From positions 1-50,769 of the forward strand of contig QIAU01000152.1 in NCBI GenBank assembly GCA_003225055.1: a stretch of 50,769 nucleotides of DNA. Direction: 5' to 3'. Numbering within the stretch: position 1 is the stretch's first letter; every line of letters begins with the position of its first letter. The translations under genes were made by a program, and so were the position numbers. Below, in pieces: positions 1 to 50,769 of the stretch. The notes under the pieces are model-generated. The model saw only the letters and a list, made by a program, of their open reading frames with translations. It was not told the DNA's origin and ran no database searches. Source of the stretch: Acidobacteriota bacterium. GTDB taxonomy: Bacteria > Acidobacteriota > Terriglobia > Terriglobales > Acidobacteriaceae.

Positions 1-8
1 GTTATGGT

Positions 9-37
9 TTGACAGTTCGCAAGCGCGTTCCTATAGT
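9..37 (+). promoter_or_regulatory. Putative sigma-70-like promoter upstream of the GH5 gene
   Basis: A perfect -35 hexamer TTGACA at 9-14 is followed after 17 nt by TATAGT at 32-37. This is a near-consensus vegetative promoter and faces the glycosidase gene at 179. The implied leader of about 135 nt is long. A second TTGACA at 133-138 lacks a good -10 partner. Confidence 0.35.
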
Positions 38-178
38 TTGCCAGATGCCAGCGATTTTCGGCCGACTGAAGCAGTTGTTTTTCTAAAAGCGATCGAGTCC
101 TGCCATCGAATGCGCAGTATGGGGTTAAATCATTGACAGTTCTTACCGGCATTTGAATGTGAGGGGGAGTTCACCTAA

Positions 179-1309
179 TTGAAAAAAGCCAAGTTACTTT
201 TCGCCAGAATATTGATCGCGGTGTTGTCGACCAGTGTGGCATTAGCGCAAAGAACGCGCTGGCCGGAGCAGAAGGCCAACAGTTGGTACGCGCAACAGCC
301 ATGGCTGGTTGGCAGTAATTACGTTCCCAAATCGGCGATCAACCAGTTGGAGATGTGGCAGGAGGCAACCTTCAATCCCGCCGAGATTGAAACTGAATTC
401 ACCTGGGCCGAAGCCATGGGCATGAATACGATGCGTGTTTTTCTCCACGACCTGCTCTGGCAGCAGGATGCCGCTGGCTTCCAAAAGCGTATCGACCAGT
501 TCTTGATGATCGCGGCGCGGCACAACATTCGTCCGCTTTTCGTCCTCTTCGATTCGGTCTGGGATCCATTACCTCATCTTGGCCCCCAGCATCCCCCCAT
601 CCCGGGAGTTCACAATTCGGGCTGGGTGCAGAGTCCGGGGGCAACGGCCCTTGCGGACCCAACTCAATATCCGCGGCTCAAGGCGTACGTGCAGGGCGTG
701 GTGGGAGCATTTGCTGAGGATAATCGCATTCTTGCCTGGGACGTGTGGAATGAGCCTGGCAGCAATAACGCGGGAAGCTATCCCAAAGAAGAGCTGAAAC
801 CACAAGATAAGATCGCCCGGGTGACATCGCTTTTACCCCAGGTGTTCGAATGGGCAAGGCAAGCGAATCCCACGCAGCCGCTCACCAGCGGCGTTTGTTG
901 CGTGGAGACATCGCCGGACGGCGCTAACCTGGACGAACTGCAGAAGATCCAACTCCGCGAGTCCGATATCACTACCTTCCACAACTACAGCTGGCCGGAG
1001 TCCTTCAAGCAAGAGGTGATGTGGATGAAAAAGTACAATCGGCCAGTGATCTGCACTGAGTTCATGGCCCGTTCGGTGGGCAGTACATTCGACACTATTT
1101 TGCCGATTGCAAAACAGGAGCGCGTCGGCGCGATCAACTGGGGGTTCGTTGCTGGCAAGACACAAACTTATTTGCCTTGGGACTCATGGCAGCGTCCCTA
1201 CGTTCTTGAGCGGCCCCCCGTGTGGCATCATGAAGTCCTGCACCCGGACGGCACGCCGTACCGTAAGGCAGAGGTGGACCTGATGCGGCAGCTTACGGGC
1301 AAGCAGTAG
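179..1309 (+). CDS. Secreted glycoside hydrolase, GH5-like (cellulase/mannanase-type)
   Basis: The 376-residue product starts with a signal peptide (about residues 1-23, ending VALAQ), so it should act in the periplasm or outside the cell. The body looks like a GH5/clan GH-A (beta/alpha)8 barrel. The motif WNEPG places the acid/base glutamate at E192, and CTEFMAR places the nucleophile at E294. Clan GH-A enzymes are retaining glycosidases that cut beta-linked polysaccharides, but the substrate cannot be read from sequence alone. No carbohydrate-binding module is present. The TTG start at 179 is chosen because GAGGGGGAG lies 8-9 nt upstream and the signal peptide begins there directly. The gene is convergent with the large receptor gene downstream, so it is probably monocistronic. 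Confidence 0.85.
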   Translation: MKKAKLLFARILIAVLSTSVALAQRTRWPEQKANSWYAQQPWLVGSNYVPKSAINQLEMWQEATFNPAEIETEFTWAEAMGMNTMRVFLHDLLWQQDAAGFQKRIDQFLMIAARHNIRPLFVLFDSVWDPLPHLGPQHPPIPGVHNSGWVQSPGATALADPTQYPRLKAYVQGVVGAFAEDNRILAWDVWNEPGSNNAGSYPKEELKPQDKIARVTSLLPQVFEWARQANPTQPLTSGVCCVETSPDGANLDELQKIQLRESDITTFHNYSWPESFKQEVMWMKKYNRPVICTEFMARSVGSTFDTILPIAKQERVGAINWGFVAGKTQTYLPWDSWQRPYVLERPPVWHHEVLHPDGTPYRKAEVDLMRQLTGKQ

Positions 1310-1769
1310 GCTTTCAAGCCTCGCTGGGGGTGACCTATACAAATTTGAATTCATTGTTTCTTAACCTCTTCCGAAACGCGGTGCGCATCGCGGGGGGAAC
1401 ACGTCTCGCTAACCGGTCTGGTGAGGATTGATGGGCCAGACATTTCGTTGGATGGGCCTGTATTTAGCGCTTTGAGCAACAAGGCGTCAGATTAGAAATC
1501 ATATTTCTCGATGTCGGCAAAATTCGCAATCAGATCAGCATCAGATTGACAAGAGCGGCGATGGTAAGAATGAAAGCACCGCTTCCACCGTAACTGCCTG
1601 TCGCCAGCACTGCAGCACAATCCCGAAGGCGTCAGGAGTGAGATGATCCGTACAACTTCTCCGAATGGAATCTTGCCTGAGTCCGTTACCCACAGCCTTC
1701 ACCTCCGTCCGGTTGGGTAGGACTCGCATCTCCAAGCGGCCGAACATGCTCGGTACACCCAATAGAAGC

Positions 1770-1785
1770 CCTCTCGGCCGAGAGG
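1770..1785. terminator. Palindrome between convergent genes, possible terminator
   Basis: CCTCTCGGCCGAGAGG is a perfect 16-bp palindrome, 33 nt past the stop codon of the receptor gene (minus strand). On the plus strand it is followed by the T-rich CCTTTCATT. A hairpin here could end transcription from either convergent gene, although the U-tract is weak. The rest of 1310-1817 shows no coding sequence that I can support. Confidence 0.4.
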
Positions 1786-1817
1786 CCTTTCATTCACTTT
1801 TACGGCTCGATTGGAAG

Positions 1818-4800
1818 CTAGAAGTTCAGCTTCAGTGCGAGCTGGACAAGACGCGGGTCGCGCGCCAGTAAGATTTGGTTGAACACGGGGCTGGTCATGT
1901 TGTTCGACGAGCCGCCCGTGCCCGGTTGGATCGGATTTGTGTGGTTGAAAGTATTGAACGTCTCCAGCCGGAATTGCCCGACCAAGCGTTCGGTGAAATT
2001 GACGTTCTTGAACATGCCAAGGTCGGTACGCCAGAAGCCGGGGCCGCGCGCCGCACCCGGCCGTTCCGTGCCAATGTTGGTTTGTCCAGTGTAGGGAACG
2101 CAATTCGCGGCCGTTCCGTAGCAGACGATTGCGGGATTCGTGGTGAGCGGACCGGCGTTGTACCACTCCCCGTTCGTGTGGAAGCACGGCGTCGAGGTGG
2201 CGCACCTGGCGGCCGCATCAGGATTGCCGATCTGATCCGGTCGCAGCGAGCACGGCGTACTGCCCAGGCAGCCCGTTCCGGCAGCGTCAACCACGTTCGC
2301 TCCGGAAACAAAGGGGGTCACGGGCAGACCGGTCTGGAAGGTCTGGACACCGCTGATCTCCCAGCCCCCCAGAACGTGCCCCAGCAGCCCGCGCTGCTCC
2401 TTGAGCCACGGGAGGTCCCATACGAAATTAGCGGTAACTACGTGCCGCCGGTCCGCAATGTTGGGACCGTAGTTGTTGGGGAAGATGGCGGCGTAGCTCT
2501 GCGGAATCACTGCGCCGGTGCTGCGGTCGGCTTGGTCGGTGGTCAAGCCGTGCGACCACGTGTAGGCAATATTGACAAGCGAGTTGCCCGCGAACTTTCT
2601 CTCGACCTGCGCCTGGAAGGCGTTGTAGTTGGAGGTGTAGATTTCCTCGAAATCATTAGCGCCGGCATACCCGATGTGGGGACGTAGAACATTGAGCAGC
2701 GTTGTGTTATTGCTGGTCACACAGGGGCGACCGTTGCAGGCCGTGCCTCCCGCACCCGTACCGCTCGCCGCACCCGTGATCTGTATGGCGTTCGGTCCGC
2801 TGGTACAGACATTCGGAGCGGCACAATTCAACCACGCCTCCGGGGCCGGGGCGTTGGTATCAATGTACCCCGGCAGGTGGATGCCGTTGCTGCCATAGTA
2901 GCCGACATCCACCAGCCAGCTTGGCGTGACTTGGCGCTGGATATCGAGGCTCCACTGCTGGGTATAGGGGGACTTGTAGTTGATCGGGATGCGCATATTG
3001 ATTGTTGACGCCCCCGAACTGCTGGCCGTGGTGGTCGATCCAGTGGGATTGGCGAAGGTAACGTTGGTGAAGCTCAGGTTGGTGAGGAACCCAGGGTTCA
3101 GGCCCACATTGAGTTCGGGATTTCCCATCTCGAGACCGCCGTCAAAGAACATGCCATAACCGGTGCGCACGGAGGTGCGACCGTCACCAAAGGGATCCCA
3201 GGCGATGCCCACACGCGGGGCGATGGCATGGTTGAACTCTTTACCGACCTTGCTTCCATAGGGGGATTTCGTTCCCACAAAGCCGTTGTAGGTCGGCGGG
3301 TTCGCAAAGATAAACCCGTTCAATGGAGTGTAGTTGGGGTTGCAGGTGCTGCGGGTAGGAATGCCGTTCACCAGCGTCACGTCAAGGTTGCCGTTGGGAA
3401 GAACGCAGGGTGCCTTGGAAGGATCCCACAGCGCAGGATCAAAGTTGCTTAACCGGCTGCTGCCTCCGGGTCCGCTGGCGTCGGTCGGCTGACGGAAAAA
3501 GGAATGCCGAACACCGTAGGTGAGGGTCAGGTTCGGCTTGATGCGCCAGGTGTCCTGTCCGTAGTACTCGAACTGGTTATCGAAAACATTAGCCGTGACG
3601 TCGAGTGATGCCTGTGCGAAGGTACTGGCGTTTCCTAACAGGAAGTTGGCCCAAGCCTGTTCGAATGAATTGACCCTAGTAGCGCTGGGAGCGTTGGTGT
3701 TGAGGAAGCCAAAGGATCCGTTATTGGAGCCGCTGAGCTGGTTCTCGTGCTTGTTATAGTGATAGACAATGCCCCCGAACTTCAGGGTGTGGGAGCCAAT
3801 GACCCTGGTGAGGTTGCCGAAGACGGTCTGATTGCGGTTGTAGTCGTTGTAGGGACCAAAAGCGCTGACACCGGTCCCAAGGGGCGCGCTTGAGATCCCA
3901 AGAGTGATCGTGGGCACCCGGCCCAGCACATTGGTGAACGGCAGATTGCTCAAGGCAGCCTGAACATCCGGCGAAGTGGTGAAGTTCTCGGCACCGGCCA
4001 GGTGGCTGAGAATGGCGCCATAAGAGAAGCCGTAGCCGAAATCGATGAGGAACACAGGTGACAACGTGGCTGCCACATGGATGTTGTACTGATGGCCGGG
4101 AGAGTTGGTCGAAGTGGTGGCGATGTTGTCGATGGGATAAAAGGTAAAGAGCCCGCCGGCTTCCACGGTCGGAATACTGTCGTTCATGTACTTACCGTTA
4201 ACCGCCAGCTTGCTGCCGAAGACGTGATCGATCTTGATCATGTCCTCGCGAAAATTGTTGATATTGCGCAAGGTGGAAACGATGTTGAAGGTCCCCGAGT
4301 TGATCGGGGGGAATTTCGAATAAATGTCTTTCACGTAAGCGGCGGCTACTGGACTAACGTTGCTGACGGTCGTTCCGTAGGACTGGCAGGGACCATTCGT
4401 GCCGTTGGTAACCACCCAACTGGTACAAACCGGATGAAGGAACGTTCCGTTGAGCATCCCTGGTGTGGGGACGACCGCCGTAGTGTTGGTATACGTAATA
4501 ACGCGGCGCGCTTCTTCGGAAACGAAAAAGAATGTTTTATTCTTCTGTTCGTAGATCTTCGGAATCCAGAGCGGACCGCCGAGCGTGCCCCCGAAATCGT
4601 TATAACGCAACCGGGGGCGTGCCACGGGAGGGGCGGTTGCCGAGTGCATGTTGAAGTATTGATTCGCGTTCAGATCGTCGTTGCGGAAGAACTCATAAAT
4701 CCCGCCATGAAGGGCGTTGGTCCCTGAGCGGGTGATCACATTGATTTGAGCTCCCCCGGAGCGGCCAAGTTCCGGATCATAAACACCGCGAACGATGCGG

Positions 4801-5489
4801 AACTCGGAGATGGCATCCACGCTGGGGAAAGAGAGCAGGGTGAGATTGGAGCCGCGGTCCACGTTGTCCATGCCATCCACGAGAAAGTTGTTCTGCTCGC
4901 GGCGGGCGCCATTGACCTGAAAACCCACCACATTGGTGGCGGAGCCACCGAAGGGGTTGGTAGCGCCAACGTAGTATTGATCCGTACTGTTGCCGTCGCT
5001 GACCCCGGGCACCAGCGTAATGAGCTGCTCCCATACGCGATTGTTCATCGAGAGCTCGCGTACCTGAGTTCCAGTAACCACGCCGGAGGCAACCGCGTTT
5101 TGCAGATTCACCTGCAGGGCAGACGCTTCGACAGTGACCTCCTGCGTTTGCGAGCCGACCTGCAAGGTCGGGAAGAACGTCAGCTTATCGTGAACGTTGA
5201 GGACGATCCCAGTCTGCACGAACTTCTGAAAGCTCGGGGCTTCGACGGTCAGCGAATAGTGACTGACCGGAAGCTGGGGGAAGGAGAAGTCTCCCGTGCC
5301 ACCGGTCGTGAGCGCGCGAACATTGATATTCTTGTCGGTATCCCTGAGTGTGACTTTGGCGTTGGGAACTACTGCGCCACTCGGATCCTTCACAGTGCCT
5401 GCAATGGACCCTGTCGTTTCCTGCGCCCATGTGTCGGCACCCGAGAGCAGCGCGGCTAGCAAGCACAGCAATATGACCCTGAACCGCAT
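1818..5489 (-). CDS. Oar-like TonB-dependent outer-membrane receptor with carboxypeptidase-regulatory N-terminus
   Basis: The 1223-residue product has a signal peptide (residues 1-23, ending TWAQ). A carboxypeptidase-regulatory-like beta-sandwich follows at about 25-110 (GSIAGTVKDPSGAVVPNAKV). Next come a plug-like region at about 120-280 and a very long 22-strand-type barrel ending in phenylalanine (LALKLNF), as outer-membrane barrels do. This architecture matches the Oar/CarboxypepD_reg receptors that acidobacteria carry in many copies. Uptake of large ligands such as oligosaccharides or peptides is inferred from the family. The ATG at 5489 is chosen over upstream in-frame starts because GGGGAGG lies 4-5 nt before it and the signal peptide starts there. 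No susC/susD pair, TonB or transporter adjoins it. The neighbouring GH5 glycosidase is suggestive of glycan use but not proof. Confidence 0.9.
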   Translation of the reverse strand: MRFRVILLCLLAALLSGADTWAQETTGSIAGTVKDPSGAVVPNAKVTLRDTDKNINVRALTTGGTGDFSFPQLPVSHYSLTVEAPSFQKFVQTGIVLNVHDKLTFFPTLQVGSQTQEVTVEASALQVNLQNAVASGVVTGTQVRELSMNNRVWEQLITLVPGVSDGNSTDQYYVGATNPFGGSATNVVGFQVNGARREQNNFLVDGMDNVDRGSNLTLLSFPSVDAISEFRIVRGVYDPELGRSGGAQINVITRSGTNALHGGIYEFFRNDDLNANQYFNMHSATAPPVARPRLRYNDFGGTLGGPLWIPKIYEQKNKTFFFVSEEARRVITYTNTTAVVPTPGMLNGTFLHPVCTSWVVTNGTNGPCQSYGTTVSNVSPVAAAYVKDIYSKFPPINSGTFNIVSTLRNINNFREDMIKIDHVFGSKLAVNGKYMNDSIPTVEAGGLFTFYPIDNIATTSTNSPGHQYNIHVAATLSPVFLIDFGYGFSYGAILSHLAGAENFTTSPDVQAALSNLPFTNVLGRVPTITLGISSAPLGTGVSAFGPYNDYNRNQTVFGNLTRVIGSHTLKFGGIVYHYNKHENQLSGSNNGSFGFLNTNAPSATRVNSFEQAWANFLLGNASTFAQASLDVTANVFDNQFEYYGQDTWRIKPNLTLTYGVRHSFFRQPTDASGPGGSSRLSNFDPALWDPSKAPCVLPNGNLDVTLVNGIPTRSTCNPNYTPLNGFIFANPPTYNGFVGTKSPYGSKVGKEFNHAIAPRVGIAWDPFGDGRTSVRTGYGMFFDGGLEMGNPELNVGLNPGFLTNLSFTNVTFANPTGSTTTASSSGASTINMRIPINYKSPYTQQWSLDIQRQVTPSWLVDVGYYGSNGIHLPGYIDTNAPAPEAWLNCAAPNVCTSGPNAIQITGAASGTGAGGTACNGRPCVTSNNTTLLNVLRPHIGYAGANDFEEIYTSNYNAFQAQVERKFAGNSLVNIAYTWSHGLTTDQADRSTGAVIPQSYAAIFPNNYGPNIADRRHVVTANFVWDLPWLKEQRGLLGHVLGGWEISGVQTFQTGLPVTPFVSGANVVDAAGTGCLGSTPCSLRPDQIGNPDAAARCATSTPCFHTNGEWYNAGPLTTNPAIVCYGTAANCVPYTGQTNIGTERPGAARGPGFWRTDLGMFKNVNFTERLVGQFRLETFNTFNHTNPIQPGTGGSSNNMTSPVFNQILLARDPRLVQLALKLNF

Positions 5490-6152
5490 AACGCCTCCCC
5501 TGCTTGAATAAGGGCTAAATTTACTGGCTGAATCACCAAGAACGTGCACAATTGGGACCCCTGCCGAGCGGCTAGCATCGGGGCAACGCCGGCAAAGCCA
5601 ACCGACAGGACGAAGTCCCGCCTGCTGAAAGCACAATTTGTTAAGCAACCGAAAGGTCTTTCATTGTGCCTCGCGTGTGGGTTGCGAACACACTGGCGCT
5701 TTGGATTGGGAAAGGTTGGTTTCACGAATCTGCGCAAGCCAGAATGTGCAAGAAGCCACACTCGTTAGAGCAACTCGCCTTCCAACGGGAAGGGCATTTT
5801 ACGGCAGGAACGACTTGTCTGGTCAACAAATCTACTGCATGTTTCCTGTGGAAGTTCCGAAGCCTGCTCCGGATTTTTGTATTCTCGTATGGTTTTACAT
5901 AGACGGCCCAGGTGCAGCGCTTGCAAAGCGTACCGGAACAGGCACGGCCGGGAAGCGAGCGAGCTCGACTAGATGCGTGCACGCGGTCGTGCTTTCCGGA
6001 AACTCCGTCCGACCTGGAAACCCGGAGGTTATGATTTGTACCCGTGGTGAGCGTAAATGCTTCTTCTGCGAAGAGCACTTTTTGAAGCATTTGCCGCAAC
6101 AGCTCTCGCGAACCCTTGCTTCGTCTTGACCAGCCTCTCTAAGCGGCTGTTC
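5490..6152. other. Gene-free stretch upstream of the receptor gene
   Basis: About 660 nt lie between the receptor start and the 3' end of the anti-sigma gene. Several open frames cross it, but none has a ribosome site, a recognisable domain or natural composition. It presumably holds the receptor promoter. I see no clear hairpin or repeat. Confidence 0.5.
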
Positions 6153-7754
6153 TCAGGCCGCTCGTGTCGCTCGTGAACCCTGGTACAGCTGCCAGCTGAA
6201 TGCCCCCAAACCTAGGCAAATCACAGCCAAGCGGACCAACCCGCCAACATAAGGGATGAATCCAATGACGGTGAGAATCAACAGACCCACCAGTAGCCCC
6301 AGTAGCCAGTCGCGCCTCGTGGCCCCGGCTGGCTTCAGAAGTATCCGCCCAAGGAAGGCTCCGACCCAAATCTTAGTCAGGTAGATCGCAGCCAGATAGG
6401 CCGCCAACAACATTAGCGAGACCGGGATGCCAACCAGTGTGATGCATGCCACGATTATGGCCACTGGGACGCCGGCCAGGACGCCGATCCCCAGTCCGAG
6501 GCTGCGCCAGCCCAAGCCCACTCCCTGAGTGCAGGCCTCGAAAAAACCGGGAAACAGCGCAAGGCCTAACCATCCCACCAGCATGGCCGCGGCGAGCCAG
6601 ACAGCTTGGTGCAAGTAGAATCTCGGGCGCGTGAACTGGCTCTTTCTTACTCGCACTTCGATGTCGCGTTTGCCCGCAATAGTAGCGCCGTCGGCGATGT
6701 GCACGTCTTTCAGTTGGTGCACGCGAGCGCTCAGGTCGCCGCCCACCCGAGCTGTGTTAGTCAGGGTGAGGCTACCTCCCGCCATGGTCAGTTCACGGCC
6801 GATACTGCCGCTCACCTCGGCATTGCTAGCGAAGATGGTCGCGCTGCGCCTTACTTCTCCCTCCAGGCTGACGTCGCCGGCGCCAACCACGATACCTTCG
6901 CCCACGCGAGCCCGGTTATCCACACGCAAGGATTGCACCCAGCCGTAAATGCTGTGGCCCAATTGTCCGTCCAGGTCGAGCGACTGCGAAAAATTGTAGA
7001 TGCGGCCTTCCACGGTTCCGCTGACCACCGCTCTCTTGGCAAAACTGACCAGGTCGCCTTTGACACTGCCACTCACCTCCACAGTACGCCCGAAAGCCAG
7101 CAAGTCCCCATTGACCACGCCTTCCACACGCACGGTGTTGCCGGCGGCCAAGAGGGTGTCGTCCACGGTCTCATTCGCCGCTACGGTGACAAACTCACCG
7201 TGACGCCGCTCCAGAGCAAAGCTGGGCAACGACAACGTAAGCAGCACGATCAGCAGGTGCAGGCCCGGCTGGTGTAGCCGCCATCGGCGTCCCAGCAGCA
7301 CTGCGCCACCCAACAGCAAAAAGAGCCCCCCAACCACAGCAGCGTAATCGGCCAGCATGGCAGTACCTCCGTGTGCGAAGTAGTAGGAAAGGTTGAAGAA
7401 CAGGTTGCTGAGGCCACCTGTGCTAAAGGGATTGAGCCATTCCAGCGCTTCCGGAACTCGCAGCTTTTCGATCCAAGCGGAAGAGATCGACCCTAGCGCC
7501 AGCACCGCAGCCAGCGCCGCCAGATCACCCCACACCCAGGACAGCCGCAAACGGGGGAAAACCGCGGAGCCGGCTGCATCTTCCGGAAGCTGGTCCAGGC
7601 TTTCGCCCAGAACTCGATTCTCAGCGCGCAATGCGTCCACCAGTCTCCGGCAGCGCGGGCACGTGGCTAAGTGGTCTCGCAGGCGCCGCGCTTCGTCCAC
7701 CGCCAGTTCGCCGTCCACGAAGATGGCGCACGTCCGTTCCGAATAGCATTCCAT
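6153..7754 (-). CDS. Zinc-finger anti-sigma factor fused to bactofilin-like polymer-forming domain and membrane segments
   Basis: The 533-residue protein begins with a zf-HC2/ZAS anti-sigma domain with H28-x3-C32-x2-C35 plus C3 and C9. Two or three membrane segments follow (about 75-165). A long run of short hydrophobic/glycine repeats (about 175-370; NGDLLAFGRTVEVSGSVKGD and similar) is typical of a right-handed bactofilin-like beta-helix. At least four more membrane helices end the protein (about 385-520). It lies 3 nt downstream of the ECF sigma gene, so it is very probably that sigma factor's membrane anchor and inhibitor. The beta-helix lies between membrane segments and probably faces the periplasm, where it could sense envelope state. 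That sensing role is inference. Confidence 0.85.
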   Translation of the reverse strand: MECYSERTCAIFVDGELAVDEARRLRDHLATCPRCRRLVDALRAENRVLGESLDQLPEDAAGSAVFPRLRLSWVWGDLAALAAVLALGSISSAWIEKLRVPEALEWLNPFSTGGLSNLFFNLSYYFAHGGTAMLADYAAVVGGLFLLLGGAVLLGRRWRLHQPGLHLLIVLLTLSLPSFALERRHGEFVTVAANETVDDTLLAAGNTVRVEGVVNGDLLAFGRTVEVSGSVKGDLVSFAKRAVVSGTVEGRIYNFSQSLDLDGQLGHSIYGWVQSLRVDNRARVGEGIVVGAGDVSLEGEVRRSATIFASNAEVSGSIGRELTMAGGSLTLTNTARVGGDLSARVHQLKDVHIADGATIAGKRDIEVRVRKSQFTRPRFYLHQAVWLAAAMLVGWLGLALFPGFFEACTQGVGLGWRSLGLGIGVLAGVPVAIIVACITLVGIPVSLMLLAAYLAAIYLTKIWVGAFLGRILLKPAGATRRDWLLGLLVGLLILTVIGFIPYVGGLVRLAVICLGLGAFSWQLYQGSRATRAA

Positions 7755-7757
7755 AGG

Positions 7758-8321
7758 CTACTTGCTCCTGTGAGCCAATTTCCGACGCAGCTCCTGTTTG
7801 GCACGAAATATCAGCGCTGCCACGTAGTTCCTCTCGAGCTCCAACTGCTGCGCGATTTCGTCATAGCTGAGCTCGCTGTAATAGCGTAGAACCAGCGGCA
7901 GGCGATACTTCTCCGGCAGGCGTTCGATGGCGTCCCGCACCTGCGCTCTCTCTTCCTTGCTCATGACAGCACCGAGCGGCGACGGCTCTGCGCTAGGTAC
8001 CTCAACCATCGTGGCTCCATCTTCCACTTCCACGATCACCTGTCGTCGACGCCGCTGGCGCCGCAAAGCGTCGATGCATTGGTTGCCAGCCACCCGCAGC
8101 AGCCACCTGGGAAACGGTATCGAACCGTCGTAGGTCTCGATTGAGCGCTGTAGTTTGAGGAAGACTTCGCTCGTGGCATCCTCTGCCCTCTCCCGTGAGT
8201 CCAGGATGTAGCGGCACAAGCCGAATACGCGCCGGCCATAGCGGCGATAGATCTCTCCCAGGGCCTCGGTATCATGGCCCCGTGCGCGCTCTATTACGCT
8301 CTCCAGATCCAGCCCCTCCAT
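7758..8321 (-). CDS. ECF-family RNA polymerase sigma factor
   Basis: The product is 187 residues from the chosen start. It carries region 2 (FGLCRYILDSRERAEDATSE, then FPRWLLRVAGNQCIDALRR) and region 4 (LPEKYRLPLVLRYYSELSYD, then EIAQQLELERNYVAALIFRA), joined by an acidic linker. ECF factors redirect RNA polymerase in response to envelope signals and are held by a partner anti-sigma factor, here the next gene 3 nt downstream. The ATG at 8321 has GAGG about 9 nt upstream. An in-frame ATG at 8375 would add 18 residues but has no ribosome site. Autoregulation is usual for such pairs but is not demonstrated here. Confidence 0.9.
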   Translation of the reverse strand: MEGLDLESVIERARGHDTEALGEIYRRYGRRVFGLCRYILDSRERAEDATSEVFLKLQRSIETYDGSIPFPRWLLRVAGNQCIDALRRQRRRRQVIVEVEDGATMVEVPSAEPSPLGAVMSKEERAQVRDAIERLPEKYRLPLVLRYYSELSYDEIAQQLELERNYVAALIFRAKQELRRKLAHRSK

Positions 8322-8460
8322 CTGCTTGCCCTCGCGAGGCTGTGGTCCTTTCGCCCTGTTGTTTCCGGCGTCCATAAAGCAGTACGCAGCAGATCGAATA
8401 AAGTTACAGAGATTTTGGGGGACGAGAGGAACCCAAGTCGGCCGTCGGCGGGGTGTTCAT

Positions 8461-8489
8461 TGTTGACATGACATCGCCTCTACGCTCAC
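8461..8489 (+). repeat. Dispersed intergenic repeat, copy 1
   Basis: TGTTGAC is followed by a 3-4 nt insert and then ACATCGCCTCTACGCTCAC. This matches the window-wide family core (A/C)ATCGCC-N-TTNCRCTCA with a small indel. It lies between the sigma gene start and the 3' end of the broken vapC. Nothing else is seen in 8322-8635. Confidence 0.5.
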
Positions 8490-8635
8490 AAGCGAGGCCA
8501 TGCGCAAAGGCCTCTCACGAGAAGGCCGGTCGGTTTCAAGTCCGATTTAGCCGTAATTCGTTGCACCGGCCTTTGCGTCTACTCGAGAAGCAAGATCAAC
8601 CACTCGCGCTCTCCTTAATGCTTAAGCCAGTAAGA

Positions 8636-9040
8636 TTAGGGGACTGTCCAGTTTTCGATCACCAGGTTCGGAACGCGCCAGAAATCATGCCGATGGTTCG
8701 TGACCAGCGTCAAGGCGAGACTGCAAGCATGGGCAGCAACAAAAGGTCGTTGACACCGATCATCGTGCCCCGCGTCTTCAATTCGGCACGAATCTTGGCA
8801 TAATGAGGTGCTGCTTCGTCGGGCAAGTCCAGAACCTCGACATAGCGAAGAAATGCGTCGAGGGCCGTCTCATCCTGCTGCCGCCACGGAGACACTTCGA
8901 CACCGAACAGGAGCTGCCTTGGTGATTACGGAAATACACACCTCACTGACTGGAGTTTCTCTAAGCCGTTTCAGGAGCGCATCGTTCGAGGGCTTCATGA
9001 CGTGGGAACAAGTATCGGCGTCCAGCATGTAGCGCGGCAT
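8636..9040 (-). pseudogene. vapC: Frameshifted PIN-domain toxin of a VapBC module
   Basis: The gene begins with an ATG that overlaps the vapB stop (TAATG) and reads MPRYMLDADTCSHVMKPSND, the first PIN motif with its catalytic Asp. After CISVITKA the frame breaks. Adding two bases restores LLFGVEVSPWRQQDETALDA and on to GVNDLL. A second break, fixed by one added base, restores AAHACSLALTLVTNHRHDFW and RVPNLVIENWTVP, then TAA at 8636. PIN toxins are RNases that need three or four acidic residues. The first break falls on the codon of the conserved Glu after ITKA. The gene as written makes only a short truncated peptide, so it should be non-toxic. Confidence 0.85.
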
Positions 9041-9267
9041 TAAGGCTCACGCTCCTGCACGGGCAGGTCTTCGACCCCTTCCATGAAATCCTCAGAGGCG
9101 ACAGGACAGTCGGCCAGGTAGGAGGACCAATCCAATGGGCGAGGCGACAGGATTACGTCACTCCCCTCTTTCCGTATGAATACTTCCCGGGTGTTGAACT
9201 GAAACTCCTTGGGCAAGCGGACGGCTTGACTTCGGTTGTTCATGAAGATTTTCGCAGTTCGTTGCAT
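9040..9267 (-). CDS. vapB: VapB-type antitoxin (AbrB/SpoVT-like)
   Basis: The 75-residue protein begins MQRTAKIFMNNRSQAVRLPK, the swapped-hairpin AbrB/VagC fold that binds the operator and neutralises VapC. The C-terminal half (about 45-75) is acidic and would be the toxin-binding tail. The ATG at 9267 is preferred over upstream in-frame starts because the family begins exactly here and AAGGG lies about 8 nt upstream. The stop overlaps the vapC start by one base, the usual coupled arrangement. The frame is intact while its toxin is broken, consistent with loss of the toxin first. Confidence 0.85.
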   Translation of the reverse strand: MQRTAKIFMNNRSQAVRLPKEFQFNTREVFIRKEGSDVILSPRPLDWSSYLADCPVASEDFMEGVEDLPVQEREP

Positions 9268-9509
9268 GTTCGCGCCCTTTTGTATGCAGAATTCGACCAT
9301 CCTGGCCGGCATATACATTAGTAGATGGTATTGCGGAATCTTTAGCCTCGCCAAGATGTAAATCGTCTTGGAGGTCGCTCCCCTAATTTATGCCGAATCT
9401 TGCGGTTACAAGCAATGCCCTTCCGAGGCGTCCTCGGCAACGGCGACGCCGCCTCTACGAGCAGATCCGCGAAGCCGCGGCGGAGGCAGCGTTGAACCGG
9501 CTTTGCCAG

Positions 9510-9899
9510 ACAGCGGGATCGATCCGATCGCCCGAACGATCGTCGCTGCGCAGCAACTCAGTTCAACGCCAACCGGACTAGCCATCTCCGACATTACCAC
9601 TGCCTATACGCGGTAATTGGCGGTGGATGGGCGAGTCAGCGATTGATCCTCCCGGCGCTCAGTCCCGATATTCAATCGTTGCCGGGGACGGATCCAATGT
9701 CCGGGGTAATGCCAACCTTGCTGGATATATGAAGGTGCAGCCTGGCGCTCCGCACACTGTGGCGGTTTCACTTTGACAATATGGATCGGGTTTGGTTGCA
9801 GTCTTGGACGATGCGGTCGATCGTTCAGCCGTAGCAGGAGGGGGAACGATCGCGGTGGGAAACCCGCTTCAGTCGAAGCCGGATGGGAGCGAGTTCTAT
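9510..9899 (+). pseudogene. Degraded fragment of a secreted beta-propeller/Ig-like protein
   Basis: Three frames in succession give parts of one protein. The first is IARTIVAAQQLSSTPTGLAI (frame of 9510). The second is LYAVIGGGWASQRLILPALS followed by PDIQSLPGTDPMSG (frame of 9604). The third is MKVQPGAPHTVAVSL (frame of 9729), then an in-frame TGA at 9774 and further matching sequence through GGGTIAVGNPLQ. The phrasing resembles the YncE-like propeller and Ig-repeat surface proteins common in acidobacteria. With at least two frameshifts and a stop it cannot be functional. It abuts the 3' end of the GNAT toxin gene, so the toxin module may have landed in or beside it. Confidence 0.5.
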
Positions 9900-10421
9900 T
9901 CAGGCCTTCAAAGCCGCCTTGAGAGTGCGGATGTCCAAGAACATCCGCTGTGTCGGCTTATCTTCACCGCCTCCTTCAAGCGGAATGAAGCCGTATTTCG
10001 CATACCACGCCACCTTATGTCGATACGCGTCAGTGATGATGCAGCGACAACCAACCTGCTCCGAAACGCTTACGCTAATCCGAAACGCTTCTCGAAGGAG
10101 CAGCCGACCCAAGCCTTTTCCTTCGAATCGGTGATCGACGGCTAGACGAGCCAGAAGAATGAGGGGTAGGTGGTACGCGGGTAGCCCGCGTACGTGTTTC
10201 TTAGGAAAAGAATCGCGGGGAATTGCTGACGTGGCCAATGTAAAATAACCGAGCACAGTCTTGCAAGCTAATTCGTCTACTACTACGTAAGTCACACCGA
10301 TCGAGATCTTCTGCTGATTGCTCCATGCGTGCTTTTTGAGATAATTATTGAGCGCTTCGTCCTTGCAGTCGAAGTTCTCGACAACGTCATCCTCTTCCAA
10401 CCGCCGAACGATGACTCCCAA
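9900..10421 (-). CDS. GNAT-family acetyltransferase toxin (TacT/AtaT-like)
   Basis: The 173-residue protein has the GNAT acetyl-CoA motif A (LAVDHRFEGKGLGRLLLREA) and the typical toxin N-terminus ending in EALNNYLKKHAWSNQQK. Motif B follows (CIITDAYRHKVAWYAKYGFI). TacT/AtaT toxins acetylate the amino group of charged tRNAs and stop translation. That role is inferred from family resemblance and from the adjoining antitoxin-like gene. The TTG start directly follows the TAG of the upstream gene, and GAGGGG lies 4 nt before it, indicating translational coupling. The reading frame and the acetyl-CoA loop appear complete. Confidence 0.8.
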   Translation of the reverse strand: MGVIVRRLEEDDVVENFDCKDEALNNYLKKHAWSNQQKISIGVTYVVVDELACKTVLGYFTLATSAIPRDSFPKKHVRGLPAYHLPLILLARLAVDHRFEGKGLGRLLLREAFRISVSVSEQVGCRCIITDAYRHKVAWYAKYGFIPLEGGGEDKPTQRMFLDIRTLKAALKA

Positions 10422-10811
10422 CTAGCCCCTCATTGCCCTAACCAAAGCCTCAGTCGGTTGAGCTGGCTCAGCTAGCGCTAGGGTCATCAGGTTCTCCAAT
10501 TCCTTTTCATTCCACGTTATATTCACATACGGCAGCACAGCTTCAGGAGCCACCCTTTCCAAACGAGGCAACACAAGCACCTCTCTCTCTCCTGTAGTGC
10601 TTTCGCTGACAATCTTGTGGCCGCGCTTCCGCTCTGCAACCGCCCACCGAAAGAGCGCGACAGCCTCTGCCATAAAATCCGAGTTGCTGCTCAGCTGCAA
10701 TTCCTCTTTCAGAGAACGAACAATACGGTCCTCAACGGGTGCAAGATCAGCCTGAAATTTCGGCTTCCTGGCGCTCTTTCTTTGCGCCCTTTTCGTTACT
10801 GTCGCCGGCAT
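10422..10811 (-). CDS. Probable antitoxin of the GNAT toxin
   Basis: The 129-residue protein has a Lys/Arg-rich N-terminus (residues 1-20). The stretch EELQLSSNSDFMAEAVALFR (about 34-55) looks like the two helices of a ribbon-helix-helix DNA-binding unit. The C-terminal tail (about 90-129) would contact the toxin. GNAT toxins normally pair with a DUF1778 RHH antitoxin of about 90 residues. This one is longer and is not an obvious DUF1778, so the assignment rests on position and fold-like pattern. AGGAG sits about 8 nt before the ATG. The gene ends exactly where the toxin gene starts. Confidence 0.6.
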   Translation of the reverse strand: MPATVTKRAQRKSARKPKFQADLAPVEDRIVRSLKEELQLSSNSDFMAEAVALFRWAVAERKRGHKIVSESTTGEREVLVLPRLERVAPEAVLPYVNITWNEKELENLMTLALAEPAQPTEALVRAMRG

Positions 10812-10919
10812 TTTTTCTTCTCCTCGTGCTTGATAATACTCTAAATCAGATGCAAATCATAGTGATTTCGCATCCGAATCGAATATGTGACTGTAACGCA
10901 TTGATACAACGGTAATTAG

Positions 10920-12195
10920 TAACCATGCAAAGCTTGCCGAAACAATTCCCGGCAGGTTCGCTACCGCCGGAACGAGTTGTTTGCGATATTGATATCGACC
11001 TGATTCAGCCCTTCAGGCCGGGGATTCTGGCGTACCTGGAGCACGCTCCTTCTCTGGAACTGTGGATCTAACGAGCGCAGAGCCTCAAGGCCTCAAGGGT
11101 CCGCAACAATAGCCTGATCTGACCAGGCAGAACGAGCGACGCCGCGATTTGCGTGACGATAAGGATCTTACTCAGCACCCCGCTGTACCTGCCAGGTTTC
11201 TTTCGTTGTTACTGTTCTACTGCCGCAGAGGCGGCGAAACCGAAGCCCCGCCAGTCGGGACGCAAGTCCTAAATGACCCGAGTAGCAGATCCTTCGGTGA
11301 TCATCGCCACGAGCAAGCCAAAGCCAGAGTAACCCGGACAGCAAAAGGCTTTCGACTAAAAGCTGAAGAACGATGTGCAACTGCGTTGCTCCCAGGGCCA
11401 CCCGCACGCTCATTTCCCGGCTGCCAGTCGCCGCCGAGTTAACTTCCAGCTCCTTGACCAGCCACGACTGCAGGCGCTGGCCGGGAAGCGTTGTCGGGGC
11501 TGTGGCGGCTAGTACTTCCCGCCAGAACGACCGCAATTGCGCGCCCGCCTGCTGGATCGTGACACCGTCCCTCAATCGTCCCGTAGCGAAGATGCATACG
11601 ACGCGCGGTTCGAGGTAAGGCTCCGAAGCGTCCTGCCGTGATTGGAACCGTGATATCCGGCGGGTCCCGGGAATCATGCCTGCAAACCACTTGCGGCTGA
11701 CGCCGACAATCGTGAACGGTTCGCCTTCGATCAGAATCACTCGACCGATCACGCTCGGATCACAGCCAAACTGGTGCTCCCAGAATTCATATCCAGGAGC
11801 ACCGCTATCGGTGCTCCTGGATTGGCGGCGGCATCATCGGAACCGACCAGCCTGCCCAGCCAAGGCGTCGCGCCAAGCGCGCCGTAATAGTTGCCCGACG
11901 CTCCATGAACACTGGCGAGAAAGCGCGCGCTGTCCACTTCCAGGTTGCGGCGGAAACTGCCAATCCAGCCGAACAGCTCGGAGAAAACGCGCTGATTATC
12001 CTGTAGCTGTTGAAACATTGGAAACGACAGGGGGACTGTTCCACCGTTGCGGTAGATCGGCGTGACCTTGACCAGGCGATCCGGCTGCCAAACGAGGAGA
12101 GTCCTCAGCACCAGCGCATCCAGGATGCTGAAGATAGCGGTATTCGCGCCAATCCCGAGCGCCAGGGTCAGGATCGTTACGGCACGATCAACGCA
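10920..12195 (-). pseudogene. Degraded ADOP/MacB-like permease
   Basis: Read on the minus strand from about 12190, the sequence gives TILTLALGIGANTAIFS, the hallmark first membrane helix of acidobacterial duplicated orphan permeases. MacB_PCD periplasmic sequence follows, down to GAPIAVL. A frameshift near 11800 switches to GYEFWEHQFGCDPSVIGRVI. After KELEVNSAATG the protein jumps straight to SREMSVRVALGATQL, so one periplasmic/membrane segment of roughly 100 residues is missing. Further frame changes give LLVAMITEGSATRVI, then ILIVTQIAASLVL, then QNPRPEGLNQVDIN. The sequence stops near 10920, and the N-terminus and second half are lost. Such permeases are thought to remodel or export envelope components. 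This copy is dead. Confidence 0.8.
11791..11822. repeat. Perfect 14-bp inverted repeat inside the ADOP pseudogene
   Basis: ATCCAGGAGCACCG (11791-11804) and its exact complement (11809-11822) flank the loop CTAT. The right arm lies in the GAPIAVL codons, and the left arm covers the position where the reading frame is lost. The hairpin may therefore be the product or the cause of the mutation. Confidence 0.8.
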
Positions 12196-12399
12196 ATCAA
12201 CGCCTCCGTGTCACCATGCCGAATGCTGCGCATTCTGCAGCGCAACGACGAAATTCATGAACGCTCCAACAACAGCTAGCCAGAACACGTTAAGCAGATG
12301 GCATTACCTGAACTTGCTCCGCAGTCAACAAATTCGATGCAAGAAACCTGAATGCGAACATTCCTAAGGGGAAACAACTCAGCCTAGGGGAGAAGCTCG

Positions 12400-12888
12400 A
12401 TGCGATATGCCATCTCATGGATAGCACTCTGGTTATCAATTGCTACTGCTTTTGGCCAAAGCCGGGGCAAATCCCGTTTCCAGCCCCTTGATACTGCCTC
12501 AAGTCAAGATGCGGACATGCAATTAATCCAGCAGATTGAAACCGAATGGTTAAAAGCAGAGAGAACGACCGACCCAAACATTATCGACAGAATCCTCGCC
12601 GACGATTACGTGAATCTGACTCCGTCGGGAACAGGGCCAGGGAAGGTTGAGCTTCTGAGGAATTTCCGGGAGCACAGTGGTGAGGTTCTAGCCTATTCGG
12701 TACGGCAGCAGGACATGCATATTTTCATCCTTAGCGAGACGTCGGCTGTCGCCGCGTACATGAAGGTTTACGAGGCGAACGAAAACAAGGACGTTGCACG
12801 CGAGGATACGACGCACGTGTTCACAAAAGATCACGGTACATGGAGATTGAGAATCTCCAGGGTCAGCCACCCATCCCCAGGCAAGTGA
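12400..12888 (+). CDS. Secreted SnoaL/DUF4440-type NTF2-like protein
   Basis: The 162-residue protein has a signal peptide (residues 1-20, ending TAFGQ). A DUF4440-like NTF2 fold follows: QLIQQIETEWLKAERTTD, then ILADDYVNLTPSGTGPGK, then THVFTKDHGTWRLRISRVSH at the end. Proteins of this fold bind small molecules or serve as enzymes, but DUF4440 itself has no assigned reaction. GGGGAG lies 8 nt before the ATG. It stands alone between the ADOP pseudogene and a coiled-coil protein gene. Confidence 0.75.
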   Translation: MRYAISWIALWLSIATAFGQSRGKSRFQPLDTASSQDADMQLIQQIETEWLKAERTTDPNIIDRILADDYVNLTPSGTGPGKVELLRNFREHSGEVLAYSVRQQDMHIFILSETSAVAAYMKVYEANENKDVAREDTTHVFTKDHGTWRLRISRVSHPSPGK

Positions 12889-13072
12889 CACGGCCAAGCA
12901 AAACGGTTGCCGTCATGGTGTTGAACAATCGCGGTAGCTCTCATTGACCGGGAGTTGAGTATCATGTGATTAGAATAGCCGTGCTTCTCATATGACCGAA
13001 ATCCGGGCGAGACCAATTCATTCCTGATCTCAGTAATACGAGGACGTACACTTAGATCGCTAGGAGGCAGAT

Positions 13073-13642
13073 ATGCATAGGTTGATTTTTCTGCTTGGTG
13101 TCATCGTAATGTCCACTTCCGTCTTGTGTCAGAACAGCCCGACGGATTCACAGAATCTCCGAGGCTTGTTGGAAGAAGTCCGACAGTTGCGGCGCGATTT
13201 GCAGACGACCACCGTTGCCGCACAACGTGTCCAGATTGCCCTCTATCGAGCGCAACTTCAGGATGCGGCTGTTGCCCGGATGGCGAAACTCGTCGAGGAA
13301 GCCCACTCGAAAGTGATCGATCTGACAGCGCAGCGTAAGCGCGTTGCTACGCAAATTGAACAGAGCGAAGATCAACGGAACCGCACCCAAGATGATAATC
13401 AGCGGAGGCAAATCGAGGAAGAAGCGCTTCCGCAACTGAGAGGTCAGCTAGAAGTGGTGACGAATGAAGAGCGGCAGTGGCGCGCAAGGGCAAACGAAGC
13501 AGAGGGGCAGCTGAGGGTTGAGCAGCGCAAGCTGGATGGGCTGCATGCCTTGCTCGACCAGCTTGATCAAACACTTCAGAATGTCGGGCGGAAGAGCGAC
13601 AACACTCCTCTCGTTAGTCATCGATCAGAACCCAGTCGATGA
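13073..13642 (+). CDS. Secreted coiled-coil protein
   Basis: The 189-residue protein has a signal peptide (residues 1-20, ending VLCQ). It then forms an almost continuous heptad-rich coiled coil from about residue 27 to 170 (LEEVRQLRRDLQTT, then long Glu/Gln/Arg-rich helices). No enzyme motif is visible. AGGAGG stands 6 nt before the ATG, one of the best ribosome sites in the window. It probably acts as a periplasmic structural or scaffold protein, which is inference from composition only. Confidence 0.75.
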   Translation: MHRLIFLLGVIVMSTSVLCQNSPTDSQNLRGLLEEVRQLRRDLQTTTVAAQRVQIALYRAQLQDAAVARMAKLVEEAHSKVIDLTAQRKRVATQIEQSEDQRNRTQDDNQRRQIEEEALPQLRGQLEVVTNEERQWRARANEAEGQLRVEQRKLDGLHALLDQLDQTLQNVGRKSDNTPLVSHRSEPSR

Positions 13643-13784
13643 GTCTTCCGTGCACGGGTCATCGGCTATTCGGAAAGTGGATCGTCCTCATTATTGGCGC
13701 AACTAATATCATCAATGCGACCCGCATCGCGGAGATGCCAGCGCCCGTTCTCTGGTCGGTCAGATGGAGTTGAATTAAACCAGC

Positions 13785-13909
13785 TTTCCGCGCTTCCAAG
13801 ACTTTGTGCGCCGCGTCGGCCTTTCGCGATAACCGCCAATCGCCACAAAGACGCCGACCCCGACATCCCCATCCTGAAGCAAGCCAAGGCCGAGTAGGCG
13901 AGGTTGCTG
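13785..13909 (+). pseudogene. C-terminal remnant of a TPR protein
   Basis: One frame reads RFQDFVRRVGL. A second frame reads HKDADPDIPILKQAKAE and ends at TAG 13895-13897. The phrase DADPDIPILKQAKAEYAKL is, from memory, a common ending of acidobacterial TPR proteins attached to Ser/Thr kinases. Only this tail can be seen, with a frameshift between the two pieces. The rest of 13643-14059 shows no usable gene on either strand. Confidence 0.35.
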
Positions 13910-14059
13910 TGAGCCGACCCAAAAGCTGCCGCGCGGTGGAGGTTTTGTTACAGCGTCTAAAGGAAACGCGTTGTGCGCCGCTTGCGCAGGCCACGGCGGC
14001 GGATGGTTGGCGTTAATCGGCTTATCACTAATGGTTCAGCGCATGCACTCGGGGAAACA

Positions 14060-14758
14060 ATGAACTGGAAATCTTTTGGCAGAGCGCTCAGATGGCTCGG
14101 GCCGATCTCAGTGCTATCGGCAGGCCTGTGGGTGCCGGTGCCGGTTCGGGCCCAGTCCGGTTCCGTAGCACCGTCGCCGCAACGCAAGACCAGCACCCCT
14201 TACACTGGCGATCTCTCCATTTTCGATGCTCCGGGGCGCGATGAACGCCTGCAGATCAAACGCGTCATGGATATGCTTGGCATTGAGCCCGGAAAAAACG
14301 TTGCCGACATCGGTGCCGGATCGGGCTGGTTCACGGTGCGCGCCGCTCGCCGTGTCACGGGCTCGGGCACGGTTTATGCTGTGGACATCAACCCGGAAGC
14401 AATTCAGTACATTGACCGGCGCGCGAAAAAAGAGCAACTCCAGAACATAAAGACGATCCTCAGCAAGCCCGACGATCCACAGGTCCCGGCCGACAGCATC
14501 GACGCCGTGCTGCTGCTCAAGACCTACCACGAGGTAGCCCATCCGGTTGTGCTACTCAGGAACCTTCGCTCATCGCTTAAACCAGGAGCCAAGATTGGCA
14601 TCATTGATCGCAACGGCAATGGAGCAAATCATGGCGTGAGTAAAGACGTGGTCGTTCGCGAAGCCGCCCAAGCCGGATACGAACTGCGTGACTCACAGGA
14701 TTTCGTGAAGGCCGACGGCATGGATTATTTTCTGATCTTCACTGGGAAGCCGGACTAG
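14060..14758 (+). CDS. Exported class I SAM-dependent methyltransferase
   Basis: The 232-residue protein carries a signal peptide (about residues 1-32, ending VRAQ). A Rossmann methyltransferase domain follows, with motif I NVADIGAGSGWFTV, the acidic ribose-binding turn YAVDINPEAI, and the post-II motif DAVLLLKTYHEV. Family members use S-adenosylmethionine. An exported member is odd because SAM is cytoplasmic, but similar leader-bearing methyltransferases recur in acidobacteria and proteobacteria. The ATG at 14060 is preferred over the longer frame from 13973 because GGGGA lies just upstream and the leader begins there. The substrate is unknown. Confidence 0.8.
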   Translation: MNWKSFGRALRWLGPISVLSAGLWVPVPVRAQSGSVAPSPQRKTSTPYTGDLSIFDAPGRDERLQIKRVMDMLGIEPGKNVADIGAGSGWFTVRAARRVTGSGTVYAVDINPEAIQYIDRRAKKEQLQNIKTILSKPDDPQVPADSIDAVLLLKTYHEVAHPVVLLRNLRSSLKPGAKIGIIDRNGNGANHGVSKDVVVREAAQAGYELRDSQDFVKADGMDYFLIFTGKPD

Positions 14759-14855
14759 GTTCGCCCTTGCCCGTTGGTTTTGCGGCATGCTTTCCATCGG
14801 TCGGGTTCTAGTCGCAAAACTGGCTATTTTTGAAGCATCGCGATAACGACAAGAA

Positions 14856-15356
14856 ATGGCTACTGTCCAAGCCAACAGCTATGCTCGTTCGCGTGGCCAT
14901 CATCGACATCGCACATTCTTCCGTGTGTTCCCGCACTATCCTCAGAGCAATCCTCTACGCGAATTTCTTTCTCTTTGCCTTGTTAGTAATACCGAGAACA
15001 CAGCGTTGCGTAGACCAAGCATTCCTCGCTTTCAGACGGAAGATGGCCGCAAGTTCACGATCTCCAAAAGGCCAGCGGACTTCACCAGAAACATTCCCTC
15101 CACATTCGTCATTCCACCGGGTGAATCCATGGTTTACCCCATCCTTCTAGACGACCAGTGGGACGCAGTTCCCGGTCTTCCGATAGCTGATGAAACGCCT
15201 ATCCCAATTATGATCAGGGCGATCTATCAACTTGATCCGACGCCGGAAGCATCTGCGCAGAACGTCAGGATCGGTCGCTTGGAATCGAGCATGTACAACT
15301 TCACGGTCAGACACTGGTTATCGCGCACGCCCCTCCTGAAAGTTGGCAGTTGTTGA
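14856..15356 (+). CDS. Hypothetical protein, probably a partial gene
   Basis: The central part (about residues 57-155) reads like a real protein: FQTEDGRKFTISKRPADFTR, then FVIPPGESMVYPILLDDQWD, then RIGRLESSMYNFTVRHW. This suggests a beta-sandwich domain. The first 55 residues are Arg/His-rich, with no signal peptide or ribosome site, and look like out-of-frame sequence. The frame stops inside a copy of the dispersed repeat at 15351. I take it as a gene that has lost its true start, or a fragment. No function can be assigned. Confidence 0.35.
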   Translation: MATVQANSYARSRGHHRHRTFFRVFPHYPQSNPLREFLSLCLVSNTENTALRRPSIPRFQTEDGRKFTISKRPADFTRNIPSTFVIPPGESMVYPILLDDQWDAVPGLPIADETPIPIMIRAIYQLDPTPEASAQNVRIGRLESSMYNFTVRHWLSRTPLLKVGSC

Positions 15357-15639
15357 TAAATCGCGATTGCACTCGCCGCGGGCTCTGAGCCTTTAGAGAG
15401 GCTTTTCCCTTCTTTTCTTCCTGCCGGTGTGGCACACACATCAGAACGCAAGGGGCTTTCATCATTGGATTGGGCGGGCACACGCCTATCCAGTCATAAC
15501 CCTTTGGGCAGCTGCCATTACGCGCAGGGTCACATCCGTGTACGCCATAGCGCTTCACCGGCTTGCAGTCATTCCGGGGCACGGGTTGTGCCAAACCCAG
15601 GCAAACACAACCAACCACGAGCAGCAAATATCTGGGCAT
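15307..15639 (-). CDS. Small secreted cysteine-rich protein
   Basis: The 110-residue product has a signal peptide (residues 1-17, LLLVVGCVCLGLAQ). A compact Cys-rich domain follows, with cysteines in NDCKPV, VHGCDP, GSCPKG, GVCPPN and APCVLMCVP, likely disulfide-bonded outside the cytoplasm. GGAGG lies 7-8 nt before the ATG at 15639, so this start is preferred over 15750. The last 20 or so codons cross a copy of the dispersed repeat, so the original C-terminus may have been replaced. I do not recognise the family. Confidence 0.6.
   Translation of the reverse strand: MPRYLLLVVGCVCLGLAQPVPRNDCKPVKRYGVHGCDPARNGSCPKGYDWIGVCPPNPMMKAPCVLMCVPHRQEEKKGKASLKAQSPRRVQSRFINNCQLSGGACAITSV
15351..15376 (+). 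repeat. Dispersed intergenic repeat, copy 2
   Basis: TGTTGATAAATCGCGATTGC followed by ACTCGC matches the family core with ATCGCG in place of ATCGCC. It overlaps the 3' ends of two convergent reading frames and supplies the stop of the plus-strand one. A much weaker relative (GTAGAAATCGCCATCTCACC) lies near 15814-15833. Confidence 0.5.
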
Positions 15640-15923
15640 AGCGCTTTCCTCCAAGGATAGAACGGGGCTTACAGTGCTTTTTGCGAAGCAATCGCTCTTC
15701 CTTTTCCTGACTGGGATTAGCCGTTGGGGCGCAAGCCTGCATCCAGGCATCGAATCAGCCGCACGTAACTCGGGTTCGCAACCACATCCTGCCGTACGGT
15801 TGTCGTTGTTGGCGTAGAAATCGCCATCTCACCGGCAATCCCGTTAGGTGGTGTAATCGCGGCTTGGCCATTTTGCGCGGGTTCCACATGGGAGCTATAA
15901 TTTGCGCGCGGGGGGAAACCTAT

Positions 15924-16337
15924 ATGCGAGTGATATCACTCCTTGTGGTCTTCCTGTTTGCTTTGATTTCGCCCTGTCCTGCGCCCGCCTGCGAGAAGCA
16001 ACGAGCAGTCTGCTGTGCTGCGAGGTCGGCTCCCGAACTATTCCAGAGGCACCCCTCTGTTGGGATTTTCACTGCTCCATCACGGCTATCACACGATGTG
16101 CTGGGCTTTTCAATAAAATCCGGTGCAATTCCTGCCCCGTTTCCGTTTTTGCTCCCTTCGCCAGCACCCATTAGGAAAAGGAATCCGGTCTGCTATGTCA
16201 TCGACACATATACTGTTGCGAAAGAAGATGCGGATTCCGATTCCACGATGATAATTGGCCATTCGATCTGCACCCCCGCCTCCAAGTTTCGGGTGGAACA
16301 TTCGAGGGAACCTCAAAGGCCACTTCACCCTGAATAG
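15924..16337 (+). CDS. Small secreted protein, hypothetical
   Basis: The 137-residue product starts with a good signal peptide (residues 1-23, VISLLVVFLFALISPCPAPA). It ends with CYVIDTYTVAKEDADSDS and a final CTPASKFRVE. That tail resembles short exported acidobacterial proteins ending in a conserved YxVAxED...CxPASKF pattern (from memory). The middle is Pro-rich and unremarkable. The ATG at 15924 is preferred over 15864 because the leader begins there and GGGGGAAA lies upstream. Function unknown. Confidence 0.5.
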   Translation: MRVISLLVVFLFALISPCPAPACEKQRAVCCAARSAPELFQRHPSVGIFTAPSRLSHDVLGFSIKSGAIPAPFPFLLPSPAPIRKRNPVCYVIDTYTVAKEDADSDSTMIIGHSICTPASKFRVEHSREPQRPLHPE

Positions 16338-16613
16338 GTCGATGCCAGCGCGTAGGTCTGCCGGCGCTGTCGAATTGCTGCCGGCACGAGAGTTGCGGCT
16401 GGTGGCCTTAAACGGACGCGGAACCCCGACATGTCTCCAGACTAAGGAGAAATATGAAGTGCCTTGCAACGCTCCTCTTAGTTCTGAACCAAAGATTCTG
16501 TGGCAGTACTTCGCTCAAAACTTTGACGGTAGACCGAGTTGAGCTCGGTGCAGGCGCCCAGCGCGTCGCGCAACTCTGTCGCTATCTGCACCGCTTGGAG
16601 TGCTTGGAGCGTA

Positions 16614-17091
16614 ATGGCTGAGATGCCTGGCCAAATGCAGCACACAGAAACTCGGCCTCCGCGCCCGCGAATTGTGCAATCCATCCTCGAGCAGAGGAAA
16701 AAAGCCGTCTGGTAGGCGTTTGAGAACTAAAGACAAGAAGGTTTTGCTGATTTGATCACCGATGATTACACCGGTGTGTTTGCTGATGGCAAGGGGAGAA
16801 CGACCGCGAAAGTGCGTTAGGCTCCATGAGCCAGATCACCATCCGTCGCTACTCGCTCCGCGACTTCAAGCTGAGTCCCCTCGGTGCGGATGCCACGCTG
16901 CTCCACTGTACTGCGTCGGCGACTTTTGCCTTGGGCGAGGGCTCGGGGCAAGATTCCAAGCTCGCGGTGGGCGATATATGGGTGAAGCGGGGGCAACACT
17001 GGCAGTCGCTGCGCTACCAGGAGACCGAGAAGAAAAAGTTGTGGAAGGCCAGGCTCAGGCTCCGTTTCGCTCGGCGGGTCTGATTTTCTAA
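16614..17091 (+). pseudogene. Degraded DUF4440/NTF2-like gene
   Basis: From the ATG at 16614 one frame reads IVQSILEQRKKAVW, then stops (TAG, soon TAA). It continues as GFADLITDDYTGVFADGKGR and stops again. A shifted frame from 16826 continues MSQITIRRYSLRDFKLSPLG and on to WVKRGQHWQSLRYQET. The order of these pieces matches a whole DUF4440 protein. At least two stops and one or two frameshifts make it non-functional. It lies just upstream of the orphan permease pair. Confidence 0.65.
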
Positions 17092-17194
17092 GGCTTAACC
17101 CGACTTTGACAACTGGACAGCATTTTCCCGAATTTCTAGCGTAACGTTTCGACAACTATGTGGCCAATGCTGAAATGTACAATATCTTTCGATC

Positions 17195-18442
17195 ATGCGG
17201 ACGGTTTCAGACATTTTCACCCAGATCTTCCGTAACCTGTGGGCGCACAAGCTACGCTCGTTCCTGACCATGTTCGGCATTGCTTGGGGGGTCGGGTCTT
17301 TACTGCTGCTGGTGGGCGTGGGAGAAGGCTTCCGATCAGGTAACAAGCGCGAGTTAGCCGAGTTCGGCAGAGACATCATGTTTATCTTCCCCGGGCGTGC
17401 GCCCGCGGTAGTCGGCAGTATGAACTCCGCCCGGCCGTATTTGCTGACTTACCAGGACTACCTGGATATCCACCAGGAAGCCCCTCATGTCCGCAATGCC
17501 TGCCCTTTGCTTTCTCGAAATGACCTGCACGAGGTCAGCGAATTCGCCAACGCCAGCGGCGAGATTCTGGGCGTAGAGCCGCAACTCAACGAGATCAGTT
17601 ATCTCCCGCTCAAAGAGGGACGGTGGCTTAATGAAATGGACTTGGCGCAAAGGCGCAATGTGATCGTCCTCGGCAACGAACTGCTGAAAACCCTGTTCCC
17701 CGGCCGTCCGGCGGTTGGCTCGTTCGTCCTGCTGAACGGGCTCAGGTTCGAAGTCGTTGGCAGCATGCCGCACCTCGGCCGCGGTGACAACATGTGGCTG
17801 AATATGCGTGGCTACATCCCTTTCCCGGTGATGGCGATGTCCTTTCCGATTAAGGGAGAAAACCACCAGAACTCGATTTCCTTTGTCGAATACCAGCCGC
17901 GCGTGACCGCCGAGCACGAGCTGGCGCAGAAGGATGTTCATAAAATCATCGGCCGCAACCACGGGTTCGATCCCAACGACCAAAGCGCGTTTGACGAGTG
18001 GGATTCCATTCAGGAATCACAAATGGTGGGAACCATTTTCGATGTCATGAACATGTTCCTGGGAGCCGTGGGGATGGTTACGCTGGCTCTGGGCGCCATT
18101 GGTGTGATTAATATCATGTTGGTCGCCGTCAGCGAGCGCACGCGTGAGATTGGATTGCGCAAAGCCCTCGGCGCGACCAATCGCAGCATTCTCTTTCATT
18201 TTTTCTTAGAAGGATTACTTCTCACATTGGGGAGCGGGCTGATCGGCATGGGTTTAGCGGCAGCTTTGATGGCGGCGCTGGGAACCGTTCGCGGGCCGGG
18301 TGGATTCGATCCACCGAAACTGGTGCCAATGTCGGCCATGCTGGCAATCGGCAGCCTGACGCTTGCGGGAGTCGCGGCCGGCCTCTATCCCGCACGAAAA
18401 GCCGCCATGCTGCAGCCGGTGGAAGCGCTGCGGCAGGAGTGA
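17195..18442 (+). CDS. MacB/FtsX-type ABC permease
   Basis: The 415-residue protein has an N-terminal helix (LRSFLTMFGIAWGVGSLLLL). A MacB_PCD periplasmic domain (about 45-260) follows. Three C-terminal FtsX helices end with TLAGVAAGLYPARKAAMLQP and VEALRQE, the standard finish of this family. MacB-type permeases work as dimers driven by a separate ATPase, moving molecules out or applying force across the envelope. No ATPase gene adjoins, so it is an orphan pair with the next gene. The two probably form a heterodimer because their genes are adjacent (5-nt gap with the downstream ATG). No clear ribosome site precedes the ATG. Confidence 0.9.
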   Translation: MRTVSDIFTQIFRNLWAHKLRSFLTMFGIAWGVGSLLLLVGVGEGFRSGNKRELAEFGRDIMFIFPGRAPAVVGSMNSARPYLLTYQDYLDIHQEAPHVRNACPLLSRNDLHEVSEFANASGEILGVEPQLNEISYLPLKEGRWLNEMDLAQRRNVIVLGNELLKTLFPGRPAVGSFVLLNGLRFEVVGSMPHLGRGDNMWLNMRGYIPFPVMAMSFPIKGENHQNSISFVEYQPRVTAEHELAQKDVHKIIGRNHGFDPNDQSAFDEWDSIQESQMVGTIFDVMNMFLGAVGMVTLALGAIGVINIMLVAVSERTREIGLRKALGATNRSILFHFFLEGLLLTLGSGLIGMGLAAALMAALGTVRGPGGFDPPKLVPMSAMLAIGSLTLAGVAAGLYPARKAAMLQPVEALRQE

Positions 18443-18447
18443 CGGCG

Positions 18448-19689
18448 ATGTTCCGGGATCTCCTTCGCGAAGCCTACGCTGCCATGCGTCACAATGGGCG
18501 ACGCACTGCACTGACTATGCTGGGCATGGCGTGGGGCATCGCCACCGTGGTCATGCTGCTCGCTTATGGCGACGGCTTTGGCCAAGCCTGCGCCAACATC
18601 TTTGCCAACTTCGGAACCAGGCTGGTCATCGTGGTGCCGGGCCGGACGTCGCTGCAGGCCGGCGGTCAGAAATCGGGCGTCCCCATCCGCTTTACTCAGG
18701 AGGATGTGGAGACGCTCACCACTAATCTTCCGCAAATCAGCCATATCACGCCCGAGGTCGGCAAGCAGGCAACCGTCCAGTACGACACCAGGGTCTTTAC
18801 CTTTGTTGTCACCGGCAATGATCCCAGCGTGGAGTCGGTGCGTTCTCTCAAGCTGGAGCAAGGCCGTTTCTACAACCTCGAAGACCAACTGCGGCGGGCC
18901 CGGGTCGCGGTGATCGGTTCCGAGGCGAAAGAGAAATTGTTTTCCGGACGCAACGCGCTCGGTGAACACATCCGGGTTGACGGCCTGAGTTTCGAAATCA
19001 TCGGTGTCCTGAGCGCCAAGATGCAGGAGGGAAATGATGATATCAATCGGGTGGTATACATCCCGTTCACCACAATGAGCGATTTGAAAGACACACATTA
19101 CCTGGACAGCCTCTGGTTCAACTATCAAACTCCGGAGTACGAGCGCCTGGACCAATCCGTCCGCACTATCTTGGCGCTGCCCCACAAGTTCAACCAGTCC
19201 GACCGTCAGGCCGTCCGAGTGTTCAACATCATGAAGCAAGTCCATCAGTTCGAAATCATTACTCTCGGCCTGAAGCTTCTGATGGGTTTTATTGGCACGC
19301 TCACGCTCGGCATCGGCGGCGTTGGCCTGATGAACATCATGCTGGTTTCGGTCACTCAGCGTACCCGTGAGATCGGCGTGCAGAAGGCGCTGGGCGCGCG
19401 GCGCCGCTACATCCTGTTCCAGTTCCTCGCCGAAGCGCTCACCATCACCTTCGTCGGCGGTGTGCTGGGAGTGGTGCTGGCTTACGTGGTCGCGCTTTCG
19501 GTCGGAAGGCTCACCTTGTACAGCGCCTTTGCAAAGAACGGCGAAGCCGGCGACATCCGTCTGGTCATCGCACCGGGGACCCTGATTGCATCCACGCTCA
19601 TTCTCGGCGCCGTGGGACTGATTAGCGGGATGGTCCCCGCTTACCGCGCTTCCCGCCTGGATCCCATCGAGGCTCTGCGATACGAATAG
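18448..19689 (+). CDS. MacB/FtsX-type ABC permease, second subunit
   Basis: The 413-residue protein has the same plan as its upstream neighbour: first helix RTALTMLGMAWGIATVVMLL, a periplasmic MacB_PCD domain, and an FtsX C-terminus. The FtsX region contains TREIGVQKALGARRRYILFQ and ends SRLDPIEALRYE. The ATG at 18448 has AGGAG 8 nt upstream. A GTG at 18439 would overlap the previous gene by 4 nt but would place that site inside the coding start. Both permeases are full length and lack an adjacent ATPase, so a shared ATPase encoded elsewhere is the simplest view. Confidence 0.9.
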   Translation: MFRDLLREAYAAMRHNGRRTALTMLGMAWGIATVVMLLAYGDGFGQACANIFANFGTRLVIVVPGRTSLQAGGQKSGVPIRFTQEDVETLTTNLPQISHITPEVGKQATVQYDTRVFTFVVTGNDPSVESVRSLKLEQGRFYNLEDQLRRARVAVIGSEAKEKLFSGRNALGEHIRVDGLSFEIIGVLSAKMQEGNDDINRVVYIPFTTMSDLKDTHYLDSLWFNYQTPEYERLDQSVRTILALPHKFNQSDRQAVRVFNIMKQVHQFEIITLGLKLLMGFIGTLTLGIGGVGLMNIMLVSVTQRTREIGVQKALGARRRYILFQFLAEALTITFVGGVLGVVLAYVVALSVGRLTLYSAFAKNGEAGDIRLVIAPGTLIASTLILGAVGLISGMVPAYRASRLDPIEALRYE

Positions 19690-20440
19690 AAGCGGCGTAA
19701 AGGAATGAGCGCCTGATGGTCAACTCCCATTGCGGTAGACTCACCAGCTGCAACCCGCAGCAACTATTAAGCCAGCAGGTTGGTTCGCGACAGCGTTTCT
19801 ATTCGGCATCCCGGCCTTCCTGGTGGCGCATTTCCATGTGTCACTCATCCTGCCTCTCGCTCCGGTGTTGGTCGCCGCGATTGTCGGCGCCGCTGTTGAT
19901 GTGAGCTCTCTCTCTCAGGGAGAGACCTTTTGCAACGCTTGCGGCTCTCCGCTCCGAGAGGTACGAGTTGGGTGTGGGCGGCCGCCCTCTCCGGGTTCAG
20001 GTATGGCGGCAGTTGGGCAGATCTCGTTGCGGTTGCACTATCATGGGTTGCCCTGTGGAAAGAGAAAACAAGGCGGTGGTTGGTGTTCGTCGATTCTGCG
20101 GTCCGTAAGATTCTTTGACGCTTCCGGGTTTCACCGCGAGTTCTTCAGCCACTCTCCGGGATACAGTGCGTATGGCTATCACAGGTGTTGCCCTCTTCTT
20201 CGATGCGCAACGCACAAGAAGCATATGGCCAGGGATGTTGGCCGCAGCTTCGGAAATTTGGCTTTCTCTCTGAATCTGGTCAAGGGCATGGTGCCCCGAT
20301 GAAGTTCTGATTTGCTGCCACAGAGGTTCTCTTGCTGTTCGCAAATCGGATATCGGCCATTTCACTGCATTGACCCGTAGTTGGTGAAATTGATTCCATG
20401 ATCAACACTTAGGTCGGCCTGCGTCTACAATAGCGGCTTT
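19690..20440. other. 750-nt stretch with a possible membrane-protein remnant
   Basis: One plus frame reads GWFATAFLFGIPAFLVAHFH and then LILPLAPVLVAAIVGAAVD and ETFCNACGSPLRE, a plausible two-helix protein with a CxxC. It has no start codon before the first helix other than an internal GTG at 19823, and the sequence beyond residue 60 looks non-coding. I see it as a remnant at best. No repeat copy or RNA gene was found. Confidence 0.3.
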
Positions 20441-21209
20441 ATGGAGTTCACGTTCAGCCCCAGTCCTAGTCTTGAGGTTGTCGTCAGTCGATACGACTCG
20501 GCTTTGTTCCCAAGGTTTCGCGCCATCTTTGAATCGCCCTCGACTGACAGTCCACTTCGATTCCTTGCTCAGCCACCCGAGGAGGCGGACAGAGCCGTCG
20601 TGATGGAGAACCGGGCTGACAAGGACGTTACCGCACTCCGGTACCGCTGGATGATGACATTCGAAGACGGGAACGTAAGAAAGCGCACGGTTTCGTCAGA
20701 CGGCTACATGGTCGATGTCTACCATCCAGTGCTGAAAGCAGAAGACTGCAAGTCGATATGCCCTTCGATGACTGTGGAAGAGAGCTTTGTTGAGCATGTA
20801 CTCCGAGGTGGCGGCGGCATTGGTGGTGGGAGTGGCAGAGACTCTCTCGTGGGCGTGACCTCGCTTCGGCCCGATATTGACATGCTCCTCTTCGCAGATG
20901 GAGAGATTGCACTCTGAGCAATTTGTCGCAGAACTTCAATGCCGCAAGCCAGGGGCGGAGTTCGTCGCCAAACAGATTCGGCTGGCAGAGGCTGAAGGTC
21001 GAGACGTTACGCCCGCGCTCTCGGCTTTAGCTGAGGCACCATACCTGCGCGACGACTTCTTGGCGCATTGGGTACGGTTCTATGCCGCCGATTTGTTGCG
21101 CCACATAGGCAATGATGGTGTGCGGCAAGCGCTACTGCGCCGCCTTGAGAACCGTCCGACGCTGCCCAAATTTTATCGCCGCGAAGGTGGCGTACGTGGA
21201 GGGCAATAG
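20441..21209 (+). pseudogene. Frameshifted hypothetical gene
   Basis: Two frames join into one natural-looking protein. The first is MEFTFSPSPSLEVVVSRYDS and on to DIDMLLFADGEIAL, then a stop at 20917. The overlapping second frame continues SEQFVAELQCRKPGAEFVAK, QIRLAEAEGRDVTPALSALA, and ends LPKFYRREGG. Removing one base (or adding two) near 20915 would give about 250 residues. No ribosome site, signal peptide or known domain is evident. If the break is real the gene is dead. A sequencing error is the alternative. Confidence 0.5.
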
Positions 21210-21534
21210 CTGTCCTGCTTGGCTCTGCCTTAGCCTTCGGACAGAAATTCGAAGTGTCAACTTGTCCCTAGCTGACAGTCCGGTCTCTCCGTTCGCGCAA
21301 CCCGCCCCACTCGATCATGGACCGTCGATCACCTTCTCTTAGATACGCTGGTTCGAGACTTCCAACCGGAGGTAGCGCCAACTTTAACGAGTGGGGTGGT
21401 CCTGGAGCACAGGTCCGACCGAGGGCGTGAAGCAACTTGGCAACACCAATGGTTTAGCGGGACTCCTTCACGATCCTCGACAAGCCGGCCCGAAAAAACC
21501 GTCTGCGATCAAGCAAGAGGACAGCTGAAGTCAC
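21210..21534. other. Gene-free stretch
   Basis: A short frame at 21200-21270 reads AIAVLLGSALAFGQKFEVST, resembling the start of a secreted protein, but it stops at once and has no start codon. It may be the front end of a lost gene. Nothing else is visible before the convergent ADOP-like gene. Confidence 0.3.
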
Positions 21535-23052
21535 TCATCCTAATACCTCATCATTTGCTTTCTCAGAAAACAATGATTCCCAGGATTCATCGAGTTGGGT
21601 CCACTGTGCCGGATCCAGCCAACAGACGTCGGTCTCAGAGACATGAAGCAGGCCGTGCCCTTCAGGACATGCCAGCTCCGTTCCGACCCAGCCCAACAGT
21701 AAGCATCCGGAACCACCAATGTGCGCCGGCAACACCAATCTTCGGAGGCACACGCGGCAGCGACTCTGTTGATCCACGAGTGACCACCACAGCGTGAATA
21801 GGCAACCAACCGAGAAAATCCATAGTGACACAGATTCCAGAACGAACGTGGTTTTTCCGGGTGGAAACACGTATGGCTCGGGAGTGAACTCGACTACTGC
21901 GGCTAGAAGGATCGAGAGAAGAAGAAAAGATTTAATAGCGAAGAAGGTCCACCATCGGCATGCGCGCACGGCCCCCGCGTACCGGGGATACAGGTTGAGC
22001 CGCCCTGACCAGATGACCGCGATCATAACCAGCAGCGTGATGCACAAAGCCACCGTGTAAGAGATTAGCGGTTGTCGGATTCTCTCCTGGACGGGCCACA
22101 CTTGTAGTGAGGAACCCCAAAAGGCTTCGCCGGTCATATTGGAAACGTCACGCTGCAGAGCCCCCTCTGCCCAGCGCTCGGACACTTGAGGCCGCAGCCG
22201 CGCAACCACTCCGACGGCCTCTCTGGAGAACGACCTCTTGTCTGCTAACCGCCACACACCAACATCGGCCGACGGGAACCAAAATCGTTCCGGCAGGACC
22301 CCGATGATCATCGCTTCCTGACCGTCAATTGTTGCCCGCTTCTCTAGAATGTTGGGATCACAGAAGAAGTTGCGCCGCCAAGTCTCGTAGCTTAGTAAGA
22401 GACCGATGCGGTAGTCCTGGGCATCGCTCGGTCGGGAGGTGCGGCCTAGGAGGGGCCTCACTCCGAAAACCTGGAACAGGCCATCTTCCACTCGCACAGA
22501 CGCAACTCCCGCGGGCCGTCCGCTAATCATTAACGCCGCTGCGCGAGGCCTCCAACTGTAGGCTGCGACTCCCTCCACAGCTGGCTCGTGCCTTCTCCAG
22601 ATGTCCACCCAGAAATACGGGACCACCCACTCTGCGGAACTAGTGACACCGGTTCGGGAAACCGTGACTATGTGCTGTGGATCGCCGTAGGGCGGCCTCA
22701 ACAGGATCGATCGCAATCTTGGAAAATCGCCGCTGGCGCCGGCAAGCAACAGGAGCACGCCAAACAGCACCGATAGAACGAAGGTCGGCATTTGCGACCA
22801 GTGCTTGCTCGTCGAGCGCAGGTCCTCACGAGTACATCGATACCATGCTGCGTCCAGGAATGCGCCGCAGCACCGCCAACGCAGTCGCGTCGCGGCGGAC
22901 GACTCCCCCTTCGCCTGCGAGATCTGCCACGCGAAGGCAAGCTCGGCCTCCCACTCCTTTCGCCACTCAGCGCGTGCCCGCCGCGGTACGATCCAACTGG
23001 CCACGCACAAAATCATCTGGCATTGACCAAGGGTGGTGAGCCGACCTTTCAC
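21535..23052 (-). CDS. ADOP-like membrane protein with MacB periplasmic domain but no FtsX domain
   Basis: The 505-residue product opens with the cytoplasmic leader of PadR-linked ADOP permeases (CVASWIVPRRARAEWRKEWE). It has one helix (about 90-110) and a MacB_PCD-like periplasmic domain (about 120-330; RPLLGRTSRPSDAQDYRIGL and on). Usual ADOPs follow this with FtsX helices and a second copy. Here there are three helices (about 335-445) and a tail with CRVCLRRL and ELACPEGHG, a possible zinc-binding ribbon. It is therefore a shortened relative with a replaced C-terminus. GTG start with AAGGAG 7 nt upstream. It lies 10 nt after padR and is presumably regulated with it. Confidence 0.8.
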   Translation of the reverse strand: MKGRLTTLGQCQMILCVASWIVPRRARAEWRKEWEAELAFAWQISQAKGESSAATRLRWRCCGAFLDAAWYRCTREDLRSTSKHWSQMPTFVLSVLFGVLLLLAGASGDFPRLRSILLRPPYGDPQHIVTVSRTGVTSSAEWVVPYFWVDIWRRHEPAVEGVAAYSWRPRAAALMISGRPAGVASVRVEDGLFQVFGVRPLLGRTSRPSDAQDYRIGLLLSYETWRRNFFCDPNILEKRATIDGQEAMIIGVLPERFWFPSADVGVWRLADKRSFSREAVGVVARLRPQVSERWAEGALQRDVSNMTGEAFWGSSLQVWPVQERIRQPLISYTVALCITLLVMIAVIWSGRLNLYPRYAGAVRACRWWTFFAIKSFLLLSILLAAVVEFTPEPYVFPPGKTTFVLESVSLWIFSVGCLFTLWWSLVDQQSRCRVCLRRLVLPAHIGGSGCLLLGWVGTELACPEGHGLLHVSETDVCWLDPAQWTQLDESWESLFSEKANDEVLG

Positions 23053-23062
23053 GACTTGCTCC

Positions 23063-23374
23063 TTAGCGTCCCCTTGTTTTGGTCTCCGGCGCCAACCGCT
23101 CTAGGAGCGGGTAGCGTTTGATGGCACTCATGAGGACCTCATTGCCCAAACGAGTGACCCGATAGTACTTCCTCAGGGGGCGCTCCTGGGCCAGCGCTTC
23201 GCTTTCCCATTTGGACTGGATTAACTGATCCCGTTCCAATCGGCGCAACGCGGGGTACACGGTCCCACTCGGCAACCCGGTGACGTCCATGATGTCGAAC
23301 CCGTAGCGGTACCCATGGCTAATGGTCTGCAGAATCAGCGCGGAAGTGTGCGAAAGCTTGACTGGAATATCCAT
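23063..23374 (-). CDS. PadR-family transcriptional regulator
   Basis: The 103-residue protein is a PadR winged-helix repressor: ALILQTISHGYRYGFDIMDV, then TGLPSGTVYPALRRLERDQL, then the wing RKYYRVTRLGNEVL. PadR proteins usually bind palindromes in their own promoter and release on ligand binding. Two matching palindromes lie directly upstream at 23390 and 23428. The ATG at 23374 is preferred over a TTG at 23383. The gene heads a two-gene unit with the ADOP-like protein, the arrangement typical of acidobacteria. Confidence 0.9.
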   Translation of the reverse strand: MDIPVKLSHTSALILQTISHGYRYGFDIMDVTGLPSGTVYPALRRLERDQLIQSKWESEALAQERPLRKYYRVTRLGNEVLMSAIKRYPLLERLAPETKTRGR

Positions 23375-23389
23375 CAAAACCAAGCCTAT

Positions 23390-23401
23390 GTAGAATTCTA
23401 C
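23390..23401. promoter_or_regulatory. Putative PadR operator, site 1
   Basis: GTAGAATTCTAC is a perfect 12-bp palindrome 15 nt upstream of the padR start codon. It shares the arms GTAGA/TCTAC with site 2, with centres 38 bp apart. The two sites sit between divergent transcription units, which suits repression of both. Confidence 0.6.
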
Positions 23402-23427
23402 TGCATAACGGGGGACTTGGTGCTAGA

Positions 23428-23439
23428 GTAGATATCTAC
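23428..23439. promoter_or_regulatory. Putative PadR operator, site 2
   Basis: GTAGATATCTAC is a perfect 12-bp palindrome 31 nt upstream of the divergent secreted-protein gene at 23471. It differs from site 1 only in the two central bases. Confidence 0.6.
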
Positions 23440-23470
23440 ATAGGTGGAGTAGGCCAAATCTGGAGGATTC

Positions 23471-23866
23471 ATGAGAAACAAATTGAGCGTGGTCTTATTC
23501 ATCGCGGCTTCAGCATGCATGGTGGTGGCTAGCCCCGGAATCGATGTGACAGGTACTTGGACCGGAGAAGTGAAAGGCCAAGACGGCGGGACGGGACAAG
23601 TTCGCTTCGTGCTGCGGCAGGAGGGAGACCGAATTTCAGGGACGGCAGGCCCAATCGACAAGGACAATCCGGGGCGTGTCTACGACGCCAAACTCGAAGG
23701 AGGTCATCTCACCTTTGCTGCTGACGACACCGACGAGGGTACCGGCCTGAAGTTGACTTACCACTTTGACCTAACCGTTGCGAAAGACCGGATGCAAGGA
23801 AAGGCGCACGGGCGTTCTGGTGACAGGTCTTGGACTCTGGATATCGCTCTGACGCGCGAAAAATAG
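23471..23866 (+). CDS. Secreted beta-sheet protein, hypothetical
   Basis: The 131-residue product has a signal peptide (residues 1-21, SVVLFIAASACMVVAS). A compact beta-rich domain follows: DVTGTWTGEVKGQDGGTGQV, RFVLRQEGDRISGTAGPIDK, then a closing WTLDIALTRE. The pattern is lipocalin-like or that of other small exported beta-barrels common in this phylum. GGAGG sits 6 nt before the ATG. It is the first gene of the arm divergent from padR and is 38 nt ahead of the ABC ATPase. Its expression is therefore likely tied to the exporter and to the palindromic operators. Confidence 0.75.
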   Translation: MRNKLSVVLFIAASACMVVASPGIDVTGTWTGEVKGQDGGTGQVRFVLRQEGDRISGTAGPIDKDNPGRVYDAKLEGGHLTFAADDTDEGTGLKLTYHFDLTVAKDRMQGKAHGRSGDRSWTLDIALTREK

Positions 23867-23904
23867 CTGACTGCCAGGACACAGTTTTCAGCGGAGAAAG
23901 CCAG

Positions 23905-24672
23905 GTGCTGCAAGCGATCGCACTCACCAAATATTATGCGTCCATCCCAGCCGTACAAAACCTTACGTTCGATCTGAAAGCCGGACAGATCCTGGGATGC
24001 CTGGGGCCGAACGGCTCGGGAAAAAGTACGACCGTCAAGATGATCACCGGCCTGCTCGAACCGAGCCGCGGCCGAGTCCTGTTTCGCGGTGAGGACATTC
24101 GCAGAGACCTGGTCGGCTTCCGCAAGAACTTGGGGTACGTTCCCGAGGAGCCGAATCTCTATCCTTATCTTAGCGGGCGCGAATACCTGGAAATGGTGGG
24201 CATTCTGCGTGGAATCCCGCAGTCGCGGCTCGGGAAGAAAGTCGACAGCCTGTTGGCGCTGCTCTCCCTGCACCCCAGCCGCCATTCCGCAATCGCGTCC
24301 TATTCCAAAGGCATGCGCCAGCGTGTGCTTTTGATTGCAGCGCTTCTTGATGACCCTGAGGTGCTTATTCTCGATGAGCCACTTTCCGGACTTGACGTAT
24401 CTTCCGCGATGGTTCTCAAGAACTTGATCCGGGCCTTGGGTCAGCAAGGCAAAGCGATCTTCTACTGTTCTCACGTGCTGGAAGTGGTCGAGCGAGTCTG
24501 CTCCCACCTGCTGATACTCCGCCAAGGCACGGTGCTCGCCTCGGGACCAACTGGCGACATTCAGAAGCGAATCGGCCATGCGTCCTTGGAGGGTACCTTC
24601 CACCACCTTGTAGAGGACGTTGATCCTGACAAGGTCACGCGCGAGATCCTTGACATCATAAGGGCAGCATGA
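23905..24672 (+). CDS. ABC transporter ATP-binding protein
   Basis: The product is 255 residues from a GTG start. Walker A is GPNGSGKST (about 34-42), the Q-loop lies in NLGYVPEEPNLYPYLSGREY, the signature is SYSKGMRQR, Walker B is VLILDEPLSGLD, and the H-loop is YCSHVLEVV. It is of the ABC-2/DrrA-like exporter class. The GTG at 23905 is chosen because GGAG lies about 9 nt upstream. Starting at 23830 would overlap the previous gene. Its stop overlaps the permease start (ATGA), so the two are translationally coupled subunits. Confidence 0.9.
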   Translation: MLQAIALTKYYASIPAVQNLTFDLKAGQILGCLGPNGSGKSTTVKMITGLLEPSRGRVLFRGEDIRRDLVGFRKNLGYVPEEPNLYPYLSGREYLEMVGILRGIPQSRLGKKVDSLLALLSLHPSRHSAIASYSKGMRQRVLLIAALLDDPEVLILDEPLSGLDVSSAMVLKNLIRALGQQGKAIFYCSHVLEVVERVCSHLLILRQGTVLASGPTGDIQKRIGHASLEGTFHHLVEDVDPDKVTREILDIIRAA

Positions 24673-26429
24673 TCAGACGAACTTCGCTGGTGGCCAAATG
24701 GGAGGCTCATGTCCGCGAACCATTCCCTCTGCTCGTCCGGCTCTCGATGAATCGCATCTTCCACGGCACCAACGGCGGCGAGGAAGAGGGTCTGACGATC
24801 AGCATGGGACTTCTGCTGGCATTGCTGGCCATTCCCGGTGGCTTCGTTTCGATCTTCCTGTTTGATAAATACGGATCGTTCCTGCAGTGGCTGCGTGGGC
24901 AGACGAATTTTGACCCCCTCGCCGCCGCCTTGCCTGACGAGTACTTTTTCATCGTGCTCTCGATGGTCGTGACTGGCGGTATTGCCGTCTGGTGGTGGGA
25001 CAGCATTTTCCCGGACCGGAGAGACTTTACGAACCTGGCACACCTCCCCATACCAGCGTCGAGGATCTTTCTAGCTAACTCCGTGGCCATACTGATCCTG
25101 ACCTACGTCTGTGCCATCGATGTAAACGCCGCCTCATCGATCCTTTTTCCGGTCATTGTCGGAGCCTCGCAACCGAAGTTCAGCTTTATGGCGCAGTTCG
25201 CAGGAGTGCACGCGCTGGTTGTGGTGCTCGCTAGCATCTTCAGCTTCTTCGCCGTTTTCGCAACTGCCGGGCTGCTGATGTTACTGCTGCCCTACCCCCT
25301 GTTCCGCCGGATCTCGTTCTATGTTCGTACTTTGATTGCCACGGTACTGTTGGCTACACTCTCAACCAGTTTTGCCATTCCCCGCATGATCCGGGACTTG
25401 CCCCGGACTTCGCACTCTCCACTCCGGTTTCTGCCTTCAGCTTGGTTCCTCGGATTGTGCCAATTGCTGCGGGGCAGGGCCGATCGAGCCCTGGCGGAAC
25501 TAGGACACGTGGCCATGGTCGCTCTTCTTTCCGCATGCGCGGTGGCGGCAGCTGCCTACACTCTCGCCTACCGCCGATGTTTCGTTCGCCTTTCCGAGTT
25601 GGCGGACACCCCTCCGGGCAACCTCGGAACGCGCACATCCTGGATCTTCCACCTGCTAGATCGCTTGATCTTTCGCACGCCTTTTCAGCGGGCCGGATAT
25701 CGGTTTGTGCTGAAAACACTGTTCCGAAATGAGGCGCACGCTCTTGCCCTGGGCGGATTCCTCAGTTTGGGTGTAGTTTTCGCCTCGCAGACACTGTTGT
25801 CGGCCCTCAACGGCAAAGGCATCTCCCCACTTCCGACGGCAAATGAGCTTTCGATCCCGCTGATCCTCGGTTACTGTCTGCTGCTCGGAGTTCGCTTCGT
25901 CTTTGATTTCCCCGCCTACCTGCAGGCTAATTGGATCTTTCGCTTCCTGCTCGACGGGAATATTATCTACGAATCGATCGCTCTAGCCCGCCGCGTAATG
26001 CTGTGCTTTGTAGCACCGTGGATCCTCTTGGTCGCGGTTCCGACCTATGTTTACTTTTGGGGTTGGACGATCGGGTTCCTGCATATAGGAGTGCTGACAC
26101 TCTGGCTATGGCTGCTGACCGAAGTCTTGCTGGTTGACTTTCACAAGCTTCCCTTCGCCTGCGCCTATCCGTCATTTCAGCCTTCAGCGGTGGTCGCCAT
26201 GATCGCATTTGTGCTCGGGTATTTTGCTTTTACGGCTATGACGGCAGATCTTGAGGCTAAAGCTCTCGTGAGCCCTGGTGTGGGAGGCGTGTTCCTCGTG
26301 ATAAGTCTCGGCGTATGGTACACAGTTTACGGCATCCGGAGGAGTGTCGTGGGAATCGACAACCACCTCATGTTCGAAGACGCGCCGGCCAGACATTTCG
26401 AATTTCTTCACCTCAGCGATGATGGCTAG
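24669..26429 (+). CDS. Large ABC exporter permease
   Basis: The 586-residue membrane protein has about 12 predicted helices (for example GLLLALLAIPGGFVSIFLF, YVCAIDVNAASSILFPVIVG, FCFVAPWILLVAVPTYVYF-like segments). It begins in the ATGA overlap with the ATPase gene, so it is that ATPase's membrane partner. ABC-2 permeases of this class export lipids, polysaccharides or drugs. The substrate cannot be inferred. The PadR repressor next door hints at induction by a small phenolic or toxic molecule, but that is speculation from the regulator family. Confidence 0.8.
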   Translation: MIRRTSLVAKWEAHVREPFPLLVRLSMNRIFHGTNGGEEEGLTISMGLLLALLAIPGGFVSIFLFDKYGSFLQWLRGQTNFDPLAAALPDEYFFIVLSMVVTGGIAVWWWDSIFPDRRDFTNLAHLPIPASRIFLANSVAILILTYVCAIDVNAASSILFPVIVGASQPKFSFMAQFAGVHALVVVLASIFSFFAVFATAGLLMLLLPYPLFRRISFYVRTLIATVLLATLSTSFAIPRMIRDLPRTSHSPLRFLPSAWFLGLCQLLRGRADRALAELGHVAMVALLSACAVAAAAYTLAYRRCFVRLSELADTPPGNLGTRTSWIFHLLDRLIFRTPFQRAGYRFVLKTLFRNEAHALALGGFLSLGVVFASQTLLSALNGKGISPLPTANELSIPLILGYCLLLGVRFVFDFPAYLQANWIFRFLLDGNIIYESIALARRVMLCFVAPWILLVAVPTYVYFWGWTIGFLHIGVLTLWLWLLTEVLLVDFHKLPFACAYPSFQPSAVVAMIAFVLGYFAFTAMTADLEAKALVSPGVGGVFLVISLGVWYTVYGIRRSVVGIDNHLMFEDAPARHFEFLHLSDDG

Positions 26430-26552
26430 GGATTTCGGAATACGCTCAGAAACGAGCTTGTTGTGACGGGTAACTACCTGTTCCTCAGAGCGCCGCTCTT
26501 GACTTGCCACGCCGCAGCTTCCGGGTGGTAGCCAAACGGAAACTATGCGGTG

Positions 26553-26581
26553 GTTGGAGAAAAAATCGCCTTTCTGCTGAC
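26553..26581 (+). repeat. Dispersed intergenic repeat, weak copy
   Basis: GTTGGAGAAAAAATCGCCTT followed by TCTGCTGAC retains the ATCGCC-TTT core but diverges around it. It lies downstream of the permease gene. I see nothing else in 26430-26713. Confidence 0.3.
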
Positions 26582-26713
26582 AACGCATCAATGCGCCTGT
26601 TAACAATAGTAATCATTTGCACGAGTGTTCAGATAACCCGCTCTACAAAGCAACCAGACGAACGGCTCTAATTTGACATCGTTGGAGTGACGCGAGGTTC
26701 AGACGATTGGCCT

Positions 26714-27169
26714 ATGAATCTACCGCGCCAATATTCTTACAATCCGAAATAGCGGCTGATCATTTTGCTATTTGGTGCAGGCTTTACGTGGATAGCTTTA
26801 CAGACTTTTTTCTGCGGATGCATACCCCATGGGTTCAACCTTTGGTTCGGTTCTCTTCCGATCATGTTCGGACTACTCTTAGCGGTACGTCGACTCGCGT
26901 TCAATCGCTATCTTCGACTTGACAGCGATGGATTAATACTGCCCACAGGCTTTCTTCGCGTGCGAACTACTCGGGTTCCCTACCTCAGTATCGAACGTGT
27001 TTGGCAGACCAGCATCGCTTGGATGGGCGTTCTTTGCATTGCCACAAAAGAAGGCAAGTTTGAGGTTATATCAGGAATGCTCCCCGAGCCAGGCAGCTAC
27101 CTTGCCGTGGAGGAGTCCTTAAACTCGCAAGCAAAAGACAATCTGAACAACCAACGACCGATGCCTTAA
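26714..27169 (+). pseudogene. Two-helix membrane protein with PH-like domain, interrupted by a TAG at codon 13
   Basis: From the ATG at 26714 the frame reads MNLPRQYSYNPK, then TAG, then RLIILLFGAGFTWIALQTFF and a second helix LPIMFGLLLAVRRL. A beta-rich domain follows (YLRLDSDGLILPTGFLRVRT, then WQTSIAWMGVLCIATKEGKF). The order of helices then PH-like strands resembles the bacterial PH (DUF304-like) membrane proteins. Full length would be 151 residues. One C-to-T change in CAG would explain the stop. A TTG at 26765 could rescue a version beginning inside the first helix, so partial function is possible. Confidence 0.55.
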
Positions 27170-27174
27170 GGAAT

Positions 27175-27537
27175 TCAGTCAATCCTCCAACTGTACGTCT
27201 TCTGCGGCCGATCGCCTTTTTCGAGGACTGCCGCAAGTCGATCGGCGCTCTGCTCAAGCTGCGCCAGCATGCGTTCGCCGGTCGCACCCGCCGGTCGGAT
27301 CGTGACCAAAGTCGATTCAGACTTCTCCCCCGCTGGATCGAGGTCATACCGAAACAATGCCGCGACTTCTTGGTCCGTAGCTCCACTCGGACGAGAGACG
27401 TTCGATTCTTCCAGGAACAGATGAAAGCTTCTGCTGTCGGAGCGGGATATTAGTGGGGTTCTCGGGGTTGCCGGGCGAATTAGTCTCTGCTTGCCGGTCG
27501 CAGCACAGTGTGGACAAACAGTGAAATTTCTTTTCAT
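27175..27537 (-). CDS. Hypothetical protein
   Basis: The 120-residue product begins MKRNFTVCPHCAATGK, a single CxxC knuckle. It has a well-formed acidic/amphipathic second half (DQEVAALFRYDLDPAGEKSE, then ERMLAQLEQSADRLAAVLEK). No family is recognised and no clear ribosome site precedes the ATG. The open frame and natural amino-acid pattern support it. It is convergent with the interrupted membrane-protein gene, only 5 nt from its stop. Confidence 0.45.
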   Translation of the reverse strand: MKRNFTVCPHCAATGKQRLIRPATPRTPLISRSDSRSFHLFLEESNVSRPSGATDQEVAALFRYDLDPAGEKSESTLVTIRPAGATGERMLAQLEQSADRLAAVLEKGDRPQKTYSWRID

Positions 27538-27776
27538 ACCCAGACATTGATGCAGTGTGTCGAATCTTCGTTACTTCACTCCATAGCTCTCCAAGGTTCT
27601 GCCACGGGAGGTCGAGGAGCGGCAGGCCTTTGAAATGACCGATCAGTCAACTGTGGCGACGGGGAATCCAAGCGGTCTACCGGGGTTCGGAGGGCGTCCC
27701 CGCGTCCCCCAGAAAACTTTGGACTTTGGAGGAATTGGTGAGACTATTTCAGCCAGAACACAACAGGAGCGGTGCC

Positions 27777-28049
27777 ATGAAATTCCGAATTGCCATGTGG
27801 GCGGTTGTGGGCTTTCTGGTTGCGGGCGGCTGGGCCCTTTATTCCTCCTCAACGTTCCCAAGTCCGATAACTCGAGCCGAACCGGTTGTGTGGAATCTCG
27901 CCCTTCTAACTCAACCAATCGTGCTCGCCAGTTTTCATTTCCACTTCGGCATTGGTGTCTATTGGGTTCTTCTTGCGAATACTGCTACCTATGGATTGGT
28001 CGGTCTGATCTCGGAAACAGTGTGGCAGAAGCTACGTCATGCACAATAA
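27777..28049 (+). CDS. Small membrane protein, hypothetical
   Basis: The 90-residue protein has three predicted helices (MWAVVGFLVAGGWALYSSS; LALLTQPIVLASFHFHFGIG; VYWVLLANTATYGLVGLI) and a short basic tail. AGGAG lies 7 nt before the ATG at 27777, which is preferred over the in-frame 27726 start. It resembles short uncharacterised inner-membrane proteins seen repeatedly in acidobacteria. Function unknown. Confidence 0.7.
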   Translation: MKFRIAMWAVVGFLVAGGWALYSSSTFPSPITRAEPVVWNLALLTQPIVLASFHFHFGIGVYWVLLANTATYGLVGLISETVWQKLRHAQ

Positions 28050-28210
28050 AAGGGTAGTCTCTGGGCTGTAGACGCGCAGTGGAAAGCTGGAGCTTCTCAA
28101 AGGTTGAACTTGCGACCGGACTAAATTTAGTTGCGTCCTCCATAGTGACCGAATTTATATGCCAATTCCCGCAAGGCGGCAAGGACGGCTTTGAGACAGC
28201 TTGTGTTATT

Positions 28211-28268
28211 GGTGAGAAATCGCCGTTGCGCTCACTGACTGGGTCGTGAGCGCTATCGCCTGATAGCG
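28211..28268 (+). repeat. Dispersed intergenic repeat, copy 3, extended by two stem-loops
   Basis: The repeat core GAGAAATCGCCGTTGCGCTC runs into a perfect 8-bp stem GCGCTCAC (28228-28235) / GTGAGCGC (28246-28253). A second stem CGCTATC / GATAGCG (28251-28257, 28262-28268) with loop GCCT follows and overlaps it by 3 nt. It lies between two convergent genes and could also act as a bidirectional terminator. Confidence 0.65.
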
Positions 28269-28342
28269 ACAGTTTAATGGTGAATCCCCGCCCTGTGTCT
28301 CGAACGAACAGGGAGACCAGGACGGGGCATCCCGTTCGGAGA

Positions 28343-28804
28343 TTAAGCGGCTTTCGCCGATTGGGCGCGCATCTGTTTCATGAACTCGCGCATGGCCGCG
28401 ATGTGGCCGGGCGAGCGGCTTTCGATCCATTTCTCATAACGTTGCGCAGCTTTTTCCAGGTTGGCGCAGAATGTCTTGGCGACAAAACGCTCCCGGAATG
28501 CGGGGACAACCGGCTTGACCATCTCCCAGACGCCAAAAAACTCTCCGCTGGTCTCGAAGAACAAGTCCTCATGCAGCAGATCGTAGTTGAGCAGAGCACA
28601 GGCTTGTTCCCAATAACTGATGACCATACTGGCGAAGGCGCCTGTTTCCGACCCCATGGGAGCAATCCGCATTGCGTCGTCAAGACTTGTGACCTGGTAG
28701 TTCTTAAAAAACCAGTCCCGCGCCTGGCGCAGCTTGGCCTCGCGGCGCTGGTCGTACACCTGAAGATGGAGTTGCGCTTGTTCGTGCGTCGGCTTTGTAC
28801 TCAT
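28343..28804 (-). CDS. Conserved-looking cytoplasmic hypothetical protein
   Basis: The 153-residue alpha-helical protein has a Gln/Arg-rich first helix (EQAQLHLQVYDQRREAKLRQ). A compact core follows (YWEQACALLNYDLLHEDLFF, ETSGEFFGVWEMVKPVVPAF), then a basic tail. The pattern resembles DUF4760-type proteins, which have no known role, but I hold that loosely. AGGAGATAAG lies about 10 nt before the ATG. It is monocistronic. Confidence 0.65.
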   Translation of the reverse strand: MSTKPTHEQAQLHLQVYDQRREAKLRQARDWFFKNYQVTSLDDAMRIAPMGSETGAFASMVISYWEQACALLNYDLLHEDLFFETSGEFFGVWEMVKPVVPAFRERFVAKTFCANLEKAAQRYEKWIESRSPGHIAAMREFMKQMRAQSAKAA

Positions 28805-29067
28805 GTCTGCTTATCTCCTTTTCAATTTTGTTGTTCCTGGTTTATGAATTGGCCACGAGAACTACTCGCCCAAGGTTGTTTGGTACACACCTCGCGCAGC
28901 CCTCTTTATATAGACGATGGGGCACGGCCGCAATCGACATTTTTGCAGAAAAAGCTGTGAAAAACTCGGGAGTTCTGTACCGCAGTACCTGGTCGCCGGA
29001 ATCTCGGGCACTTCGGGAGAAAATTCGGGCTCTTTCGTCGAAATAAGTAGCCGGTGTCGAGCATTGC

Positions 29068-29098
29068 TGTTGAAACATCGCCTTTAACACTCAGTGAC
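29068..29098 (+). repeat. Dispersed intergenic repeat, copy 4
   Basis: TGTTGAAACATCGCCTTTAA followed by CACTCAGTGAC is one of the best family members. It ends 12 nt before the start codon of the next gene, so it lies in that gene's leader. The rest of 28805-29109 shows no gene. Confidence 0.7.
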
Positions 29099-29109
29099 TA
29101 AGAGGAGGA

Positions 29110-29439
29110 ATGCGAGTTCGCAATCCTCCTGCAAGCCTCCAAGAAGTCATTCCTAAACCAAATCCAAAGAAGCATCGCTCCATTAAGGATGCGAGGGATT
29201 GGCACAATTCTAAGCTGGTGGTGCGACCTGGAGGGATAGAAATCATCGGAATTACTCCTGCTGGGCAACCGATCTCCCTCGAGTCGGGTCCTGAGAAACT
29301 AGAGCAACTCCCCGACTCGGCATGGCTGTATGGGCTGATCGTGATGGTTGAGGACGCGCACATTATATCGTCAGCCCAGGACATGCCGCGAATTGAGGCT
29401 AACCGTTCAAAACTGCTGACAGTCCTAAATTTCTCTTGA
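29110..29439 (+). CDS. Hypothetical protein
   Basis: The 109-residue product reads like a folded cytoplasmic protein: KDARDWHNSKLVVRPGGIEI, IGITPAGQPISLESGPEKLE, then LPDSAWLYGLIVMVEDAHII. No known domain is identified. AGGAGG lies almost against the ATG (2-nt spacing), which is unusually short, and a dispersed repeat sits just upstream. Both suggest that the 5' region has been altered. Confidence 0.6.
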   Translation: MRVRNPPASLQEVIPKPNPKKHRSIKDARDWHNSKLVVRPGGIEIIGITPAGQPISLESGPEKLEQLPDSAWLYGLIVMVEDAHIISSAQDMPRIEANRSKLLTVLNFS

Positions 29440-29466
29440 TTCGTTGCGACCGATCATAATTGTGAA

Positions 29467-29808
29467 TCAGCCAATGGCCACGGCTGGAGCAACGAGCTTA
29501 ATGAAGAACCAAAAGTGGCCGTGATACACGCCGAGCGCTTGCCCTACAAATTCGGCAACACCACTGGCGTCACCGGCCACAAGCACACCGGGAGCTTTTC
29601 GCGCTTTTGCGCCATCGTCCATCAGCTCTGGTCTGAAATCCTCGGCAGTGTTGATCCGTGGTCTAGCCAGTTCGCTTCTTAGCGCTGCATACGCTTCGGG
29701 CGTTAACTCGTTTGCCTGCGAAGCCAGCTGCAACAGTTCTTCGTCGGTTTTTGTCTCGTATGCTTTGGCTAGGTGCTCGATGTGCATGGGCGGGGAATAA
29801 TAGTCCAC
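29467..29808 (-). CDS. Hypothetical protein with C-terminal hydrophobic end
   Basis: The 113-residue product has a helical N-terminus (LAKAYETKTDEELLQLASQA, then NELTPEAYAALRSELARP). A polar linker follows, with a terminal hydrophobic segment HFWFFIKLVAPAVAIG that stops abruptly. The first part is a pattern seen in many small acidobacterial membrane-anchored proteins. The short final helix suggests C-terminal truncation. GTG start with GAGAG upstream. An internal ATG at 29787 is the alternative. Confidence 0.55.
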   Translation of the reverse strand: MDYYSPPMHIEHLAKAYETKTDEELLQLASQANELTPEAYAALRSELARPRINTAEDFRPELMDDGAKARKAPGVLVAGDASGVAEFVGQALGVYHGHFWFFIKLVAPAVAIG

Positions 29809-29934
29809 TTAACTCTCTCGCACAATACGACCTGCATTGTTGGGCCGGGTTAGCCGGGTTTCGTCTATCGCGCACCTTTCCGTAACGATCGACAACGCAC
29901 TGATGTTCATCCCTATGGGTCAGCCGCAGGCCCG

Positions 29935-30003
29935 TCAGGCCGCCATCTCCGACAGGAATTTGGCGAAAGAACGGATCGACTTCAGCTTGTCCTCCCGTAA
30001 GCC
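29935..30003 (-). pseudogene. Detached C-terminal piece of the gene at 30276
   Basis: The minus strand encodes GLREDKLKSIRSFAKFLSEM-AA and a stop. This reads as the natural continuation of the plus-strand fragment at 30276-30582 ending RLSEEEL. The two pieces now face opposite ways, with an inversion boundary near 30003-30007. Confidence 0.6.
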
Positions 30004-30006
30004 GCC

Positions 30007-30156
30007 GGCAAGGGCGGACACATCCGGACCGTCCCCATTCCAGAATGGGTCAAAGCCGCGCTCGATCAGTGGACGGCCGCAGCCGGGGTAAGGGAGGGAC
30101 GGATCTTTCGAGCCGTCGCCAGGACAGGAAAGGTGTGGGGCAATGGATCTTTTTGA
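30007..30156 (+). pseudogene. Middle part of a tyrosine recombinase, inverted
   Basis: The plus strand reads GKGGHIRTVPIPEWVKAALD, then QWTAAAGVREGRIFRAVART and GKVWGNGSF, then TGA. This is the beta-hairpin and following helices of the catalytic domain of XerC/phage-type integrases. It continues the minus-strand fragment that breaks off at HWAVVDLI near 30628. The order and orientation show that this segment has been flipped relative to its N-terminal half. Confidence 0.8.
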
Positions 30157-30275
30157 CCTCAGAACGGACCTGCAGCCGCAGGAAAGAGATGTTGAATGTG
30201 TCACAGTGAAAGGCTCCACTCCTGTAGAAAAGGCATCTCGGCAAGGAATAGAATGCCGCCCCGGAGGATCGGAAC

Positions 30276-30582
30276 ATGACCGGCCCGTCTGCGACTCAAG
30301 ACAGCTATCCCTACCAGAACGAACCGATTTGGTCGAGGTCAGAAAAGGCTGTCGCCCGCACAGCCTTCGACGCTGCTCTGAAGCGGGAGCTTCACGAGGT
30401 AATGCACGAAACAAAGCAGATGGCCAATCAGATCTAAGGAACCCGCGGACCTGTGGGGTTTGGAACATTACCTGACCCAACGTCGTAAAGAGATCGAGCG
30501 CAAGTACGACTATCGGTATTCGCAACTCACGCAGGTGTTTGGGAGGCTTTTGCACGAAAGCCGACTCAGTGAGGAAGAGCTG
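30276..30582 (+). pseudogene. Frameshifted small helical gene, cut by the rearrangement
   Basis: ATG at 30276 with GGAGG 8 nt upstream. The frame reads MTGPSATQDSYPYQNEPIWS and on to HEVMHETKQMANQI, then TAA. One extra T at 30435 explains the break, because the next frame continues KEPADLWGLEHYLTQRRKEI, ERKYDYRYSQLTQVFGRLLH and ESRLSEEEL. It then runs directly into integrase sequence. Its own C-terminus lies on the other strand at 29935-30003. I do not recognise the family. It is a charged, helical protein of about 120 residues. Confidence 0.65.
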
Positions 30583-30627
30583 CGCTATCTGGGCTGCAAA
30601 CAAAATCTCGAGCATCCGGTGAACGAT
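30583..30627 (+). pseudogene. C-terminal end of a tyrosine recombinase
   Basis: RYLGCKQNLEHPVND corresponds to the segment around the catalytic tyrosine (TERYLG) and the final helix of this integrase family. It is fused in frame to the preceding unrelated gene. It meets the N-terminal half of an integrase on the opposite strand within the shared bases GATC at 30625-30628. Confidence 0.65.
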
Positions 30628-31181
30628 CAGGTCCACCACCGCCCAGTGCGCCTGGCGCATCTGGACCTCATCCAGCTCTAACCCGACCAGCTCCGATCTG
30701 CGTAGGCTACAACCAAACAGCATGGCCAGCATTGCAAGTCTCGCTTGGCACGCATGCTATCGCCATAAGCATGTTTGAGCACTTCTGAACTTTGCTCTGC
30801 GCTCAACCAGTTGCCGGAGCGAAACCCAAGCTGCTTGACCCCTTTCACTCGGCTGATCCCTGCAGCCAACTCGGGACTCAGCAAGCCTGAGTCGGCGGCT
30901 TCGTGAGCGAGGCGGCGCACGGCTGCCAGTTGTTGGTTGATGGTGTTTGCAGCCAGACCGCGTGATTCCAAGTGCATGCGGTAGCGAACGACTACGATGC
31001 GATTGAAGGCCAGTCTGGGTTCGGAGCAGTACCAAGCGATGAATTGGTCGATACTGTACTCGTAAACGCGGCGCGAGGCTGGCGAGCCGAGGCTATTGAG
31101 CACGGCCAGCTTGCAGTGATCCGGATCCGGTAGGCGAAGCGCCCGGCGACAGTAATTCGGCTTGATTCTCTGTTTGCCCAT
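30625..31181 (-). pseudogene. N-terminal part of a tyrosine recombinase
   Basis: The minus-strand frame reads MGKQRIKPNYCRRALRLPDP, then the SAM-like core-binding domain (EYSIDQFIAWYCSEPRLAFN and GLAANTINQQLAAVRRLAHE). At RAKRD one base is missing. The restored frame gives LAMLAMLFGCSLRRSELVGL, with the first catalytic Arg in SLRRSE, and breaks off at HWAVVDLI. GGAGG lies 9 nt before the ATG. Such integrases cut and rejoin DNA by a tyrosine nucleophile. Here the histidine and tyrosine half is missing from this strand, so it is inactive. Confidence 0.8.
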
Positions 31182-31462
31182 GAACGACGGCCTCCCATGC
31201 CGCAGGATTGGAACTACGGCACAGACCGCCTGGGCGATGCAAGCATTGGCACTAGGTAAGGGTTACAGGGTTTTGAGCGCTATGACCTGATCTCGTCAAC
31301 TATGCCTTGCGTATATCTGGATTTCATGTCATCTGCCCGCAATCAGCCATCAGTACGGAGTACTAGTTTCATGTTGCCTCACTCACACTTCATCCCCGTC
31401 ACTGCCCGGTCGCAAGGATGGCATATCATGGCGCCCCCCACGGACTTCACAAAAACTAGGCG

Positions 31463-31468
31463 TATAAT
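31463..31468 (+). promoter_or_regulatory. Consensus -10 box upstream of the SPFH gene
   Basis: A perfect TATAAT lies 37 nt before the start codon. No good -35 hexamer is found at 16-18 nt spacing. Apart from this I see nothing in 31182-31505. Confidence 0.35.
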
Positions 31469-31505
31469 CTCGCCTGCTTCAAGAAGGAGCTGTGGAGGAA
31501 GCGAA

Positions 31506-32414
31506 ATGGAACAACTGTACTGGATTCCGCTGGGGATCGCGACTTTCATTGTGCTCTACCTGATTCTGGGAAGCTTTTTCACCGTGCGCACGGCCGAAGT
31601 GGCTGTGATCACGCGATTTGGCAAGTTCCTTCGCGTCGCCGAGCCCGGATTGAACTGGAAGCGGCCGTTCTTCGATTCCGTGGCGGGCACAGTGAGTCTG
31701 CGCGTGAATCAGATCACTCTGACCATGGAGACGAAGACCAAAGACAACGTGTTCGTCACCATTCCTATTTCTGTGCAGAATCGTGTTCGTCCGGAAAAAG
31801 TCTACGATGCCTACTACAAGTTGTCCGATCCCGTGGCCCAGATCAAATCCTATGTCGAGCAGGTGATCCTGGGACACGTCCCGGGGATGACGCTGGACGA
31901 GGTGTTCGCCACACAGTCCAGTATCGCCGCGGCGGTCAAGCAGGAACTGGATGCGGATATGGCGTTATTCGGATACGAAATTGTAAATGTCCTGGTAACC
32001 GATATTGTGCCCGATGCAAAGGTGAAGTCGGCCATGAACGATATTAACGCGGCACAGCGCGAACAGGTAGCCGCCAACGCCAGGGGCGAGGCGGAGAAGA
32101 TTCTGGTGGTCAAAAAGGCCGAGGCCGAAGCGGAAAGCAAGGCACTCCAGGGACAAGGGATCGCAAATCAAAGGAAGGCCATCATCGAAGGGCTGCAGGT
32201 CTCGATAGAACAGTTCCAGAAGGTAGTGGAGGGGGCATCCGCGAAGGAAGTCATGCAGTTGGTGATGGTCACACAGTATTTCGACACGCTGAAGTCCATT
32301 GGCGAAAATGACAAAACCAACACGTTGTTTCTGACTCACTCGCCGACGGCTGTCAAGGAGGTCTCGGATCAAATTCTGCAGTCCATGCTGGTGGCGGAGA
32401 GAGCGAACAGCTGA
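31506..32414 (+). CDS. SPFH/Band 7 (stomatin-like) membrane protein
   Basis: The 302-residue protein has one N-terminal helix (about 5-24, GIATFIVLYLILGSFF). An SPFH domain (about 25-200) follows: VITRFGKFLRVAEPGLNWKR, MTLDEVFATQSSIAAAVKQE. Next comes the Ala/Glu-rich coiled coil of the family (EQVAANARGEAEKILVVKKA) and a tail. SPFH proteins form ring-like oligomers that organise membrane microdomains or control proteases. The ATG at 31506 follows GGAGGA by about 8 nt and starts at the helix. Upstream in-frame starts are not used. No NfeD or HflK partner adjoins. Confidence 0.9.
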   Translation: MEQLYWIPLGIATFIVLYLILGSFFTVRTAEVAVITRFGKFLRVAEPGLNWKRPFFDSVAGTVSLRVNQITLTMETKTKDNVFVTIPISVQNRVRPEKVYDAYYKLSDPVAQIKSYVEQVILGHVPGMTLDEVFATQSSIAAAVKQELDADMALFGYEIVNVLVTDIVPDAKVKSAMNDINAAQREQVAANARGEAEKILVVKKAEAEAESKALQGQGIANQRKAIIEGLQVSIEQFQKVVEGASAKEVMQLVMVTQYFDTLKSIGENDKTNTLFLTHSPTAVKEVSDQILQSMLVAERANS

Positions 32415-32670
32415 AGCTCGAGAGTCGCTGTTCCTGTCAATCTCGAAGAAGATTCGCCGCTTGCAAGAGTGGGCCGTATCGGTGTGACAGCTTACTTCAC
32501 GGCTGCCCAGAATGAAAACGATCCTTGGTGTCAGCCAGGCTGTTTCGCCCCCGTCCACCAACAAGTCCTCAGCTGGTGCGATCGTGTTCACGCCAACTAT
32601 CGTGGAAGTGACGCATATCCCAGCGTAAACTGCTGTCTATGAAACAATTGGCGTCTGAGAGGAGTACAGC

Positions 32671-33039
32671 ATGCAACTCGGGGCGTTTTCGCTCAGCCTG
32701 GCGGTCAAGGATCTGGAAACCTCGAGGAACTTCTACGAGAAGCTTGGCTTCAAGGTATTCGCAGGAGATGCCTCGCAGAACTGGCTGATGTTGAAAAACG
32801 GCGACCACGCCATCGGGCTCTTTCAAGGGATGTTCGAGAAAAACATCCTCACCTTCAACCCCGGCTGGGATAGCAACGCTCAACGTGCGACGTTTACGGA
32901 CGTCCGCGATCTACAGCGCGAGCTCAAGGCTCAAGGAGTGCAGTTGCAACAAGAGGCAGACGAGTCGACAACGGGGCCAGCGAGCTTCGTTGTCGTGGAC
33001 CCTGACGGAAACCCAATCCTCGTCGATCAGCATGTGTGA
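32671..33039 (+). CDS. VOC/glyoxalase-family protein
   Basis: The 122-residue single-module protein has the beta-alpha-beta-beta-beta pattern of the vicinal oxygen chelate fold: [59 protein letters not shown] proteins bind a divalent metal and include glyoxalases, dioxygenases and resistance proteins. The reaction here is undetermined. GAGGAG lies 7 nt before the ATG. It stands alone between the SPFH gene and a fragment. Confidence 0.85.
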
Positions 33040-33170
33040 GCAATTCTCCTGGCCCCCTGACCTACAATCCTCGAAGTCTCAGTTAGCGCTAAAACCTACC
33101 AGAAACCTACTACTAGACTGATTTCGCCAACAACACGCTGGGTTAAACTACTTTGCCGATGGGCTACTAG

Positions 33171-33425
33171 ATTCGAGTTCTTGGAAAGAACCCCGACAGT
33201 GCCTCGCTGCAGACTCTACGGGATAGAGCGCTTCCGGCGGTTCTCAAAGTCTCTGAAGGAACTGACAACGAATGGGAGGAACTCATCCTGACGCATGAAT
33301 CGGTGCAGGAAATTGCGGTCATTGAGAAAAACCCAGTTATCGATGGGCAACTTGGAGCGGATGCTCGATTCGTATCCGCGCGCAACTATTCCAATTTGTC
33401 AAATCTTTTGTTAGGCTTCGCCTAA
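33171..33425 (+). pseudogene. Open frame without a start, likely gene fragment
   Basis: Immediately after a TAG, 84 codons read as natural protein: IRVLGKNPDSASLQTLRDRA, LPAVLKVSEGTDNEWEELIL, THESVQEIAVIEKNPVIDGQ, ending LLLGFA. There is no usable start codon before the last third. Its TAA overlaps the ATG of the next frame (TAATG). I take it as the 3' part of a lost gene of unknown family. Confidence 0.4.
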
Positions 33426-33751
33426 TGCGGCGGCGAAATAGCTACATCTGGGCGCTTGGCGCTTCTCTCGTTGCCACTGTCCTAGGCTTCAGTGGACGCG
33501 CCAGTCAGAGTGTCGTAGCGGAAACGAATTCTGTACCCTCACCAGCTCTTTCCAAAGCTTACGTCGAATCAGCGGCCTTATGCGAAATCCTGCTAACCCA
33601 GTCTCATGGTTGTACTCATACTCTTCCGACGAAAGCTGTATCAGTTGAATTTCGCTCTATTCGGATTAAGCGGCTCGCCGAGTTGATAGACGTCTCGTCC
33701 GAACTGCTCTACAGTCCCATCCAGCGACGTCCCCCTCCAAACCTCTCCTAA
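33425..33751 (+). CDS. Small exported hypothetical protein
   Basis: The 108-residue product begins with a basic stretch and a hydrophobic helix (RRRNSYIWALGASLVATVLG), consistent with a signal peptide or anchor. The rest has no recognisable domain. The ATG overlaps the stop of the upstream fragment by one base, the pattern of translational coupling, which is the main support. Confidence 0.4.
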   Translation: MRRRNSYIWALGASLVATVLGFSGRASQSVVAETNSVPSPALSKAYVESAALCEILLTQSHGCTHTLPTKAVSVEFRSIRIKRLAELIDVSSELLYSPIQRRPPPNLS

Positions 33752-33864
33752 AGAGCAACTCTCAAATCATTTCGGATGGCTCAACTGACTGAGCCGTGAT
33801 TGCGTTTTCTGAGCATTCCCGCAAATCGGGTGCGCTCACCGCTCTAAAAGGAGGAGTGTAAACA

Positions 33865-35097
33865 ATGCGATCTGAACTGGTGTTTCGCGTGTCGAGATTA
33901 GGATCTGTTCTCTATGCACGAGTTATGCACTGCTGCATCCTGATGCTGTTGGCAGTCTTCACACCGACGATGGCCTATGGCCAAACGCAGGCAGCTAATA
34001 AACCGGAAGCCGCGGATGCCACCCCACAACCGGCTGTGAGCGCCATCCTCTCAGCCTTCGACAAGTACGAAGTCGTGGCCATGCCCCAGGGCCATGGGAT
34101 GCAGGACCTGAACGATTTCATTCTTTCGCTGATCCGCAACCCAGGGTTTTCGGAAAAGGTAAACGGCATCGAAGTCGAGTTCGGCAATTCGCTGTACCAG
34201 CCCATGCTGGATCGCTATATAGGCGGAGAGGATGTTTCGTTCACGGAACTCCAGAAAGTATGGCGCAAAATGGGCCAACCCGCGAGCGGAGCGTCGGGAT
34301 TCGTGGAGCAATTTTTCCCTCTCGTGCGCGCATTGAATCAGAAACTCCCGCCGGAAAGGCGCTTACGGGTGTTGGCTGGCGATCCCGCCGTCGATTGGGA
34401 CCAAATCAAGGGTATTCAGGATCTCATGGCGAGACATTTTGACCGCGAAACCAGCATCGCCTCCGTCATGGAAAAGGAGGTCTTGTCAAAACATCGCAAG
34501 GCGCTCATGCTTTTCGGTACTCTTCATCTCATGCACGGAACCCGCAGCGCCGTATCGCTGTATGAAAAAGACTATCCAAACCTCACGTTTGTCATTAGCG
34601 AGCTCGGCATTTTCGATACGGACTTGCCCACTCTGTCAAGCAGTCGGCTCGCAAAGTGGCCAATTCCATCCCTGGCGCTGGCCAAGGGCACGTGGCTCGG
34701 TGCCCTGGATTTAGGTCACTTTATCCCGCCCCCGATTCGCATCGACGAAAAGGACTGCAAGGTACACGACGAGTTCCCTAAGGCGCTACAGAAGCCGATG
34801 GAAGACTTGGTTGACGCGTTCCTTTATCTCGGCCCGCAGGATTTGAGGTTAAAGGAGAAAATTCCGGCTGATATCGTTTTGGATGCTAATTACAGAGCGG
34901 AATTTCAGCGAGGAGCAGCCATGTTTGGATTTCCTGATGCGGCTTCTGAAACGACGCAAGAATTCGATCAGCAGATTGTAAAGGGTGCCGAGTCCCCCCT
35001 CTTTTCGGTGCCGAAATCGCCGGATCCAAAGCTTACTCAACGTGCGGTGCAAGATTGTCTAGACCGGCTCAAGAGCCGGAGCAGCACACCTCGATGA
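33865..35097 (+). CDS. Secreted ChaN/Tiki-like hypothetical protein
   Basis: The 410-residue protein has a leader (about residues 20-40, ILMLLAVFTPTMAYGQ). A domain follows with EVVAMPQGHGMQDLNDFILS, NGIEVEFGNSLYQPMLDRYI, LRVLAGDPAVDWDQIK and KALMLFGTLHLMHG. This order of a G-H-G turn, a Glu strand, and a later conserved His is reminiscent of the erythromycin-esterase/ChaN/TraB (Tiki) fold. That fold contains hydrolases and haem-binding proteins. The assignment is tentative. GGAGGAG lies 8 nt before the ATG, an excellent ribosome site, so it is well expressed or at least translated. Confidence 0.7.
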   Translation: MRSELVFRVSRLGSVLYARVMHCCILMLLAVFTPTMAYGQTQAANKPEAADATPQPAVSAILSAFDKYEVVAMPQGHGMQDLNDFILSLIRNPGFSEKVNGIEVEFGNSLYQPMLDRYIGGEDVSFTELQKVWRKMGQPASGASGFVEQFFPLVRALNQKLPPERRLRVLAGDPAVDWDQIKGIQDLMARHFDRETSIASVMEKEVLSKHRKALMLFGTLHLMHGTRSAVSLYEKDYPNLTFVISELGIFDTDLPTLSSSRLAKWPIPSLALAKGTWLGALDLGHFIPPPIRIDEKDCKVHDEFPKALQKPMEDLVDAFLYLGPQDLRLKEKIPADIVLDANYRAEFQRGAAMFGFPDAASETTQEFDQQIVKGAESPLFSVPKSPDPKLTQRAVQDCLDRLKSRSSTPR

Positions 35098-35300
35098 TAA
35101 AGCGCGCGGCAGCTACTTGCTGTTCTGGGGAAAGTGACTGCCGCGCTCGTTAGTTAGCGAAGCCTGGCTTACCAAGTTTCCCGCACGAAGGGTGTTTACA
35201 ACTCAGTCTTCATCGAGTTCTCGGCGACACGTGGCGACAAAAGCGCGCAACTTTTCTCATTTCCAACCATCTACCGAACAGAATGCAGGGCGAATCTCAA

Positions 35301-35341
35301 TTGATGAAATATCGCCGTTAAACTCGTAACCACACGGTTAC
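35301..35341 (+). repeat. Dispersed intergenic repeat, copy 5, with stem-loop
   Basis: TTGATGAAATATCGCCGTTA-AACTC is a good family member. It is followed at once by GTAACC-ACAC-GGTTAC (35326-35341), a perfect 6-bp hairpin. It lies upstream of the HEAT-repeat gene in an otherwise empty 300 nt (35098-35397). Confidence 0.65.
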
Positions 35342-35397
35342 AAGTGTAATCGCCAGCTATCCTTCAATTGGTGCTCTCGAAGTTCTAAAATCAGTAC

Positions 35398-36169
35398 ATG
35401 GCTACGCAAGAAATCGACGCGCTTTTCGCTCAGACTTTGTCCGGGGATTACGATGACGAGGCACCGTGGGAGGCAGTCCAAGCCTTGCGGCGTGTCGGAA
35501 CGCAAGAAGTGTTTGAGAAGGCCGCAGAATGGTGCGAGTCTACTAGCCCGATAATCAGGGCGCGTGGTGCGGACGTGCTCGCACAACTGGGTAAGACCGT
35601 CGACCACCCAAGCAACAACTTCCCTGAAGAGTCCTACTCGGTGATTACTGGTCTGTTGCAGCGGGAAACAGAAGCTCGGCCGCTCGCAGCGGCCATTGCT
35701 GCTCTGGGGCATCGACAACCCTCGTGCTGTGCCGCTAATCGTGAACTTCCATTCGCATCCGAGTCCCGAAGTCAGATTCGACGTGGCATTCGCCTTGGGA
35801 TGTTTTCCAAACGAAACCCTTAGTGTCGCAACCCTCCTGCACCTGATGCAGGATACAGATGAAGAAATTCGAGACTGGGCAACGTTTGGACTGGGCGTTC
35901 TGGGCAATAATGACTCCCCTGAAATTCGGGACGCCCTAGTGCGGCGTATAAGCGACTCCGACGAGGACGTGCGTGAAGAAGCCATGGTCGGGCTTGGAAA
36001 GAGAAAAGATCGGCGCGTGCTGTCAGTCTTGCTAGCCGCACTGGAGCAGCCAACCGTGACGGATAGGGTGATCGAGGGCGCATACATGATGCTCGACATG
36101 CAGAACGAACGCGAAGGCTGGAAGGGTGCCGATTACGCTGCGGCGTTGCGCGAACGATTCTCTCTATGA
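35398..36169 (+). pseudogene. HEAT-repeat protein gene with one frameshift
   Basis: The first frame (from ATG 35398) reads MATQEIDALFAQTLSGDYDD and on to RPLAAAIAALGH. The second frame then continues IDNPRAVPLIVNFHSHPSPE, VRFDVAFALGCFPNE, EEIRDWATFGLGVLG and further repeats to LRERFSL. Joining them at about 35712 by restoring two missing bases gives about 256 residues of at least five HEAT-like helical pairs. Such proteins are protein-protein adaptors. No ribosome site is obvious. The high quality of both halves means the break is recent or a sequencing error. Confidence 0.7.
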
Positions 36170-36210
36170 CCTATAGCAGACCGACTCTCGGCTGCCCAAT
36201 CATGCTTAAC

Positions 36211-36240
36211 TGTTGAAATATCGCCATTGCGCTTAATGAC
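36211..36240 (+). repeat. Dispersed intergenic repeat, copy 6
   Basis: TGTTGAAATATCGCCATTGC followed by GCTTAATGAC. This copy and copy 7 are the two closest to each other. It lies between the convergent HEAT and SDR genes. Confidence 0.75.
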
Positions 36241-36334
36241 CCTTATTTGATTACGTGAACTAGGCAGGGATTGGCCGTAGTGCGGCGAATGACCTCACCA
36301 CGTTCACTCGATATTTTTCGTCTTCTCGTCAGGT

Positions 36335-37117
36335 TTACGTGGCGGTCCAGCCGCCATCAATGAGAAGAGTATGACCCGTGATCAATGATGCGGCTGGAGA
36401 AGCAAGAAAGACGATGCCACCTGCAACGTCCATTGGCTCACCAACACGGTGTAGCGCCGCGATGCGCTCGATTACGTTGCTTCGGAATGCCGGGTCTGCC
36501 AGCGCCGATTCCGTACCTGGCGTGTGAATGAATGTGGGTGCAACGGCGTTGACTCTGATGTTGTACTTACCCCACTCCACGGCCAGACATTTGGTCAAGT
36601 GCGCAACGGCGGCCTTCGTCATGCAATAAACTGATTCCGTCGGCAGCGCCACAAAACCCGCCTGCGAACTCATGTTTATGATGCATCCGCGCTTTTGGCG
36701 AATCATCACGTGCCCAGCCGCCTGACTAGCAAAAAATGTCCCTTTAAGATTCACCCTCAGAGTTAAATCAAAATCTTCCTCACGTACATTTTCCGCAAGG
36801 TTTTCCGGAGACAGCCCCGCATTGTTTACGAGGATGTCGAGTCGGCCGAAATGCGCAGCCGTGTCGTTAACGGCGCGAGAGATTTGATCGAGTCGTGTCA
36901 TGTCCATCTGCAACGGCAATACGCGCCGGCCGATGGCCTCAATCTCTCTTGCCAGCTCACCTCCGGTTTTCACATCTCGCAGACCGAGCGCCACATCAGC
37001 GCCAGCATGAGCAAGAGCCAGAGAAATGGCGCGCCCCAGGCCGCGACCAGCGCCAGTCACTAATGCCACATCACCGGTCAAGTCAAAGCGAGGAAAGTCA
37101 TTGGCCACTGCAAGCAT
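36335..37117 (-). CDS. Short-chain dehydrogenase/reductase
   Basis: The 260-residue classical SDR has the nucleotide-binding TGAGRGLG, the structural DILVNNAGLSP, the catalytic Ser in IINMSSQAGFV, and YCMTK (Tyr and Lys). It ends with the canonical SLITGHTLLIDGGW. It should reduce or oxidise a small alcohol/ketone with NAD(P)(H). The substrate is unknown, though the sequence resembles gluconate/glucose-type dehydrogenases. The ATG at 37117 has CGGAG directly before it. A GTG at 37141 would add 8 residues without a ribosome site. Confidence 0.9.
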   Translation of the reverse strand: MLAVANDFPRFDLTGDVALVTGAGRGLGRAISLALAHAGADVALGLRDVKTGGELAREIEAIGRRVLPLQMDMTRLDQISRAVNDTAAHFGRLDILVNNAGLSPENLAENVREEDFDLTLRVNLKGTFFASQAAGHVMIRQKRGCIINMSSQAGFVALPTESVYCMTKAAVAHLTKCLAVEWGKYNIRVNAVAPTFIHTPGTESALADPAFRSNVIERIAALHRVGEPMDVAGGIVFLASPAASLITGHTLLIDGGWTAT

Positions 37118-37346
37118 CTCCGCCCGGCTGCTGTTCAGCACTGGTGGTTTTAATATACGTCAGTCTAGCTCGACAATGTCTCCGCCCACTATCGGCAGCG
37201 GCCTTGACTCGGTTCCTACACAACAGATCAATGAGTGACATGGCCTGGTTTCGTCAACCACGCAGTCGCGGCATTTTGATCATGCTGAGATCACATTCCA
37301 GATAGGATTTATGGTCACAATGTTCTGTGGTTAAGGGGTTGTCGCT

Positions 37347-38612
37347 ATGTTGCTACGACGAACAAGTGCTGTCGTGTTGACTGCCGTCTTTGCTCTTATA
37401 GTCGTTGCTGTTTTCTCCAATGGCGCGCAGGCCCAGCAGTTGCCGAGGGATGTTGGCCTCGTTCCGGTTCCGCAGATGGATTCAGAAACAGCTACGACTC
37501 GCAAACAAGCCATGGATCTTTACGAACAGGCTAAATATGAGGCTGCGATCCCGTTATTTGAGAAGGTGCTTGCTGTAGTTTCTACAGATGTTGTCGCCCA
37601 GGAGAGGCTTGCGTTGTGTGTCCAACACTATGCTGCCCTGCTCTCGGATCCCGCCCGGAGGCGGGTGGAACGCGTCCGCGCACGCAAGGAATTCCTGCGT
37701 GCGAAGGAACTCGGCGACAATAGCGACCTGCTGGCAGCAATGCTTGCGGGTCTTCCAGAAGACGGGAGAGATCCTTCCTTCTCCCCAAATCCAGATGTCG
37801 ATCAGTGGATGAAAACCGGAGAAATGGCCTTCTCGGCGGGCAAATTTGCTGAGGCGAAGCACGCCTATCTGCAAGCGTTTACGATGGATCCCAAACTCTA
37901 TCTAGCCGCCCTTTTCATTGGCGACATGGATTTTCGAAAGGGGGATTTTGCAGCCGCGCAAGACTGGTTTGTGCGCGCCACGGAGATTGACCCGATGCAG
38001 GAAACAGCCTATCGGTACTGGGGCGACGCACTCTTGAAGCAAGGGCGGATCGCCGCTGCCCGAGAGAAGTTCATCGATGCAGTCATCTGTAATCCGTACA
38101 GTCAGCAACCATGGTCGGGTGTGAATAACTTTCTCCGTGCCGTAAACAAACCTGCGGTTTACCGTCATGTGAAATCTCCTCTAACGTCAGCGTCGAACGG
38201 TAATAGTAGCCTTACGATTGAAGTTCCGCCTAATATGCCGATGAACGATGGGAGCACGGCGTGGATTGGGTATCCTACGGTTCATCTTGCGTGGCAGAAC
38301 AGAAAGTTCGCTCAGGAATACCCAAACGAAAAAGAGTACCGGCATTCCCTGAAGGAAGAAACGATGGCGCTGTCGGGGGTGGCCACGGTTGCCTTGCAAA
38401 CGGTCAAATCCGGACAGAAGCTCAACTCCGATTTGGAGTTTCTGGTCTCGTTACAGAAGGCGGGCCTGCTGGAGCCCTACGTCTTGATTAATGCAGCCGA
38501 CGCTGGAATCGCCAAAGACTATGACGAGTACCGCAAGGACCATCGCGACTTGCTGGTCCGCTACTTGAGCGAGGTAGTTCTACCGCCAGCACCAGTGGAC
38601 AAGCCGCAATAG
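37347..38612 (+). CDS. Secreted tetratricopeptide-repeat protein
   Basis: The 421-residue protein has a signal peptide (about residues 1-29, ending AQAQ). It contains several TPR-like helix pairs (KQAMDLYEQAKYEAAIPLFE; GEMAFSAGKFAEAKHAYLQA; DFRKGDFAAAQDWFVRATEI; ALLKQGRIAAAREKFIDAVI). A C-terminal region without repeats (about 270-421) may form a separate domain. TPRs mediate protein contacts, so a periplasmic adaptor role is inferred. AAGGGG lies about 9 nt before the ATG. It stands alone. Confidence 0.8.
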   Translation: MLLRRTSAVVLTAVFALIVVAVFSNGAQAQQLPRDVGLVPVPQMDSETATTRKQAMDLYEQAKYEAAIPLFEKVLAVVSTDVVAQERLALCVQHYAALLSDPARRRVERVRARKEFLRAKELGDNSDLLAAMLAGLPEDGRDPSFSPNPDVDQWMKTGEMAFSAGKFAEAKHAYLQAFTMDPKLYLAALFIGDMDFRKGDFAAAQDWFVRATEIDPMQETAYRYWGDALLKQGRIAAAREKFIDAVICNPYSQQPWSGVNNFLRAVNKPAVYRHVKSPLTSASNGNSSLTIEVPPNMPMNDGSTAWIGYPTVHLAWQNRKFAQEYPNEKEYRHSLKEETMALSGVATVALQTVKSGQKLNSDLEFLVSLQKAGLLEPYVLINAADAGIAKDYDEYRKDHRDLLVRYLSEVVLPPAPVDKPQ

Positions 38613-38846
38613 CATGCTCAGAACGAGGGCCAGCTTGGGTGAGTCAAACATCCTGCCGATTGCTCCTGAAACGCTATGACCAGACGGAACTCAGAAGCTC
38701 GGCTTCCGAAACCGTGAGAAATTGAACTCTTGTTCAGTGAAAAGATCGAAGGGTATTAGCGGGAATCGAAGTGCCGCACCCACCTCACTTGAGATGTTCT
38801 CAGAACTGCAGAATCCGTTCGGGGTCTCAATTCATAGTGACGCAGT

Positions 38847-38874
38847 TGTTGAAATATCGCCATTACGCTCATCG
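38847..38874 (+). repeat. Dispersed intergenic repeat, copy 7
   Basis: TGTTGAAATATCGCCATTAC followed by GCTCATCG. It shares 18 of its first 20 bases or more with copy 6 and lies between two convergent genes, 14 nt from the next stop. A short direct repeat (GAGGGCATC-GAGGGC) follows. Confidence 0.75.
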
Positions 38875-38887
38875 AGGGCATCGAGGG

Positions 38888-39160
38888 CTACTGCGGCTTT
38901 TTCTGTGCTGGAATTTTTCCTAGAAATGCCTCCAGAGCCGCTGACGGATCACTTGATCCCTCAATTTCCCGGTAGAGATCCCTATATGTGAGACGCACGC
39001 CTCCCAGGATCTCTTTATCGGCCAACAAATGGTCAACCAGCTTCTGCCAATTCGGCACCGCACGATGTTCCAGCACTAGTTTCAGAGCGATGTTTTCAAG
39101 AAACAAATACTCGGTTGCATGGAGAACGGCAGACAGGCGCTTCTTTTCGGCTTGTGTCAT
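38888..39160 (-). CDS. Small helical hypothetical protein
   Basis: The 90-residue charged helical protein reads EKKRLSAVLHATEYLFLENI, ALKLVLEHRAVPNWQKLVDH, then YRDLYREIEGSSDPSAALEA. It has no signal peptide and no domain that I recognise. The composition and uninterrupted helix pattern support it. No strong ribosome site is present. Confidence 0.55.
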   Translation of the reverse strand: MTQAEKKRLSAVLHATEYLFLENIALKLVLEHRAVPNWQKLVDHLLADKEILGGVRLTYRDLYREIEGSSDPSAALEAFLGKIPAQKKPQ

Positions 39161-39247
39161 GGGATTGGACTCAAGATGAAACAGTCTAGCGCAATGAGCT
39201 AAACGCGGGCATCAGTGAGAATTGTTCCGCCAGGTGTTGTTGCGTCG

Positions 39248-39280
39248 TTGGCGTAACATCGCGTCAATTGCGCTCATTGA
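39248..39280 (+). repeat. Dispersed intergenic repeat, copy 8, overlapping the cpaB stop
   Basis: TTGGCGTAACATCGCGTCAA followed by TTGCGCTCATTGA carries the family core with a 3-4 nt insertion. The last five or six codons of cpaB, including its stop, lie inside it. Confidence 0.5.
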
Positions 39281-40073
39281 GCGGGTTCTGAATGAAATCG
39301 CTATCTACGCCAATCTGCTTAAGCGTGGGCTTAGAGGAATCTCTGTTAGGAATTGGCTTTAAGCGCAAAGTTGGAGGAATCTGGGGAGGAATTGGCTTTA
39401 GCGGGGTGTCCCGCTGCGCCGGCTGTCCTTGGTCGAGCGGGTTGCGCAGCGTCAATTGAATGCGGCCTTTAGAACTGGCCAGCGTCAGTTTCTCGGCATC
39501 TTCCGGACAAACCAGTAAAGTAATCACGGACACGCTCTGCGGCTCTCCCGCAAAGTTGCGTTCCAGCCTTTGCCCAGTCGCAATCACCGCTACATTCTCC
39601 AACACTGTGGTCTGCTGCTCGTTATTTCCGCTAGGTGTGCCGGTCAAGAGCACGTCCACGCGGGTTGCCGGGACCACAAACCCGGCGACCGCCACCGCTT
39701 CGTTGACCCACACCGAGACTGCTCGCATGCCCGGTGGAATCAGGCCAGGCAGCGACGAGGCGGCATTGGGAGCGGCCAATTTGTTGGGCAGGATGAACTC
39801 TCTTTTGGTAATAGGGAGGACGACTGCCCGGCCAATCAGCTGCGACTTCGTGCTAAAGCATCCCGGAGGCAGGTCCGTGGCTGGGACCTTCAGCACCTTG
39901 ATGTCCTTAACCTCGATCTTTGCGCCCACCCCGATACCATTAGCCGCGACCACGACGTCGACAGCCTGCGCGGAAGCGGCCTTAAATTGCGAAGCGCGGT
40001 ACACCTGCTGGCTGACAAACATACCAAGTGCCAGCGCCAGGACTCCAACCAGCACAAGCCACGTGCGATGCAT
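39264..40073 (-). CDS. cpaB: Flp pilus assembly protein CpaB/RcpC-like
   Basis: The 269-residue protein has an N-terminal anchor (about 4-22, WLVLVGVLALALGMFVSQQV). A SAF-like beta-clip domain (about 37-100) follows: VVAANGIGVGAKIEVKDIKV and PATDLPPGCFSTKSQLIGRA. The RcpC/CpaB core then reads PPGMRAVSVWVNEAVAVAGF, DVLLTGTPSGNNEQQTTVLE and TLLVCPEDAEKLTLASSKGR. CpaB helps form the periplasmic collar of tight-adherence (Flp) pili. The Pro-rich C-terminus holds a repeat of LKPIP. AGGTGAG lies 6 nt before the ATG. No cpaA/cpaC-F genes are adjacent. The only pilus partner in view is a Flp pilin 6.6 kb away. Confidence 0.9.
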   Translation of the reverse strand: MHRTWLVLVGVLALALGMFVSQQVYRASQFKAASAQAVDVVVAANGIGVGAKIEVKDIKVLKVPATDLPPGCFSTKSQLIGRAVVLPITKREFILPNKLAAPNAASSLPGLIPPGMRAVSVWVNEAVAVAGFVVPATRVDVLLTGTPSGNNEQQTTVLENVAVIATGQRLERNFAGEPQSVSVITLLVCPEDAEKLTLASSKGRIQLTLRNPLDQGQPAQRDTPLKPIPPQIPPTLRLKPIPNRDSSKPTLKQIGVDSDFIQNPLNERN

Positions 40074-40157
40074 CACTGCTCACCTCGGAGTCCCTGATAG
40101 CTTACCCCCTGTTCGTCGCCGAGAGAAGTGGAGTTTACTAGGGATACCAGGTAGGAG

Positions 40158-40175
40158 TTCTAGTGATTCTAGTGA
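40158..40175. repeat. Nine-base tandem direct repeat upstream of cpaB
   Basis: TTCTAGTGA occurs twice in direct succession, 85 nt upstream of the cpaB start. It could be a regulator binding site (half-sites on one face of the helix) or chance. No other copies were seen. Confidence 0.4.
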
Positions 40176-40215
40176 ACGGCCCAAGTACGAGTGAGCATGG
40201 TTGAGAAAGCGATAG

Positions 40216-40243
40216 CTGGCGAAACATCGCCTTTACCATGGGA
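40216..40243 (+). repeat. Dispersed intergenic repeat, copy 9
   Basis: CTGGCGAAACATCGCCTTTA followed by CCATGGGA keeps the GAAACATCGCCTTTA core shared with copy 4. It lies between cpaB and the flavin reductase gene. Confidence 0.5.
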
Positions 40244-40321
40244 TCATAAGACCGAAGTTCCGGAACTTCGGATTAGAATCGCAACCACACCCGGGTTAGC
40301 TTTCATGCCCAAGGCTTCGAG

Positions 40322-40822
40322 TCACTCAACCACGTCCGGATGGTGGGTAGTGATGCGATACTGGCCGGAGTGAAACACAAGGGGTTCGCCGCTGTTGTAC
40401 TTGTACTCCTCCACCTCTCCGATAAAGATGACATGATCTCCGCCGTCGTCCTGCCTGACCTTGCGGCAAATAAAATGCGCGATGATTCCCTTCAAAATAG
40501 GCATGCGCGACGGACCCTCTATGAAGTCGATGCCGGCGAACTTGTCCCTAACTCGCGTCGAAAAATGTCGCGAAAGATCGTGCTGCTTGGCTTCAAGGAC
40601 GTTGACCGCAAAATGGGTGGCGTTGACGAATTCAGCAAAACTCTGCGCCTCCCGCGACAGGCTCCAGAGAATAAGCGGCGGATCCAGAGAGACCGAGGCA
40701 AACGAATTCACGGTGACGCCTACGTTGCGGCCGTCACGAGTGCGGGTGGTCACGACTGTCACTCCTGTGGCGAACTGGCCCAGGGCCTGGCGATAGTCGC
40801 GCGGGTCGAAGCGCTTGCTCAC
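40322..40822 (-). CDS. Flavin reductase-like protein (flavin-binding split barrel)
   Basis: The 166-residue protein matches the DIM6/NTAB flavin-reductase family: FDPRDYRQALGQFATGVTVV, VTVNSFASVSLDPPLILWSL, then HVIFIGEVEEYKYNSGEPLV and FHSGQYRIT. Such proteins bind FMN and use NAD(P)H to supply reduced flavin to a monooxygenase. No oxygenase gene is next to it. GTG start with AAGG about 9 nt upstream. It is divergent from the peptide-transport operon and shares its 200-nt upstream region, which might hold both promoters. Confidence 0.9.
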   Translation of the reverse strand: MSKRFDPRDYRQALGQFATGVTVVTTRTRDGRNVGVTVNSFASVSLDPPLILWSLSREAQSFAEFVNATHFAVNVLEAKQHDLSRHFSTRVRDKFAGIDFIEGPSRMPILKGIIAHFICRKVRQDDGGDHVIFIGEVEEYKYNSGEPLVFHSGQYRITTHHPDVVE

Positions 40823-41021
40823 GATATTAGCCTTCTGCTGTACAAGCTTGCCTGCCTCCTGCGGGTCCAGAAGTTCAGGCTAACCGATGTTATAGCTGTC
40901 CAGCCAGTGTCTCTCGCAGCGCAGGGAGAACAGAGGCCCAGGCGCGAACTAAGCTGCCGGATTGCGTATTGCGCGGAAGTTGTGCAAGATAAACTCTACT
41001 TCTCCAGCTCATCCGGGGTGC

Positions 41022-41999
41022 ATGGAGCCGCTGCTCGAAGTTCGCGATCTGCACGTTGACTATTTATCTGACGGAATGCCGCCTGCCCAGGTTCTACGCG
41101 GTGTGAGCTTTACCGTCAGCAAGAACGAAGCTGTCGGAATCCTGGGGGAGTCGGGTTGCGGCAAGAGCACCCTGGCGCTTGCCATTCTCCGGCTTTTGCC
41201 GTCTCGATCCCGGCTAAAGGGCGCCATTTTTTATAAATCGCGCGAGTTGACGAATCTACCTGAGAGGGAGATGGAGAAACTACGCGGGGCAGAGGTCTCG
41301 CTCATCTTTCAGGATGCCGGCAGTTCCCTGCACCCTACCCTGCGGGTTGGGACGCAGATTGCCGACGTGGCCGCCGCTCATCATAAAGACTGGTCGGCGC
41401 GCCAGCGCCGGGAAGGTGCAGAAGCGATTTTGAAAGAGGTCGGATTCGATCAGGTAGAGCGCATCTATGCTTCTTATCCTCACCAGCTCAGCGGGGGACA
41501 GCAGCAGCGGATTGCGGTTGCGCAAGCGCTCATCAGCGGGCCGTCGTTGCTCATTGCGGATGAGCCCACCAGTTCGCTGGATACCACCGTACAGGCGGAA
41601 ATTCTTGCGCTGCTGAAGCGACTCCGGCGGGAACACAGCCTGGCGTTGGTCTTTGTCAGTCACAATCCAGCGGTTCTTGCCGAAATGGCCGACCGGATAC
41701 TGGTGGTCTATGCCGGGCAGATCGTGGAAGAGGGCAGCGCGCAGCAAGTTCTAAATTCCCCTTTGCACCCGTTCGCCCTAGCGCTCCTACGGTGTGTGCC
41801 GAAAGACGTGCGGCATAACGGGCCTGACCGCTTGCTTTCCGCTATTCCCGGCAGCCCGCCCGACCCAGCTGAAACGCCCGCGGGATGCCCCTTTGCTCCG
41901 CGTTGCGCGGAACGCATGGATGTCTGCGGCTCGCGAATGCCGTCTGAAACGCGGCCCGAGCCGGATCGCAAGGTGCGTTGCTTCAAGTATGGTGGCTGA
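41022..41999 (+). CDS. Peptide ABC importer ATPase (DppD/OppD-like)
   Basis: The 325-residue ATPase has Walker A GESGCGKST (about 42-50), signature HQLSGGQQQR, Walker B LLIADEPTSSLD and the H-loop in FVSHNPAVL. The C-terminal oligopeptide-transporter extension carries CPFAPRCAERMDVC, typical of subunits that pair with DppF. It powers import of peptides or similar solutes through the two permeases downstream. The ATG at 41022 follows a weak GGGGTG and begins at the conserved domain. It is the first gene of a tightly packed five-gene unit to 46581. Confidence 0.95.
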   Translation: MEPLLEVRDLHVDYLSDGMPPAQVLRGVSFTVSKNEAVGILGESGCGKSTLALAILRLLPSRSRLKGAIFYKSRELTNLPEREMEKLRGAEVSLIFQDAGSSLHPTLRVGTQIADVAAAHHKDWSARQRREGAEAILKEVGFDQVERIYASYPHQLSGGQQQRIAVAQALISGPSLLIADEPTSSLDTTVQAEILALLKRLRREHSLALVFVSHNPAVLAEMADRILVVYAGQIVEEGSAQQVLNSPLHPFALALLRCVPKDVRHNGPDRLLSAIPGSPPDPAETPAGCPFAPRCAERMDVCGSRMPSETRPEPDRKVRCFKYGG

Positions 42000-42000
42000 C

Positions 42001-42819
42001 ATGGTGACTACCGAACCCGTAATTCGGGTGCAGGGATTGAGGAAAACCTACGTCCACGAGCGGCCATTTTCGCGGGAAAAATTCGTTGTGCGGGCCCTGG
42101 ATGGGATCGATCTCGTCATCTCTGCCGGCTCAAGTTTCGCCCTGGTAGGCGAGTCGGGCTCGGGCAAATCAACCCTGGCCCTTTGCATGGCGCGGCTGGA
42201 GCAGCCCGGGGAAGGAAGAATCTGGTTCGAGGGACAAGACTTGTTCCGTCTATCAGGCCCCGAGTTGATGCGGGTCCGCCGCCACATTCAGCTCATCTTT
42301 CAGGGCACGGCTGCTGCCCTAAACCCACGCTTCTCGGCGGAGGAGATCATTATTGAGCCCCTGCGCATCCAGTCGGTCGGGACCAGAACCGAGCAGCGCG
42401 ACCGCGCCGTTCACCTGATGGAAAAGGTCGGCTTGCCCCCGGTATGGTTGAGCCGCCGCCCTCACCAGTTCAGCGGAGGACAACGCCAACGCCTGGCGAT
42501 CGCCCGCGCTCTGGCTTTAGAGCCACGCTTGCTGATTCTAGACGAGGCGTTCACCGGCCTCGACCTCTCGATCCAGGCTCAGATGGTTGCTTTGCTGCGG
42601 GATTTGCAGAGCCGCGAAAACCTGACCTACGTGTTCATCTCGCACGATCTCAGCCTGATGGCTCATGTGGCGGATGAGATTGCCATCTTCGATCGAGGCC
42701 GGATCGTCGAGCAAGGACAGCCGAGCCGTTTGTTCTCCAATCCATGCCAGCCGGAGACGCGGGCCCTGCTTGAGGCAATTCCCGGGCGGCGCAGCGTTTT
42801 AGGTCTCGGACAGAGCTAA
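42001..42819 (+). CDS. Peptide ABC importer ATPase (DppF/OppF-like)
   Basis: The 272-residue second ATPase has Walker A GESGSGKST, signature HQFSGGQRQR and Walker B LLILDEAFTGLD. The usual Pro after DE is replaced by Ala, a tolerated change. An ATG at 41989 overlapping the previous gene is possible, and 42001 directly after the previous stop is the simpler choice. With the preceding ATPase it forms the heterodimer of peptide/nickel-type importers. It lacks the longest C-terminal extension, ending LLEAIPGRRS. Confidence 0.9.
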   Translation: MVTTEPVIRVQGLRKTYVHERPFSREKFVVRALDGIDLVISAGSSFALVGESGSGKSTLALCMARLEQPGEGRIWFEGQDLFRLSGPELMRVRRHIQLIFQGTAAALNPRFSAEEIIIEPLRIQSVGTRTEQRDRAVHLMEKVGLPPVWLSRRPHQFSGGQRQRLAIARALALEPRLLILDEAFTGLDLSIQAQMVALLRDLQSRENLTYVFISHDLSLMAHVADEIAIFDRGRIVEQGQPSRLFSNPCQPETRALLEAIPGRRSVLGLGQS

Positions 42820-42823
42820 AAAG

Positions 42824-43792
42824 ATGGCCTACCTCTTGCGAAGATTGCTGCATGGCGCCCTGGTGCTGGTGGGCGTTTCGGTGCTGTCCTTCTTATTCGT
42901 TCAACTGGCCCCAGGCGAGTTCTTTAGCGATATGCGGCTGAACCCGCAGGTCTCCCCGGAAACCATTAGGCACCTGCGGGCTCAGTATGGCCTGGACCGG
43001 GCGTTGCCGATCCGCTATGTGCGCTGGGCGCGGTCGGTGGCGAAGGGAGATTGGGGCTATTCGTTTGCCTACGGCTTGCCGGTTTCAAAACTAATCTGGA
43101 GTCGCGCTCGCAATACCCTCCTACTCACCATCACCTCCGCCTTGCTGGCCTGGCTGATTTCGATCCCGCTGGGGATTTATGCGGCAGAACGGCGAGACCG
43201 CTGGGGAGATCGCGTCACTGTGGCCGGATCGTCGGCGCTATTGACTGTCCCCGACCTGCTGCTGGCCTTGGCGCTTCTGATTCTCGCGATTCGCACGAAC
43301 GCCTTCGCAGCGGGTGGAATGACGTCCCCTGACTTTGCGGAACTGGGGACCGTGGCCAAGATCAAGGATGTCGCAGCACACTTCACCTTGCCCCTTGCTG
43401 CGCTGGTTTTGGGCACGCTGCCGATTTTCTTCCGTCATGTGCGGGCCGGCATGATCGAGGCTCTCGCTCTGCCTTCGATCCAGTCCGCTCGCGCACACGG
43501 TATTCCGCGGAGCCGCATTCTTTTCCGCTATGCTTTGCCGGCTGCCGCCAATTCTCTGATATCGCTCTTCGGGTTCTCCATTGCGACTTTGCTGAGCGCT
43601 TCCCTGCTGGTTGAGGTCGTGATGAGTTGGCCGGGATTGGGCCCAATGCTCCTGGAGGCGATCCTGGCGCGCGACCTCTACGTCGTGATCGGCGCCGTGA
43701 TGCTCTCAACCTTCTTTCTGGTCGCAGGAAATCTTGTTGCGGACGTTTTGCTTTATCTGAGTGACCCGAGAATCCGCCGGGGACCAGCATGA
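42824..43792 (+). CDS. Peptide ABC importer permease (DppB-like)
   Basis: The 322-residue protein begins LLRRLLHGALVLVGVSVLSF, the classic DppB start. It has the first-subunit segment QYGLDRALPIRYVRWARSVA and six helices in all. The EAA-type loop lies near SARAHGIPRSRILFRYALPA. It joins the DppC-like protein to form the channel. It starts 4 nt after the ATPase stop and overlaps the next gene by 4 nt (ATGA), which argues for one operon and fixed subunit ratio. Confidence 0.9.
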   Translation: MAYLLRRLLHGALVLVGVSVLSFLFVQLAPGEFFSDMRLNPQVSPETIRHLRAQYGLDRALPIRYVRWARSVAKGDWGYSFAYGLPVSKLIWSRARNTLLLTITSALLAWLISIPLGIYAAERRDRWGDRVTVAGSSALLTVPDLLLALALLILAIRTNAFAAGGMTSPDFAELGTVAKIKDVAAHFTLPLAALVLGTLPIFFRHVRAGMIEALALPSIQSARAHGIPRSRILFRYALPAAANSLISLFGFSIATLLSASLLVEVVMSWPGLGPMLLEAILARDLYVVIGAVMLSTFFLVAGNLVADVLLYLSDPRIRRGPA

Positions 43793-44814
43793 GCCGAAAA
43801 AGAATGGTCCGAATCGCCGTTGTCTTGCTCTCCTTATTATATGGTGCGATACTCGGCGCCGGGTTTCTTGCCCCTTACGACCCGGCTGAACAAGACCGGG
43901 CACATCCCTTCGCCCCACCCACCCGTCTGCATTTTGTTGATGCGGAAGGCAGCCTGCACGGCTGGCCTTTCATCTACGGGCTGATACCGTCTCCAGACAA
44001 CTTTGCCGAATACCAGGAAGATCGTTCGCGCGCATTTCCAGTGCGGCTCTTCGTCTCCGGTGACCATTACAGCCTGCTCGGCTTTTCCTGCCGCCGCCAC
44101 TGGTTTGGAATCGACGAACCCGGACACATCTTTCTTCTGGGCACCGATGGCTACGGACGAGACCAGTTCTCGCGATTGCTGTGGGGTGGCAGGATTTCAT
44201 TGCTCGCCGGCCTGATTGCGGCGGCATTATCGCTGTCGCTGGGAATGGCGGTAGGATCGGTGTCCGGCTATTTTGGCGGATTTGTGGACGACACCCTGAT
44301 GCGACTGGTGGAACTATTCCTGGCCATGCCCTGGCTGTACCTGCTGTTTGCCGTGCGGGCTTTCCTTCCTTTGCACATCAGTCCGACGGTCGCATTCTTC
44401 CTGCTGGTGGTGGTGATTGGAACCGTGGGTTGGGCGAGGCCGGCCCGGTTGATACGCGGCGTTGTGCTCAGCGCCCGGGAAAGAAAATATGTGCTGGCAG
44501 CACGGGGGTTCGGCGCCTCAGATTTCTACCTTCTGCGGCGTCACATTCTGCCGCAAACGATGGGAGTCTTCTTGACCCAGGCGGCGCTGCTGATACCGCA
44601 GTACATCCTTGCCGAAGTGACGCTTTCATTCCTCGGCCTCGGCGTGGGCGAACCAGTGCCAAGCTGGGGCAACATGCTGGGCTCCCTGCAGCAATATCAC
44701 ATTCTCGCCAGCTACTGGTGGATGCTGGCGCCGGCATTGGTTCTGGTTCCGGTGTTCTGGGGATATCAGGTGCTGGCAGACTTCCTGCACGAACGGCTAG
44801 AATTCGGCCACTAA
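43789..44814 (+). CDS. Peptide ABC importer permease (DppC-like)
   Basis: The 341-residue protein has an N-terminal helix and an unusually long periplasmic stretch (about 28-115; HWFGIDEPGHIFLLGTDGYG at its end). Five helices and the EAA loop (ARERKYVLAARGFGASDFYL) follow. The finish LEVTLSFLGLGVGEPVPSWG-type sequence (here AEVTLSFLGLGV) is standard for DppC. The long loop suggests extra contact with the binding protein. Coupled to the upstream permease by ATGA and 21 nt from the binding-protein gene. Confidence 0.9.
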   Translation: MSRKRMVRIAVVLLSLLYGAILGAGFLAPYDPAEQDRAHPFAPPTRLHFVDAEGSLHGWPFIYGLIPSPDNFAEYQEDRSRAFPVRLFVSGDHYSLLGFSCRRHWFGIDEPGHIFLLGTDGYGRDQFSRLLWGGRISLLAGLIAAALSLSLGMAVGSVSGYFGGFVDDTLMRLVELFLAMPWLYLLFAVRAFLPLHISPTVAFFLLVVVIGTVGWARPARLIRGVVLSARERKYVLAARGFGASDFYLLRRHILPQTMGVFLTQAALLIPQYILAEVTLSFLGLGVGEPVPSWGNMLGSLQQYHILASYWWMLAPALVLVPVFWGYQVLADFLHERLEFGH

Positions 44815-44835
44815 TTTCCGGAAAGGTTCAGGTCA

Positions 44836-46581
44836 ATGCGAAGGGACATCCGTCTAATTCTCGTATTTCTAGCCCTTGTCACCGGGGCCCTGTGGGCGCA
44901 GACCAAGGCTGCGGCCGCAAAAGAGGAGCTGCAAAGAACTACGGGTGAGGTCGGCCAGTATGGCGGCCGCCTGGTGATTTCGCAACGGGCCGAAGCCAAG
45001 ACCCTCAATCCGGTGACCGCGATCGACCGCCCATCGCGAGAAGTGATGTACCGCACGCAAGCCGACTTGATTCACATCAACCGCGTAACCCAGCGCACCG
45101 AACCGGCGCTGGCAAAGTCGTGGACGGCCTCCAACGATGGCCTCGAATATGCGCTTCGCCTGCGCCGGGGCATTCGCTTTTCTGATGGCCAACCCTTCAA
45201 TGCCGACGACGTTGTGTTTTCCTTCCAGGTTTACCTCGACCAGAACGTCCACTCTCCCCAGCGCGACCTGCTAATCGCGCGCGACCAGAAGATAACGGTT
45301 CAGAAGGCCGATCCTTACACTGTGGTGTTCAAACTGGCACGACCGGACGCCGCGGCCGAGCGGCTCTTCGACAGCGTCGTCGTTCTCCCCAAACACCTCC
45401 TGGAAAAGGCTTACCATGATGGCACGCTCGGACAGGCATGGTCGCTGACCACTCCTCCCGGTCAGATCGCCGGTCTTGGTCCTTTCCGGCTTAAGAACTA
45501 CGTTCCCGGAGAACAGATCACGCTGGAGCGAAACCCCTACTACTGGAAGGTGGATGCCAAGGACAACCGCCTTCCCTACCTCAACGAGATCACGTTCCTC
45601 GTGGTGGCCAGCGAAGATGCCGAAGCCATTCGTTTTCAGACCGGCGACACCGACGTCATCAGCCGTCTCAACTCAGAGAACTACGCGCTTCTGGCCAAGG
45701 ATCAACAATCGCGAGGCTACACACTCGAGGACCTTGGTCCGGGACTGGAATACAACTTCATTTTATTCAATCTGAACGACGATACTCGAGGGCGCCTGCC
45801 TGATATCGCGCGCAAACAAGCTTGGTTTCGTGAGGTGAAGTTCCGGCAGGCGGTTTCGGCCGCGATTGACCGCTCCGACATAGTGCGGCTGGTATACCAG
45901 GGCCGGGGTGAACCCTTGTGGGCGCAGGTAACTGCCGGAAATAAGTTGTGGCTGAACACCAAAATTCCCAAACCGGCACGGTCGTTGAACCGAGCGCGGG
46001 AGCTATTAAAGTCTGCCGGTTTCACGTGGAACAAAGACGGCAAGCTCGGGGATCACAATGGCCAGCTGGTTGAGTTTTCGATCGTCTCCAGTTCCAGCAA
46101 CAGCCAGAGGATGCAAATCGCCAACATGGTGCAGCAGGATCTGGCGAGGCTCGGCATCGAAGTCAGTGTCGTGCCCCTGGAATTTCGCAGCTTCCTCGAA
46201 CGCGTGACTCAGACCCACGAATATGAAGCGGCTGTGATGGGGCTCGTCAACGGCGACGTGGATCCGAACCCAGAAATGAACGTCTGGATGTCGAGCGGGG
46301 CTACCCATTTGTGGAATCTTGGCGAAAAGAAGCCGGCGACGCCCTGGGAGGAGGAAATTGACAAGCTGATGGAGCAGCAGATTGTCACGTTGAATTACCC
46401 GGCAAGGAAAAAACTTTACGACCGCGTTCAGGAAATTGTGGCGGACGAGTTACCCATCATCTGCGTAGCCAGCCCCGACATCCTGGTGGGGAGCAAGAAG
46501 AACCTCGGCAATTTCCGGCCTGCCATTCTGGACCCCTACACGCTCCATAACGTCGAGGAACTCTTTTGGAAGCCGAAGTGA
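44836..46581 (+). CDS. Family 5 extracellular solute-binding protein
   Basis: The 581-residue protein has a cleavable signal peptide (about residues 1-23, ending LWAQ) and no lipobox cysteine, so it should be soluble in the periplasm. The SBP-5 family pattern is clear: LAKSWTASNDGLEYALRLRR, GIRFSDGQPFNADDVVFSFQ, then ISAAIDRSDIVRLVYQGRGE-like sequence and the C-terminal AVMGLVNGDVDPNPEMNVWM. It binds peptides or related solutes and delivers them to the permeases upstream. Placing it last, after both ATPases and permeases, is less usual than first. Confidence 0.9.
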   Translation: MRRDIRLILVFLALVTGALWAQTKAAAAKEELQRTTGEVGQYGGRLVISQRAEAKTLNPVTAIDRPSREVMYRTQADLIHINRVTQRTEPALAKSWTASNDGLEYALRLRRGIRFSDGQPFNADDVVFSFQVYLDQNVHSPQRDLLIARDQKITVQKADPYTVVFKLARPDAAAERLFDSVVVLPKHLLEKAYHDGTLGQAWSLTTPPGQIAGLGPFRLKNYVPGEQITLERNPYYWKVDAKDNRLPYLNEITFLVVASEDAEAIRFQTGDTDVISRLNSENYALLAKDQQSRGYTLEDLGPGLEYNFILFNLNDDTRGRLPDIARKQAWFREVKFRQAVSAAIDRSDIVRLVYQGRGEPLWAQVTAGNKLWLNTKIPKPARSLNRARELLKSAGFTWNKDGKLGDHNGQLVEFSIVSSSSNSQRMQIANMVQQDLARLGIEVSVVPLEFRSFLERVTQTHEYEAAVMGLVNGDVDPNPEMNVWMSSGATHLWNLGEKKPATPWEEEIDKLMEQQIVTLNYPARKKLYDRVQEIVADELPIICVASPDILVGSKKNLGNFRPAILDPYTLHNVEELFWKPK

Positions 46582-46713
46582 CCCCGCAAAGCCGACCGAG
46601 TCCGGACCGTTAATGCTGATAGCCGCATTTTAACGGGGTAAATGCCGCATTTTGCTTTACAAATTCTCACTGTTCCCTGACAATGATGTTAAGGGGCTGG
46701 GGAGATTACCTTT

Positions 46714-46875
46714 ATGACTAGAGTCGTTGAATTGTGGAGAGACGAACAGGGCCAAGACATTGCTGAGTATGCCGTTATGCTGGCCGTTATCCTGGTGATA
46801 GTCGTCGGCACCATCAGGCTGATAGGCACCAAGTCCAACACTGTGTTCTCCAACGTCGCCAGTGCCATTCAGTAG
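46714..46875 (+). CDS. flp: Flp/Fap-type pilin
   Basis: The 53-residue protein reads MTRVVELWRDEQGQDIAEYA, then VMLAVILVIVVGTIRLIG and a short polar tail. This is the class III prepilin layout: a short basic leader cut by TadV after Gly (EQG/QDIAEYA), then one hydrophobic helix starting with the conserved Glu-Tyr. GGGGAG lies about 10 nt before the ATG. It would be the major subunit of tight-adherence pili. The rest of the tad cluster is not here except for cpaB at 39-40 kb. Confidence 0.85.
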   Translation: MTRVVELWRDEQGQDIAEYAVMLAVILVIVVGTIRLIGTKSNTVFSNVASAIQ

Positions 46876-47209
46876 TTGAAATCCGACAGGAACCAAAACC
46901 TTGTCGGGAGCAAAAACGCGACGGTCCCGGAAAAAACCTCTAAATCCGTCTTGGGAATACACAGGCAAAAGCCAGAAATGAGAAATCTGGCCGGAGCTGA
47001 GTGCGTCTGGTCTCGGGCGCCCCTTGCTGTTTCCGGCAGGTTCGATAGCACCTTCTCGACTGACGGGTGCAGGCGCAGTTCCTCAGGCGTCATCTCCCCG
47101 CCCCAGTTCTCCTGGAACTGCTCTTTGATAGCTGGAGTTCGGGAAGTAGGGACCCCGGGCCGACTTGATTCTTCTTGTATTCGTTTTCGTTCCTCTTCCC
47201 GGATAACGA
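46876..47209. other. Stretch with an uncertain minus-strand frame
   Basis: The minus strand has an open frame reading LVVIREEERKRIQEESSRPG, QFQENWGGEMTPEELRLHPS, then VEKVLSNLPETARG. It looks natural but has no start codon before an internal ATG at 47093, and it loses protein character after about residue 65. It could be the remains of a gene continuing the small one at 47210. Confidence 0.3.
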
Positions 47210-47413
47210 CTAGCCGGCCGGCTTGAGAAGCTCGGGGTCCAGGGTGTCAACGTCAAGCTTGCGAACGAAGAAGATGTGACCGTTCTCTGTACAGCGGTAG
47301 GCCATGACTCCGCTGACCACACTATCGCCATCGATCCGTGCCGTTAGAGTGATGTGCTTGAGCAGGGGTTCGAGAGTATATTGGGTGCAAAAGGGACACA
47401 TGATGGGTTTCAT
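47210..47413 (-). CDS. Small zinc-ribbon-like hypothetical protein
   Basis: The 67-residue product begins MKPIMCPFCTQYTLEPLLKH and contains a second metal-like position CTENGH, so a small zinc-binding fold is plausible. It is followed by DVDTLDPELLKPAG. GCGAG lies a few bases upstream of the ATG. No neighbour suggests a role. Confidence 0.55.
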   Translation of the reverse strand: MKPIMCPFCTQYTLEPLLKHITLTARIDGDSVVSGVMAYRCTENGHIFFVRKLDVDTLDPELLKPAG

Positions 47414-47760
47414 AGCTACTCGCTTTCATCCTGCGAGCGACCAAGATCGCCTAAGGCGGCCCACGGCAGGCATACCGCCTAACCCTAATGCTATACCATA
47501 AATGTTAAGTTCCAAACATGGAATACTCGAAAACTCCGTTCCTCTATCGAACCCAAACTTTTCTGGCCCCGGGAGGACCCTCTTTTGCGTCTCTTGCGAG
47601 TACCGCTGGATGGAGCCAGCGAAGAGCATAGGATCTCGATGAACATCTTTTCCGGGAGGGGTGGGCCTCCCCGGCTTGGTGTCGCGGAGGACCAGGTGAT
47701 TCGTGGGAACAAACCGGCGGCGCTCTCTGCCGTTCGCCATCCTGCATACTCGAACAGGTG
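47414..47760. other. Gene-free stretch
   Basis: A minus-strand frame of 104 codons (MANGRERRRFVPTNHLVLRD onwards) crosses this stretch but has no ribosome site, domain or steady composition. I do not call it. No hairpin or repeat copy was noticed. Confidence 0.35.
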
Positions 47761-48180
47761 ATGACCGAAGAGCAGCTCCGCGAGAAGCTGCGCAAGATTA
47801 CCGCGTTATTTGAGGGCGCCGCCACCGCCGGTGAACGCCAGGCGGCGGCCGCCGCGATGGAGCGGCTCCGGCAGGCGCTCGATACTGCGGTCAAAACCCA
47901 ACCTCTGCCCGAGACGAAGTTCTCGATGGCAGATCAATGGCAGAGACGCCTGTTCCTGGCGCTCTGCCGGCGATACGGGCTCCAGCCATATCGCTACCGG
48001 GGCCAGCGTTACACCACGGTGATGGTGCGCGCCCCCCGGTCCTTTGTGGACGGCACGCTGTGGCCGGAATACATCGAGTTACAGGCGGCCCTCCACTCTT
48101 ATCTCAACCAGGCCACCGAGCGCATCATTCGAGAAGAGGTTTTCCGGGACGCTGGCGAGGCGGAGGAGCGAACGGGATAA
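47761..48180 (+). CDS. DUF2786-like hypothetical protein
   Basis: The 139-residue product starts EQLREKLRKITALFEGAATA and GERQAAAAAMERLRQALD, a helical start like DUF2786. It continues ALCRRYGLQPYRYRGQRYTT and RAPRSFVDGTLWPEYIELQA. The region LCRRYGLQPYRYRGQRYTTV looks like a nucleic-acid-handling small domain, but nothing is proven. The ATG at 47761 is preferred over an adjacent GTG. It seems monocistronic. Confidence 0.65.
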   Translation: MTEEQLREKLRKITALFEGAATAGERQAAAAAMERLRQALDTAVKTQPLPETKFSMADQWQRRLFLALCRRYGLQPYRYRGQRYTTVMVRAPRSFVDGTLWPEYIELQAALHSYLNQATERIIREEVFRDAGEAEERTG

Positions 48181-48504
48181 CGTCACTTTCCGGCGCGAGC
48201 ACGAACCTACCTGAAATTTACTCCCCGTCAGCCTTCCACGAAGCCGCCCCTCCGGGCAGGACTCAATCCGAGAAAAACCGCGCCGGCTACGACGGGGAAA
48301 TTCGCGTGCCGTTACACGGTCACGAGATCAATTCAAAAGCGAGGGACCGGCGCGCATTGTGCCGCCACTCCACTCCCGAAACTTTTGAACCGCGCCGAAG
48401 ATTGTGCCGACCCCATTGCTGATGAGATCACATCGTTCGGACTCACAGCCGGGAAATCATCTGCTTCAGCGCGGCCACGAAAACGAATTGTACTTCAAGG
48501 GCCG
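48181..48504. other. Gene-free stretch between convergent genes
   Basis: GC-rich sequence with open frames but no plausible start, ribosome site or family. It presumably contains the terminators of the genes on either side. No clear hairpin with a T-run was found. Confidence 0.4.
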
Positions 48505-50145
48505 CTATCGAATCGTCAATCCGACGGTATCGGAGTGCGACGCGCTTCCGCTCATCCCAGTTATCGTGAGCGTGTAGGTTCCGCGCGTTGCATGCTTTCC
48601 TACCCGCACCGTCAGCACCGCAGTGCCGGACGTAGTGAGCGAAGCCTCACTAAAGCTCGCCGACGTGCGAGAAGGCAGGCCAGTAACGCTGAGACTCACC
48701 ATTCCTGTGAAGCCTCCATCGGCACCCACCGTAGCCGTAAATCGGCCGCTGTTAGCACGGTGGATCGTCTGACTGGACGGAGACACAGAAACAGAGAAAT
48801 CCCCGGTCGCACTCTGCGCTGATAGTGCCTGGACCAAGTCCAACCGGCCGTTCCCCATCTCCGGGCCCACATAGACGGCATGAGCTACGGCGGCGGCGGC
48901 CGTCGATTCATTCATGCTGGGTTGTTGATTCCGCAAAAGAGCAGCCGCTCCAGAAACGAAGGGCGCGCTAAAGGAGGTGCCCCATCCCGCGGCATAGGTG
49001 CTAAAAGGATAGGTGGTGACGATTCCTTCACCGGGGGCATCCACCCACACGATGGAGTTACCGAAGTTGGAAAAATACGAGCGCTGATCCAGGTCGTTGG
49101 TGGAGGCGACTCCCATAACGTCGCTTTGCAGCCCGGCGGGATATACCATCTCTTCTTTCCCATCGTTCCCCGCGGACGCAGCACAAACGACACCTTGCTG
49201 TTCGGCATAGTCCAAAGCCTTGTCTAGCTCGGGGGAAGCCGTCTCAAGGTCAAAACTCATGTTGATCACATTGGCGTGGTTTTGTACGCCGTAATAGATC
49301 GCCCGCACGATGTCAGAGAGGTTTCCCGTGCCATTGGAGCTAAAAGCCTTCAGGGGCAACAACTGCGCTGTCGGGGCAACCAGATGAACAACGCCCAGCA
49401 CCATCGTTCCGTGGCCGAATGCCGCATATTGAGGGTGAAGGTTTCCATCCAGAATGGCGGCGGACGACTGGTCCAGAATAGCGGCGCTGGATTGATTGAC
49501 AATCGCAGGCTGGCAACTCGGGCAGGGCGAGCGCGATTGGATGGAAGAATAATCCGTCGGCGACAAGTCGTTTAGCTCCGAGGCATCCGCCTGGTTTCGC
49601 GTGAAGTCATAACCTGGGAGCAGGATGCCCGTGAACGCCGGGTGGTTAGGATCCACCCCGGTATCGATATCAGCAACAATCCCACCACTACCCGAGACTT
49701 GAAACTGGCTGTGAGCGGTTGGAACCCCGACTATTGCTGCCGCGGGCTGGTTGGCATAGCCGTTCCAGACTTCGGAATTGTAGTAATGCACCGGGGCTGA
49801 GTCCGACAGGGCGGCAGGCGACGTGCCAACCACGTTTAAACCGCCGATCAGGCTGATCAACTGGTCCAGTTCGGCATCGATAATACCCAGCGGATTACCC
49901 AGCAGATTGACCAGACTGGATATGCTAAGCGGGCTAGTGATCAGATAGAGCTGCGCTTGAGGATCTCCCAGCCCGCCTACCACCGTGCAGAGTGGAGGCA
50001 ACAGAGGAAGTGGCAGAGGATTGCAAGCTTGCTGAAGCGCCTGGAGGCTAAGAGTAGAGCGGATGATGATCCGATTGTCGGCAGCGGCTCGGGCAGGCCA
50101 CAGCCCGCAGAGTAACAGAAGGACGCAAAGCGCTTTGAACCTCAT
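48505..50145 (-). CDS. Secreted S8 (subtilisin-type) serine peptidase
   Basis: The 546-residue protein has a signal peptide (about 1-22, ending RAAA) and a propeptide-like region to about 150. The S8 catalytic domain has D161 (VADIDTGVD), H245 (FGHGTMV), oxyanion N327 (SAGNDG) and S391 (WGTSFSAPFVSGAA). A C-terminal Ig-like domain (about 453-546, FSVSVSPSSQTIHRANSGRF onwards) follows. Between Asp and His lies an insert with QSSAAILD repeated in tandem at 218-225 and 226-233. It should digest protein outside the cell. GGGCGG lies about 8 nt before the ATG. Confidence 0.95.
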   Translation of the reverse strand: MRFKALCVLLLLCGLWPARAAADNRIIIRSTLSLQALQQACNPLPLPLLPPLCTVVGGLGDPQAQLYLITSPLSISSLVNLLGNPLGIIDAELDQLISLIGGLNVVGTSPAALSDSAPVHYYNSEVWNGYANQPAAAIVGVPTAHSQFQVSGSGGIVADIDTGVDPNHPAFTGILLPGYDFTRNQADASELNDLSPTDYSSIQSRSPCPSCQPAIVNQSSAAILDQSSAAILDGNLHPQYAAFGHGTMVLGVVHLVAPTAQLLPLKAFSSNGTGNLSDIVRAIYYGVQNHANVINMSFDLETASPELDKALDYAEQQGVVCAASAGNDGKEEMVYPAGLQSDVMGVASTNDLDQRSYFSNFGNSIVWVDAPGEGIVTTYPFSTYAAGWGTSFSAPFVSGAAALLRNQQPSMNESTAAAAVAHAVYVGPEMGNGRLDLVQALSAQSATGDFSVSVSPSSQTIHRANSGRFTATVGADGGFTGMVSLSVTGLPSRTSASFSEASLTTSGTAVLTVRVGKHATRGTYTLTITGMSGSASHSDTVGLTIR

Positions 50146-50769
50146 GGGTTACCGCCCTTTCTTAGGTTTCTTTCGAAACCGCATCTTTCTGAGTCAACGG
50201 CAGAATCGGGATTTCCCCTCTCCCGCCGAACCGACGCCTCCTTGAGGCGGGAAGCGGAAATCAGGTTTATGCCCTAGGGCTCCGCCAAAAGAAGACGACG
50301 CACAGCAACTGATTCGCCCCGAGATCAATAGCTTAGCCACAGTTAGAGCACCTCTCACCACGAGCAAGTGCGGATAGGACCCTTTCGGACCCAGGGAGTT
50401 TGACGCGTGCTATTAGCGGATAACGTGAGCTGAAGGATGAGTCAATACAGCGAATTCTGTAGTTTCCAGCGCGAACCCACTGAAAAATCGGCATCACCCA
50501 GAAACCTCCGGTAGGGGAAAACCCGCGATAGCGGGTACGAGACTCGATGGTCATTGCAACCACTCCGGCGAAAGTCGCGGCTAGCCCTTTTGGAATCACT
50601 AAACCTTAGCCATGCGCCTTCATCCTGTGGTTGGGCCGCAGGCCCATGGCAAACTCCTAAACCAAAGCACAGGGATATAGAGAAACCGAGTGGCAAGCCG
50701 GTTGGTGTGGCCGAGCCGAGCAGTCGGGTAACCGTGACTTACGCCCCATAGCTAAAGCTAGGGGCTTCA
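50146..50769. other. Right-edge stretch with palindromic stem-loops
   Basis: No gene is called in 624 nt. Three stem-loops are visible: 50521-50536 (ACCCGC-GATA-GCGGGT), 50632-50646 (TGGGCC-GCA-GGCCCA) and 50743-50765. A minus-strand frame at 50333-50599 has some natural phrasing (MTIESRTRYRGFSPTGGFWV) but no ribosome site and ends abruptly. Confidence 0.5.
50743..50765. repeat. REP-like stem-loop at the window edge
   Basis: GCCCC-A-TAGC, loop TAAA, GCTA-GGGGC forms a 9-bp stem with one bulged A. Palindromes of the form GC-TAAA-GC with flanking G/C runs are common intergenic elements in acidobacteria (from memory). Weak T-runs make a terminator less likely. Confidence 0.5.

Follow-up and report, generated by a model that had tools for sequence, protein, structure and literature searches.

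According to the part of PMC3414803 that deals with them, RIT elements (recombinase in trio) carry tyrosine recombinases and have inverted repeats near their ends. As portrayed in that part of the source, they resemble the acidobacterial unit analyzed here, which likewise combines a tyrosine recombinase with inverted repeats near its ends. However, RIT elements are described there as containing three overlapping recombinase genes in ∼3.5 kb, whereas our unit has one recombinase in ∼1.5 to 2.7 kb; having one recombinase rather than three adjacent ones, it was rejected as a RIT element. A single integrase lay inside the unit in both relatives for which open reading frames were listed (loci L061 and L118). 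A further integrase-like open reading frame was seen by eye outside the unit in L061, and extra weak integrase matches occurred in L128 and L129. The integrase is a PF00589 tyrosine recombinase whose best NCBIfam match is XerC and which lies nearest the XerC/XerD models, scoring below the cut-offs of all 10 NCBIfam models listed (120 versus 335 bits for XerC). Compared with XerC/XerD-like recombinases, the unit is short and has an FRP-like partner, and the copy that we analyzed is dead. Scores for the integron integrase models were also below cut-off (48.4 versus 265 bits for TIGR02249 and 22 versus 435 bits for NF011946).

In PMC10172135, FRP-like proteins (FRPLs) are already reported from acidobacteria, their function outside cyanobacteria is described as unclear, their sporadic distribution is interpreted as many sporadic losses, and FRPL genomes are stated to contain no OCP; its main text holds no words beginning with "integrase" or "transpos." Among the matches listed for the open-licence literature, no description of a recombinase-FRPL linkage was found. 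Acidobacteria, tyrosine recombinase, and terminal inverted repeat were not found together in the open-licence literature, and the passage of PMC8138268 does not concern a recombinase-FRPL unit. Acidobacteria, tyrosine recombinase, and inverted repeats do occur together in at least two papers (PMC3414803 and PMC8352920), and fluorescence recovery protein occurs together with integrase in at least two. The loci analyzed here differ from described FRPLs in that the gene often adjoins a recombinase in a repeat-bounded unit. In chromothripsis-like clusters, breaks are clustered, fragments are reoriented, one is lost, and joints have short overlaps. The scrambled copy analyzed here resembles such clusters in its clustered breaks, reoriented fragments, one loss, and short overlaps; unlike them, it is smaller than 1 kb and lies in a bacterial relic. 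No bacterial chromothripsis-like case was named in the titles or abstract beginnings among the matches listed.

The window, i.e., the whole stretch of 50,769 nucleotides of contig QIAU01000152.1 that was analyzed, carries integrase pieces on both strands, at the positions given in an earlier note made from the sequence alone. Alignment to L061 revealed that two genes are scrambled together, the integrase and an FRP-like gene (FRPL; PF18032); the latter is the other gene that the note had seen between the integrase pieces, and it is itself split. Integrase piece A (positions 30624 to 31181, minus strand) covers the N-terminal SAM-like domain and the start of the catalytic domain and ends, as had been reported for near 30628, at HWAVVDLI (∼30624 to 30628). 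Its homology to L061 reaches further upstream, to 31318, and its frame is broken near 30735. Piece D (30583 to 30628, plus strand), inverted relative to A, encodes the C-terminal RYLGCKQNLEHPVND that the note had placed at 30583, with the tyrosine that we take to be the nucleophile. The spacer and the 5′ part of the FRP-like gene (30146 to 30585, plus strand) are also inverted, with a start codon at 30276 and a frame break near 30435. Piece B (30006 to 30150, plus strand) is likewise inverted and carries the continuing segment GKGGHIRTVPIPEWVK from 30007, again as noted before. The 3′ end of the FRP-like gene, comprising LREDKLKSIRSFAKFLSEMAA and the stop codon (29934 to 30005, minus strand), has kept the ancestral orientation. 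No bases are shared at the joint between this 3′ end and B (30005/30006), ∼4 nt (ATCT) are shared between B and the spacer (30146 to 30150), where segments C and D are absent, and CGC is shared between the FRPL 5′ part and D (30583 to 30585). At the right joint, between D and A (30624 to 30628), the shared bases postulated in the note were present, their length being 5 nt (CGATC) instead of GATC.

Neither the integrase nor the FRP-like protein is encoded by an intact reading frame in the window copy. Segment C, ∼170 bp of integrase sequence (L061 positions 5620 to 5788), is absent. We take the catalytic residues of a tyrosine recombinase to be Arg, His-x-x-Arg, and Tyr in one chain; in the window this set is not in one chain, segment C (with HDLRR and LGH in relatives) being missing and the Tyr piece sitting on the opposite strand from piece A. 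In Pfam searches, both minus-strand integrase pieces gave integrase domains below curated cut-offs only (16.0 versus 27.1 bits to PF00589 for 30602 to 30732, minus strand), and the piece at 30001 to 30153 (plus strand) had no Pfam match. The FRP-like fragment scored 30.7 bits to PF18032 in one search, above the cut-off of 26.6, and a 73-amino-acid open reading frame of the window scored 23.5 bits, below it. Since a frame break occurs both in the N-terminal half and in the FRP-like gene, we regard the window copy as decayed; the frame breaks, and the absence of a right end repeat, are consistent with a dead copy. An open frame at 30460 to 30681 is chimeric: the core of the FRP-like gene continues in frame into the integrase tail RYLGCKQNLEHPVND, probably by chance.

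All five window pieces were found by blastn on one strand, collinear and at 82 to 89% identity, in Terriglobia MAG contig JAIQFP010000021.1 (genome G074). This locus was retrieved as L057 by searching 60 family genomes for matches to the initial part of the FRP-like gene, and the block map was drawn on L061, a larger stretch of the same locus. Window positions 30624 to 31318 (minus strand) correspond to L061 positions 4790 to 5475 (83.0% identity), 30006 to 30150 (plus strand) to 5474 to 5619 (83.6%), 30583 to 30628 (plus strand) to 5789 to 5834 (89.1%), 30146 to 30585 (plus strand) to 5831 to 6274, and 29943 to 30005 (minus strand) to 6273 to 6335. Read in the direction of the genes, the order in L061 is A, B, C, D, spacer plus FRPL 5′ part, FRPL 3′ end; in the window it is A, inverted D, inverted spacer plus FRPL 5′ part, inverted B, FRPL 3′ end, with C gone. 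Compared with the relative, the rearranged interior spans ∼800 bp and is bordered by a 5′ part of the integrase and a 3′ end of FRPL, both of unchanged orientation. The G074 copy is also frame broken, and its order is the same as that of open units elsewhere (e.g., L116 and L118). Further loci with the integrase followed by the FRP-like gene on one strand support this order as ancestral, and, as judged from these alignments, L061 shows the ancestral order. The comparison with a homologue and the search of relatives for the ancestral order that the note had proposed thus gave all five blocks collinear in L061. A collinear relative, which the note had held would indicate misassembly, does exist; that inference was too strong, as the relative is another genome with the ancestral order.

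Mixed strands inside the unit (blocks overlapping positions 0 to 1400) were found in none of 120 nonwindow locus hits. These come from 192 loci examined, 128 of which matched the reference unit; several of the 120 are overlapping fetches of one place, and in 82 the alignment covers 600 nt or more. At L087, L125, and L128, opposite-strand matches are confined to the unit ends, outside positions 0 to 1400, and L144 and L146 have internal deletions in the unit. At L144 positions 3002 to 3354 lies another relic, in which, through an internal deletion, the middle of the integrase runs directly into the 3′ end of the FRP-like gene on one strand. In one other genome of the window's genus, there was no match to piece A and only an integrase tail remnant was seen.

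An origin of the pieces from several integrase copies is disfavored, as one collinear relative has all five blocks at 82 to 89% identity and the paralogues in the window's own genome are far more divergent. Other integrase matches in that genome had 53 and 58% identity in one search and 34 to 59% in another (13 of 14 candidates scored). For the FRP-like gene, the best paralogue, on contig C169, had 62% identity over 39 residues. DNA matches inside the unit comprised a 26-bp exact match (30472 to 30497) on contig C215 and short matches of 75 to 80% on contigs C259 and C80. The genome (G000) also appears to be an integrase graveyard, with 37 PF00589 matches, 30 of them above cut-off, and many covering part of the domain.

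By breadth-first search, the window order is three inversions away from the ancestral order, or two events if a transposition is allowed, the loss of C being extra. The view that the recombinase is scrambled and did not arise by a single inversion therefore held. The reason given for it, a gene lying between the integrase pieces, fails alone, because one inversion with its ends in the integrase and in the neighboring gene also puts part of the neighbor between the pieces; a single inversion is ruled out because piece D lies beyond the FRP-like fragment. The at least two rearrangements claimed in the note may instead have been one multibreak event. Evidence from both sides is available for three of the five ancestral breakpoints, and for all three the sides agree to 2 to 4 bases: A ends at L061 position 5475 and B starts at 5474, D ends at 5834 and the spacer starts at 5831, and the FRPL 5′ part ends at 6274 and the 3′ end starts at 6273. 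These breakpoints were mapped on one relative, 11 to 18% diverged, with an error of a few bases. The joint overlaps are 5, 3, 4, and 0 nt. In 20,000 random inverted joins, the mean overlap was 0.70 nt, with 6.0% reaching 3 nt, 2.1% reaching 4 nt, and 0.5% reaching 5 nt; in 20,000 random same-strand joins, it was 0.69 nt, with 5.8% reaching 3 nt and 1.9% reaching 4 nt. Enumeration of all histories showed that every three-inversion history recuts at least one or two earlier joints. The minimum is one recut for two placements of C and two recuts for the other placements and when C is lost first. The chance of two recuts falling within 4 nt is roughly 2.5e-4; one recut is less improbable.

Since the breakpoints are balanced, overlaps of 3 to 5 nt occur at three of the four joints, and the recuts are improbable, we moderately favor the reading that the scramble was made in one event of multiple breaks and rejoining within a decayed copy of the recombinase-FRPL unit. 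Five breaks would have freed four fragments, namely, B, C, D, and the spacer with the FRPL 5′ part. End joining at 0 to 5 nt of shared bases would then have restored three of them, all inverted, with D rejoined out of order and C lost. With up to 4 candidates scored per genome, the search gave neither an intermediate nor an empty orthologous site, and how many steps there were, and in which order, is therefore what we infer. In favor of this reading, the genome has a Ku gene, open over 286 amino acids; on the other side, no LigD was seen by eye among the open reading frames of at least 200 amino acids in the 12 kb around it.

A possible, if somewhat unlikely, course is stepwise decay through three successive inversions, or through one inversion and movement of the 46-bp piece D, with a separate deletion of C. 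Three reversals are indeed enough, and a 5-nt inverted repeat (GATCG/CGATC) links one breakpoint pair. One or two earlier joints would need a second cut, however, and the intermediate order was absent from the 120 nonwindow locus hits, 82 with at least 600 nt aligned and several of them repeat fetches. Histories that recut only one joint exist for two placements of C, which weakens the case against stepwise change. Replication template switching, in which several microhomology-guided fork jumps between strands copied the pieces in a new order, is less probable still, and we consider it unlikely. The microhomology, present at three of the four joints, fits it as well as it fits the single break-and-rejoin event, and the short inverted piece D, 46 bp long, looks like a templated insertion; on the other side, every segment that was kept occurs a single time, and its ends match. 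Template copying would more often be expected to leave duplications or unmatched losses.

Misassembly, which might be suspected in a draft genome of 301 contigs (7.4 Mb, 98.7% complete), is very unlikely, since the assembly yielded no second close copy of the unit, the joints at 30583 to 30585 and 30624 to 30628 are ∼40 bp apart and fit within one short read, and the pieces are individually decayed. Least probable of all, and very unlikely, is that the recombinase rearranged its own gene at pseudosites or that the locus is a programmed switch: the likeness of breakpoint p3 in L061 to the end repeat (10 of 15 positions), attractive at first, is not significant against all positions, as a match at least as good occurs at 2.4% of unit positions, the remaining four breakpoints score 8 of 15, which 40% of positions reach, and no relative is flipped inside the unit (0 of 120 nonwindow hits). 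The joint sequence had no match in viral contigs, and the open reading frame spanning the FRPL-D joint had none in a plasmid collection. Most likely, the scramble represents neutral decay and not a switch. The relic nevertheless offers a complex local rearrangement in a bacterium at nearly base-level resolution and with the ancestral order known.

The linkage of the integrase with the FRP-like gene is a more interesting result than the scramble. The FRP-like match started 83 to 110 nt past the end of the integrase match in 16 of 18 eligible loci (L112 to L114, L116 to L123, L127, L132, L133, L136, and L137) and was absent downstream of the integrase in the other two (L124 and L125). The eligible loci were drawn from 37 found in a contig scan and include the G074 locus (L112); each carried a nearly complete integrase with at least 79% identity to the G074 one and extended for at least 450 nt beyond it. 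Among less similar integrase loci with enough sequence, none of four had an FRP-like gene downstream. Nucleotide distances of the integrase and FRPL agreed across the 16 units (Mantel r of 0.71; 0 of 5,000 permutations as high). Intact relatives scored 70.7 and 73.2 bits to PF18032 (cut-off, 26.6), and the intact relative L116 scored 87.7 bits to PF00589 (cut-off, 27.1). The intact acidobacterial unit is small and probably mobile; it comprises a tyrosine recombinase gene and, ∼100 nt beyond it, an FRP-like gene. L118 additionally carries a PRiA4_ORF3 gene.

Viewed from the FRPL side, the linkage is looser. PF18032 was present in 15 of 150 family genomes, and of 16 PF18032 loci, 8 (the window included) have the integrase of the unit in the flanks retrieved with them, and the other 8 lack it there (L066, L067, L070, L075, L076, L078, L079, and L080). 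In two of the latter, L079 and L080, the match is confined to the later part of the FRP profile; L079 retains an end motif. On a contig labeled as a Xanthobacteraceae MAG (L134), we found an integrase of the unit's family, which would mean either cross-phylum transfer or a misbinned contig. Intact relatives place the FRP-like protein together with a tyrosine recombinase in one compact unit bounded by repeats, and its function is therefore testable. As a tentative and rather doubtful proposal, the acidobacterial FRP-like protein may be a working part (e.g., a directionality or regulatory factor) of an undescribed tyrosine-recombinase element bounded by inverted repeats. If so, this would help explain the patchy spread of FRPLs, so far seen as many sporadic losses, and would suggest a route by which the cyanobacterial FRP ancestor traveled. 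Carriage by a recombinase would in any case offer transfer as an alternative to sporadic losses. The relic itself is most likely a well-resolved neutral accident, and the recombinase-FRPL unit is the part worth following.

The end repeats were defined by the motif AGGCGATA[AG]CGCTCA upstream of the integrase, with an inverted copy 1.4 to 2.5 kb past the integrase start. Both were present, with at most 3 substitutions, in 13 of the 16 FRPL-bearing eligible loci (not in L113, L132, or L133). In 9 of the 13, the left motif lay 99 to 110 nt before the integrase; in L117, L118, L119, and L123, the distance was 297 to 971 nt. The true left end of L118 is uncertain because genus-mate homology starts ∼38 nt before the integrase and not at the left motif 297 nt upstream. 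With at most 2 substitutions, the motif gave 35 matches in L112 to L147, the loci from which it was derived, versus 1 after single-base shuffling. Across 120 family genomes, the exact pattern gave 30 matches in 22 genomes versus 3 for the reversed control. Most locus pairs lose homology near the unit edge, but some have additional stretches in common; in genus mates of G150, the unit lacks the flanks that adjoin it in L118. Searches for an empty site, with the window flanks against 61 genomes (at most 4 candidates scored in each) and with L118 and its flanks against 24 genomes of one genus (up to 12 scored), found none. Because of this, and because some pairs share stretches beyond the unit, we infer the mobility of the unit and do not state it as observed.

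In the window, a decayed left end repeat lies at 31274 to 31288 (minus strand), 3 substitutions from AGGCGATAACGCTCA, and no inverted partner of it was found in the window. A second copy of the end motif, at 28247 to 28261, is in direct orientation to it and may end another element; being direct and not inverted, it was rejected as the right end of the window unit. At 29906 to 29945, just past the FRPL 3′ end and at the place expected for the right repeat, lies a TTCATCCCTATGGGT stretch with one copy in the window; L133 has a similar stretch ahead of its integrase. The L117 unit is flanked at both ends by a CCTTGACATCCCCTCTTATAGA-type sequence in inverted copies, and the right end of L137 is flanked by sequence of this type, with TTTTATAGA, which suggests that these flanks may be palindromic insertion targets. 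Just downstream of the DUF4760 gene of the window, positions 28283 to 28333 match several places in G015, G025, and G028.
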